From assembly GCF_019649055.1 (NCBI RefSeq), contig NW_026570291.1:186001-250000 (forward strand): DNA of 64,000 nucleotides. The letters are read 5' to 3'. The notes under the pieces were generated by a model. The model searched no databases. It was not told the DNA's origin and saw only the letters and a list, made by a program, of their open reading frames with translations. How positions within the stretch are numbered: position 1 is the first letter of the stretch; the number at the start of each line of letters is the position of its first letter. Position numbers and translations under genes: made by a program. Positions 1-64,000 of this stretch are shown here, in pieces. Origin of the DNA: Paramacrobiotus metropolitanus. Its lineage: Eukaryota > Tardigrada > Eutardigrada > Parachela > Macrobiotidae.

Positions 1-1111
1 TACGAATAAATCTAACGTAAACAGTATCTCTTACCAGTAAATCAAAAATAAAAACGAAAAGCAGGAGATCGATGCACGTTGTCCGAAGCAAAGCATGCCT
101 TTGCAACTACAAGTATTTAATATCAGTATTGCAACTTTAAAATTTTCCACCTACAGTAGTGGCAGTAAGGGGATCTTAAAGTCATGGATCCAAAACTTTG
201 ACAAATGTTCCGCAAAAAAAACTAAAAAAAACAACACTTTGAATTGAAGTAGTACTCTTTTTCAACCAAAAAAGTTAAAACATGTTTGGGCCTGCTTCCA
301 TTATTTTCCCAGCTCGTACTGACGAAATTCCATTTTCTCTATAGCTGTTTGCTGTTAGCTAGTGAACAGGAGCATACCAATTCCATCATATCAGAAAGTC
401 CATTTCCGATTCCGCTGCGATCAGCTGGCAGGCGGCAGCCTAATGGTGGCAGATTATTTTCAAAACTGATCCAGTTTGTTGTTAATTGTTATAAAAATTA
501 ATTAAATTTATATATTATAAAAAGTTTCTAGATATTTCACTGATATTTTTTGCTCTTCCTGATTTTCCGATTTTACAAAAAAAAAATTTCAGCCGCAAGC
601 AGTTCTTACACTTCTTGCGATGCTCGATTTTTGGATCGAGAGCATAAACGTGGCTTTTCTTACAACTTCCTATTGCACAGACTACAAACTGTATAATTCT
701 AATTGAAGGTACTGCAAATAAACCGGTAAAATTTATTTGGCCAGCCTTAACAGAACATTAGAAACGAAACGCAGTAGTCAATAATCTCTCGCAAAAGATC
801 AACAGATAATCCAGAGTATACTTCTACTCGTATAAATTAATATAATCATATTTTTATAAACTTTCATGAGATGTAACAGTTGCACAGCAAATTGATCACA
901 AGGAAAATTTCACACTCGGAATCAGGACGGAAGATCCGTAATGTCACTAAAAGTAATCACTATCATCCAAAATCAGGCTAAATGGCAGGAACATAAATTA
1001 ATGGACGCGGAACAGCTGAATTAGGAATGCAGCCGATTCTTGGTTCATACATACAAATTCAACTGGAGAAGTTATCCAGATTTGATTGGAAAAATCATCC
1101 GCTCTTCACCG
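1..1111. other. Non-coding stretch downstream of riboflavin kinase
   Basis: I see no convincing exon here. The stretch is AT-rich. Part of it is probably the 3' untranslated region of the minus-strand riboflavin kinase gene: TTTATT at 732-737 reads AATAAA on the minus strand, about 375 bases after the stop codon, and could be its polyadenylation signal. A 71-residue open frame at 286-501 has no recognisable content. Confidence 0.4.
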
Positions 1112-1982
1112 TCAGCTGCGGAATTCCTGAGAATTATTCGAGATATCGGAAATGCCTTCCTTGCTCGGTAAATTTTCTTTCGCGGCGCTGTCCAACGGGC
1201 GCGTGAAAAAATCCTGACTGCAATACTTCGCATATTCCGGTTTATCCAGTTCATCGTTGGCTTTGCGGATATCATCTTTAATAGCAGCAATGAGTTCATC
1301 TAGACAAAAGAAAACAGAACAATTATCGCTTCATAAAGCGGAACTGATAACCATTTCTAACCATCATGGCAATCGGAAATTTGTAATTAATTTGCATATG
1401 CGCAACGAATAGCATTAAGATTGATTCAGCCAATTGTGACGGTGATTTACCTAACGATGTAAAACTCGTCATAGGACGAATATATCCAAGAACAGCCACG
1501 CGCAGCGTACTACCGTAAAAATCCCGTGAAAAATCTCGCAGTATATGAGTTTCCTGGAATAATCACTGAAAATCAGTCAAATGCCAGAGCAGGGACACCC
1601 AGCGGATAGTCAGCCTACCATAGTTTTAAGTTGATTATGAAATTGAGGATTCCATCCGACACTCAACACCATGCGATCCACGGCGCCTGCGTCAACACTG
1701 GCCAGGCCGAAGTACACGCCGTTTTCCATCTCTAGAGGCAGTTTTTTGACGACTTCATCGGTGAAATTAGCTGCAATATGTTAAACTGAGTCTGTAAACT
1801 GTAAAATCGCCAATCGTCAAAATGAAGTCAGCTGAATTTAGACAGGAACACTCCTGGAACAGTTAGCAGCGCAAGCAAATGGTACCTGTTGGAATTCCCA
1901 GCTCCTTGCTTCCTCGGCCAAATCCCCGCACCACCTGCCCCTCCACCATAAGAGGCAAGAAGGCTAATCTCTTCAAACACAT
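1112..1982 (-). CDS. RFK: Riboflavin kinase (ATP:riboflavin 5'-phosphotransferase)
   Basis: Makes FMN from riboflavin and ATP, the first step from vitamin B2 to FMN and FAD. Four minus-strand exons splice in phase: 1982-1886, 1770-1619, 1553-1451 and 1299-1112, giving about 179 residues (the human enzyme is about 155). Family landmarks appear in order: V-R-G-F-G-R-G-S-K-E-L-G-I-P-T-A-N-F, the nucleotide and flavin loop with its PTAN motif, across the exon 1/2 join; S-V-G-W-N-P in exon 2; M-E-T-H-I across the exon 2/3 join; D-F-Y-G and L-G-Y-I-R-P in exon 3; and a helical C-terminus D-E-L-I-A-A-I-K-D-D. All introns are GT-AG. The start is the first in-frame Met that I found; a second Met eleven codons later (about 1949) sits closer to the usual family start, so the true N-terminus is uncertain. 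The gene is single-domain, as in animals, not fused to FAD synthetase. Confidence 0.93.
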
Positions 1983-2962
1983 GATCGGTTCCGTTTTAGG
2001 CAGCAAATCAGAACGGAATGCTTTCACACACTGCTGCTGGTATCACTGGAGTTCAAAACCAAACTTAAAACAGTACGCAATACTGCGCAGTACTCAGCCA
2101 ACTCGCTGTGTCCCAAGAAAACAAAACAGCAGTTCTCCTCATCCACACAAACTATGAAGAGGGAGTATCAGAATCAGCAAATTCCACATTGAACTTTGAA
2201 CAACTTAGCACTACTTCGAATTACTGACGTGAAATTAGTAAGTACCACAAATGAGTACTGTTGCCAACAAGCCTTTTATCCTCATGAGAGACCCACAAGA
2301 TAACTCTTTACCAAAGAAAACAAATGCACAACAATATGGCAGTGTAAGATACGTTTAATGACATAATCTAGGACTAAGGTAGAGCTTTGGAATACCTAAA
2401 TAATAAAAAATTTTGATCAAATTTTTCGCATTTCACCAATTTTTGATACGATCAAGCCATGACGCAATAGTCTTTCCGGTGCAGCGCGATGCACTTCTGC
2501 GCGATGTGCAAATGTAAACGACATGCCCGCGTAGTGGCAGGGCATGGAACACGGTGAGCTGCGGTACAATCCATCGAACAAGCGAATTTGCACCCGGATG
2601 CTGAACTCTTTTAACCGACTTCCGTTTGGAAGCGTTATCCGTTATCGCAATCCTTTCGAAATCCGCGAATGTTTTCATTGTTTTGGCTTTTGTTTTGATT
2701 TCACTCATTTCAATTTTGAAATACTGGAGCCACAGCTTTTTTATGGGGACCTACAATTCCGCTTGGATGTTTCGCATTTTTGTAACGTGATTTTATAGTT
2801 TTGTCCGGGGGAGGACCGGAGGAGTAGTAGGGCTTAAAGTTGACGCAGAGAACTTGCGCGACAAGATCTAACAAGCTGATTCGTTTAAACCTTACAGGCC
2901 TTGCGGCCCTTGCTTGAATTATTTTGATAACTGCTGAGGAGCTTTGTAATTTTTTCTTTGCA
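1983..2962. promoter_or_regulatory. Shared upstream region between divergent genes
   Basis: About 980 bases separate the start codons of riboflavin kinase (minus) and the coiled-coil gene (plus), so the stretch must hold both promoters and 5' leaders. I could not pick out a TATA box or initiator with confidence. Open frames of 60-90 codons on both strands (for example 2433-2708 minus) overlap one another and show no recognisable domain. Confidence 0.4.
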
Positions 2963-5900
2963 ATGGAGGAAATGTATAAAAACAGCGTTCCCAGTTCCTC
3001 GTCCAAATGGAGTGCATCTTCCCCGTTCCGTTCTCCAGTCTCATACCATACTCGGCGCAACAGGCAGAACCAAGAAGAAAGTCCGTTGACATTTGGCACT
3101 CCCGCTCGGCCTCCAAAATTCAACCACGAGAGTATGCAATCCGCCGCAGCCATTGCGTCGGCCTTGAAAGACGGTTATGCCAGTATGCCATCCATTCCTT
3201 TTGCGCTGATCGAGGAAAACCGATCCTCCCCAATGAATCGTATACAGCATCAGCTGAAACAGGCGCACGGGCGAATTGGACTGCTGGAACGAGAATTGAC
3301 CGAGTTAGAGCAGCAGTATGATGAAAAAGGTTAGCTAGCGATCGTCGGTTTTTAGACGGTTAATTTTCACTTTAAACTTTCAAGCCAATATCCGATTTTG
3401 AGTAAATGAAATGTCTTTAGCTCATCTGCGCAATAAAAAAATTTATTGTGTTACAACACCACTTGGTGACCAAGTGGTGACCAATTGGTCACCAAGTGGT
3501 TGCTTGTAAAATTGAATTTTCAAGCTGAAGTAATTTAAGTTACTACTAATTTATTTTATTTGATATGTATTATTTTTTTGTTAAGAATTGAGTTATCAAA
3601 ATTTTAATCTCAGAGGAAACGTTTACCATCAAAACAACAAATTTTGTTTGATTTAAATTTTAATGGCAGTATTTGCCTATATCGTTTTATACTGCGGCGT
3701 AATTTCTGTACTATTATTATGATGATATGCTGTATATAGATAATCTTGGCATGCACTGTAATGTAGGTAACGAACTGGAAAAATGCCGTGCCGAGTTGAA
3801 GGAAAATTCTGTCCGCTTGCGCGAGACTACATCCAGTCGCGACGCTTTTAAGCGTTGCACCGAGGAGCTCAGTCAGCGCACGGGAGAGCTGGAAAAGAAC
3901 AAAGAGGCACTGGAAAGCAAGTTGGCCGAACTGGAAGAAAAATGTCGAAAAGAGAAGAACGCGTTAAGCCGGCAGATTCAGCACTTGGCTAGCGTAAATC
4001 AACAGTTGCAAACGGATTTCGACAAGCAGACCGAAACACTCAAAAGAGGCAAAGAGAAGCAAAAGGCTATGTCGGCTACAATGGAGAGCTTGCAGAAAGG
4101 ACTGGATGCACTGAGTGCGGAAGGCTATAAATTGAAAGATGAGAAAGCCTTTTTGGAAAACAGCGTTATTAATTCACGGGCAGTGTTTGATGCCAAGGAA
4201 GCTACACTGCGGGAGGAAATGGAGCGGCTTCGCGATGAACTGAATAGCGCCAACCATTGTCTGCTACACTTAGGTAATTGATTTTAAATTTAATAGTCTG
4301 ATTAATCCTTTAGTGCAAATTTTACCAGTTGTACAATGCTCGTATACAAACTGCACAAATTTACACAGACTGAACAGATTTACACAGATGACAGCGTTTT
4401 ATGTGCATCTGGATCATGCTCATGGTATTGCTTATTGCAGTCACATTTGCGTTAATTTCTGTTGTGAGTTTATTTATTATTTTTAGTAAGTCGTTGTGTA
4501 TTTTGTTTAACAAGCAGCAGGCAAACCGTAGCTGAAAAATGACAACAGTGTGCTTGTACCAAAGTACAAGCACAACGTACATATTACTATTGTACATGCA
4601 CTTCCTGGCTTTCTTCTGAAATTAACGTGACGTATTTTTGGTGGTTATTGTTGCTGTGTTTAGCGCCGGTTAGCACGCTCAGGCAGCATGATTAATTGAA
4701 ATTGGTTATATTTTATGCAGGAAATACTCTCGCTTTGCAAAAAATGGAGCTCGAATCGGCAGTGGCTGAACTCAGTGAATCTCGCGAAGCCCAGCAACAT
4801 CTCGAAGAATCGCTGGCTGCCAAATCGGAAGAGTGTGGCGTTATTCAGGTATTTATTACTTCGTGCGACAATTTGGATGTGAAACCGAAACTGAATGTAG
4901 ATGTTTTGTAGGATTTGATAAGCACATTGCAGTCGAAATGTGATAAAGCTGACCAGGTTTGTCGATGCTCTTCATTTGCATAAAATCCTGCACAATCTTG
5001 AATAGACAACGAGTGTTGCTGCTTGCCGATGAATTTTTTTAAGTGTGTGTTGGTTTAGGAGTTAATGGAGTTGCAAAATCTTCGGAATGAACTTACTGAA
5101 AAGGATAAACTGCTGCTTTCGGTCAAAGAAGAAGTTCTCGTGAACAAAAAGAATTTTAGCGATGTTCGCGGAAATTTGGCAGCGCTTAGTGAGTACAATA
5201 AATAATGCAATTGACTTATCTGTACAACATATGGTATTGGTGTTTATTCGGCGAATTTTTACGACTCACTGATTTTTGCTTCGCAGATGAGGAACTTGCT
5301 ACTCGTGACAAGGAACTAGAGGAACTGCATCAGCTCAATGAAGTTTTGACTTCCAACTTGTCGGAAAAATCAGCGCTCTTCGATGAGATTCAGGTAAATC
5401 GTCAATATCATAGAAAAAAGGATGCCCATAGTAAAATGTAGCGCCAGTATCATGGACTGTGCTTCTTGTACATATACGTTGGTTCTGCCGTATAATATCA
5501 GCGGTTTAATTCGTGTCAGGCGTCGTATGCTGAGAAGAACGCTGCTCACGAAGAGATGCAGATAAAATACGCGGAATCCTTGGCTGAAGCTGACGAACTG
5601 GCAAAACAAGTGGATATGATCAAAGGAAACACGGAAGCCGAAATGAAGCACTCAGCTGGTTGGAAAGAACAGTTGGATTTGCTGTCCAAACAAAAAACGG
5701 ATTTGGAACTGAAATACAAAGTGCTGGAAGAGCGCTATGACCACAAGATATCCACTCTTACGGACACGATTTTACAGCAGATAAATGAAAAAGATTGCCT
5801 TCGCGAAAAGCTATCCCGTGCTCAAGATCAGATTGCCGGTCAGTAGTTCGTTGTTGGTTTGCAGGTGTAGGACTTAAATGACGAGCAGCTCGCTTTTTTG

Positions 5901-7667
5901 TTTAGTATACTGTATAATACGTAAATAAATATGCAAATAAATAAATAAATACATCGAAATATGCATTTATTTCTTAGCGCTAATGACGCTCACTATGAAA
6001 CCAGAGGTCACCGATCGTGGAACGCAGTATGTAAACGAAGCTTACAATGACGACGATTCTTTCAGGTTAGTTAGTTAGTAAAGTATTTTCTGCTCTTTGT
6101 AAAGTACAAACAGTAGGAAAAGAATTTAAATTTTGTGGTAGAATGAATATTCGTGGCTTTCTGTCTTGGTACGCATCTTGCGATGATGTCGAAACGCACT
6201 TGCAGCTGATAATCGGTTTTACGGCGTTCTCTCTCGTAACAGCGTTAGCATCAATGAACTGCATGTGCTCCTGCACGCAGCCGTGCATTCATAACTATGC
6301 ATCACCAAGCAAAAATTTTAAAGAAATGTACTAGAGCTTGCTTGTAGTCGTTACGAGCGAGCGTTACTTTTGAAGTTTTGTATTTGGATATCAGCATATG
6401 TACTAGTGTGTGCGTTTTTAATGTTTGTGGGTCATCTGTTGACTTTGTAGTATTCCGATTTTTGACAATACTTCTACCCAGTTGCCTCCTTCCCCACTAC
6501 CATCGGTTCAGGGCTCTGACTGGTACTTTGCATATACTTATATTATATTTGGTTATCTGTTATTTTTTCGTCCGGTAACGACGTAACGCGATAATTTCGC
6601 TGTCAAGGTCTCCAGCCGGTAGTGTTCCTCGCTCTAGGCCGAGAACTGCTCTGTCAGCTTTTCCTCCCGCAGTCGAAGCCGACTCAGACATGGTTTCCAC
6701 TATTATTCCAATTTCCATCACTGTTCCCAATCCGGTGATGAACTCGCCCGTACTCCTTGCTAAAAATTCGCCAAACGGTTTTGTTCCAAAGGAACCAGTC
6801 AGTTTGCGTAAGTAATTGTCCATGCATCGGTATTTGTTATACTTACAAATCGCATAAATGTTGTTCCACAACAGTACATGCAAAAAATCTACGAAGCCTT
6901 GCAGACTGTGTTCAGAATTTGGTTTTTGTGTTCGCAGCACCTTTCCGTTATAACCAGTCCGCTGCTGATCGCCGCCGGGAATTAGAGCAACGAAATGCGA
7001 AATTCGCACCACATTTGCGATCTTTCTATCCGGGTGAGGCCACCTTGTTGCACCCTGAAATGGACAGCGAGTCACCGGATAGTACGAGTTACGATTCGTT
7101 GTCCAGTATTCCATCGGTAATCACCATTGATAATCTTGTTGTGGTCCATGATAATAATCGTATTAACAACGACTATGGAAATCTTTCCAGTAGTTGTAGT
7201 ATTAATTTTGTGCCTTTCCAGAAATTTACTTCCCAAAGAAAATGTCCATCCGCACAATGCCGCTGGAAATATGCCGGTGTTGGACAACGACTTGTCGTAT
7301 TCATCCGCTAGCAGTTCGCAGCCAACTCAGAATAAACCCGGCTTTTTGAGCCGACTCAAAAGAAACCTGACGAATTCGGCAGTCAAGGCATCATCCAGTA
7401 AAGCGCTTAAACCGAAGAAGTCGTTCCGGTTGGGAAGCATGCGCAAGAAATCATCTAGCTCCAAGTCTCCCGTAGATTCTCCCATATCGGCTGTAAGTGT
7501 GCGTTTTTTTGGCTACCGGAACAGTTGTTTCAGTTCGGGAATCGATTAGCACTAAACTGTTTTGCATTCTGCAGCTGCGAAAGAAACGCCCGGCTCCAGT
7601 CAAATTTGAAATACCTAATACCCCGGTCTCCATGAAGTTTCCATCCAAGAAAGTCAAACCGTTGTGA
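2963..7667 (+). CDS. Long coiled-coil protein of unknown function
   Basis: Twelve exons: 2963-3329, 3767-4273, 4721-4848, 4912-4956, 5059-5188, 5287-5393, 5520-5838, 5978-6065, 6608-6807, 6938-7116, about 7222-7492 and 7575-7667, for about 811 residues. The N-terminus is short, Ser/Pro-rich and basic. Residues from about 95 to 590 are an almost continuous Glu/Lys/Leu-rich coiled coil with heptad spacing. The C-terminal third is disordered, rich in Ser, Lys and Pro, with basic clusters (K-P-K-K-S-F-R, R-K-K-S-S-S-S-K-S) and a conserved-looking end P-V-K-F-E-I-P-N-T-P-V-S-M-K-F-P. All joins are in phase except exon 10 to 11: the strong donor after 7116 leaves phase 0, but the only good acceptor before 7222 enters in phase 2, so one base appears to be missing or that join is wrong. 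Architecture suggests a cytoskeletal, centrosomal or synaptonemal-type scaffold; no family was recognised. Confidence 0.8.
3458..3501. repeat. Four-unit 11-bp tandem repeat of a near-palindrome
   Basis: Four head-to-tail units of ACCA(A/C)(G/T)TGGT(N) lie at 3458-3468, 3469-3479, 3480-3490 and 3491-3501, inside intron 1 of the coiled-coil gene. Because each unit is nearly self-complementary, the array also contains a perfect 20-bp palindrome at 3475-3494 and a 13-bp inverted repeat (3459-3471 against 3487-3499). Confidence 0.9.
5930..5952. repeat. Short AAAT microsatellite
   Basis: A run of TAAA/AAAT tetranucleotide repeats sits in intron 7 of the coiled-coil gene, shortly before its branch and acceptor region. 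It is an ordinary simple repeat. Confidence 0.6.
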
Positions 7668-8487
7668 TGAAGCTGGCCGTGCCCTATGAATGCGGATGGT
7701 AGAATGCACATTACTGAACAGATTCCAGACTGTACAATTGCGTGTAAATGTTATTACTTTAGTTCTCATAGTTCGTGGCCGTTTTGGTCGATACTTATTT
7801 TGATGTGTATTGAAAGTTTTAAATTTAATTACCGCATTTTTAGCTGCTATTCAAGCACAAGTTTTACATTTAAAATATGCATTGATTAAGCGATCTAATT
7901 GGTCTTGTACAGTTGTGGGTTTGTGGAACCTCTGATTAATTAATTCGCTGAAGTCTTTTGACTGTTCGAAGTGTGTACAACAGTTGCAACACGCCGGTTT
8001 CTTGTCAAGTAAATAGTTCTGCATCAACCCTGTATTCTTCAATTGACTTAAAATCTGAAACGAAGTTTGTGTAATGGAACGCGAAACTTTAATCACGGTC
8101 ATAAAACAGAAATAAAAGCTTAAGCGAAGCACTTAAAACGTAGGTAAGCGTTTTTTTATGAAACAGACTACCGCTACCGGCATCATCCACGAGAATGATC
8201 GATACCGTGCAGCAGCACCTGGATCGAAAAATTTAAAAAAGCACAGGAGCTGAATCAAACAAGCCGCATCCAGTCGTATACAACAGTGTAACGTTTTATA
8301 CGCGCATAACCTTGCCATGTCAAAACAAAACGCTGGAATATAACGAACGTGTGTGTAAGAAAACCGCGTACAAAAAGAGATGTGGCATCCGATCCGTAGT
8401 AAAGCCCATCCAAGACAGCTCATGCACAAGAAATTACTACAACTGATTAAACTGCCAGAGACGTTATTAAAACAGCGCAGCACACAC
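7668..8487. other. Interval between convergent gene ends
   Basis: The plus-strand coiled-coil gene ends at 7667 and the minus-strand eEF1A ends at 8488, so these 820 bases should hold both 3' untranslated regions. A 116-codon minus-strand open frame at 8133-8483 abuts the eEF1A stop and looks like 3'-UTR read-through. No other gene is seen. Confidence 0.5.
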
Positions 8488-11434
<2,947 letters not shown>

Positions 11435-11485
11435 CTGAGTAGATTTCGGGAACTTTTTTTTGGAAGGAAGACAGAAAACCGATGA
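11435..11485 (-). promoter_or_regulatory. Probable eEF1A first exon with 5' TOP-like tract
   Basis: On the minus strand the exon ending at 11435 is preceded by a pyrimidine-rich stretch (TTTTCTGTCTTCCTTCC, about 11481-11465). eEF1A transcripts usually start at a C followed by a pyrimidine tract (5' TOP), which places them under growth-linked translational control. The transcription start is inferred to lie within this tract; no TATA box was identified. Confidence 0.4.
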
Positions 11486-14400
11486 AGTTCGCTTCACACG
11501 CAGTTGATGTAGCTCGTAGCAGAGGCAAACGCCGACTAAAATGGAAAGACGTGCCAGCCAGTGAAGCAAGGAGGCTTTCAGCATGCTTTTTCTGCATTAT
11601 CATAGAAATCGTGGCACCGGTATTCCGATTGGCGGAAGCGCAGGAATCAGGCGGGGTTACCTTGAACTACTGCTGAGGGCGGCTTATGCTGGCAGTTTCA
11701 CCCAGAAAGTTTCCGTATTCCCGGTGCTAGTATTCCCAAACAAAAGCAAGATTTAAAAATGTTTTCTTTAGTTTTTTCTAAGATTTTTTAGTTTCATTTT
11801 ATGGTGGAAAGATTTTACTAATTTCAAAATTAGCAAGTAAACGAAAACCGGCTACATATGTGGCCCACAGCGCCATCAGTTTAAGTGTCGTAAAATTGGC
11901 TGCGTCCACTTTTAAGGCGCTCCACTCTGGTGATTCACGAATGACTCGACCACTTCGTCTGGAATGCAAACCAAAACTTCAAAACTTAACATGTCACCAA
12001 ATTAAAATTTTCCGTTTTTCAAGACTTTCAAAATTTCTTCGACGTTTCTCCAACGGTTAAAATGTTTTTTTATTTAATTCAAAGCTGAAGAATCGCTCTG
12101 GGTCTCTAGTGGTTATCAGGGATTAGATCTGGTTTATCTAAACTCTTGAAATATTCAGCGTCGTCAGGTAAGCAGTGCTTTCCACTGAATTGACTGCCAA
12201 CGGTGTTTCCAGTTTACTGTTTACAAAACAGGACTCTCGGATCGGCGTATTTTTTTGGAGTTGTTTGAAAAATAAAAAAGTTCTATTATTTTTGTAAACT
12301 AACAATGAGCTGATTAAAGGGATGTTGAATAAGTCATATACGGAACGTGACGGATAGCCTAAACTGAGATCACGATTTCGCTTTTCGGACATATATTAAA
12401 CTGGAATCTGTCCACTTCGCTCATTCTAGCTTTTCTATGTCACCGTATATTAAAAATCTTTGGCGTACACCATCGGTTTGATCTTTTGTGCTTCAGATTA
12501 ATCGATATTTTATATAAGCATGATGGTGAAAATGTCCTTTTCAGAGTTATCAATCAATATGGCTGTTAATCGTCACACGAATGGACATTCACCGTAGTGG
12601 CCGATATTGCACCATTTTTCATGCCTCGTCCATTCTTTGCCAGCACGCCCAGCAATTTCCCATCTGCCACGGTTGTGATTATTCAGAATATGGCTACCGC
12701 GGAGAGACTGGTTATGGATATTTCAGCTTCTTTGACTTGAGAGCAAATAAACTGCAGTTTCTGCTGTGCCATTTCCACGTTTGAACGGCATCGAAATGGA
12801 GCAACAAGTGTTGTGAACGGAAAATACAGCTAATTATGCGCCTTTATGGGACTGGTCAAACTGGATTTCAAACAAATAGCCGGTATGGTCATTTTATTGT
12901 TGTGGAGGCTGTGTGGTTCTAAACTTTTTAAGTGATTCTTAAACCGTTTCTAAATACCTCGGGATTTATGAACTGATTTGCAGTGCGCGTGTTTAGTTAG
13001 ATTTGAAAGCACACGAGTTACTGTGAATGCTAGTTGGAATGCTATATATTTTCTCGATGCAGAATTCATCTACGGAAGTTTTTGTTTTTTCACATTTTGC
13101 TGTCCGTTCTTTTTTTAAATTGGCACGTTGCTTGTAAAATTTTTTAAATCTTTATACTTCGATTTCATCGAGTACTACTGTAAAGATTGTGTTATGTTAG
13201 CTGCTGTTAAACAGCCAATAAAACGTTAACTGTTTGAACCAGTCGTTTAGGTTTCGAGAACATTTAAATTGTGCATATATGCAGCTATTGTTTTTGTACT
13301 GTTCATTGATGATTTTGAGATACTGTGTTTTACGTGTTTCTAATTTTTATTACTGGCAAGAGACCTCAACAGTTTACTGTAATTTTTGGCATGTGTAATT
13401 CACATTGACTAATAACTAAACTTACATAAACCTTCTACTTTTGCAGATTTGCAGAATTTAGAATTAGAGTTTTGTCTCGATGACTTTATGGATAATTTAT
13501 CTACTGCTGCTGTACAATACTCCTCTACCGCGTGCGATTTAATGCTTTTATGGTTAGCTGTGTTTTGTAGATTTATGCATTGCGAATACTTAGCGTACTG
13601 TAAGTGAACAAAATTGTATTCTTGACTTTACAATCGTCAGGTTAATTTATGATTGATTGTTTTGGTATTAGAAGACTTTTGTACCTCGGGGCGTGTTTGT
13701 CTCTAGTGGATCTTCAGGATTTTAATCAAAGGCTAAACCGGAAGCGCTCAAGATCTACCAAACTTTTATCGGCCTGGTACTGACTTTAATGGCCGAAATT
13801 ACAAAGCGTCGCAAAACGAAAAGATGTGTTGTTTCCAGAAGCTTGCAACAGTACGGCATCATTCCCCCTGGGAGCACGCTACCGTCCGCCACTTGGACCG
13901 GCTTCCGTTACCGTAGTGTGGCTGAATGATCACCTGACAATGGACTGAAGAGCGGTAAGTGTGTGCTCGTCAATTCATGGTTAATCAATTCTCGAGTCTT
14001 TCCATCCCCGGATTTTTGCGCGGGTGTCGGCATTGTAATTGTAATTTGTATCCGCGCAGTACCGGCGTTACAATATGTACGGTGCGTTTGAGTGTGTTGA
14101 GTTGATCAGTAAATAAAACTTTTTAAACTAGGCTACTCGTTCAGCTCGAGATACTGTTAACATTAGAGACAGCAATCCTCGGCAACGGCGAGGCCGCGGT
14201 TCATTGACTAGCTGACTGATTGACTGCAAGAGTGGCCATTTGACAGACGGTGGCTTGTTAAATGCTACTGCGTTGTAGGATTTTTCGTCCCCGCAATTGC
14301 CGATCGCGGTAGTAAATGTACACGATTCCGCACCAGGCGCATTAATGTAAATCCTAATTTTCGTACTGGGCCCGTCAGTTATATAGTGCGGTTTGTGCCG

Positions 14401-15832
14401 GTATCGGATTGAGTGTGAGAGTACTGGAAGATGGTGATTCCATTTAGTGTGGCGGAACACTTACGAGTTACGATGATGTCCGCGGCCTACTTTCTTAATT
14501 ATGTGTGAATTGTACATGGAGGACTGTGTGGTGTGCATTTATCATTGGAGATGATCGAGAATTCTGAGTGATTGTTGGGATGTGTGCTTTAATTATTTTC
14601 TTGATGGGGTTATCGTTTGCGTTGGCGGATGAGATCTGTACTGTTTAAGTGACTATCTTTGCCGATGATTCCTGAAATAGAGAGGTATTGTAGACTCCTC
14701 ACTGTAATTGACACGATTTTTTTTCACACTTCCCATCGATTATTTTTCCATTTCGGCTTTTTGTCGATTTTATTGATTTTTCAGTTTTTCCATGTTTTCG
14801 CCAAAAATTGTTCGTAAGAATCAATAGACTGCGCTGGTTTGGTTTTTGTGTCCGCTTTTGATTGTGAAATTACTACTTTGTAATGATTCTGACATAATAT
14901 GATTGAAGTGTCAGTGGTTTATCAAATCGCATCGTGCAGTATATCGTCTACAATTTGCTAAATTTCTGGTTTGTTGCGAGATGGTTTTGCATTTTATGTT
15001 AGCAACACAATGGATGCTGGAACATCACGGTGCACACTGCATAGTTAAGCGTTTAATATTTAGGAGCGTTTGTTTTGAGCATTTCCATGTCTGCAGTTTC
15101 TGTTTAAGAAATGTACGTATAACTGAAAAAAGCTTTCGCAGATGTTGTAGGTATGCGCAATCGCTGTATTATGTCTGCGACTTGTGGTTTCCGATGTTGT
15201 TGTGATCGACGCGTCTTGACAATAAAAACAGCGCGTAAACTGTTTGCTTTTCATCAGGTCCGCGCGTGTTGATTGGCGATACATGTGATTGAACAACATG
15301 AACATGTTTAGTTGCTGGTCGTAGGAAGTGTTTATATATCAATACATTTTGCATGTGCATTTCAGTAACGATATGTTACGCGTTGCGTGTTGTCAGATGG
15401 TCGCGCAGCACACAACTCTGTTACGTTTAGGATTTTGTTATTTTTGGACTTTGATGAAAATGGTCGGACATTAAGATTGGCCGATGAAAGTGAATTTTTA
15501 ATGTTACAGCGATTAAGTTTTTTGGCTTGTCCGAATGTTTATAGCCGAAGCGCAAAAGCGCTATATATTCCATTTCTCATTATGCTTTATCAGCTGAATA
15601 TCCATATTTATATGGGTTTTATGGCCTTGTTTCCTTTTATTATCGGCACTGTACAAATACGGCGTTTACGTGCTTGTAGGGTGTACAGCACGTCGGGAGA
15701 ATGACTGCTTGAACTTCAGCCATCGACAGTCGCAATTATTTAAGAGGGGAAATGTCAACATTGTGAAATGTTTGCTGTCTGATCGTTGTTGGACGGACGG
15801 ACGGACGCGTGGTCTTCTGGAGCGCTGCCGGG
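11486..15832. other. Long non-coding interval upstream of tensin
   Basis: About 4.3 kb without a convincing coding exon. Only short open frames with no recognisable content occur. One possible tensin leader exon ends with a good donor at about 13956 (GAAGAGCG then GTAAGTGTG) after an acceptor-like TTTCCAG near 13838; it contains the end of a 46-codon open frame (Met near 13792) that could act as an upstream ORF. The remainder is AT-rich sequence, and I see nothing further in it. Confidence 0.35.
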
Positions 15833-18800
15833 ATGGATGCCTTTATCATCACCGAACGGTTGCTGTGTAAGAGGGGAACAACTGTTTCGTGTGAAGTGGA
15901 ATGGATGGGAAAATGATTGGTCTGTGTGTGTGCGTTTGCAGTGCTTGCTTTTCCGGAAGACATGGTGGATAATGTCTACCGGCCGGCCATCAAACAAATA
16001 TCGCAACAATTACACAACAAACATGGCGATCATGCGCTCATTATGAATGTCTCCGAACCCCGGGCCGACATCATACGTCTCAATCGAAATGTGAGTTATG
16101 CCCAGATTATTGGATGTAGTACGGAATTATAATCTCCACTTCGTCGCCTTAACGCTGTGGAATGCATGTCCTTAGCGAAGAGAAATTGCACTTTATTTTA
16201 GCTTTTTGATTTTGGAAGGCTTTTCTTGTAAATTTGATCCTGGTTTCTTTGACTTATCTGTATTGAATGACATTCAAAATTATCAAAGAAACAAATAAGT
16301 TTGAAGAAATACGGTTAATTGTCAAATTGTCGTAAGGTGTTCTGTTAGACAGAACGTATTGAGATCATATATCCGTAGCTGTGAAGGTTTACCTATATGA
16401 TGTAGGTGTAACTTGTGAGTACCTGAGTAGATCGGCCATCTTTCGAACAAACCTCCATAAATAAAAAATTTTATGGGTATTATTATTTTTCGGAAAATGT
16501 TTCGCTTTTATTTTTAAAAGAATTGCTTAAAGCTCTTCTCTTTATCGAATAGCTGAAAGTGTATAAGTCATGGTTGTTTAATTCCTACAAGACGTGAGAC
16601 GACTGATACATTTCTAAACTTCAAAAATTGTCTTTGAAGGTTATGGATTTTGGCTGGCCGGCAAACCTTGCGCCGCCTTTGGAAAGGTTATGCAGCATGT
16701 GCAAGCAGGCGGACATCTGGATGAATGCGGATCGTCAAAGAAATGTCCTGGTTGTACATTGCAAGGTAGACGTATTTACGGTTATCATATCTCATTCAAG
16801 CGATTTGATGATTCACAGCATTTTTCGCGAAATAAGTGTTTTAATCCGCCACGGTTGTCCTAGTGGCATTGAGCTTCTTTGTTACAGCTGAGATTTATAT
16901 TCTTTTTATGGGTATTAGGGTGGACTCGGTCGTGCCGCGATGATGATTGCCAGCTACATGCATTATACATCGGTGTGCGCGACGTAAGTGGGGAGTGAGA
17001 AGAATGTCAAGAGCGCAACTGACCCTTTTTGCACTGGACATTCTCACATTTTGTAGACCAAGTCAAGCGCTGGACCGCTATGCCATGAAACTCTTTTTCG
17101 ACAAGGAACTCAAGCCGTACATTCTTCCGTCACAGCGCCGGTAGGTGATGCTGGTGTATTTTGTGCATATTGGATTAGCCGCTATGTCAATATGGCTTCT
17201 TTCACCTTGATCGGGTACTGTTTGCAGATACGTCCAGTATTTCAGTGGTTTATTGACCGGCTCGATACGGATCTGTAGTGAGCCGGTGTATTTGCACAAT
17301 ATCACCCTCATGCAAGTTCCTAATTTTGATGGGAAAGCGGCATGCCGGCCGTTGTTTAAGATCTACCAAGCGCAGGATCATCTCTGGACTTCCGATGTTT
17401 AGTAAGTTTTTCATTACTGAACATCATTGCATAGGAGAATTTTGAATTCTTTCACGTTTCGCCAATCAAAGAGCGCATTCTTGTGGTTAACTCGATCACT
17501 TCCGGAATTTATCTTGCCATTGTTGTTAGGATTGATTTTTCGGCAGTATGGAAATAAGGAAATGATTTGTTTCTCTTGTTAGTTCTATGTCGGAGGCGGA
17601 AGGCAGACGGATTCTCCGAGTGGAATTGCGTCCGGCATTGCAACTGCGAGGGGACATTCTGATCAAATGCCTGCATCAGAAACGGATGCGCCCGGTGGAC
17701 AATACCAAAGATGTTATTTTTCGGTGCCAACTGCACACCTGTGCGTTGACACTGAAGGATGTCCCGATTATACTCAACAAATGTGATCTCGATGAGGCCA
17801 GCACAGGTAAACTTCTGGAAATAATTTGTGTTGTTAGTTCGATAGGATTTTCTTGTCGCGTGGAAGCATCGGCTTTTTATACTGTTAGAAAATCTTGGCA
17901 ACTTTCCGTATCTTCTGTTTCCAGTGTGAAGTGATGTGGGCTAAAGTCGTTAGCTTGGATATTGACTGCTATCGTTTATCTTTCGGTTTGTGTCTTAAAT
18001 GTTACGCGCTAATGTGTAATGTACTCTTATTTGGCTGAGGCCGTTGAATGCCGTAAAGACTTGCATGAAAGTGCTTGGGATGCGTGGTCCAGGCACGTTT
18101 TCATAGAAAATCTCCGCTCGGTTATGTGATGTTCATTACTGGATTACATGTACTAAGAGGATTATCTTTTCCGTAGATATTCGGTTTCCGGAAGATGGCC
18201 GAGTGGAGCTGTTTTTCTCGTTATCAGAAATACCCCCGACAACTGCCGGTAAGCGCTCTTCTTTTAAACATCCTCGATTAGAAAAACATATCTTTTTTTG
18301 GAATCACTTATCCGTGGGAATATTTTCGGAGGGTTTGGGAATGTAAAATGCTGCAGACGCTTAGTTGTATTGACGTCGTTAGCGTCAAACATCCATGTCC
18401 ATCTGACATTCGAAACCGGTGCAACGCTATCGCATTTATCCAAAATTTAGAAAACTAGTTCGCAGAGTGAGTGTACGTTACAATGAAGGCCGATGCCGGC
18501 TACGGCTTCGGTGCAGTCGGTACTCGAACGTGTCCATCAAGACGATATTTAATATCGATTGGTCAGACAGTTCTTGTGGTAGCAGGCGAAAGTGATTATT
18601 AATTTATGCATACTTCTTGTTGACATCAGCAGACAGTGGGTTGCGCGTGTGTCGGTGATTTGTTATGATCTCTGCTGCCTGAACGGCAAAGGGAGAGGAA
18701 AACGCTGCAAGTTACGAAACGACAACTGCAGCCGGCTTCGTAATGAACCCAGCTAGCAGGTAGAACGCCGACGATGATACTGCTGGCTGGCAGCTATAGC

Positions 18801-21800
18801 GCCAAAACCGCTGAAAACCTAAATGGCTCTGTTATGATTATTTAACGAGTTATTTTCGGTGCATGAGTCGCAGTAAGACACTCGGGTTAGTGTTCTTGTC
18901 CAGTGTATATGCTATACGCTGACTGTGCCGAAAGATTCTCATCTGTGGGTCCCTTTGATTCCCAGCCGGCTTCTTGCTGTGTTTTCCGGTAAACGCACCA
19001 CTGTATTAATAGTTTGGTTCGTTGGTAACCGTCATTAGTCAGCGAACGCGCGCTCGGTTTAGATTTCGGGAGAGCAGATTCATCCAAACACACCACCGTC
19101 ATCCGCATGGTAAATGCACATTTTCTCGGCATTGTTTAGCATTTTTTTCGTTACGCATTACCCAAACTGTTTCCTAACTGTTTGTGACCGATGCACTGCA
19201 GCGTGATGTTTGTAAGATGGTCCGGGTTATATGAGTTTGGCTAAGAGATTGTGGAGCGATCGATGGTAAATTGTTAATAGTTTTGATGGTAGAGTAGCCG
19301 TCTGAGCAGTTTTTTCTTCACTTGCTCTGTCCGCGATATGCCGTCTTCCGGCTGAATAATCATCCACGCTCTACTGGTTTTTCTTGGCCTGATCGTAGAT
19401 GAAGGAGCGGAAGTGTTAGGACTGGGCTCTGAAGGAGATCGGCACCGGGATATCATTGGTCACGATCGCCGGAATCTGGTAATTCCCCTACCGGAAACGA
19501 GTAGCACTCTACACTTTGATCGGCTACCGCGATCGGCTAACACTACCGGATTAGCCTGGGATCAGGGGGAATTGTCCAATGATCCACTGTATTCTTATGT
19601 CGCTGGCGATGAGCCCTATCCGCTGGCTGTCTCGCGGCCCCATGTAATTTTGGAGAGTAATATTCCCACTGTGCAGCCGCATTCGTTTACGTCGTCCCAG
19701 TTTGGTAAGTCATTGACAGATTATTGTAGGGTTGACTTTAAATAACGAAAGAGATTTGATTTATGGGATGGCATTAGCATTTTCTTGATGAGTGTTATGG
19801 TAGAATAAGGTTAAGTAAGTCCCAATTAAGCATTAAAGCATCTTGAAAGTATTGTAAAGGATAAATATGAGATTATATATTCGAAGAGAACTTTATAATC
19901 TTGCGTGTATTGATGAATTTCCCTAACCGAAAAAGCTATAGATGCAAATTGGTTTTAATGTAAGCATTTGTGTAACCTGGGGTTGTTGGTAAATTGCGTA
20001 GAGTTGAGGCTAGTACCGGCATAGTCATGATTTTGATCTGGCTAAGGCTCTGCACCTTTGTACAAGGTGTTTGTTATCGATTTCAGGAAGTTAAATTTTT
20101 TTAAAACGGTGTTTGCCGCTTTCTTGGTTTGCGGAGATTTTTGTGGAGTTTTGTGTTTCGGCTGCGATGCAGTGAATTGCTGGTCCCAAAACCATGCTAT
20201 TCTGCTTCTGAAATCGTAATGTGATTGAAATTGACCGTTGTGTAACCGTGTTACCAATATCGCTCGCAAGTTTCATAACAATTTCTTATTGAATATTGAT
20301 TGCAATCTATAAAACAGGTTTTTTCTTATGGAGTTCTACTTTGAAAACTCTTGAGAGATGCAATTGATATAGAAGTCAGTAGATTTTCCCCTTCTGTAAA
20401 CTGTCAGCGGCTCGGAGCCGTTGTCCATTAGAGTGTTGCGTGAGGAGGATCAATTACAACACAATTTTGAAAGAAAATCGATGAGAAAGTGAATGGTTTA
20501 TGTAATGTATAACAATCCTTCTGTGCTGAACTGGATGTATGAAATGGATGCCGCAGGTCTTTTGGGAACAGTTTTTTGCTTATTTTACAATTGAGATCGA
20601 TGAAGATGCGCGGCCAGCGGAAGAGAAGAGGCACTTCTAATAATGTGATGTATGCATTTCCAACTGAGTCAGGATGTTTTTTTCCCGGCGTCTTTCCATG
20701 ATTAGATAATCGTTTAAGTTGGAAGATTTATGCGTGGCGGCTGGTGTACAGCGCGATGATTAAAACGTTTTGTACTGCATTTGGCCGCTGGCTCTTCAGT
20801 TTTAAGTGGTTTTTTGTTGTCTTAGAGAGTGTTTGCTGTTGTGCTGCGTTATTCATGAGGGGTACAGTACGTGTGTACGGTGTGTGTGTTGTGTGTACGC
20901 TGTGACGTTCGCGTTGGCTGGTGGCATTTTGTCTTTTCTGACAGCGACTGAGTTAGCACATGTCTAAGTTTGGCCATCGACAGCCGCTGTTTCCTTCCGA
21001 CGTAATCGCCGTACCATCCAAACTAACCAATCGCTTTTCAAGCGGCTTTTTATGACTGGTACAGGTGTTTTTTATGGCGTCTGTATTTTGTAAATGATCC
21101 GTTTCGGCAAGCAGACACTCCAGTCTGTAAGCGCAAATGTCAAAAAGTGGGAGTATGATCAGCATGGGACTGTGCTTTCAAAGATGTGCATATTGGCATC
21201 GTCAGTCTAAGAAATTTTTTGATATTTTGTAACTACGCGGAAAAACAAGCTGCATTTTAATTGTAACTGAACACACAGGTCGATAGTGATAGCTTTGCTG
21301 GAGTGAACTGAAACACTTTGCAAACTTTGTATGTAAAAACCGAGGAAAACTTTGTATGATTACCATCTGGAGAAAAATATTGGTTATCAGTTAATAAATT
21401 CTTTTAATTTCTTTAACATTTTTATGTGGAGATTTTTTATTCTATCTGTATTTTTTTAGCGTTTTAAGTTTTCGCCTATAGTTCTTGTACTGTACTCGTG
21501 GTCATGTGAAAACTTGAAAGATTTGTTCAAAATGATGCGTAACTTATTTTATTTACTGGTCTACTTAACAGCTGTGCAAATCTGTAGTGTTATTTTGAGA
21601 CTGCCTTGAAGGTCGGTACGCTAGCACATTCCGCACTTTTTTATTGATATTTCGACGTTATGGCATGTGCATCATCGGTTCATTTTTCCTTTGCGGTTTA
21701 CAGTCGACTGAGAAAAAGTGCCTGTTACTCACATGCTTACAGAAAATTCTTTTGGTTGTTTTTATGATCCACGAAGGTTAATCGGGTTTTCTTGTGCTGA

Positions 21801-24800
21801 GGTTAGCATTTTATTAATGCAGAAATGTATCGGTTATGTAACTAATACTTTTTACATTTATGCCGCCCCGAATGTATCACTTGCAGCCAAAAATGTCTAG
21901 TGCGTTCTTGATCGTCACCGCTTAGGCGGCAATCTGTCACACTAAACAGCCTATTCATTGCCGATCGGCTGTCCTCATTAGTAACACCGCTGTCATATTT
22001 TTAAACAGAACCCAGTGCAAATTATGGCTACGCTGTGGTGAAAAAGCCCCGTTCCAAACGTGCTCCGTTAGCCAGTGTCGATACCGTTGACGGTACCGAG
22101 CCGGAAACAAGGGGTTCATTGTCCCGGTCCGAGAAGGACCGACTATTGAGTGATTCCATTGATTCTGGGATTTCCACGGTTGTACACCATCCACCGCCTT
22201 CCTGGGCGTCTGAAGAAAGTTCACCGGCCCATAGAATGGAGAAGCGAGCGGTGTCACCTGGTGGGACGCTGAAGAGCGTAAAGTTTCAGGATGATGATGA
22301 GAGAATCGGCAGACCGGTGGTAATAGCGATGCCTCCACCACCGGTAAATGGATTTGATAACCAGGAAAATCGCCGGCCCGCGCAGAATGTCACGAAGAGC
22401 GCGTTACGTAGCGGGATGGACGTTATTGGTACGTTCGAAGTCATTTAAAATTTTTTTCGACAGATTTTATTTTATATTACTGTATATCTAAAATCAGTAT
22501 ATTCAATTTTTATTTTTAGCTTAATGTTATGTTCATGACATACTCCAAGTAAATCGAAGAAGCGAGGTCACGCAGTTGTAAAGTTGTTTAATTTTGAGAT
22601 AATTTTTCTTACTTATTTAATTTTTAGATATTAAATTACTTAAATTTAATTTTTGAATTATAGTATTAGTGTATTGTTAATACTCGTACGTTCACGCAGA
22701 TCTGGATTCCGTGCAGCCCGATATGGAAGAATTAGACCGGGTGTTCGAATCACTGCAACAGGAAAGCGAAGATTTAGACCGGCATCTATCAGCTAACAGT
22801 CCAGTGATCAAGCACAAAACATACGACAAGCAAACACAGCCGCCACTGCGCGTTATCACCCAGCGGTCATCATCGACAACCAACAGTCCGGCCCTGGAGC
22901 GCCAGTTCTCCAATCCCACCTCCCCGCACCCGCCCGTCTCCCCCGATGCCGGCCTGATATCCGCCTACGTTCCCGAAGATCGGAAGAATCTGGCCAAGAA
23001 ATACGGCGCTTTCACGCTGGGCCTGCCGACCACCAAACCCGAACTGAAACCGGTGAGCAGTCCACCCCCGGTGCGCCGTGATCCCCAGCGGGAAGCGGAG
23101 GATCTGTACGGTCGGACACGTCTGCGCCACGTGGAAAGCTCATCGTCTGATCGTGAACAGCAGCGGAAACGTGATGAGGAGAAGCTGTACAATACGGCGG
23201 CCGTGGCGGCGGCTGATCGGGAGCGAGCGGAACAGCGGAGTGGTTATGGGCAGATTGGTAGAGCGATCGCCGCGGGAGGCGAGAGTCGCGGTACGACGGT
23301 TACGCATCAGTCGCGCTCGTTGGAACGACAGCGTTCTGGGGAGGGATCGCTTAACCGACCACGTTCACCGCGGCCTAGAACACCTACCGAAGATGAGCGC
23401 CTTCATAGATTACTGAATGTGGAGGAGGGTGAGTTTTTGATCAGTAATCCCGAGGAAAAAGTGCGGGGACGGTTGAAGGAAGTCGCCAGAGAAGGACAGT
23501 CTGATGTCGAGGTGGGTAGAAGCATGAAGGTTTTCTGTAATGCGGAATTTTTAGTTATTTCGTAAGAATTTGAATTTATCTCACAGACTTACTGGAGTGA
23601 TTAGATTAGAATGAATCGCGGTATAGTCTTATTCTATTAATGGACAGTATACGTTTTCCGCACGCTTGGCGCTTACATCAGTGGGAAAGTGCAGAGTAAT
23701 GTAGTGTAATGGCTATTTATTCTTAACCAAACTTTGTAGTCTGTTCATATTGGCTGGTTAACAGTTTATGTGGCTTGCAGTTGCTTGTTCTTTTTATTTG
23801 AATATTTTGCGTAATGCGTTTATGTACTCGAACTGTCTTTGAATGTTTTACGGCTAGTGATGTTTTTAAAGAATGGGGCGCTGCGGAAAGTTGTATTGGC
23901 GAGCTGATCCGTTACGTTACACGCTGGGCTAATTATAACCCGTTCATGTTTGTTGTAGGAAGAAGTTGTACGTCAAGCAGCTGCGCCAATTTCCCGCCCA
24001 GCCGCTTCCAGCCAACGTTTACCGGCCGTGTCACATCCGGTAATGACTGACATGTCCATTCAAGCATCCCCGGATGTCAATATGGAATCAGAGTACATCC
24101 AAACCGATCAGGAAGATGTGCCGTTTCCCGACCGGCGCAAGAAGAAGAAAGTACAGACTAGCGTTGCCGGCACCAACACCCAGTTTTCCACGGTGCACTC
24201 CACACCGATTGCCTACTCCAGCTCTAGCGGCGAGGGTATCGGCGGTGCCGCCTGGCTGCAGCTCCAGCACGATAAACTGATGACCCGCAAGTACGGTTCG
24301 GATTACCTTCGCTCCAAGGAACGCCACTCGCAGATGCTGGATGAACTGCGCGGCAGCCAGGAGCGGATGATGGAGCTGGTGCCGAATCGCGATGAACTGG
24401 AGAATCGCCTGCCGCTGTCCAGTGTGATTCTCCGCGAAGCGAAGACCCCGCCGCTGGGTCGACGGGCGGGGGATGCGGAGCCGGATACGCGGTGGTTCGG
24501 AAAGGGAAAACAACAACGACGACGTCAACAAGGCCGGCAGGATTACAGCCAGTCGCCAGCTCCACGGTGGTGACGCGAACGACGGCGTACTCGGAGACTG
24601 CCCGCTCCCAACCACAAAAGACGGCGCAGTGGAATGGACATGGACGGGAGGTGGTCACGGACACCGATCACGACTCCATAGTGGATGAGATCGATTTTGG
24701 TGATGAGCCGCTGTACAAGACTGTGCCGGGATCCAGTCAGCGTGCATCCCGCTCACGAGAAGTGGATGGTAAGTGTAAGGAATAAGTGATACCAACATCC

Positions 24801-27800
24801 AAAAAACTACTTAGAGAAATTCATTGGGTGCGAACACAAATGCTGGGGCGTTTTCAAACCAGTCACATCAAGTAGGCATTTCGACAATTCAAGCACGAAT
24901 TACCATTTTGCACTAACGAAACTTCCGCTTGAAGGTTAGAAACTTCCGCTTTTAATTAGACTTTTCAGAACTTTGATCAGACTTTACCTTATGGTTGAAA
25001 GGAAAACACCTTTGCGCTGTTCGAAATGAATCTGACTTGCTTTTTGAAGTATACAGCGAGATATATAGTCAAAAGATAGATCGTAATGAACGTACAATTT
25101 ATGATTATTAGATGGTGCGAAAAAGATTTGTTATGCGGCTGTTATTTTGAATGTTGTTGCAATAAATCATAACAAATGGTTGGCGTGGATTCCAAATTCA
25201 TAAGTATCTGGGTTAGTGTTGGAGCGTCAGCCAGAGCCGTTCGGCGTCTCGCTGAGAACGCGTTACTTTAATTCAGTCGTTAAGGTTAAGATGTTCGAAA
25301 TGTCACCTTGAGTATACTACATTGTCCACATTTCTTTATGACTAAAGTGGTATACTACTGCGCGCACTCGTAGAGGCGTGCCAGGTATTTCATACATTTT
25401 CTTTAACAAAAACCAGCTTGCGCATTTTACACGACACCACAGCCATTATGCACCGGTCTTTGTTTGGATGAGCTGAAACATCACAAACCAATTATTATCC
25501 TTAGTACGTGAGACATATCTCTTAACTCGGACACGGTATGATTTTACTATCCACAACCAACGACACCCTCAGCGCCGTCATTCCGCTTTCCGCGCACATG
25601 CGTCGTGAAGAGTTGTGTAAACCCTGCCTGTTATTACAGAGCATCGCTTACGCTCGGCCAACAGTCGCACAGGCGACACCCGCGATTACACCACAACCAC
25701 CATGTCCCAGAGTCATTCACCCGATCTACTGCGGCGTGCCGCTCCCTCGCCCAAATCCATCCTGAAGAATCCCAGTCTGCACCGGCCCCGGAAGACCAGC
25801 GCCTCGGAAGATCGGATTGGCGCGGAGATCAACGGCCATGATAGTGAACGGGAACGCGAGCACAGTCTGATTCGCCGCGCCCGCGCCACGACGCCCAGTT
25901 TCCCGGTGAGCTCGTCGTTGGAGCGCAGCGGCAGTGTGGGACAGCGGGGAGGCAGTCGCAGTGGATCGTTGCAGCGGGCCGGTTACAGTGTGTACGGGAC
26001 GAGGGAGAGGGCGACCAGCAGTGGACGGTCCACACCAACAGGTACAGTTTTGAGCTATAATCAAATGGAAATGAACCAATACATATTGCGCCATTTAATG
26101 TCACTACTTCGTAGTTAAACTTTTCCTGGTAATTTTTGTTTTGTTTTTTTGGTAATGTAAGAGTACCGAAATTGATGTGAGGCTTAAGATTACCGATAAT
26201 TGGCGATAAAAGATATTGTTGTTCTTATTTCTGCTCTTCCGGAAGTAATCACATTCGTGCTTTATTGATGAATGGTTTTATGTTATCGTTTTTATACTTG
26301 TGAAATGCTAAATTTTGTTATACCACTAATAAGAGTACTGCTCATTTGAGTGGGTCAGTTCAGCACGAAGTACATTTCGTGGTAGCTTTATTTATTTCGT
26401 TGAGATAGTCGCTGTAATTCTGTAACATATAAAATTTTAAACCGTATGATAATTTCTGTTGCTTTTCGGTAGGTTATTTTGGTTTGAGCGGTAGTCGACG
26501 CTCCAGCCTGACATCGATCAACAACAGCAATCTAAATAACGACGCTGACGAATTCGTCATCCACCAGCATCCAGTCTTCGTGCGTGACCTGTCGAAATTT
26601 TGGTACAAACCCGGCATCACCCGTGAAGAGGCCATTGAGATTCTCAAAGACAAACAAGCGGGCAGTTTCCTGATTCGCGACAGCCATTCCTATCCCGGTT
26701 CCTACGGGATGGCTGTCAAGGTGGATCCGGGACAGGTGCCCGGTGCAGCCGGTGGACGGAGTCCACCGGAGGAGCTGGTGCGGCATTTCCTGGTGGAGCC
26801 GACACCCAAAGGAGTCCATTTGAAGGGCTGTCAGAATGAACCGGTGTTTGGCAGTTTGCCGGCGCTGGTGTATCAGCACTCGGTGACACCCTTAGCGCTG
26901 CCGTGCAAATTATTGCTGCCTAGTGCAGATTTGACGCTGCAACATCAGCCGCTGTATTCGGAGGATAACCTGCAGAGATTAATGGAGCAAGGCGCCGGTA
27001 AGATATTTGTTAAAAGCATTGAAACTGCGTCGCTGATTATCTGTACGCAACAGAAAGAATGTTAAGCATTTGAATACTTTCTTTGTCACATCACAGAAAG
27101 CAGAATACGTGCTGGAAGCGGACGTTAAAAACTGAATCACAGTGTTTATCAGTAAATTTATTTTTTTAATTTGACTTCTAGCGCTTACCAGTGTATTTTG
27201 CTTGCAGCATGCAACGTTTCCTACTTGGTAACTGTGGATACGGAATCTCTGACTGGACCACAGGCCGTTCGTCGGGGAATGGACGTGGTCAGCCAGGGCG
27301 GCGGTTTCGGTACCCGGCCACCCGTCGTTCACATTAAAGTCAATGCCCAAGGCATTCTCCTGACGGATGTCGGACGAAAGTAAGTTGTCTTTTAGTGCAT
27401 TACATGGAGCTTTGTTCAGCGTGGCAATTTTCTCTACAGAGTATTTTTCCGACGATATTATCCGATCCAGAATATCTCCTACTGTGGCATTGATCCTGAT
27501 GATCGCCGGTGGAAATCTGACAATACCAGTTTATCTAGTGCACGGTAAGAAATTGCAGCTGCTTTCAGTGAAAAAATCTATAGAAAATCGTTGGGAAAAA
27601 ATCCTGAAAATAAATTAATTAAGCAAGAGTTTACCTTTGAAATTTTTTTAATTTTACCTTTGAAATCTTGCAGGTGTTTCGGATTTGTTAACCGCAAGCA
27701 GGGCTCTCGCAACCAGAACGAATGCCATGTATTCGCCGAACTGGATCCGGAGCAGCCGGCGGCGGCGGTCGTGTCCTTTGTTAATAAGGTCATGATGACC

Positions 27801-27860
27801 GCCAGTGCGCCGCATCCGCGCTCCTTGAGTCGCGGACCCTCCATCCCGGAGGGACGATAA
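15833..27860 (+). CDS. TNS: Tensin: PTP-like, C2, SH2 and PTB domain focal-adhesion protein
   Basis: Links integrin tails to actin at focal adhesions. Seventeen exons: 15833-15866, 15942-16090, 16640-16765, 16919-16983, 17057-17140, 17228-17401, 17583-17806, 18177-18248, 19399-19704, 22009-22428, 22700-23511, 23959-24768, 25640-26041, 26473-26997, 27208-27379, 27440-27544 and 27674-27860; about 1,555 residues. The first ATG after an in-frame stop gives I-T-E-R-L-L-L-L-A-F-P, aligning without gaps to the tensin N-terminus. PTP-like residues 1-175 hold V-V-H-C-K-G-G-L-G-R (Cys102, Arg108); C2 about 180-310; a Ser/Pro/Arg linker about 310-1265; SH2 about 1269-1375 with F-L-I-R-D-S (Arg1295); PTB about 1402-1550 with K-V-F-F-R-R-Y-Y-P and [12 protein letters not shown]. 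All joins are in phase, but exon 12 needs one extra base near 24491 to connect its two conserved halves; otherwise the frame stops at 24573. AATAAA lies at 27947-27952. Confidence 0.95.
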
Positions 27861-28993
27861 ATGGGACATTTGCGGGAAAGGTGGAGAATCGGACATGCGG
27901 CCTTGCTGATTAACTGTGAAGATATGGATGTGGTTTTTCTAAAAGAAATAAACGAAGATTTGGTGCATTTAATTGCTCAGTTTGTAATGTTGTCTTTATT
28001 TTCTGCCCTGTTCTTGTAATTCTGTGCTTTGTGCTGCTGCATCGCGCGATTGACCGAAGCGTGCACAGGAATCTCTTGTGGAGGAATACGAATCACGAGT
28101 GGAGCAGGTTAGATTGTGTGCTGGACGGTCGGGATCGTGGGTTGTGCCATCGAGAAATATGGTCGAATCACTGCATGAAAGTGGAGTTCATTGTTGGCGT
28201 TGACAGTTATTGTTTCACCAGTTATGAAAATTGGAACAATTAACGATTAAACAAGTAACTGGTCGCGGCTAGAAGAGTATGACTTTCCCGGGAAACCCCA
28301 CCGATTATTGGAATTTCAATGAACGATGCAGAAGCATTTCTTTGGAGCACCACAGAACAGAATAAAAAGCGATACAGCACAAAGCACAAAATGAATACCG
28401 TAATACATCTGTAACATGGTAGCGAGGGTCTTATTTTACTTAAATTTAATTTCAGTTGACCGAAGTATGAAAGCCATACTTCCGATGATCTTGCGAAAAA
28501 TAATGAACATTTAATACAGCGTACGTAGGAATGCATAGAAGTATCTACAGCGTTCAAAATAATGAGAAACTGTATCGTGCGTCAAAATTTATTAGAAGCT
28601 GTGTAGTCGTAGTCGCACAACACGATGCAGCCAGACACGTTCTTGTGGTTGATAACATTGTACTAAATTAATTATTCTGGCAATCATTATGATGAAATTA
28701 TGCATTCTTATCACAGCCGATCAATGGAAATATGCCCATTGCAGCAGTAAAATCTCATATGTATAAGTTCACAAATACTTACTTTAATCGTTACTGACAA
28801 AGGCTATATGCCGATAAACCTCACTTGGTAAGTACCTGTCTGCAGTAAGGAAATACCGATAAACACGCACAGATGAGGAAAAATACTACAAAAATTACAT
28901 TGCTGCACAATGTAGTTCAAATACCATTTTTAATATTCAAATTTACACTGAATTTTTAAAATATATATTGTTACCGGCTGGATTACTTACATC
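27861..28993. other. Tensin 3' flank and intergenic interval
   Basis: Contains the tensin polyadenylation signal at 27947-27952. One short exon-like piece, 28068-28106, has an acceptor before it (GTGCACAG), a donor after it (CAGGTTAG) and a 13-codon acidic frame, but I could not connect it to any gene. Nothing else is seen. Confidence 0.35.
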
Positions 28994-30543
28994 ATGCGTC
29001 AGCGTCTAATACACCGTACAAATCCTACTCCGATATTGTGTCTTGCTGCTCTACAAGTTGTTTTTGGGATTTTGATGATAATAAGCGATATCGTCGGTAA
29101 GAGAAATCACAGTGCCACAGGGATTATACGTTCACAAAAAGGTTACCGTGAGGATGTTTATTTTTCTATAAAAAAATTAAATGATGTTTGTACAAATGCA
29201 TAGAAATATTCGTATACAATAAGCACTTACATCCCCACACCGATGATCACTTTGCTTGCTCAAATCTTGAACGCATTAACAGTTTTGAATCTGCAGTTCT
29301 AATTTCTTCACTACACTTTATTGGCATTGATTGCTGTAAACAAAACTCTCACAACTGCCTTGTTATCGCAATGTGCAGAGCACAAGAGTAGCACTTGTTA
29401 ACAGTTGTAGGCACAAACAACTAAGCATATCTCAATTACGCTGTACGCAGCTACTAAAATACGCCACAGCCGCATATTATCAAATTAATTGAACTGTGAC
29501 TAAAATGAAATAAATTGAATTGATTGAATTATTCATAATTCGAAGTTAAAAAATAAAACAAGCTTGAGAGAAAGTGCAGAACGCGTAGTAGTACTACTCA
29601 GTGGCGCCAGTTTTGTGAACCATAACGGCAGCGATTATTAAAAAAGTTCCCTATTGGAAATTCTACTATAAAACCAGATCTTGCTCCTTTTCTTCCACAG
29701 CTCTTGCCGGTTTCTACGGTGTGGGAAGCGCGCTATTCAGCGGCTACTACGTGGGCTTGGGAGAAGGTGTCTTATTGATTGTCGCCGGTGCATTCGGCAT
29801 TGTTGCCGGCCGGCGTTTGCATCTGCCGGCACAGTTCAATTTTCTGAAGCCTAACCACCGGAAATTCCTCATCGCAATCCTTATCACCATCTTTACCATC
29901 AGTGCCCTGGGAACTGCTGCAGGACTGGCAATGACCATTTATTATAGCCTCCTTGTCAACGCCTCCGGAATCGGTTCTGCATCGCATGACCTTTATCCCT
30001 TCTACGTAGACATTACTGTAATAAATTTAACACTGCAAGTACTCGTATTCGTTGGCAGCGTGTCACAGGCCATCGTAGTCGGATTGAGCATCCGCAGGTT
30101 TCCCTCGGCCAAGTTTGATACACGACCTCTTACTGGTACGCACAAGTTGTCTTGAAGTTAATACAGATATTTTCTATTTCGCTGATATAAGTCCGCGTTT
30201 ATAGAAGCGTCTTAAAAACAGGTTAATTTAAGTGTTTTGCAAATACAAAGCAAAATAATCTACTTGGTTAGCTTTAATTTCGGATGTAGATACAAAGGTC
30301 ATCTGTCTACGAAGCTGACTGTTTGCTGCAATTGCAGCTGTTCAAGATACCATAGATAATCCACCCGTTCCCCTTCGCAAACTACAGACCGGACATCAGC
30401 AGCCGCCAGTGCCGGTGGATGCCGATATCGATAATTATCCCCCAGTGCCACTCGTTACGACAAAAGACAGAAGCGATCAACAGCTTCCTGTACTCAGAGA
30501 GGACGCAGATTTGCGCCAGCTTCCTGTACCGAAGTTACTTTAA
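28994..30543 (+). CDS. Small four-pass membrane protein with proline-rich tail
   Basis: Three exons, 28994-29096, 29701-30135 and 30338-30543, all in phase with GT-AG introns, give 247 residues. Four hydrophobic segments are clear: about residues 13-34 (ending exon 1), 36-70 (Gly-rich, with paired small residues), about 90-120, and about 136-165. Residue pattern and length resemble the loose tetraspan group that includes MS4A/CD20-like proteins, but no diagnostic motif was found, so the family is an inference. The C-terminal 75 residues are polar and carry repeated short proline motifs (N-P-P-V-P-L, Q-P-P-V-P-V, Y-P-P-V-P-L, Q-L-P-V-P), which could bind SH3- or WW-type domains. The Met at 28994 is chosen because it opens directly into the first membrane segment. 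AATAAA follows at 30546-30551. Confidence 0.8.
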
Positions 30544-30545
30544 AA

Positions 30546-30551
30546 AATAAA
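30546..30551 (+). terminator. Polyadenylation signal of the four-pass protein gene
   Basis: AATAAA starts three bases after the TAA stop codon. The closeness implies a very short 3' untranslated region. Confidence 0.6.
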
Positions 30552-30772
30552 TTATTGTCTTTTAATACAACTCCGGCCATGTTCTGCATTGTAACCCTTA
30601 CACTTCTTGTTAAACTATGAGTCGGAATAGCTGTGCTAACTGCTAAACAGAAAATATTTATTTTCGATCATGTACATATACTATTTCACAAATGCAGCAA
30701 AACAGTAACGTGACAAATCTCTGAGACAATTTATCAATAGTCAATAGATTCATATATCCTTACGTCCTTATT

Positions 30773-31048
30773 TTTTGGAAATTATCTCCTAAATCAAGAT
30801 TGATTTTTTCAGTAAGTTGATAATTTTATAAAATAAAGCATCGCACAAACGCTTCTACCTGTATCTTTAAAAAAATCTTAAGTTTTGGGGAAGGTCTAAA
30901 AAAATTTTTAGAAGTTGTAGTACTTAAGGGTTGTTAGTACTTAACGGTTGCTAGTTTTGGAAATTATCTCCTAATTCAACGTTGATTTTTCCACTAAGTT
31001 GTTAATTTTATAAAATAAAGCATCTTCCAAAGCTTCCTACCTGCAGCT
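30773..31048. repeat. Diverged direct repeat, two copies about 183 bp apart
   Basis: The sequence from about 30773-30868 recurs at about 30956-31048 with scattered mismatches. Both copies contain TTTTGGAAATTATCTCCTAA, then AATTTTATAAAATAAAGCATC, then a CTACCTG block. The unit is AT-rich and non-coding; it may be a short satellite or the remains of a tandem duplication. Confidence 0.75.
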
Positions 31049-31389
31049 TGGAAAAGAATTTCTGGTTTCCGGAACGTTTCAGAAACCCTTTCAAACTTTC
31101 TGTACTTAGCGTTTAAAGTTCTTAGAAATTTCCAGTAAATTCTGGAAACGTCTCGAATGAGCAAATACAAATTTCGCAGCTTAGCAACCTGAACTACAGA
31201 TCTCTGTATGTTATTTAAATTGTCAATTCCATCAAAAATTCAAAACTATAACTTTTTTTAAATTCTTGAAACCTTTAAGACGTTTTTAAAACATGTTCGA
31301 AAACCTCAAAATAACTATTAATTTTTCCAAAGTCGGCTCCAAAGCTTTTAGATTTCCAGAATTTCTAAATATTTCTAAATATTTCGACT

Positions 31390-31410
31390 CGGCCCCGCGC
31401 AGCGGGGCCG
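31390..31410. repeat. Perfect GC-rich hairpin
   Basis: A 9-bp inverted repeat CGGCCCCGC, loop GCA, GCGGGGCCG stands out in AT-rich surroundings about 90 bases before the TTAA-flanked element. Its role is unknown. Confidence 0.8.
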
Positions 31411-31497
31411 TTACCTCTAATTTTTTTAGCCTCCAGAGTTTCGAAATTTTAAAAACGTCTAGAAATGTCTGAGTACCTCAATATCTCGCGGTCTTAA

Positions 31498-32590
31498 GGC
31501 ATTTGGCCGGATTGGCCCGGTACATACTACGAGTACATAGCACCAAATTTGTATATATCCACGACAACTTGCGCTGCCACGCGCTCCTAAACCCTAATTC
31601 TCATAACGGTCCTCATACTCATAACCTTATTTCTAATTCACAATTCATACTCAAAACGGCTTTCATAATCATAATCATACTTTGATCCTACCGGTTGTCA
31701 TATTTTTGTTCATATTCATAACTCAAGCCTTTACCGCTACTCATACCAGTGCGCTACTGCGCTTAATGTTATTAGTGAAAGCATTATAGCATTCATTAAT
31801 CGTAAAAATAGTAATATTGACACTAAGTTTTAATAGCTGTTGCGCAAATTGTGCACCGTTCTTGAATTTAAAAAAAATTTTTTTTTGATATCTGCTTTTG
31901 TCCCGGGTAGCAAACTGCGTTATTACTGTTCCTGTGTTCCATTGCAGTACAGTGTGCACGATGCTTTTGTCGAAATTTAATTTTGTGGAAAGTTAACGGC
32001 CCGTTAACTTTTTGTTTGGTGGAAGCTACGAAATAAGCCCATTAACATTTCAGGTTTTTTTTCATTAGCACTAGTTTAAAAAATGGACGAAAGTGGACAA
32101 TGGTAGATTTTCTTGCTGTTTTTATATGCAGATTAAATTACCTAGCTTTCGTTTCTCAGTTCAAGTTTACTGAAGTCATTTTGTAATGAAGCCATTTTCT
32201 AATAAATATTTTTTCGCTACTAATTCAGGTAAAATAATTTTTACGAGTGGACGAAAGCGGGCGGTTGAGTAGACTTGCATGAACACATGGTTGTAATTGA
32301 ATATTACAATTTTGACACACCAGCATGAGTAATGGTTAAGATGTGAGCAATAATTATAAATAAATTAATATGATGACCGGTAGGACCAAAGTATGATTAT
32401 GATTATAAGGGCCGTTATGAGTATGAATTCGGAATTAAAAGTAGGATTATGAGTATGAGTATGAGAGCCGTTACGAATATTAGGTACATACCTAGCCTGG
32501 CTAGCCATGCAAAAAAGTGTTTAGGATTGCGCGACAGCGGAAGTTCCCGTGTATTTACCCGAACTGGTACTATGTACCGGGCCAAATCCC
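31498..32590. mobile_element. Non-autonomous DNA transposon with TTAA target duplication
   Basis: The two ends are inverted copies. The right end read in reverse starts GGGATTTGGCCCGGTACATA, and the left end starts GGCATTTGGCC, repeats part of that sequence, then gives CCCGGTACATA. Imperfect matching continues inward for roughly 200 bases, including runs of the CATACTCATAA type on the left and ATGAGTATGAG on the right. TTAA is present directly outside both ends (31494-31497 and 32591-32594), as expected for a piggyBac-type target duplication. No transposase-sized open frame lies inside, so this is a miniature or deletion derivative. The superfamily is inferred from TTAA and the terminal GGG/CCC only. 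Confidence 0.75.
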
Positions 32591-32594
32591 TTAA

Positions 32595-34847
32595 TTGTCT
32601 AATTTATATGTAATTTCTATGTATCTAAAAGCCGGCCCGCGGCCCGTTTACCGTATTCACTCACATAGCGGCTCTGTGATACTGGTGGTAGCTTGGGCAT
32701 TCACTAACCTCGAAATCTAATAAACATGTATTTATTTTATCTTAATAAATACTGAAGAGCTTGACTGATGGCTGAAAAAATCTTACAATTAGTATCTAAA
32801 GATGCAGCCTGCAAGGACACCTTGGGCGAACGTTAACTGTTCCCCGCAAGTTTCCATTAATTCTGCGCTGAAAAAATGGTATTTTATGGGCATCGTGTAC
32901 GGATACAGGTCGATCGCGCCAAGTGTTTGCAGTTTTTTTAAAAAAATTATAAAATGTCAGCCGTCAACAATTAAATAATTATTTCATTTTAACATGGTTG
33001 CAGCATGTGTCTAACATGTTTTGCACTTGAATCGCCCTGTTGAGAACGTGTTTCGAATCCTAGTGATATCAAAATTGTTTCCGACCGTCTTGGAAATGGG
33101 GCTTGACCCATCGGCCGTGGTTGCAGTCTTCCGACTTTAAATTTGTTTAGAGCTTTCGTTGACGTCTTATCGCAAAGTGATAAATTTGGGCTGTTGCCCA
33201 ACCAATACTCTGCGAAACATGCCTGCCATGAACCGAGTTTCACCAAACCCGCCTGACCTTTGCAGAGTCAGTGCGGGCACCGTTAAAGGGTGGGCAACCC
33301 CACTTCCGCCGTCTCAGTGCAGCCATGGAGTGTCTCAAATGTGCATTCTTGACAAAATCACGTTGAGAAAGTGTTCACTGTCCGCTTAAAACTTTTCATC
33401 AAAACAAAAGGCTCAAGACGTTCCAATCCGCCCACTTTCTCCAGCACTCATGACTTTTTTTAGTCATCGCTTCACTAATTTTTTTCTCCATTCGTCCAGG
33501 ACTTATATCTCCTTTCCTGTGTTGTAGATATTTATCGACACTCCAAAATTAACTCAGGTAGTCCATGTCTAATTCATGGAAATTATTAGTTTGAGATTCC
33601 CCGCTCCTTGCGCTAGGCAACCACATTTCTCGGTAGGTGCTTTCTACCACATAAGTCTATGGGAGATGCCCTTTGCTTCGAGTTCCCCTCGATCACTGAT
33701 CACGCAAGATTTTGCTAATAACGCGTAACGAACATCTTAAGGGCTGTACAATGACTTCCAGAATACTCCAGGCAGCAATCTTAACGCTGAGATTTTCCCA
33801 AGGGTAGTTATAACCATAAAAAAACTGACAGGTGCCCTTCCCAAAAACACCGCTCGGCTCCCTACTAGCACATTAAAAGATATTAGTTTTGATGGTGCTG
33901 GATTTGCAAAAAAAATTTTATTAGAATTTTATTTTTTTTTAAATATGCCGACAAAGCAATAAAACGACTCACAGACATATTTTTAATATATTTTTTGCAA
34001 CTGCCCACACTTGGTGTGATCGACCTGTATATGACCCCACTCAATCCATTTTATCACCGTTAAAATATTATCTGTGGAACCAAAAAATTCAAGTTTTCAG
34101 TTCATGAGATCGGTAATATAAAGTTACATTAAAAACGCGATAAAAACCGCATTTCTTCATGTTTAAAATGTTTTCGCAGCTGGCCTCGCTGGGTTTTATA
34201 TTTGAAATATTTCTCAAAATTTTTTTTATTGCTGTACGAAGTATATTTTGTATTTCTTTCATACTACCATACCTCAAACACAACTGGTCGCGCGATAGCG
34301 CGACCGATACTTGTAATACATATATTATCTCATCGTCAATACCGCTTACTTACTACGGTACTAATACTTCTGTTTGTAACCCAATGACACGCAGGATGCA
34401 TGGTCATGTTTTCCGCAGCAAGGGCTTGTTACTATTGCAAATTAGGTTAAAGTTGATTTTGAATTAATTTTAATAACTAAAATAATATTATTTGCGGTAT
34501 TTAGATATATACTGTATGTACTGTACATCTGAATACCAGGACGCAGCGCCTCCTTTTCTTTTTATATCACCGCAGAACAGTATCCGTAGAATAACAACAA
34601 TAAACTTAACGTGCACAGTTAAACAAATACACGAACACAATATAACAAAACAATTAAAATTAAAGAAAGACATCAGAAAGTTAATCCAGTTATAAAAACA
34701 TAACATGCATTTAGCACGAAGTCACCAACGGCGAGATAGGAACACTGGGCAATTTCGCTTTCTGATTCTATATCGTGTGAGCAACAGGTTCTCATATTTA
34801 CTGCTAAAACAAATTTCGACTGCGAGGGAAAGCAGATTCTACAAGCC
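32595..34847. other. Gene-free interval
   Basis: About 2.2 kb of AT-rich sequence with only short, overlapping open frames that show no recognisable protein. A GC-rich hairpin at 34286-34305 is listed separately. The last roughly 300 bases resemble the 3' flank of the second SMYD-like gene (near 41190-41440) and so are probably SMYD-A 3' untranslated sequence. Confidence 0.4.
34286..34305. repeat. Perfect 8-bp GC-rich hairpin
   Basis: GGTCGCGC, loop GATA, GCGCGACC. Like the hairpin at 31390, it is an isolated GC-rich inverted repeat in AT-rich non-coding DNA. Confidence 0.8.
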
Positions 34848-37800
34848 TCATCCATGAGTTAAATCCTTGATCATCTTGTACAGCCTCTTCGCATCCAGCA
34901 ACATGACCACGCGAATGGGTACCAGTTTCTTCCCGCGCATCCTCTGGGAAATGTAGTTCCTGTCGCCACCCACAGGGAAAACATAACTAGCTTGGGCATT
35001 CTAAAAAAGCGGCACAACACTGAAACAAAAAAATACTAACGCTACGGACTTTTACATGGCCAGTTTACCTTATACCACAATTCCTCCAGGTCATTGGCGA
35101 ATACCGCATCGCGCATTGAGCGTCCGACTGGTAAATGGGCTTTGGCAATCACCAAATGCCGATCAACAGCGAAAGGCTTCGATTCCGAAACGGCTTTGTC
35201 AATGTTGTCTCTAGGTGAAAACAGCAACTTATTAAAGCACAACAAATAGCAGAACGTCTACCTCTGAATCCATTAATATTATTCAACTGCAATAACAAAC
35301 ACCTTGATAAGGAAAACTCCATCAGTTTACTGGAAACAATAAATCAAATTAATCCCGGTTTAACTTGTAAGTTAAACTTAATCATCTATCTGATTTATTT
35401 CATCAGTTACAGTATTGACACACATATTCTAAACTTACAGTAAAATAAACGCAAGCACGGCACGGATGGCATAACTCATGATTTCGAAAAAGAAGCAATA
35501 AAGTACTCATACATACTTTACATCTTCGAACAAAGCCGACGACAAGACCGGCGGTGTATTGACCAGCTCGCAGATCATCCAGCCAATCTTCCCCAATTTT
35601 CCCTCGAACAAATCCGCAAATTTCGCCCGGCTTTCCATCACCTCCGTTCCCCATCCGTACTTCTCCTCCAACATGGCCATCAAGCTCTGAACGCAGGCTT
35701 TCTCATGGTGCTCCGTCAAATTAATCATGGTTGCCAACGAGAACGGCTTCGCTTCAAAGTCATCCGGCTCCTCACTCCAGTAACTTCCCCGGCTCTCCAC
35801 TGTGATATGGTGCTTGTAATAACCGTCCGCACTGCCATAGTATCGTGCCGTCGTCACACCATCCTCTCCCCACACGAAACCCGCCATTTCCTTCCAGTCC
35901 ACCGGAGAGTTGGGCAGCAGTCGCTGAAAGATACTCACCACGATGTCACTGTCGGCAACGCTCAATGATCGTTCCTCAAACTGCGGCACGTTAGTCAGAT
36001 GGGCTGGCAGCTCCGGGACAGTGATATTACCATAGATGTTTTCCGATACAGCAGCGAACCGTTCGGGATCTTCCTCGCGCACTGCCACCTCACTGCAATA
36101 CTGCATTTTTAAAGGTCATCATTATAAATTTAACATACTTTACCTTTTCAGTAGTCGAATGTCGTCTTCGATGTTGTTCAGCTGCTCGCGCACGGTTTTC
36201 ACCATCGTGCTGTCCGAACCGTACACTTTGGCATAGATACGCGAGGATTCCTGCAGAAAGTCCAGGGCTGTGGGGAGAACATCTTCGAAATGAGATAAGA
36301 AGCGCGCACGATCATTCGGAGAAACAAGCATTGATTCGATGGTGAACCACGCATGACAGTGGATGCCCGCATTTTGCAGATGCTGCGCACGTTGAAGGTG
36401 GTATTCGGGAAAAACGGTTCTGCAAAATCAAACACCTGCAGTTAAGAAATGGCAATTATTGCGAGATCCACATTCAAGGATAACCGGTGCAAGAAGTAAT
36501 GCGATTCTGTATTTCAAGCTTTCTAAAAAGTGCAACGTAGGTTAACCCGTATAACATGTAAACATGTAATCGCTACAACTTTCAAACACTTTTTTACCGC
36601 ACGCATGGGACCAATGCAGCATACAGTTCCCAGGCCTCCGGGAATCGTTTCTGTTGAGTGTATTGATCAGCAGCATCCCATCCGTACACGTAGCGAAGAT
36701 GCGCTTCCGGATGTACCAAACCCGAATCATCCAGTTCTTTCAACAGGCGGATCCGTAACGGTAACGCTTCATGGAAATTGTCATTTTTTGCTGCTAAATG
36801 CTCAGTGAACACCTTTTCCTGCTTTCGTGACAAACGCCGGAATGCCTGCAACTGCTGGCCGTTGATCGCACCGCACTGTGAGCAGGGATTCAGCGCGCGC
36901 TCATCACTGGGAATACGCTCCGCGCAGCCAGTGGTCGAGCACTTCAGTGGATTGATGTCCGCATCCTGTAAGACCAACACCTCAAAGTTAACAACATTTT
37001 AACATTTGTGAAGAGAACAGCAAAGTCATTACTATCGACATGTCCAGCAATTTAGCGCTTAATAACGGCAATCTGATTGGGTTCATTTATTACTAAATGG
37101 CCAAAAATTTAGTGGGGAATTAGTAAAACCCTTACGTATTCACTGCTGCACTTCCGGCATTCGCATGATTTGTTAAAATGTTTGCGGAACAAATCTTGTC
37201 GCTGTTTCGCTGTACGTCCAAGTGGTCGACGAATGTGACCATACGAACGACACTAAATTAAGTATCATGAATAGTGCGTTATAATTACAGTATATCATAT
37301 TTTGTCATCTCTAACAGAGAACGTCAAAAAATTATCCGAAGTCAAAATAAGATTGCAACATGTTTTACGCAGTGTATACTTATTAAATCTCCTGTCTATA
37401 AACAGACAATTTAATAAACTTCAACCCATTCTGCTTTAAATAAACAAAATATACAAAATTTTCCGAAACGGAAAAAAGACTATTCAAACGCTGCTCTTAG
37501 CTTGCTTACATCCTGTAATCCTCTGTACTCGGGAATGTCGTCGATGGCCATTATCTTGATGAACCGTCCGTGGAAGGTCAGCGTCACATTGCTGTCGGAG
37601 CAAACCGGCGTCAGCTGGCGATGGTTGACGGTGGGGAAGATGCCGGCGCCGAACGGAAAAGGGTACGCAGCTTCGAAACTGTTCATGGCGGCAGAACTGT
37701 AAAACACTTTCTGATGGTAATCCCGCATCTCTTTCACAGATACGAGCATGCTCTCCACCGGCACTCCCAGACATTCGGCCATGAGGGCGTGAAGGGTTTT

Positions 37801-38989
37801 GTACAACCCCAGATCACTGCAAAAACAATGCTCCAGAAAGGTCAATGCTCACACAATACAAACGATATCAGTTTCCACACACAGCGCTTTAACGCGACAA
37901 TTACACGTCTGGGATACACTACGGCGTGTGTATAACAAAATTTTAAAATCAAAAAAATAACTGCACATTTAAAAGAGAAAACGGCAACTGTTATGACCAG
38001 TTAGTCGAATCAGTAGTTGCACTATAAAGCATAAGAGGTTTCGCAACACTTACGATTTCTTCGTTTTGCCGAATTCGGACTTGTATGGAAGGGCGTCCAG
38101 AATCTCTATGGTGGTTTTCTTGGTTCCTGCGCCAGGCAGATGATCGTCCGCTTTCCGCTAGGGCAAATACGACATGCGATTAGATTTTTCAAAAAATGTT
38201 CTGATTTTAAATCGCACGAATTTCACTGTCACATGTACAAATTATTGAGCGCCAGAAAACATACGTAGAATCTCTACGAGTGCAGTAGTTAAAGTTTTCT
38301 ACTGGTACCTGGATTTTATTCAGTATTTTCAGCAGAATAATTTCATTCGTCCAGATGCCAAGATCCTGCCCACTAGCGGGACACACGTTCTTTAGGTCAC
38401 TGATCCGTGCGCCGCTGAATCGTTCTCGGAGTCGCTTCAGCATGTCACATTCCAGATTGTGCTCCTTCTTCCAGCTATCTTTCTGCAAATGGTCACATCG
38501 CTATAAGTCGTATAAAACTGAACCTGACAATTAACTGTAGAAAATGTAAGGAACAGTACGGGATTTAAAATAATTTTTATAGTGGTTACTGCAGCAGTAC
38601 CGAAGCGAAATACTATACATAAGCGGCTAAGCCTAGACTTCTTCGCTGTAATTTTGTGTGCATCTTATGTAAGCAGAACCAGTTTTAATCTGCATGCACG
38701 CGGTAAACGGACAATAATATCTCGTACCTATGTTCCCATTAGCAGTTACGTAACAAAACCAAATACTTGCTCCAGTACTTACCAGGCATTTCGCGCCGCA
38801 GTAGTAGTAAAGTTTACATTTGGAACACGTCGCCAACAAATGGTCGGAAAATTTGAAACAGTGCGCGCAGAGCATCTGGTGCTTGTCCCAGTGGAAAGAC
38901 CAAACCCAGGCTTCGCTCTGCGCCACAATCTCCCCCGCGGCAATGGGTCGCGGCGCGGCGACCGATGGAACAACTTGAGGCATATCCAT
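34848..38989 (-). CDS. SMYD-like SET/MYND protein A, SET degenerate, with long C-terminal extension
   Basis: Ten minus-strand exons: 38989-38783, 38482-38309, 38157-38054, 37816-37510, 37252-37136, 36965-36598, 36419-36144, 36092-35517, 35210-35069 and 35000-34848; all joins are in phase, 807 residues. A complete MYND zinc finger spans residues 41-81 (Cys 41, 44, 55, 58, 64, 68, His 77, Cys 81). A SET-like core follows, with V-N-H at 225-227 and H-G-R-F-I-K-I-M-A-I-D-D-I, then a post-SET C-E-C-R-K-C at 294-299. Residues about 304-518 match the helical C-terminal domain of SMYD proteins. The G-x-G strand that binds S-adenosylmethionine is missing and N-H-S-C-x-P-N has become N-H-R-Q-L-T-P, so methyltransferase activity is doubtful. 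Residues about 519-807 form an extension I do not recognise. It is a tandem paralogue of the gene at 41469-46133. Confidence 0.9.
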
Positions 38990-39375
38990 GTAGGAACAAC
39001 ATAAGATTCAACTGGAACTGGAAGGAAACAATTAAGTAATCCCTGTAGGGGAAGCACAAAGGCATAAAACGAATGTAAAGCACTGTTTGTGGTAAAAAGT
39101 TGCGAACGATTATCGAATGAGAGGATTTTTGGACGATCTGTTGACTGTTCAGCACAGGAAAGGAAATTTAATTCACTGTTGGAGCGGTGACGAAGAATTT
39201 CGTAGAGTGCATTGTACTGTACTAACGATAATGTACGAGTACTGCACGTACCTTTTATTATACTGAGAAAGCACGTACAGTACGTGTTTTATTGTTCTAG
39301 TGCTTTAATTAGAAGCAACAAACATTTTTTCACACATTTTACACAAGTTCATGAGAAGCTGAAAACACAGGCGAG
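38990..39375. other. SMYD-A 5' flank
   Basis: Upstream of the SMYD-A start. Part of it corresponds to the SMYD-B leader: both have an ATG-CTG-AAC/TTGACT-type block about 120-165 bases upstream, but in SMYD-A this block is out of frame with the protein. It presumably holds the SMYD-A promoter. Confidence 0.4.
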
Positions 39376-40623
39376 TTACACAGCAACATCTACAACCACA
39401 GGAGGGCGAATAACAGAAAAGATCTCGTCTAAATTCGCCGTCGGTGGTGCTGTTCCCATGATAGATGCTGCGTTTCCTCGCTGAATTTCGATGCTGATAC
39501 GTTGACGCAAGAACTCAAGTGCTCGTGGTTCGCCTGACTGCTGCTGTATCATCTTCCCTAGCACGGTAAGCAGCCCTGTGGTTTCTGGTCCGAATGTTCC
39601 GTAGGTCTCGAAAGCCAGAGGCTTGAACCAGTAATCCTGGGTGATGTTGCGGTATTTCTCGGTCTTGCTCCGCTCGGCTAGCGCTGCTGCAGCTCCGGCT
39701 CGAGTGGATGTGGCTGCAATGTACGACAAGGCCATGGTGCTCCGGCAGGTTACATCCCATGCCAGCGCCTTTCCTCTTTCCCACGGGGAAATTGTCACTC
39801 CGTCTGGTCGTTTGCCATCTGTACGGGAGATTCCAGGAGGTTCCAGTTCAGTTTCGATTCCAGCTGACGCAAAGGCGCGCTTTATGACCGCTTTGAGACT
39901 TTCATGGGTCGGTTTCCGCCCGGCACTGAACTTGCAACTTGAGCCATGGTAGCCATGCTCATCCGCTTGGTCGCCGCAAATGCACTGGTGTGGTGTGCAT
40001 ACCGGTGCACCCAGGCGCAGCGCCACAGCTGTCCTTAGGCCGGAGTCGTTAAGTAAGTTTCCAAGGGATGCTGCCGGTAGTGCTTGGAGCCATGCGCCCG
40101 CCTCTTTGGTGCTGACTGCCAACATCCGCGCCTGGCTAGCGATATCGTTTTCAAAAGCCCTCTCCAACAGTCTCAAATCTGATCTTATGATAGGTTCGTC
40201 CCACGCTTTCTGCACTCCCCGAACTCCAGGTGGCGGCGCATCTTGATTCGTCAACTGCTGCCATAAGGTGGTTGGTTCACTACAATACGTCTCCGGCTGG
40301 TAGTTCGTAATTGCGGAGGCCAAGGGAGCAACTGAATAAGCCGAGGCCAGAAAGGCCGGCAGTGCTAGCTTAACAATACTCCTAATGCCTAAACCGCCTC
40401 TTGATACCGGAAGTGACGCCTGTGTCCAGATTACGTCGGTGATGGCAGTGTTGGTTATTCTGGACAGGCTATCACGTATCATGGTGTCGAAATCATTCAG
40501 CAAGGGTTCCTGCAAGTAACACCTGCCAGTACGCAATTTGTAAAGCAGCCTTACCGGTCCCATACTGCATCGAAGTAGATACAGTGCCTGGTGGGCTGGT
40601 ATGATCTGCAGACGTTCAGTCAT
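39376..40623 (-). mobile_element. Retroelement polyprotein, 3' fragment (415 codons)
   Basis: An uninterrupted minus-strand frame resembles the region after the reverse transcriptase in retroelement polyproteins widespread in invertebrate genomes. Landmarks are S-R-G-G-L-G-I-R; a zinc-binding block C-I-C-G-D then H-G-Y-H-G-S-S-C (near residue 220); an endonuclease-like block D-G-K-R-P-D-G-V then A-W-D-V-T-C (about residues 265-290); and the tail I-Q-R-G-N-A-A-S. The reverse transcriptase itself is absent, so the copy is 5'-truncated at about 40640. The element type (non-LTR or other) cannot be settled from the tail alone. It lies between the two SMYD-like genes, on their strand, and is not part of either. 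Confidence 0.78.
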
Positions 40624-40874
40624 GCGGGCGACTACCTCCGTTGCACTGACGAGTACGTGTTTGTATGTGCAAAGTGCATTGCCCTTTAATTAGAATAATA
40701 ATAATATTATTTTAACTGTTTAACGCAAAAAATACTGCATTACGTACACACTGAGAGTTGTACAAATACAATGGTATAAAGTATATCTATATAATACTTT
40801 TCAATATTCAAATTTTAATTTTTAGTAATACGTCTATCAATTAAACAAATGAAAAACAGGAGCATCACACAGCA

Positions 40875-41133
40875 TCAACAGACAGCAGAAACAGGCGCCC
40901 GAATCACTGAGAACATTTGATCTAAATCAGCCGAGGCTGGTGCCGTTCCCAGGACGGATGCGGCGTTTCCACGCTGGATTTCGATGCTGAACCTCTGGCG
41001 CAGATACTCAGTTGCACGTATCTCGCCTGTTTCCTGCCATATCATCTTGCCCAGCTCGCTGATCAGCCGAGAGGCTTCCGGTCCGAGTGGTCCTACTGTC
41101 TCCACGCCCACTGCCTTTAGTACTGGACTAATA
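40875..41133 (-). mobile_element. Second retroelement 3' fragment
   Basis: About 85 codons match the last part of the 39376-40623 frame: G-P-E-A-S-R-L-I-S-E-L-G-K-M-I, then R-Q-R-F-S-I-E-I-Q-R-G-N-A-A-S-V-L-G-T-A-P, then F-S-V-I-R. It is clearly diverged from the neighbouring copy, so it is a separate, more severely truncated insertion in the same orientation rather than a recent duplicate. Confidence 0.75.
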
Positions 41134-41468
41134 TAATACTTAATATTATCGATGTAAGTGTGTTGCGTAAGAATTGTGAGAACAGTAACAAAGAGGTAAC
41201 CGCCGAAAACCAAGAGTGTAGATATACCAACGACAAGGAAGTAACCGTACGACGCAGTTTAATGTACGTGTAAATATAATAACTGACAGAACATCAGAAT
41301 TAAAGGAAAGACCAAAAATTAGTCCAGTACTAAAGGCATGCTTTGCAGGGAAGATCCATCATAAACGGCAAGATAAGCACATATGTAGGGCATTTTAAAC
41401 AATAATATGAGCAACATTTCTGCGCATTCGCAAGCAAGAATATTTTTGACAACAACCAAAATCAGATG

Positions 41469-44400
41469 CTACGAGCCTTCCCCAAATACCAAATCCTGGA
41501 TCATCTTGTACAGCCTCTTCGCATCCAGCAGCATGACCACGCGAACAGGCACCAGTTTCTTCCCGCGCATCTCCTGGTCAATGTAGCTCCGGGGGCTGCC
41601 CACAGGAAAAAAATAACTGGCTTGAGCATTCTGCAATGTTAAAAAAAAGCTGAAACTTACGACTACGTCAAACCTCAAAATGATGATTAGTCTACCAGTT
41701 ACCTTATACCACAATTCTTCCAGCTTATTGGCAAAAACCGCATCACGCATCGAGCGTCCGGCTGGTAAATGGGCTTTGGCAATCATCAAATGCCGATCAA
41801 CAGCGAATGGTTTCGATTTCGCAACGGCTTCATCAATATTGTCCCTATGTGAAATTTAAATCACTGCATAAAAAAACAGAATTTTCACTGACAATAATTG
41901 TTAATATTAACTGCAGTGCCCATATCCTTTAAATGGAAATATCGTACCAAGCCAACCGAAAATTTTTTTCGATGCACAAGAAAATGAAATGTCCTGCAGT
42001 TCTTTGGCGTATTTATGGAATAAAATATTTAAAAAAGTTCTGCAAGCAACGTAATACAAGTACGGCAAAAAGGTACCAAATAACTACTGATTCGTACTGT
42101 CAGTACTTACGATTTGTACGAGTAGAGATTTGTAAGTGAAAAATTGCAATTAACGCAGACATACTTTACATCTTCATACAGTGCCGACGACAAATGTGGC
42201 GGTGAATTGATCAATTCGCAGATCATCCAGCCAACCGTCCCCAATTTTCCCTCGAACAAATCCGCAAACTTGGCTCGACTCTCCATCACTTCCGATCCCC
42301 ATCCGTATTTCTCTTCCAACATGGTCATTAAGCTCTGAACGCAGGCTTTCTCCTTGTGCTCGGTTAAATTAATCATGGTAGCCAACGAGAACGGCTTCGC
42401 TTCCCAATCATCACGCTCCTCATTCCAGTATTTCCCTCGATCCTGCACTTTGGCACGGTGCTCGTAGTAACCGTCCGCACTGCCATAGTATCGTGCCGTC
42501 GTTACGCCATCCTCTCCCCACACGAAACCCGCCATCTCCTGCCAGTCCACTGGAGAGTTGGGCAACAATCGCTGAAAGATACCCACCACGATGTCGCTGT
42601 CGGCCGCGGTCAAGGACCGCTCCTCATACTGCGGGCGGTTAGCGAGATGGGGTGGTAGTTCCGGGACAGTGAAATTTCCGTAAACTGTCTCCGATACCGC
42701 AGCAAATCGTTCGGGATCTTCCTCCCGCACTGCCATTTCGCTATAACGCAGCAACACAATTTTGAAATGTAAATCAGGATAAATTACATACTGCCCCGGA
42801 GTTTTACCTTTTAAGCAGTCGGATATCATCTTCGATGTTGGTCAGTTGTTCCCGCACTGTCTGAGCCATCTTGCTGTCAGGTCCATATACTTTAAAATAG
42901 ATACGCGATGATTCCTGCAGGAAGTCCAGTGCGGTGGGGAGAATGCCCGTGAAACTGAACAAGAAGCGCGCTCGATCGTTCGGTGGAACGAGCATGGATT
43001 CGATTGTAAACCACTCATGACAGTGTATGCCGGCATTCTGCAGATGTTGAGCACGTTGAAGGTGGTATTCGGGAAACACGGTTCTGCAAAAATCAGACAC
43101 TTACATTTTAAGAAGCAAAATTATTGCTAAACTCAACCAACGACGAAGGTTACCAAAACTGAAACTGCGCAACTAACGGAACTCCAAATAAAACTTAGAG
43201 TACTTCTATCTTTAATTCTTGCGTCACACAAGGAATTTTATGCTTATTATTTTCGGCAACCCTTTTCGCTGCATGCTCAAAGTCTGAAGACAGCAGTCGA
43301 AATTCTCTAATTGTCTTACCGGACGCATGGGACCAATGCAGCATACAAATCCCAGGCCTCCGGGAATTTTTTCTGCTGATTGTATTGATCAGCGGCATCC
43401 CATCCGTACACGTAACGAAGATGCGCTTCTGGATGTACCAAACCCGAGTCATCCAATTCCTTCAACAGGTGAATTCGTAACGGTAACGCTTCTCTGAAAT
43501 TGTCGTCATTTTTCGCTAATTTATCGGATAGCATTCTTTCCTGCTTTTGCGACAGACGGCGAAATGCCTGCAGCTGCGGGCCATTGATCGCACCGCACTG
43601 GGAACAGGGATTCAGAGCGCGCTCGTCACTGGGAATACGCTCCGTGCAGCCAGAGGTCGAACACTTCAGTGGATTGATTTCCGCATCCTGAAAGACAAAC
43701 GCATTACGGTTAACAATAATACATTTTTCGTGAAGAGAACGACAAACCATTACTACCGAAATGCACTGCATTTAGCGGACAGCCTGATAAAGTCATTTAC
43801 GTTGCAAAACCTCGGTGTCAAATTAAACTCTAACATATTCACTGCTGCACTTCCGGCATTCGCACAATTTGTGGAAGTGCTTGCGGAACTGATCTTGTCG
43901 CTGCTTTGCAGTACGTCCCAGTGGCCGACGAATGTGTCCATACCAGCGGCACTATAAAATACAAAACGGTCACCAGCTGACATGCAGTGCTGTTATTCAA
44001 ACTTGAGAACAGATTTGCAGTCATGTTTCATTTCCGCGTCTTTCTGGATAATTCAGAAAAATATTCACAGTTATCCACTGTTATTGCTACTCCAATTTAT
44101 TACCAAGATACTAAACCAATGCATTTGATTAAATTAAACGCATTCAGTTTTACAACTAAGTACCTGTGCAGTGCAACGTGTGAAGTTCATTACAGATTAC
44201 AAATATATATACGTAGATTACTGTATGTTAATTTTTTGCATGCACAAAATAGTCATGGACTCCCGGCCGGTCTCAAAAACCTGTTTAATACAGTACAGAT
44301 ATAAATATCATGTTATTCATGTACAGTACCTAAATGCGCACTTACGGTTAGCAGGCGTGATGCTGTTTCTAGTCATGTGTAATTGTACGGGTAACACAAT

Positions 44401-46133
44401 GCATTCAATTCATGCAGTAATTTTGCGCATACCATATTAATTAATATGCAGCAGCACCACAGTTTATGGTTATTTACGATTAATGTTATATTGTACTCGT
44501 ACTTATATACTCTTACGCTCATATACTCGTATAAATATTACACGAAAACGACTATTAAAATGCTTACATCCTGTAATCCTCTGTACTCGTGAATGTCGTC
44601 GATGGCCATTATCTTGATGCTTCGCCCGTGGAAGGTCACCGTCACATTACTGTCCGAGCAGACCGGCGTCAGTTGACGGTAGTTGACGGTGGGGAAGATG
44701 CCCGCGCCAAACGGCAAGGGATAGGCCGCTTCAAAATTGTTCATAATGGCAGCATTGTAGCCGATTTTCCAGTACAGATCCAACATTTCCCTGACAGACA
44801 GGACCATACTCTCCACCGGCACTCCCAGGCATTCTGCCATGAAAGCATGCAGGCCTCGAAACAATCCTGGATTCCTGTAGCCAATACGAGTGTGTAACAT
44901 TAACACGACTATATTATACAGTCTATTACACTGTACCAACAATCCGTATGTCAAAAATATGTATTCAATAATCCTGCATCTGAAAACGTTAACACGCACT
45001 TGCGAATTATTTTTGCTTTAAATATTAAAATAAATAAAAACTATACTGCACTGAACAGGTAAATACCATAATATTTTAGTTAACAGCTACAAATCGAAAA
45101 AGTTTTCTAAAACTCAGAAAACGATTACTTGTATGAAAGAAATACCGATCAAAACAAAGCTAGTGTTCCTTACCAGTTGGCGGAACGGAACAACAAGTCA
45201 TAGAATGCACTATAATCACTTACGGTTTCGTCATTTTGCCGTATTCAGCGCTATAAGGAAGACCTTCTAAAATCTGCACGGCGGTTTTCTTTATTCCCTC
45301 ACCGGGCAAAATATCGTCGATATTCCGCTATATAAATTCAAAACAAATTATAGAAATTTACATACATAATATTTAATCACCTGAACAGCGGAATCTTGCA
45401 TTTACAATAATTTTTAAAGCGAGCGCCAGGGAAGAAGACGAAACGACACTACAGCAGTATTGCTGCATTAGGTGGAATTTACCTGAATTTTATTCAGTAT
45501 TTTCAACAGAATCGTTTCGTTCGTCCAGAAACCCAGATCATGCCCGTTAGCGGGAGAAACTTTTTTCAGATCATCAAGTCGTGCACCACTGAACTTTTCT
45601 TTGAGCCGCTTAAGCACATCGCACTCCATCTTGTGTTCTTTCTTCCAATTTGCTTTCTGTAAGCGGTTCAAAATTTAGAATCGCTACTCGTATAGAATCG
45701 TAAATCTGAGCCTAATGATTTTGAAACTGTAATAAACAATACGGGTTAGAACTTAGGAATACGGGTTAGAACTTAGGGAGCAGACAACAACTTTGCATCA
45801 GCACTCACACCAAAGCAGTACTGTACTGTACTGCTTTAAAAACCGTCACTTTAAAAAATGCAGCAATAATTTCAAATACTACTCAGCAATCTGCAATCAC
45901 CAACAAAATCTATCCCTTACCTGGCACTTAGCATCGCAGTAACTGTACAATCGGCACTGGGAGCACACCAACAAATGATCGGCAAATTTGAAGCAGTGCG
46001 CGCAGAGCATCTGGTGCTTGTCCCAGTGGAAAGACCAAACCCAGGCTTCGCTCTGCGCCACAATATCCCCCGCTGCAATGGATCGCGGCGCGGAGGCCGC
46101 GGGGGCACTTTGAGGCAAGGACCCGGGAGCCAT
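41469..46133 (-). CDS. SMYD-like SET/MYND protein B, tandem paralogue of protein A
   Basis: Ten minus-strand exons: 46133-45921, 45656-45483, 45327-45224, 44874-44568, 43951-43835, 43687-43320, 43083-42808, 42740-42165, 41844-41703 and 41630-41469; 812 residues. Exons 2-9 have exactly the same lengths and phases as in SMYD-A. The MYND finger is complete (C-A-H-C, C-S-Q-C, C-D-A-K-C, then E-H and E-C). The SET-like core is further decayed: V-N-H of protein A is V-N-Y here, and the G-x-G strand is again absent. The post-SET C-E-C-R-K-C, the SMYD helical domain and the roughly 290-residue extension are all kept. The Met at 46133 matches the start of protein A. An in-frame Met at 46259 would add 42 residues beginning with a hydrophobic stretch; see findings. 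The most likely role is a MYND-mediated protein-interaction or transcription cofactor; this is inference. Confidence 0.9.
45738..45777. repeat. Perfect 20-bp tandem duplication
   Basis: AATACGGGTTAGAACTTAGG occurs twice head to tail within intron 1 of SMYD-B. It has no counterpart that I saw in SMYD-A, so it arose after the gene duplication. Confidence 0.85.
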
Positions 46134-46471
46134 GGCCGACAAAGGAATACCGTCTAAATGGAAGAGCGATTCTGCGTTTGAGAGATTCGTAAAAATTAAT
46201 ATCATAAACCATAAAAATATGACCAAGCTGACAAAACTAAAATTTTGACTATTGAGCAAGAAAACTTGTACGAATACAGACTACAGAGGATGGCAATTCG
46301 TACGATACTATTGTTGCGCTATCTGCAGCCACTCTATATCGCGGTTACCTGAAATAAATGCGGAAGTCAGCCCGTTAACGTTACTAGCGTCCTGTCGACT
46401 GGTGGCCATTTATTCTGTCGTTTTCTTTGTGCACTTTTTTTGCTATCTGCTTCCAATTTAATCGGTTGAGC
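46134..46471. promoter_or_regulatory. Divergent promoter between SMYD-B and the next gene
   Basis: The start codons of SMYD-B (minus) and the small gene at 46472 (plus) are only 338 bases apart and head to head, so the two probably share a promoter. No clear TATA box is visible. Confidence 0.45.
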
Positions 46472-47211
46472 ATGGGATCCCGAACTTTCCCTACTGCTAA
46501 CGGTGGCCGAAACCCTGCTTCCTCAGCGGCAGGATACAAAGTTTTTTTTGGCATTATTAACAAAAAGGTACAGGATGATTCTCGTTGTGATTTAAAGATG
46601 GAGGCATGTTTGCTCACGTTTGAAAATGATATGATGTAGAGTGCGCTGCGCTGTGCATTTCGAACCGTCTGTTTGACATGTTTTTGATTTTCTTGTTACT
46701 TTACAGAATGAACCGGATATGGAGCGTATTGGGGTGCAGTTCTTGAAACGCTTTGGTTTGAAGCCGGCCCATTACATCCAGTTGAAGCCGCATTTACAGT
46801 ACGAAACCGTATGGAAGTGGTTGTGTTCCCTGTTGCATGTACTAGTTTTGATGGGACATTTACAGGGGATTTGAAGTAACCTTTCGGACAAAAAAAGATG
46901 CGTTGAGTGCCGTTGATCACTGTGACGAAGGCTCACTGGCCGATGCGTGGAAAGGATCAGTGACCGCGCGGCTGTTTCAGATCAACGAAGAAGCGGATTC
47001 CGTCGTCAGTCGCATGCAGAGGGAGCTCTGGATCTTCCCTGACCAATCAATCTCGGAAGAGGCGCGTATGGAGGATGTCTTGAAAATCGTGGAATTTTGG
47101 CAGAAGGCAGGGATATGTCCGCGCCTCGACGATAAAGACAAACCAACCCCGGAACAAGAGGACGCGTTTCGTCGCGGTCTCCTTGGTATTCCGACGCTGA
47201 AGAATCAGTAG
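46472..47211 (+). CDS. Unrecognised small protein
   Basis: Three exons, 46472-46567, 46707-46798 and 46866-47211, join in phase with GT-AG introns and give 177 residues. I do not recognise the family. No signal peptide or membrane segment is seen. The N-terminus is short and polar (M-G-S-R-T-F-P-T-A-N-G-G); the middle has F-L-K-R-F-G-L-K-P-A-H-Y-I; the third exon is acidic and helical (G-F-E-V-T-F-R-T-K-K-D-A-L, then E-E-A-D-S-V-V-S-R-M-Q-R-E-L-W) and ends G-I-P-T-L-K-N-Q. The start is the first Met in an exon that opens just after SMYD-B's promoter. Support comes from the three consistent splice phases and codon use like the neighbours. Confidence 0.65.
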
Positions 47212-47637
47212 GAAATGCTAATCGTTCGGCATTCATTGAAACTTCTTTGTTCATTTTAAAAATCATAGTAATATGTACTACCGTATTGCTACGTATAGTA
47301 CGTACAATATTCGTTGGCTGAAATTCTTCGGAGTTGGTTGAAATTAGTCATTATTGAGAAGTTAATTCTCTTTGACGGAAAACCTTTAATTGTGATGTTG
47401 ACACTGCTGTATTGTAATTTGTACGTACTTATTTCAAGTGCAAGCGTTAATGTGCTGTCGACGTTTTTTTAACATGGGTGAAACATGTTTCTGGCCCACT
47501 TGTACATTATTACCCAGGTTTCTGATTCACGACGATAATTTAATTTGTTAGTTTAAGAATATGATTCTCTTAATCAAATATTTTCCTGTTTGTGGATCAT
47601 ACTCGTATAAGTATTTTCTGTTTATTCAAGAAACATT

Positions 47638-49360
47638 ATGCCAAATTATGGAGCCAAAACGGTTGTACGAACTTTGTCCTCGGAAGCCGCGATTGCTGCA
47701 TCTGTGAATCCGCTGCCGGATGAGTTTTTCCAAGTATTCGACGGTCGGGGATTTGTTATCACGTGCTCCCGTCCTTGTGAGTTCAAGCATCGGCATGATG
47801 GAGAATCTGCCGTGCTCCACCTTCCGACCAAGTGGCGCACTTCTTTTGATGAGGTTAGCGAGTGACGTAACACCGATTACTGGCCTTCGACTTTTCCCAA
47901 GCTAAGTTCAGGTTGTTTGGATTATTTTTCTTAAAATTATGCACTTTTCAAGATTTTGCTCCCAAAGTGGCTGGACGAGCTGAATGCCAAAAGTGGAATC
48001 GATGCTCACAAGCTGCAAGAAAAAGTCAGACATCCGTAAGTTAATCTGGTTCGGCCTGCATTTGTTTTTTTTTCGCTGCTCGTTTCTGTAGTACACTTTA
48101 GAAAAACTGCTTTGTTTAGAACGATGCATCAGTTCCTCGGCTTTCGCGACGGGAAGGAGCGAGAACGTTTTATTGCGGCGGTGGAAAAGCATATGCCGAC
48201 TTACCTCGAGGTGCCGGTTCGTGCCCTCCGTTGGTCGGATTCGATTTTATACGATTTTAAAGGAGTTTTGAGCGAGGATGACCGGGCTGATTTGGTCAGT
48301 ATCATCGAGGGCAGCCCGGAAATGTTGAAGAAACTACAGGATCGCCCTGTTTTTCGCAGTGGAAATGGCGGCGGTGGCTCTGCGGGGACAAACCGTAAGT
48401 CTTAGGCTTCGGAACAGCATTTACTTAAAACCGGCTTTTCGTTTCTCAACTTCGAAGGTTTTGCTTAGCAGTTCCCCGGGTTAACGTTGATGTGAAAATT
48501 TAAGCTCACGGGAGAAGGACTAGTTTGTGCGGCTTGTTTAGTTTGGCTTTATTAACTGTGTTACTCGCACGGTGTGAGCTTTGTAACCGAATGTTTTAAG
48601 CGTTTATACGCTTTCAGTAACGGTAAGTTTTGTAGCAAGACCTTTCTTAACAATCACATGTCTTCAGAAAATTTTGCAAAAAAAATGCGCGTCGGCATGG
48701 TGCAATTACCCATAACGGCCAGACGATGTTTACGGTCATGTATGATTAACCCTGATTTTTACAGATTGCAATGAGATCGCGAGAATGTCCTGGTGGAGCT
48801 GTTACTTACAGCTGAATGTCTGCGCCAACCAGGACATCTTGTTCACGGTGGAGCGTCCACGTGGGGGGAACATGGACAAAGTAACTGTGGATTTCTCGGT
48901 CTTGTTGGTGTTCACCGAAGGTTACTTCCAGGCGGCGCTGAAACGGGCTGCGACCATCCGGAAATTTGTGCCCCAGTTGGAGGACATGATTCTTCTGTTT
49001 AAAGCGGGCGGCGGAATGATCATGAATGAGCATTTGTCTTTTGACTCATTGGGCCGGTATAAAGTTGAAACCGGTGCTATTCTATTAATTGCCTACTTAA
49101 CAGTTTTTGTTTGCAGAATCACGTTCTACTTATGGTTTCCGAGTCTGGATGATGCGATAGCGGCGTACAGAATGATTACGCCAGAGGATGCCAAAGCCAG
49201 ACCACGATTCAGCATTCGTGACGTTATTCAGCAACACGAAGGTGCGAAAGTCCGTACGGGCGCTTCCCTGGATACCGGCTTTTCGGTCACGTTCCCTAAA
49301 GGCGAATGGTACGTCAAAATGGATCTGAAGGAAATTGCCCGTAAAGCCGAAGCGCGGTAA
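47638..49360 (+). CDS. Unrecognised protein, 369 residues
   Basis: Five exons, 47638-47853, 47953-48035, 48120-48394, 48765-49056 and 49117-49360, all in phase. No known domain was recognised. There is no clear signal peptide or membrane anchor; the sequence looks globular with a Gly/Ser linker (G-N-G-G-G-G-S-A-G-T-N) near residue 185 separating two halves. Notable strings are C-E-F-K-H-R-H-D-G-E-S, H-Q-F-L-G-F-R-D-G-K-E-R, and S-V-T-F-P-K-G-E-W-Y-V-K-M near the end. The last intron is only 60 bases, divisible by three and free of stops, so its retention would simply add 20 residues. The gene sits 426 bases after the previous unrecognised gene on the same strand. AATAAA at 49626-49631 fits its 3' end. 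Confidence 0.65.
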
Positions 49361-50566
49361 AAGAATGCGTATTTTCGGTGCCAGTGTTTCCATTGATAAT
49401 TTGAAATGGGATGTTATTTTTGTACTGTTTGTCTTCGTGTTCTTTCTTTTGTTTCTCGAATCGCTTAACCGACCGATTTCTTATAATGGTAATAATGGCA
49501 CTGACCTTACAGGCTGTTGTGAATCTGATAGTATTCGGAATTATTTGACTTTTGTTGTCGTTTGAGGTTTTCATAAAACAATGATGACCTCTGGTTGGTT
49601 AAAAACTGGAGTATGCTGGAGAAGAAATAAACGCCACATAAACATCAAATGTGGGCGCCGCGAACAAACGTTAAAGACTGCGATAAGGTGCACTAGAACC
49701 ACAACATCTCACCTGTCACTGGAACTGTACAGCGATAAAAAAATTGCAAAACCATTCATAAAAGTATAACATCAACACTCAACACTTACCTAAAATTACG
49801 TACATCAGTACACTTACAATTAAGGCCCGAAGCGAATCGATAAAATTACATAAAATTTATAAACCATCGTAAGTGATATTGCACTGCGGAGGTTGCGACT
49901 ACAGAGAGCATTCGGTCGGATTCTATACTTAATCATTCTTCACTACGAGCGTGAAGTACTGTATTTCGACCATTATACTGTGTTCGGCTATCGCATACCA
50001 GTGATTTCAGCCGGGATTAAGCAATACACATCCGACAACAGCGTGCAATTTTATTTTAAATTTTCAAAAACAGCCGAAAATACACAGCACAGAAATTACT
50101 ATTACTGGTACAGATATTCCAGACCAACACATCAAAAGTTCAGATTGTAAACTAATAACTGGTAAGGTGGGAATACAGAATTTGGACAAAACCATCTCGT
50201 GCACTATAAAATACTCATAAAATGCTTAAACAGGACAAAATCTCTAAATCTGGAAACCACTTGTAACGTGTAAACCATAAAAAATGGGAGACTATCATGC
50301 ACAAATCAGATTCCGGAAGAGCGAGATAAAGGAGACTCAGGAGAGGAAGAAACGCCACCACAGCAACCGTACAAAACACTGCCATTATAAAGGGTAAAAC
50401 CATCTGGTCCAGATCCAGACACGCCGGCCACGCACATGCCTCGATTTATAAACGGAGAAAACAAATGCCATTCACCAAAAAAACACCACCCTCACACAAC
50501 ACATGCAATACGACGCAGTCGTTCCACGATGAGCCAGATCCTGCGGAGCGCATTTAATGGTGCTGC
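49361..50566. other. Interval between convergent gene ends
   Basis: Holds the 3' untranslated region of the plus-strand gene ending at 49360, with AATAAA at 49626-49631, and that of the minus-strand receptor ending at 50567. No further gene is seen. Confidence 0.45.
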
Positions 50567-53500
50567 TCACTGATCGTATTTGCCGCAGCAACGACAGCAG
50601 ACATTCCGGAAGGTCACGGCAAACTTCTCCACAATACAGCCGTACAGGATGAACTGCAGCGATGAATAGAGCAGCGGTCCCAGATGGAACAGATCAATGA
50701 GGATACTCCACATGCAGGTTGTCCGGTCGGCGGCCAGATTGAGCGTCAGCACCAGCTGTCCGATGGCGTAGGCCCCCGTCAACAGGAAGAAGAGCAGCAC
50801 TTGCACCAACACCAACCGCGTCAGCTGCATCTCCTCGTCCATATTCTGCCGCCACATTTCCCCATTGGAGCCCAGTGTGATCTTCTTCACGGATTTGGAT
50901 TGTTTGTGTAAGGAAGAGATTAGCAGGAAGAACAGGATGAGCAGGCTGGGATAAGGGATAAAGATGCTGAAGACTAACTGGAACCAGTATAGGATGGAGC
51001 AGGCTAAGGCCGAGGCGCTGCCACTTCCTGTCAAGCAAAAGAACATCGTAATTAATGCATATATAAGTAGAATGGATGTAAAACGCTATTTTCATACACT
51101 GTCATATTTTCATACGTTGCTCTTATTCTGAATTTCTTTAGTTTACCATGCTGCTTGAACAACATAGGCATTTATCTCCACTTATCACGTACGTAATTAA
51201 ACGAAAGGATGCGGGAATTTAAACCGTGTTCAGCATGCGTGATCATATTTTTAATCTAGTTTATGCTACTGCTCACATCGACAAATTTCAGCTAAATTTT
51301 TAGTTTCATAACGCAACAAATAGGTAAGCACTTCCATTTACAGTTAAAGTAACGTTTTGGCTGGTATGCGACGACTGTGACCTATCAAAACACAAGCCAA
51401 ACACAATGCATGTCTCAGACAGAGTAACGGCGCGTAAATTATCATAACGACCAAATATGTATAATCATTTTTGAAGCAATTTACCATGAACCAGCCACAG
51501 ACGAATTCAAATTAACTTTTTTTATCCGAGTGGCACTGCTGTGCGTGCGATAAGCAACCCTGCCGTTAACCTCAGAAAAATTCGCCACAAAAAAGATTCT
51601 GCTCACCGGCTAAGCATACTATTAACTCTTATCACAGCAGCGCCCAAGTGGCCACTGCCATATTAATCACGACAAAGACGTGAAAGTGTGAGACCGACAA
51701 GTTACCGGAAGTGTGCAGTTTGGCCTGTTGGACCGATAAGTGATAGCACACCGTCAACATATCATAATTTTCCATTTTCCAAATGGAGTGTGTTTGTATG
51801 GATGTGCAATCTGCTCGCATTTTCTGACCAGAGTGTGCCGGCTCTGGCAGCGTGTGCAATGGAGTAAACTTCAGAGCTCTTCTTGACAAGCGCTAATGTC
51901 ACAACCATGCCCCATCAGCACCTGACTCAACACATAAGCACCACACACACGAACACCATCACCGCTGTAACATCTGGTCAACACAGATAAACAGCCGCGG
52001 AATCGCGGACACAACGAGCAGACCCTTTTAACGAAGAACTACAGCGGTGCTATACTTGGCTGGCAAGTTCGAACGCTCAATTATCTCCTGAACAAAATGA
52101 TACTCAAAGCAAAATATGCATATCTAATCGGATTTTCCATGTACCAATGTTTATACACGTTTTTAAAAGCTAGCACTCATTTTTTCCACTTCAATCTGAA
52201 AGGAATTCAACCGGAAACAAATGTATACGATTGCTAATGCACAGAAAGCACTCGTCACTCAAATTAGGCACACACAAAACGTACACGAACTGCGGTATAA
52301 CTTTCGAATATCGGCAATATTCTTTTACCATTACAACAATTTTTGCTCATTTGGTACAGGCTGCAGCATTTATATTCCTATTTTTTTGCAGTCTATCTGT
52401 ATGTCGTGAAATTTTCAAAAACAGTGTTTTATATTTTCATTAAAAATGCCTTTCCTGATAACCACACGGGGACGCATGATATAAAATCACAGTCAACATG
52501 ACAATCAGTGCGTTTTTGTACCACGCGCCGTAATGGCCGATAATCTCCTGAATAAACAGCCTATACATTTCGCCCAGCCTGATCTGACTACATCCCAATG
52601 GGACTAGCCTTCATGACACGCCAACCATCTACGCCTGCAGTCAGTGAAGTGAAAAACTATTTATTAACAATTCAGAAAAATCCCCCCGTCCATAAAATTC
52701 TAATGGCTAATGCAGAGCACGTACTATGACAAATTGCATTACACGGGCCTTTCAGCAGTAAAGCCAGAAGAACCAGATCAGCGAAAGGATATAACAACAT
52801 TTCCGATCTACAGCACAAACACGCTTCGTCGAGCATCTTTTACGCAGCACTCTCACTCATAATACACACAACACACTGTAACCAAATAAAGGGCGCTTTG
52901 TGTTGACACGGTTATATCAAAACAAACTCGTACTTTAACCTTCTTATGAACTTGCCAAGAGAAAATCTGTGAGAAATAGCCGCAGCCGACATTTTTGCCC
53001 AGTTCCGACGTAAAGAATGTCACATCGATACAGTAAATTATGAAATCCTAATCAATTTTATGTCACAGCCATCGGATCTCACACACTGCGACACAGACGG
53101 CACTGGAGGCCCCTGTTAAATCATAATGATCATAATGGCGCTGGACATGCATCACTGATAACGATGGAGATTGCCAAATGGGTTTTAAATTGAAAGCATT
53201 TTCATTTCTTCGATAAATGAGGCAACATCACTGACATTTTTCCTGCTTACTCGACTGAAACGCTGAATATACTCCATGACATACACACAACAGCCACCAA
53301 CGTTCGATAGAGATTGATAAGCTTCCCGAAAAGTCCTTAATTCGAAAATTTCCTACTCATAAATCATATTTCCGGCGCCTCTCCTCCTAATGCATTTTTT
53401 TCGAGAACATTTTTTATTTCGAAAGAGTTAGAATATTTTGGTTCTCCAAAAGCGGAAAGAAAATATTTTAAAAATTCCAAATTTTAGGATTTCCATTTAA

Positions 53501-54309
53501 ATCCCTTTAGCAGCAGTTTACCGATACGTTAAAAAATAACACAAACCTGTAGTATGAGGCGCCGCATAGCCCAGCACATACTGCAACTTTGAATACCACA
53601 GAACCGGAAACACCAGTCCGAATGCCGCCATCCAAATGAACACATTGACCAAATCCGCTCTCCATGGCGAGCAACGTCGTTTCCCCGAATCCGGCGTAAA
53701 CCCTACCACGACGCGCTCGATTCCGGCCGCCAAGATCTGCCACAGGACAATCAAATAGAAGAAATAGCTGAAATGATGAATATACGACCGCCCTTGCACA
53801 TGGAACTCATGGCGTTTATACTCCTCGGAATAGTCAATCATCCGCAAGAGGAACACCGCCAGGATATACAGGATTTGCCCCAGGGTGCTGGACAGCAGAA
53901 ACGAATTCACCCCCGACCGCAAATTCCGGCAGCACAGGATGCTGAGCACCAGCAGATTGGACACCAACCCCAACGCCAACAATGTTGGACTGACCACTTC
54001 CACGACGTAGGCCGCCGTAGCCACCCAGTCTTCCACGCTGATGGACCGATTCGGCAAGCCGCTCATGGGATCCACCATAGCCGCGCCATCCCGACTGTAC
54101 GACTGAATACACTGTGATCCCGTGGACACTTCCGGACAGTGATACAGCAGGCCGATCGGCAGGATACAGTCATATTCGGTGCCCTGGCCGGTGATCCGGG
54201 GAAAGATGGAGAAGGGATGGGCCGTGGACAGGCGTGCTGCCGGGTCAATGCAGCTGTTGGTTCTGAAATCCAGATAGGGAATGGGTGCGCGGGATGATGG
54301 CCACGACAT
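50567..54309 (-). CDS. Rhodopsin-like seven-pass receptor, ligand unknown
   Basis: Two minus-strand exons, 54309-53547 and 51027-50567, join in phase across a 2.5 kb intron and give 407 residues. Seven hydrophobic segments lie at about 98-127, 133-158, 176-200, 219-241, 266-292, 325-350 and 359-384. The exon break falls in the second extracellular loop, just before segment 5. Segment 3 ends E-R-V (198-200) in place of D/E-R-Y, and segment 7 has S-S-L-Q-F-I-L-Y where N-P-x-x-Y is usual. The cytoplasmic tail is short and Cys-rich (C-C-R-C-C), a likely palmitoylation site. The 95-residue extracellular N-terminus has five Cys and an N-R-S glycosylation site but no evident signal peptide. Overall shape resembles invertebrate FMRFamide/myosuppressin-type peptide receptors, but this is only an impression. 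Confidence 0.85.
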
Positions 54310-55530
54310 GATGCCGTATTGTGATCAAGTCAATCTGTAAAAGCGTAAACGAGGATTAACGGGATTAATGACCGGAAGTCTGGGGGACGATGGGTTCCTG
54401 TGGGGTAAAAGTGTCAAGTAGTCTTAAGAAAGAGGGTCAACACCTTGCTCCCCCACTCAGAAACTAATTCGGCCTTAACAGCCACAAGACGTTTGACATA
54501 CATATAAACGCACAGATTGCCCAATTATCACGTTACACTGTCAGAATGGGATATATGAGGTTGTAAACCAACCGCTGCGACCAAATTTCTACCATCAAAG
54601 GCCGCTGACAATCAGAGAAACGTCGAATTTTCCGATAGAAAAACCATAAATATATCTTCAACGAAACGGCACAGGCAAATATCCTGTTATTACTAATTCG
54701 CCTAACCTTGTATGTCAATTTTCAGTTCTGACCGGCACGCGCACGAAACCGTATCGATCAACTGGCAAATATCACATTACAAATATATTCGGCATTTCGG
54801 GAACAATATTGTGCTTTGAATGAGTCAGACCCGGGTTCCGAAGCTTATCGATTCGGCAGAAGGTAATAAAGTAGGTAAACTATGGAAAAGTAAGTATTCC
54901 CCGCGTCACAACAACCATCCAAAGTGCAGTAACACTAGCCAGTCGTATGAATATCCCAGACAAACACAACCATCAAGCGTCAACGTGTGTGTGTGCAGTG
55001 TGCACATCAGTGTTTGTCCATTCCACTTTCGGCCCCGGCAATCATTCCAGGGATCGAAAATGGGATTAAAGCCTAATATTCAGTGCATTAACTCCACTGA
55101 CCGACCGCGCTACTCGCCCATACATTAAGCAAACAGGAAAAATCGATAGTGCCCGATCATCCAGCTTCCCACACATACTAGCCTATTATCGTCCCCGACC
55201 CTGTCCTGTACAGTGTACACAAAACCGTAGAACACTCATCCCAAAATGTCGCCAAGGGGTGGGCACATTTGCATCACTGTGTACTTCAGAATTGGCATCG
55301 TCGAGTGCGGCGGAGATAGTGAAGAGAGAAAAGAGCGGTGCTGGGGAAAATTAAGCTCCATGAGCTGAAAAACTGACAAGGCGATCATCGTCAAGAGAGT
55401 CGGCTACGCTATGTGTGTAGCGGATCATGTTTGAGATGGAGATCGCTGCTGGCCATTGCAAACCATGCAGTGCAGCCCCACTATCACCACCGACGATGCA
55501 CCAGCATCACGTAACGAACTGCAAATTCAG
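54310..55530. promoter_or_regulatory. Receptor upstream region
   Basis: Sequence upstream of the receptor start on the minus strand, up to the 5' truncation of the retroelement. It should include the receptor promoter and any leader exons. A 102-codon plus-strand open frame at 54820-55128 has low-complexity, UTR-like content and no recognisable domain. Confidence 0.4.
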
Positions 55531-57404
55531 AGCCCTCATACGGCTCCGTGCGTAAGGACGTTCTTTTAGCGGCGTTACGCAGATATAACGTCCCTGAATA
55601 TTTGATCAGTTACATTAATAATTATTACACGGGATTGGCGATTAAAGTCTATCATAACGATACGTTTTCTGAGCGTATCCCTTTCAATGTCGGACTGTTC
55701 CAGGGTGATACTATGAGTTGTTCGCTGTACCTTATTGCATCTAATTGTGTAATTGAGTTTCTGGAAGAAAATCAAAAACGTGGAATTGCGTTTGATAGCG
55801 TTCCAGAGAAAAAAATAGTTTCTCTCGCATTCGCCGATGATTTGACGCTTGTTACTAACAATAAAGCCAGCATGAAGAGACTGCTACGTGAAGTAAATAT
55901 GCGTATGAAGTCCATCGGGTTGCATTTAAATGCCGGCAAATGCCGCTGTTTTTCACTTTCTAAGGGAATTTCGTCTGATACTGCTTTTGAAATTAATGGG
56001 GAGAGCATTTCAAATATCTCTAACGATCCTATGAAATTTCTGGGTGTTCATATTTTTAATAAAAATCAATCGGTTAACAGTGGAAGTTTAATTTTTTCGA
56101 GCCTGGATGCATTGTTAAAGAAAGTTGACCATCTCAACTTGCGCAGCGTTTTTAAAGTACGAATTTACAATGAATACGTTATGTCATGCATGCGATTTGT
56201 CTTGACAATGCACGATCTTAGCTTATCTACGGTTAACTCGCTCGAAGCACTTGTTAATAAATATCTGAAAAAATGGTTAAATTTGACTGTTTCTGCTAAT
56301 TGTGATTTCTTTTACGTGAACGAGGGATTAAACCTAAAGTCGGTAAAATCTGTGTATCTGCAAGCACATGCAGCTTTCATCGCTGATGCAATATGCTCTG
56401 CAGATGTTGTTGTTGCAGTAATGGCTGGGAGGGTGTTAGCGCAGCTTGTGCTAATGATTCTGTTGTTGTGGACATTGTGCAGTCCACGGTCGAAGCCGGC
56501 AGGCAATCGGGGTCTAATAAATCGGCAATTAAGAGGCTGGTGAATAAGAAAGTGAGGCAACATGTGTCCGCTTCTAAAGAAAACCGCATCGACTCATTAA
56601 TTCAGCAGGGAGCGTGGCGGGAAATCGCAAAGGCACAGATAGTTGATGCTCCTTGGAAATCCGTTTTGTATGATCTTTCTGAGAACATCGTTTCCTTTAT
56701 GATCGAATCGGCTCTAAATATTTCTCCCTCTTTTACCAATTTGCTAAAGTGGGGACAGATTGTGTCAGCCAAGTGTGATTTGTGTGGGGCCGATAAAGGA
56801 TCTCTGTGTCACATAATTAATAGCTGTCCGGTATCGCTTAATAGCCACAGATACACTTGGCGGCATAACAGCGTCTTACAAGCTATCTTTCTCTCTTTGA
56901 CCGGTGTGGCTGATAAAACTAAATGGGAAGTTCTATGTGATCTCAATCCTAACAGCTATGAGACTCATGTTAGTACTGTCCCTGTTGATGTCTTCCTACT
57001 TCCCTTTCTCCTGACTTGTGTTGCATTAACCGCCGGGAGAAGCGTCTTATTTTAGCGGAGCTGACCATTCCCTTTGAGACCGTACAGGGATTCGCCAATG
57101 CCGAGGCACGGAAACACACGCGTTACACCCCGCTGGTACAACAACTAACCGGCGCCGGCTGGCAGGCGGACTACTACCATCTCGCAATAGGTTCAAGGGA
57201 ATGGTCGCACGTGACGCCATGATCAGTATGGACAAAATAGCCAACACCATCCGGCCGGTTACCGCCTTACCGCAATCGAAGTCGCTGTTTAAAAACTTAA
57301 TGACTATTGCTGTGTCTTGCTCATATGTTATCTTTTTAAATAAATCTAACAAGGACTGGACAGTACCAGGCCCAAGTAATTTGTTCAATGTTCATGCACG
57401 CTAG
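55530..57404 (+). mobile_element. Decayed non-LTR retroelement, 5'-truncated
   Basis: A plus-strand reverse transcriptase is entered mid-domain: S-V-R-K-D-V-L at about 55541, so catalytic block A is lost. Then come F-Q-G-D-T-M-S, the catalytic A-F-A-D-D-L-T (near 55829) and L-H-L-N-A-G-K-C. Similarity continues in other frames: a second open frame (about 56400-57055) carries a C-x2-C-x8-H-x4-C finger at about 56776-56830, a third (about 57030-57210) has L-A-E-L-T-I-P-F-E, and a fourth begins I-G-S-R-G-M-V-A-R-D near 57190. At least three frameshifts mean no full-length protein is made. The finger after the reverse transcriptase and the C-terminal E-L-T-x-P-F-E and G-S-R-G motifs resemble R2/NeSL-type elements with a C-terminal restriction-like endonuclease; the clade is inferred. 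Confidence 0.8.
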
Positions 57405-57880
57405 TCGTTCTTCCTCGCCGGTCGTCCTCAGCACGGTCGACAATGATGCTGTTTCAGATTAGTGTCCGATCTCATGTTTTCCGATTATTGTTGTTGTGGC
57501 AATCTGTTCCGTTACACTTTACCTTATTGCGATTGTAATAAAATAAGACTGTACAGTTGTAAGAAAGAACAGGCCAGATTTTCAGTTTAGTCTCTCCATG
57601 CTTTCCTTTTACTCCATTTTGTTTTGAAAATTTTGTTGAAAATTTCACGAAATTAAAATTAAATTTAATGCTGCTGGAGGTTTTGGGTTTTAACGCCGGG
57701 AGACTAAGCGACAGTAAGGCGAAAGAAAAAAGCATATAAGTACAAAATATATAAACATAAGTAATTATTACTGTCCTGTTCTTTCACGCAACTATAAGAA
57801 TAGTGTTCTGGCAGTAATTCCAGGACCTGCGCGCCTGGGTAGGGACTAAATCGCAATAAAGGTTGTATTTTTTTACCAAG
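57405..57880. other. Non-coding stretch after the retroelement
   Basis: AT-rich sequence with no recognisable gene. It could include the 3' end of the retroelement; no poly-A tail or target-site duplication was identified. Confidence 0.3.
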
Positions 57881-58030
57881 GCTATTTTTCCATCTCTGAT
57901 TTATGTGGCCATCGGAAGCGGCGGCGCTGTGTACTGTGCGATCACCATGATTGGAATGTTATATTCCGTGTCCGTTTTCCTTAATCAAGATTATTCAAGC
58001 CTCAATCTTGAGCTGGCCGATGGCTTATAG
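57881..58030 (+). CDS. Orphan terminal exon encoding a membrane segment (candidate)
   Basis: Follows an acceptor-like tract (TTTTTTTACCAAG) and runs 49 codons to a stop. It encodes a hydrophobic segment (I-F-P-S-L-I-Y-V-A-I-G-S-G-G-A-V-Y-C-A, then I-T-M-I-G-M-L-Y-S-V-S-V-F-L) and a short acidic tail. Composition is unlike the surrounding non-coding DNA. I could not find the upstream exons, so it may be the last exon of an undetected gene, a gene fragment or chance. Confidence 0.3.
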   Translation, partial: AIFPSLIYVAIGSGGAVYCAITMIGMLYSVSVFLNQDYSSLNLELADGL

Positions 58031-61000
58031 AGCGACATTTTAATCATACCACCAAGTGCATACATAAACGCTATTCAATCAAGTTCACTTGATTTTCACT
58101 CAAAAGATAAATTCACAAATAAAACCTGTTTTCCCTATAGCGCGTCTCACTGCGCGACTGGACACTGCGATAAACCGTTGATGATGCTTCCCAGCTGCTG
58201 TCGACATACACGTCAAACGATTTCCAGATGCTCGCCTGACTCACACACAACCCGAACCCATTTTTCACAATTCGTCACTTGTGGTCTTTTCATTTTGAAC
58301 ACGAACGCCAATTAGCTACGAATATTGTCATGATGCGCAAGCTGACATGCTGCACGTCTCGTGCAGAAACTTTTGTCAACGAAAAATCTTCTCCTATTAC
58401 TTAATTTCAGGAATTACTATAAGTTCAGTGCGCAATATCCACATAATATGGATAAGCTTTCCAGAGCTTTTGGCACGGACAAAAGGAAAAATGCTGATGC
58501 GTTTTTAAATGCGGTTCGTAAATAACAGCTAGTCAGCACTTTCCTCACGTAAGAATGGAAAATTTTGAACTATCGACAAAGTACAAGCGTAATCCTCATA
58601 ATTCCGCAATTATCGCCCTCAATTTGTATGCTACAAAAAATTATCAACTGCCTATCTGCAACTGAATTTTGTCCATTTTAGGTTGTACCACATATCCGAC
58701 AAGTGCTACGTTTTATGGTCACGACGCGTCAGTATGTGGGCGATCAAAAATTAATTCAAAAAGCCTATCTGCCTCGCCAAACTGAATTAATTAGACGACG
58801 ACTAGCGTGTATATTACACTTGAATTACCTAACTTGCGGTAACAGGAAACCGGTTTGATATAATTACCCGACTAAACTATCACGCACTGCGCTTCCGAAA
58901 TGAAAAGTTGGTCAAAAAGTCAAAATTTCCGAAAATCGATCGCGAACAGAAAAACCGGAAACCTTAAAACACATAAAACAACGGAAGCACGATAAAATTA
59001 AGGCGATACTGTACACAAATGCAGTTCTTTTTACAAAACTGAAGAAAACTGTGCGCAGAGGAACTCTAGCAGCAATTCAAATTTACGATTCGCTTTCTAT
59101 GTCATGATTGCATAAGCGATGATATTTATGCGCATAATGAAAGTGAAAGCAGTGGAATATGGAATCAGGCGATTACGCACAAGGCTGCCCATTAAAAGGA
59201 GCCTCAAACTCATCAAGCTCACCACATAAACTTGTCAACCACAGAAATATTAAGTCAACAGCAGCGCCATGCAGCACAAATAAAAACAAATGTAAATTCT
59301 GAACGGTCAAGAGGCCAGATTGTCAGCTGAAACACGCATTATCGATAGCCGTTTCACCGGTCGTTGGAAGTTTAAAAAATTAGCTTAATCGTCATTATTA
59401 AGAATTAGACGCAATGTCCTAAAATAAGGCATAAAATTTCACTGCGGATCCTAGAAAACTTTTCTAAATCTTCAAAAAAATTCCAACAAATATACTTAGT
59501 TATAAATTAGCCAGATAAGGCGCATCGTAAAAAATTTTTGATTTCCGATTATCCTGAAGAAATTAGCTAATTGTGAGTACATATTTCAAGAAAATTTTTA
59601 AAAATTCTGTAATGACTAAGGCAGCAACAGTGTGAAGAGTAATATTTCAGTTTTCACCCATGCCCGAATTCAAAAATAATCTCACGTGGAACTTATCAGC
59701 TTATCTTATCGCCTATGCAAATTTAAATTCCGCATAGTTACACTGGAAAATATTATTCGTTAAAATGTAAATATTAATTCTGGAATGTCTTACATTTTGT
59801 GCCGCTTGAAAACAGGTGTGAATATTCACTTTGACAGTTGCGCCTGCATGACGCTGTATTAGCCGTGATGGAGATCTCGTGTTCGGGCAATCCTTGGCCC
59901 AGATCAAAAGCAATTTCCGGCTGCCAATCTACAAGAAGAAAATAGACTTTCAATGGCTTCTCAAATTCAATAAGCAATCCAATCCCTGCTGGCGCAAACA
60001 ACAAACTACTTGCATACAATCAAAGCGCCCACTGCCCAGGATCAACCCGCACGCTGCGATCGATTATTAGCAGGATCCCGGTAAAATCCACAAAAAAATG
60101 TTTTCTGTAAACGGTGCGCTCTGACCGTTGTCAACAATGAAAATTCGATCAGATGCACCCGCTAAGAAGCAGTATTAATGACTGTTGTCGGCAAACAGTG
60201 GCTGTGGCGATCGATTTCCTGCTAGAAGATGCATTCGGAGAAGAGATCTAGAAAATTTTGATGGATTTGCCTGGGCAATATTACGCTGGCTAAACTGACA
60301 GCAAGAGCACTGTGCCGAGAGAAAGATGGCCAATCGACACCAAAATGAATCTGCGCAAAATGGCTACACGAAATGAATGCAGGCCATCGCAATCGGCTGC
60401 TGTACAGCTCTGCCTGCCTGTTTGGCGGCTCGCAATTTTTCGTTCTCGTATGCGGAGGCTTTTCACTGAACCGAAAGAGAATGGAGCCCCGCCTCCGGTG
60501 GTTTCTCTCGGTTAGTCATGCGGAGTACGCGGTGTTGTTTGTAACACAGTAGCGCAGGCATTCCCTCACTGCGTTTCCGGTGCCTGGGAATCTTGCATTA
60601 CTACAACAGTTATCGAAAATATTCATTGCTTTTTGGTTTTACATTTGACATGGCGGCGATAGTAGCTACTGATGGAAAAATCTTTATGCTTAAAAAATTA
60701 TCTAAGCGAGTCGGAAATTCTTAATAAAGCCATGAGCTCCGCAGAGCGGTCTGCAGTCTGCACTCTGCAGAGTGCATATTGGGTGACATTCCCCCCGGTA
60801 ATGCTCAGCTCTCCACATCACAACCCTGCAGCTTTTCTTATGGGCCATTCTTATGCCAAAAAACATGTGTTTCATTTTCGCACGTTGTTGTGGTTTTACG
60901 TAAGGATCCCATCCTGAATCCGCAATGGGTGTAGTTTATTGGTTTCTTGGTTATCTTTCTGATGTTCAATTATGTTTCGTTAGTCTCAGAGGTATATGGT

Positions 61001-61742
61001 TCCCGTTCTGTAGTATTTCAAGTGCATGGCAGTAGCCTGGTAGCCTGATAACACGGGCCAGGTTTTGATAGATTTCCGTTTGTGTTTCACTGTTTCTGAA
61101 CTTTTCGCATGTCATCAGTCGCCTGGCCCAGCGCACTTTGATCGTGAATGAGTTCGTGATTCTTGCGCTTTTCGTGGCGCTTTCGTTCTCATTTGGAATT
61201 AACGTTCTTTTTGAGGGCGATTTCGTTGTATCTAGAAGGTACGTGGTGCTGTGCGTGACGGTTTGCTAGCAAGCTGATGCTTGCTAATTACCGATCACAT
61301 GCTATCAAAATGATGCTGGCGTCTCTGATTAGCTCTTTGACGCCTGCATCTTACAATGAAGTCTTTTCGCTTGTAAAACGCGAACCGTAATCAAAAAGGA
61401 CATTTTGCTGAAATTGATCCTGTCGAGTTTTTCACACTACTACCAAAATGTATTCAGATAATAGTGGTAATACTTACTGAAATTCAGGCAATTGTAGCCA
61501 TACTGTAGTGAGTGTAGCCATACTGTAATCTCACTGCTGCTGCTATTAATCCTAATGTTCTTCTTGAATATTCTGTACTAGTTTCTAAATATTCACTGCT
61601 AGTAACGTTATAATTCGCAGTACCAGTGGCTCTAAATTTTTGTTAACAATTTTATAATCAGTAATGTAATGGGTATTATTTGTACGTAATTGAACGTAAT
61701 TTTGAGGTTTTGCTTCATAATTCATTCCAGAAAGGCAGCGCA
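58031..61742. other. Long non-coding interval upstream of the Ariadne-like gene
   Basis: About 3.7 kb with only short open frames lacking recognisable content (for example 60312-60515 and 60672-60917, plus). It should contain the promoter and leader of the Ariadne-like gene. The coding exon begins at an acceptor (CATTCCAG) 12 bases before its ATG, so at least one upstream non-coding exon lies in or beyond this interval. Confidence 0.4.
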
Positions 61743-63912
61743 ATGGAGAGTGACGAAGAAATGGGCTACGATTACGACGCCGACGACAACCTGGACTTTG
61801 CCACTCCCCCCTCCACCTCCAACTCCGCCCGGCCGCGCCCCGTCCACGCAGGTGCTGGTGATTACGGACTGAATGATTCCGTGGACGAAGATGACGGGGA
61901 GTTCGATGATCACATTGGCAGTGACGAGGATGTCAGTCTGGATGACGATCTCGGTCTGAGCGGCGATGGACGCTTTCGCCGCGAATCACAAGTCCTCTCC
62001 TCATCCCTCCGCGAAGCCGGCGTTTCCGGCGCGGGAGCGTTGAACAGCCCCTCTGCGGGTGGGAAGGAACCGCTGCATGCCATCTCCACCAGTGGACAAG
62101 ATGTGCCGTACGATGTCCTCTCGCCGGAACAGATCTGCCAGTACATGACGGAGGTGGTGCGAGAAGTCAATCAAGTGCTCCAGGTTAGCGATTGTATTAT
62201 TATAATCATTACTGTCTGCGTTTTACAATTTTATTCGAGTTTTATATGGTTGGTTTGGCAAGTGAATTGGTAGTTCTTACTGAATTTTGCGGTATACAGT
62301 ATATTTGGCTGGGTTAGTTAGTTTATGAATTTCGCTTGTTTGTACGTTGGGTGCTCCAAACTCCAAAATCATACGAACTATAAGTACTGCTTCGTTTGAA
62401 TGCGCGGTGCTCTTCTGTATTTTAGCTTCCCACGACAACTGTCAGGCTGTTATTGAGTCAACTGAACTGGGATAAAGAAAGTCTGATGGAACGATTTTTT
62501 GAGGATAGTGAAAAGTTGTTCCAGGATGCTCATGTTGTCTGCCGATCGGATTCGATCGGATCGGATAAAGAGGATATGCATGCTGCAAGTACATCGGTAA
62601 GTCCTTGTTGTTTTCTTTAAATAGTATTCAGATCTTGGCCTTAAATTAATATTGAGATCTTTAAATTATTATTTATGATAAAGCTTGACGATGATAGGTG
62701 ATGGTTTTAGATTTTTTTTATGGTGAAAGATTTTAAACGAGAAATATGCCGCGCTCAGTTGGTACTGGTAATACTTGCGATTAATGTGAGACCACTTACT
62801 GCATACCTATTGTACTTACTGCATACCTGTACGGTAAGTCATTTTGATCACGCAATTTAAAAACACAACCGAACTTTGCGATTGCCTTATTAGGCTACTT
62901 GTTTCGAAACATTATGGTTTCTCTCCATGGTGTTGTCAGATAGCACTCATAGTAGCATGAATTATTAGTATAGTTTACGGTGCAAATTAGTGGCATCGGT
63001 ACTATTTTGAATATTTGAAATTGAATTGATTGGTGGTTTTACAGAAAGAAACATGCGAGATTTGCTACACAACTTTGAAAAGCGGTTCTGGTGATTGGAA
63101 GGGCACGGATTGTGGTCATCGGTTCTGTGGGAGTTGCTGGAAAACATACTTGACCGGAAAGATTGTGGATGAGAACATAACGTATAAGATTGAATGTCCG
63201 GCGCATGATTGTCACATTTTGGTGGATGATGTATTTGTGATGCAAGTGATCAGCAATAGTCATAACGTGAGGAGAAAATATCAGCATGGAATCACCAATT
63301 CTTTCGTGGAATCCCATCGCTGTATGCGATGGTGTCCCGGTGCAGATTGTTTATACGCGGTGCGAGTCCGCTCGGCGGAGTGGATGCCGGTCAAATGTAC
63401 CCAGTGTCAAACTACCTTCTGCTTTCTCTGCGGCCAACCTTGGTGCGTTTGATTATCGAAGCGTGTATAAATGAATACTCGTACTGAATATGATTTCATT
63501 TTCAAATTCTGCAAGTGGTTATCAGAAAATGGCATATGTATGTATATTCGGTGTATACGCATTTTAATTCGTATACAATACATTTAGAAGTTTTAGCTGC
63601 CTTGGTTTTAGCAACAACATTCGCATTCGAAATGTTTTGCCAATTAAACCATACGAAACCATGCTGTCTGGAATTGTTAGTTAGTGACACCGTATGTTTG
63701 CACTTGTAGGCATGATCCAGTGACATGTGATGTTCTGAAACGATGGAGGAAAAAGTGTGCGGATGACAGCGAGACCAGCAACTGGATTGCTGCTAATACC
63801 AAGGAGTGTCCCACGTGCCACGCTACAATTGAAAAGGCAATTCGATTGAATTCTTTCTAAGGAGGATTAGTGATTAATTTTTCTTTGCAGGATGGTGGTT
63901 GCAATCATGTTG
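61743..63912 (+). CDS. ARIH1: Ariadne-1-like RBR E3 ubiquitin ligase, 5' part
   Basis: Transfers ubiquitin from E2 enzymes such as UBCH7 through a RING1-IBR-RING2 module and partners with neddylated cullins. Exons in the window: 61743-62183, 62426-62596, 63045-63442, 63710-63836 and 63891-63912 (386 residues); the rest lies beyond the edge. The N-terminus is acidic and Gly/Ser-rich, as in the family ([12 protein letters not shown]). A UBA-like region spans about 130-185 ([12 protein letters not shown], then L-L-L-S-Q-L-N-W-D). RING1 starts at Cys208 (C-E-I-C, then C-G-H-R-F-C); the IBR follows (W-C-P-G-A-D-C, C-T-Q-C, F-C-F-L-C-G); RING2 opens with C-P-T-C then G-G-C-N-H. The catalytic RING2 Cys is past the window. 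Intron 4 has a GC donor (AAG then GCAATT). The start follows a splice acceptor by 12 bases. Confidence 0.93.
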
Positions 63913-64000
63913 GTAAGTTCTATGCTTGCTAATACTATGAAGTACCAAAATGCTTCCTTAGACTGCCCATACGAGCATTGATACATGTTAGAGCAGTTAT
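63913..64000 (+). other. Start of an Ariadne-like gene intron
   Basis: Follows the GTAAGT donor after codon position 1 of the residue after G-G-C-N-H-V. An acceptor-like TTAG near 63961 would lead quickly to a stop codon in phase, so the true next exon, which should carry the RING2 catalytic Cys, probably lies beyond the window. Confidence 0.5.

What the first reader, a model, noticed from the sequence alone, without database searches (positions are those of the whole stretch)
34848..36092. Unrecognised conserved C-terminal region of about 290 residues on SMYD-like proteins
Seen: in both SMYD-like genes the reading frame continues for three exons (576, 142 and 153/162 bases) past the helical domain where known SMYD proteins end. 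The two copies are very similar, with shared strings such as R-E-E-D-P-E-R-F-A-A-V-S-E, F-V-W-G-E-D-G-V-T-T-A-R-Y-Y-G-S-A-D-G-Y-Y and L-L-D-A-K-R-L-Y-K-M-I. Known: SMYD1-3 are about 430-490 residues and end with the helical domain. Inference: a lineage-specific fused domain under purifying selection.
Basis: partly seen in the sequence, partly recalled or inferred. Interest (0 to 1): 0.75.

Follow-up and report, generated by a model that had tools for sequence, protein, structure and literature searches.

The report
SMYD-like protein fused to BCCIP chaperone
The 'unrecognised' tail on two neighbouring animal genes is a known domain, BCCIP (a factor that guards a ribosomal protein before ribosome assembly), here joined to a SMYD-like protein whose methylating centre looks broken; this combination was not in the papers searched, and in yeast the BCCIP counterpart works beside a separate methylating enzyme.

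Summary
In both minus-strand genes (A 34848-38989, 807 aa; B 41469-46133, 812 aa) three in-frame exons (576, 142, 153/162 nt) follow the SMYD-like part; the region is 84% identical between A and B, dN/dS 0.18 (95% 0.12-0.27). It is not unrecognised: it is a BCCIP domain (Pfam PF13862, E 2e-13 for A's tail, 6e-14 in B; human BCCIP structures match at E 7e-8 with an A+B profile). The genome (very probably the tardigrade Paramacrobiotus metropolitanus) also has a stand-alone BCCIP gene with two introns at the same places and phases, so the fusion took in a genomic BCCIP copy, once, before A and B duplicated. The SMYD half belongs to an expanded family (77 places detected). The SET core was found in 23 of 24 inspected paralogs; none has NHSCxPN, and 22 of 23 read C-x-D-x-N. 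It is probably not an active methyltransferase. Yeast Bcp1 (BCCIP) forms a published sandwich with uL14 and the SET methyltransferase Rkm1. I infer, at moderate odds, a one-chain holdase/scaffold for the same clients. Expression, binding and occurrence in other animals are untested.

The parts
34848..35000 (-). Gene A exon 10 (153 nt with stop): C-terminal end of the BCCIP domain
   Evidence: Splice model; aligned to the C-terminal part of human BCCIP 7kyq
35069..35210 (-). Gene A exon 9 (142 nt): BCCIP domain; same length and phase as exon 2 of the stand-alone BCCIP gene
35517..36092 (-). Gene A exon 8 (576 nt): linker of about 39 residues, then the BCCIP domain
   Evidence: PF13862 hit at residues 628-737, exons 8-9; dN/dS
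36093..36143 (-). Gene A intron 7 (51 nt, GT-AG), the fusion junction; if retained, the protein ends at once as ...LLKR-stop
36144..38989 (-). Gene A SMYD-like part (exons 1-7: 38783-38989, 38309-38482, 38054-38157, 37510-37816, 37136-37252, 36598-36965, 36144-36419): MYND finger, degenerate SET core, helical/TPR-like region
   Evidence: PF01753, SMYD3 match, core motif
41469..42740 (-). Gene B exons 8-10 (42165-42740, 41703-41844, 41469-41630): linker and BCCIP domain
   Evidence: PF13862 E 6e-14; model
42741..42807 (-). Gene B intron 7 (67 nt, GT-AG), fusion junction; retention also gives ...LLKR-stop
42808..46133 (-). Gene B SMYD-like part (exons 1-7: 45921-46133, 45483-45656, 45224-45327, 44568-44874, 43835-43951, 43320-43687, 42808-43083)
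   Evidence: PF01753; model

Best explanation
Genes A and B encode a SMYD-derived protein with a BCCIP domain fused to its C-terminus. SHOWN: the BCCIP identity, the in-frame junction shared by both copies, purifying selection, a stand-alone BCCIP gene elsewhere with the same internal introns, and the loss of the canonical NHSCxPN motif in the SET core. INFERRED STEPS (odds are my judgement): (1) a genomic copy of BCCIP landed behind one member of a SMYD-like family, and a short intron joined them in frame (about 0.9); (2) the pair then duplicated in tandem (about 0.95); (3) the SET half no longer transfers methyl groups but keeps a binding/scaffold role (about 0.75); (4) the protein acts as a one-chain holdase or scaffold for the clients of BCCIP in 60S assembly, uL14 (RPL23) and/or eIF6, in the manner of the yeast sandwich SET-protein Rkm1 / uL14 / Bcp1 (about 0.4).
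For: Pfam BCCIP 50.9 bits (cut-off 27) for A's tail, 52.7 in B. PDB: human BCCIP E 4e-5 with A's tail alone, 7e-8 with an A+B profile aligned to chain residues 50-248 of 256. Three BCCIP genes were found in the genome: A, B and C62. The stand-alone gene has a 142-nt middle exon and the same two intron positions and phases. dN/dS is below 1 in tail, core and linker. SET core: TPVCSDSN in A and B where SMYD3 has NHSCDPN; 0 of 24 paralog loci hold the canonical motif; of 38 PF00856 hits none lies within 12.5 kb of the 77 family places. In yeast, Bcp1 and the SET methyltransferase Rkm1 sandwich uL14; the Rkm1 residues crosslinked to Bcp1 (K302, K334) lie in its C-terminal helical part, behind a SET domain at residues 1-288, and a catalytically dead Rkm1 still binds uL14 (PMC11248248: passages and section 8 read). 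The fusion keeps that order: SET, helical part, BCCIP. The genome's uL14 keeps two lysines spaced as K106/K110 (KGEMK; yeast numbering from the paper, placement in the yeast sequence recalled).
Against: Rkm1 is not a SMYD protein (no Rubis-subs-bind match in A; that Rkm1 is of that class is recalled), so the parallel with yeast is one of arrangement, not descent. The fused BCCIP has diverged much more than the stand-alone copy (51 against 149 bits), mostly in its first 76 alignment columns (12 of 64 identical to C62, against 55 of 128 in the middle), and it lacks the acidic N-terminal stretch that human BCCIP needs for the nucleolus (7 of 39 acidic residues in the linker against 17 of 44 in the stand-alone N-terminus; PMC7736804 passages). 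With a stand-alone BCCIP present, the fusion need not keep the ancestral job. B has an in-frame Met at the start of exon 8 (residue 522) and A an in-frame ATG inside intron 7, so separate starts are not strictly excluded. No expression, binding or localisation data.
Confidence: 0.45

Rival explanations
1. The BCCIP half was recruited as a general interaction module or decoy and has left ribosome assembly; the fusion serves the unknown role of the expanded SMYD-like family, with BCCIP adding new partners (for example cell-cycle or DNA-repair partners, or a lure).
For: Strong divergence from the stand-alone BCCIP (33% identity), loss of the acidic N-terminus, presence of a stand-alone gene with a strong Pfam match, membership in a family of at least 77 places.
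Against: The middle of the BCCIP domain stays conserved (55 of 128 identical to the stand-alone copy) and under purifying selection (0.131, 95% 0.053-0.281 over residues 628-737).
Confidence: 0.3
2. The helical/TPR-like SMYD part couples the BCCIP domain to HSP90 or another general chaperone, so that the fusion is a co-chaperone for BCCIP clients and the SET core is only a spacer.
For: A TPR-like stretch at 402-449 (PF13424, E 0.0017, below the curated cut-off). SMYD1-3 binding to HSP90 is recalled, not from a call.
Against: No test of HSP90 binding; the similar altered core in 22 of 23 paralogs suggests that the SET core has a role of its own.
Confidence: 0.15
3. Two genes, not one: a SMYD-like gene ending at LLKR-stop and a separate BCCIP-like gene starting 51-67 nt downstream, perhaps as an operon.
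For: Reading through exon 7 gives a stop at once in both copies, and in A an in-frame ATG lies in intron 7 just before exon 8; in B exon 8 itself has an in-frame Met at residue 522. A stop there is expected anyway from a GTAA donor in this phase.
Against: A clean GT-AG intron in the same phase in both copies; the possible start codons are at different places in A and B; past the splice acceptor A's first in-frame Met is residue 587, inside the BCCIP domain; the linker is under purifying selection in this frame, though a start just before it in A would explain that too.
Confidence: 0.06
4. The SMYD half is an active lysine methyltransferase that methylates uL14, fused to its chaperone (a covalent Rkm1-Bcp1).
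For: The yeast arrangement (PMC11248248); both methyl-acceptor lysines appear conserved in uL14 here.
Against: No SET match in A at E up to 10 or in B at E up to 1; NHSCxPN absent from A, B and the 23 paralogs in which the core was found. A has 11 residues before its first residue aligned to SMYD3, whose chain has 19 there; the SAM-binding GxG motif of that stretch is recalled, and a missed upstream exon is not excluded.
Confidence: 0.05

Closest known systems
BCCIP / Bcp1 family (PF13862), human BCCIP-beta 7kyq, yeast Bcp1
   Same: Sequence family above cut-off, including the beta-type C-terminal end; intron layout shared with the genome's stand-alone BCCIP
   Different: Fused behind a SMYD-like protein; no acidic N-terminal stretch; first third strongly diverged
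SMYD proteins (SMYD3/SMYD2; arthropod SmydA; SMYD4)
   Same: MYND finger; best PDB matches are SMYD3 and SMYD2, mainly over residues 12-93, with a weak match of the SET region (11.3 bits); Cys-rich stretch and helical part after the core (seen by eye in the sequence)
   Different: SET core without NHSCxPN, no Pfam SET match, C-terminal BCCIP domain; class within SMYD not determined
Yeast Rkm1-uL14-Bcp1 ternary complex (PMC11248248)
   Same: A SET protein with a C-terminal helical domain works next to a BCCIP-family protein
   Different: Separate proteins, joined only through uL14; Rkm1 is an active methyltransferase of a different SET class (class recalled)

Membership tests
BCCIP (PF13862) | Match to the family profile above the curated cut-off | tested here: met
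   50.9 bits for A's tail, 48.2 for whole A, 52.7 for whole B; cut-off 27
BCCIP (PF13862) | Middle and C-terminal parts of the BCCIP-beta domain | tested here: met
   A+B profile positions 67-250 of 258 align to 7kyq residues 50-248 of 256, E 6.8e-8
BCCIP (PF13862) | N-terminal third of the domain | tested here: inconclusive
   Not aligned by the A+B profile; 2.9 bits with A alone; aligned (3-252 to 2-250) only when the stand-alone gene is in the profile
BCCIP (PF13862) | Acidic N-terminal stretch (nucleolar targeting in human BCCIP) | tested here: not met
   7 of 39 acidic residues in A's linker, 17 of 44 in the stand-alone protein. Not part of the Pfam match, so it lowers 'works as BCCIP does', not domain membership
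BCCIP (PF13862) | GNAT-like fold | tested here: inconclusive
   AlphaFold2 on exon 8 of A and B gave mean pLDDT 43.8, unusable
BCCIP (PF13862) | Binds uL14 / eIF6 | not testable with these tools
   needs a pull-down
SMYD | MYND zinc finger | tested here: met
   PF01753 E 1.4e-6 (A), 5.3e-9 (B)
SMYD | SET domain with NHSCxPN motif | tested here: not met
   No PF00856 match in A (E up to 10) or B (E up to 1); TPVCSDSN aligned to NHSC-DPN. Hence filed as SMYD-derived, not as a SMYD methyltransferase
SMYD | C-terminal helical TPR-like domain | tested here: inconclusive
   PF13424 E 0.0017, 18.9 bits, below cut-off 30.1; no TPR family listed for B at E up to 1
SMYD | Lysine methyltransferase activity | not testable with these tools
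   needs an assay
Rkm1 / SETD6 | Rubis-subs-bind (PF09273) C-terminal domain (recalled as typical of the class) | tested here: not met
   Not among matches of A at E up to 10. A genome-wide search for PF09273 found nothing but rang in no control either, so it says nothing about Rkm1 in this genome

The most novel reading that the evidence does not exclude
The fusion is a covalent, single-chain version of the yeast SET-protein/uL14/Bcp1 sandwich: a catalytically dead SMYD clamps one face of nascent uL14 (or eIF6) and the tethered BCCIP domain shields the other, giving a permanent ribosomal-protein holdase that does not depend on methylation for release. In an animal that dries out and restarts translation it could store ribosomal-protein clients.
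Probability: 0.25. Interest if true: 0.85.

Novelty: new variant of a known kind. Interest (0 to 1): 0.58.

Why it matters
Domain fusions often mark proteins that work together (recalled principle). A SET-protein/BCCIP fusion in an animal points, independently of yeast, to the SET-protein/Bcp1 partnership on uL14. In the passage seen, human BCCIP is said to stabilise nuclear uL14; I saw no animal counterpart of the Rkm1 role, and did not search for one in the literature. The fusion gives a direct test: do these proteins bind uL14 or eIF6? It also flags a large family of SMYD-like genes with an altered SET core in what is very probably a tardigrade.

Tried and rejected
Unknown domain: rejected by Pfam and PDB matches. 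Viral origin: the BCCIP alignment found no relative in viral contigs (70 pattern matches, none confirmed). Structure prediction of exon 8 (two sequences): mean pLDDT 43.8, so no fold search was run. Genome-wide search for an Rkm1/SETD6-type domain: nothing found, controls silent, uninformative. Retrocopy origin of the fused BCCIP: rejected, the internal introns are shared with the stand-alone gene. My first stand-alone model (308 aa, typed) used acceptor 2031 of L009; acceptor 1977 gives a 290-aa model that aligns without the 18-residue insert and puts the second intron exactly where the fusion has it. Identities to A and B do not change between the two models (81 of 241 and 80 of 244), and the Pfam match (residues 35-212) lies before the affected exon. 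Stop codon turned into the splice donor: the stop after LLKR is what a phase-2 intron with a GTAA donor gives anyway, so I do not count it as evidence. Tree of exon 6 (26 rows: A, B and 24 paralogs): A and B sit together on one side of a branch (99/100, length 0.75); 5 of 23 inner branches are well supported, too few to say which SMYD-like lineage was the recipient. Papers: BCCIP + SMYD gave 6 papers, of which I saw the listing with titles and starts of abstracts, none about a fusion; tardigrade + SMYD 0; tardigrade + MYND 0; BCCIP + 'domain fusion' 0; BCCIP + tardigrade 0. The library is open-licence PMC only.

Full report
WHAT WAS CHECKED. The two genes were rebuilt from splice sites. Gene A runs 38989 to 34848 on the minus strand (10 coding exons, 807 aa); gene B runs 46133 to 41469 (10 exons, 812 aa). 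Exon phases are the same and all 9 introns of each are GT-AG. The tail (residues 518-807) is 83.8% identical between the copies. Nei-Gojobori dN/dS is 0.178 (bootstrap 95% 0.118-0.274) for the tail, 0.152 (0.113-0.199) for the rest, 0.136 (0.036-0.344) for the 39-residue linker, and 0.324 (0.112-0.923) for the last 50 residues, the weakest part. Selection therefore acts on the tail as protein, in the frame that continues from the SMYD-like part.

WHAT THE TAIL IS. A Pfam scan names it BCCIP, PF13862: 50.9 bits against a cut-off of 27 for A's tail (48.2 in the whole protein, residues 628-737), and 52.7 bits for B. Against solved structures, A's tail alone matches human BCCIP (8eqb, E 4.1e-5; 7kyq, 1.9e-4). 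A profile of A and B only reaches E 6.8e-8 and aligns to residues 50-248 of the 256-residue human chain. With the genome's stand-alone copy added, the profile spans 2-250 at E 1e-27; that figure leans on the added copy. The first third (residues about 556-627) is strongly diverged; FEERSLS lines up with human FEAYSLS and the following stretch in the right order, but at 2.9 bits, not significant alone.

WHERE IT CAME FROM. The genome holds three BCCIP places by protein search and by Pfam search: A, B and one on contig C62 (weak matches can be missed there). The C62 gene is a stand-alone BCCIP with an acidic N-terminus (148.6 bits for a 308-aa first model; 290 aa in the better model). Its first intron and 142-nt middle exon match the fused tails in place, length and phase, and with acceptor 1977 of L009 the second intron does too (phases 2 and 0 in A, B and C62). 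So the fused domain came from a genomic BCCIP copy with its introns, not from a processed transcript. A and B sit together in the exon-6 tree (99/100, 26 rows) and share the junction intron (51 and 67 nt; alignment z 5.5 against 30 shuffles), so one fusion most likely preceded one tandem duplication.

THE SMYD HALF. It has a MYND finger (PF01753) and SMYD3/SMYD2 as best PDB matches by sequence (E 1e-9, mainly residues 12-93; the SET region matches at 11.3 bits only), but no Pfam SET match. Where SMYD3 reads NHSC-DPN, A and B read TPVCSDSN: the N-H pair is gone, C, D and N remain, and there is one residue more between them (A also has an N-H a few residues earlier, which B has not). The family is large: exon 6 finds 77 places at E 2.1e-21 or better, A and B included, with 83 of 391 candidates scored, so a lower bound. 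I looked at 24 paralog loci: four chosen (L010-L013) and 20 drawn at random from the other 71. The SET core was found in 23 of 24 (not in L021; L010, L012 and L013 were in the search model). 22 of 23 read C-x-D-x-N; L011 reads C-M-N-F-N. NH[SA]C.[PA]N occurs in none of the 24 loci in open frames of 20 or more residues on either strand. Of 38 PF00856 matches in the genome at E up to 0.001, none lies within 12.5 kb of a family place (nearest 12,583 bases). The SMYD half is thus best called SMYD-derived with a probably inactive SET core. None of the other 75 places came up in the BCCIP searches.

ONE GENE OR TWO. Reading through exon 7 meets a stop at once in both copies; A has an in-frame ATG inside intron 7 and B an in-frame Met at residue 522, at the start of exon 8. 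Against two genes: the GT-AG intron and its phase are shared by both copies; the possible starts are not shared; after splicing A's first in-frame Met is residue 587, inside BCCIP; and the linker is under purifying selection. Retention of intron 7 would make a SMYD-only product, which could be real. Transcript data would settle it.

HOW IT MAY WORK. In yeast, Bcp1 is the chaperone of uL14. Bcp1, uL14 and the SET methyltransferase Rkm1 form a roughly 1:1:1 complex with uL14 sandwiched between the two; Bcp1 and Rkm1 do not co-elute without uL14; the crosslinks from Bcp1 go to Rkm1 K302 and K334, which lie beyond the SET domain (1-288); and a dead Rkm1 (Y273F) still holds uL14 and is not released by Bcp1 (PMC11248248; outline, passages and section 8 seen). 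Human BCCIP binds eIF6 and co-precipitates RPL23, and its acidic N-terminus is needed for the nucleolus (PMC7736804, passages). BCCIP-beta has a fold like GCN5-related acetyltransferases without their catalytic residues (PMC10075960, passages). The fusion has the order SET, helical part, BCCIP. I therefore think a one-chain holdase or scaffold for uL14 and/or eIF6 is the likeliest function, at about 0.4. Against it: Rkm1 is a different SET class; the fused BCCIP is much diverged and lacks the acidic stretch; a normal BCCIP gene is present. The uL14 gene here keeps two lysines at the right spacing (KGEMK), which is compatible but proves nothing.

WHICH ANIMAL. The assembly has 169,799,020 bases in 533 contigs and contig C1 is 4,484,719 long. 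Paramacrobiotus sp. TYO is published as 170,483,395 bases in 684 scaffolds, longest 4,484,941, GC 43.46% (PMC8277472, passages); the window's GC is 42.7%. The contig counts differ (533 against 684) and C1 is 222 bases shorter; I did not find out why. I infer this tardigrade; that sp. TYO is P. metropolitanus is recalled.

NOVELTY. Both domains are known. Their fusion was not found in the papers searched (open-licence PMC full text only). Of two papers on SMYD evolution I saw passages only: the words 'BCCIP' and 'tardigrade' do not occur in the text of PMC4521844, nor 'tardigrad' in PMC5459927. I rate it a new variant of a known kind.

Noticed in passing
G000, 77 exon-6 places, many in clusters on C51, C86, C129, C16, C59, C263; L010-L013, L018-L037: Large expansion of SMYD-like genes; in 23 of 24 loci inspected a SET core was found, in no case with NHSCxPN (22 with C-x-D-x-N, L011 with C-M-N-F-N), a shared replacement that suggests a conserved non-catalytic role.
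   Followed up: partly
window 39379-40689 (-) and 55515-56540 (+): Long open frames of likely retroelement origin: 55515-56540 matches reverse transcriptase RVT_1 (E 1.6e-15); 39379-40689, between genes A and B, has no Pfam match at E up to 0.01 but reads like the C-terminal part of a LINE-type protein (my impression).
   Followed up: partly
window 26433-27062 (+): Open frame with an SH2 domain (PF00017, E 1.2e-11).
   Followed up: no
window 31390-31410: Perfect G+C-rich inverted repeat (CGGCCCCGC..GCGGGGCCG) in A+T-rich DNA outside genes A and B, seen by eye.
   Followed up: no
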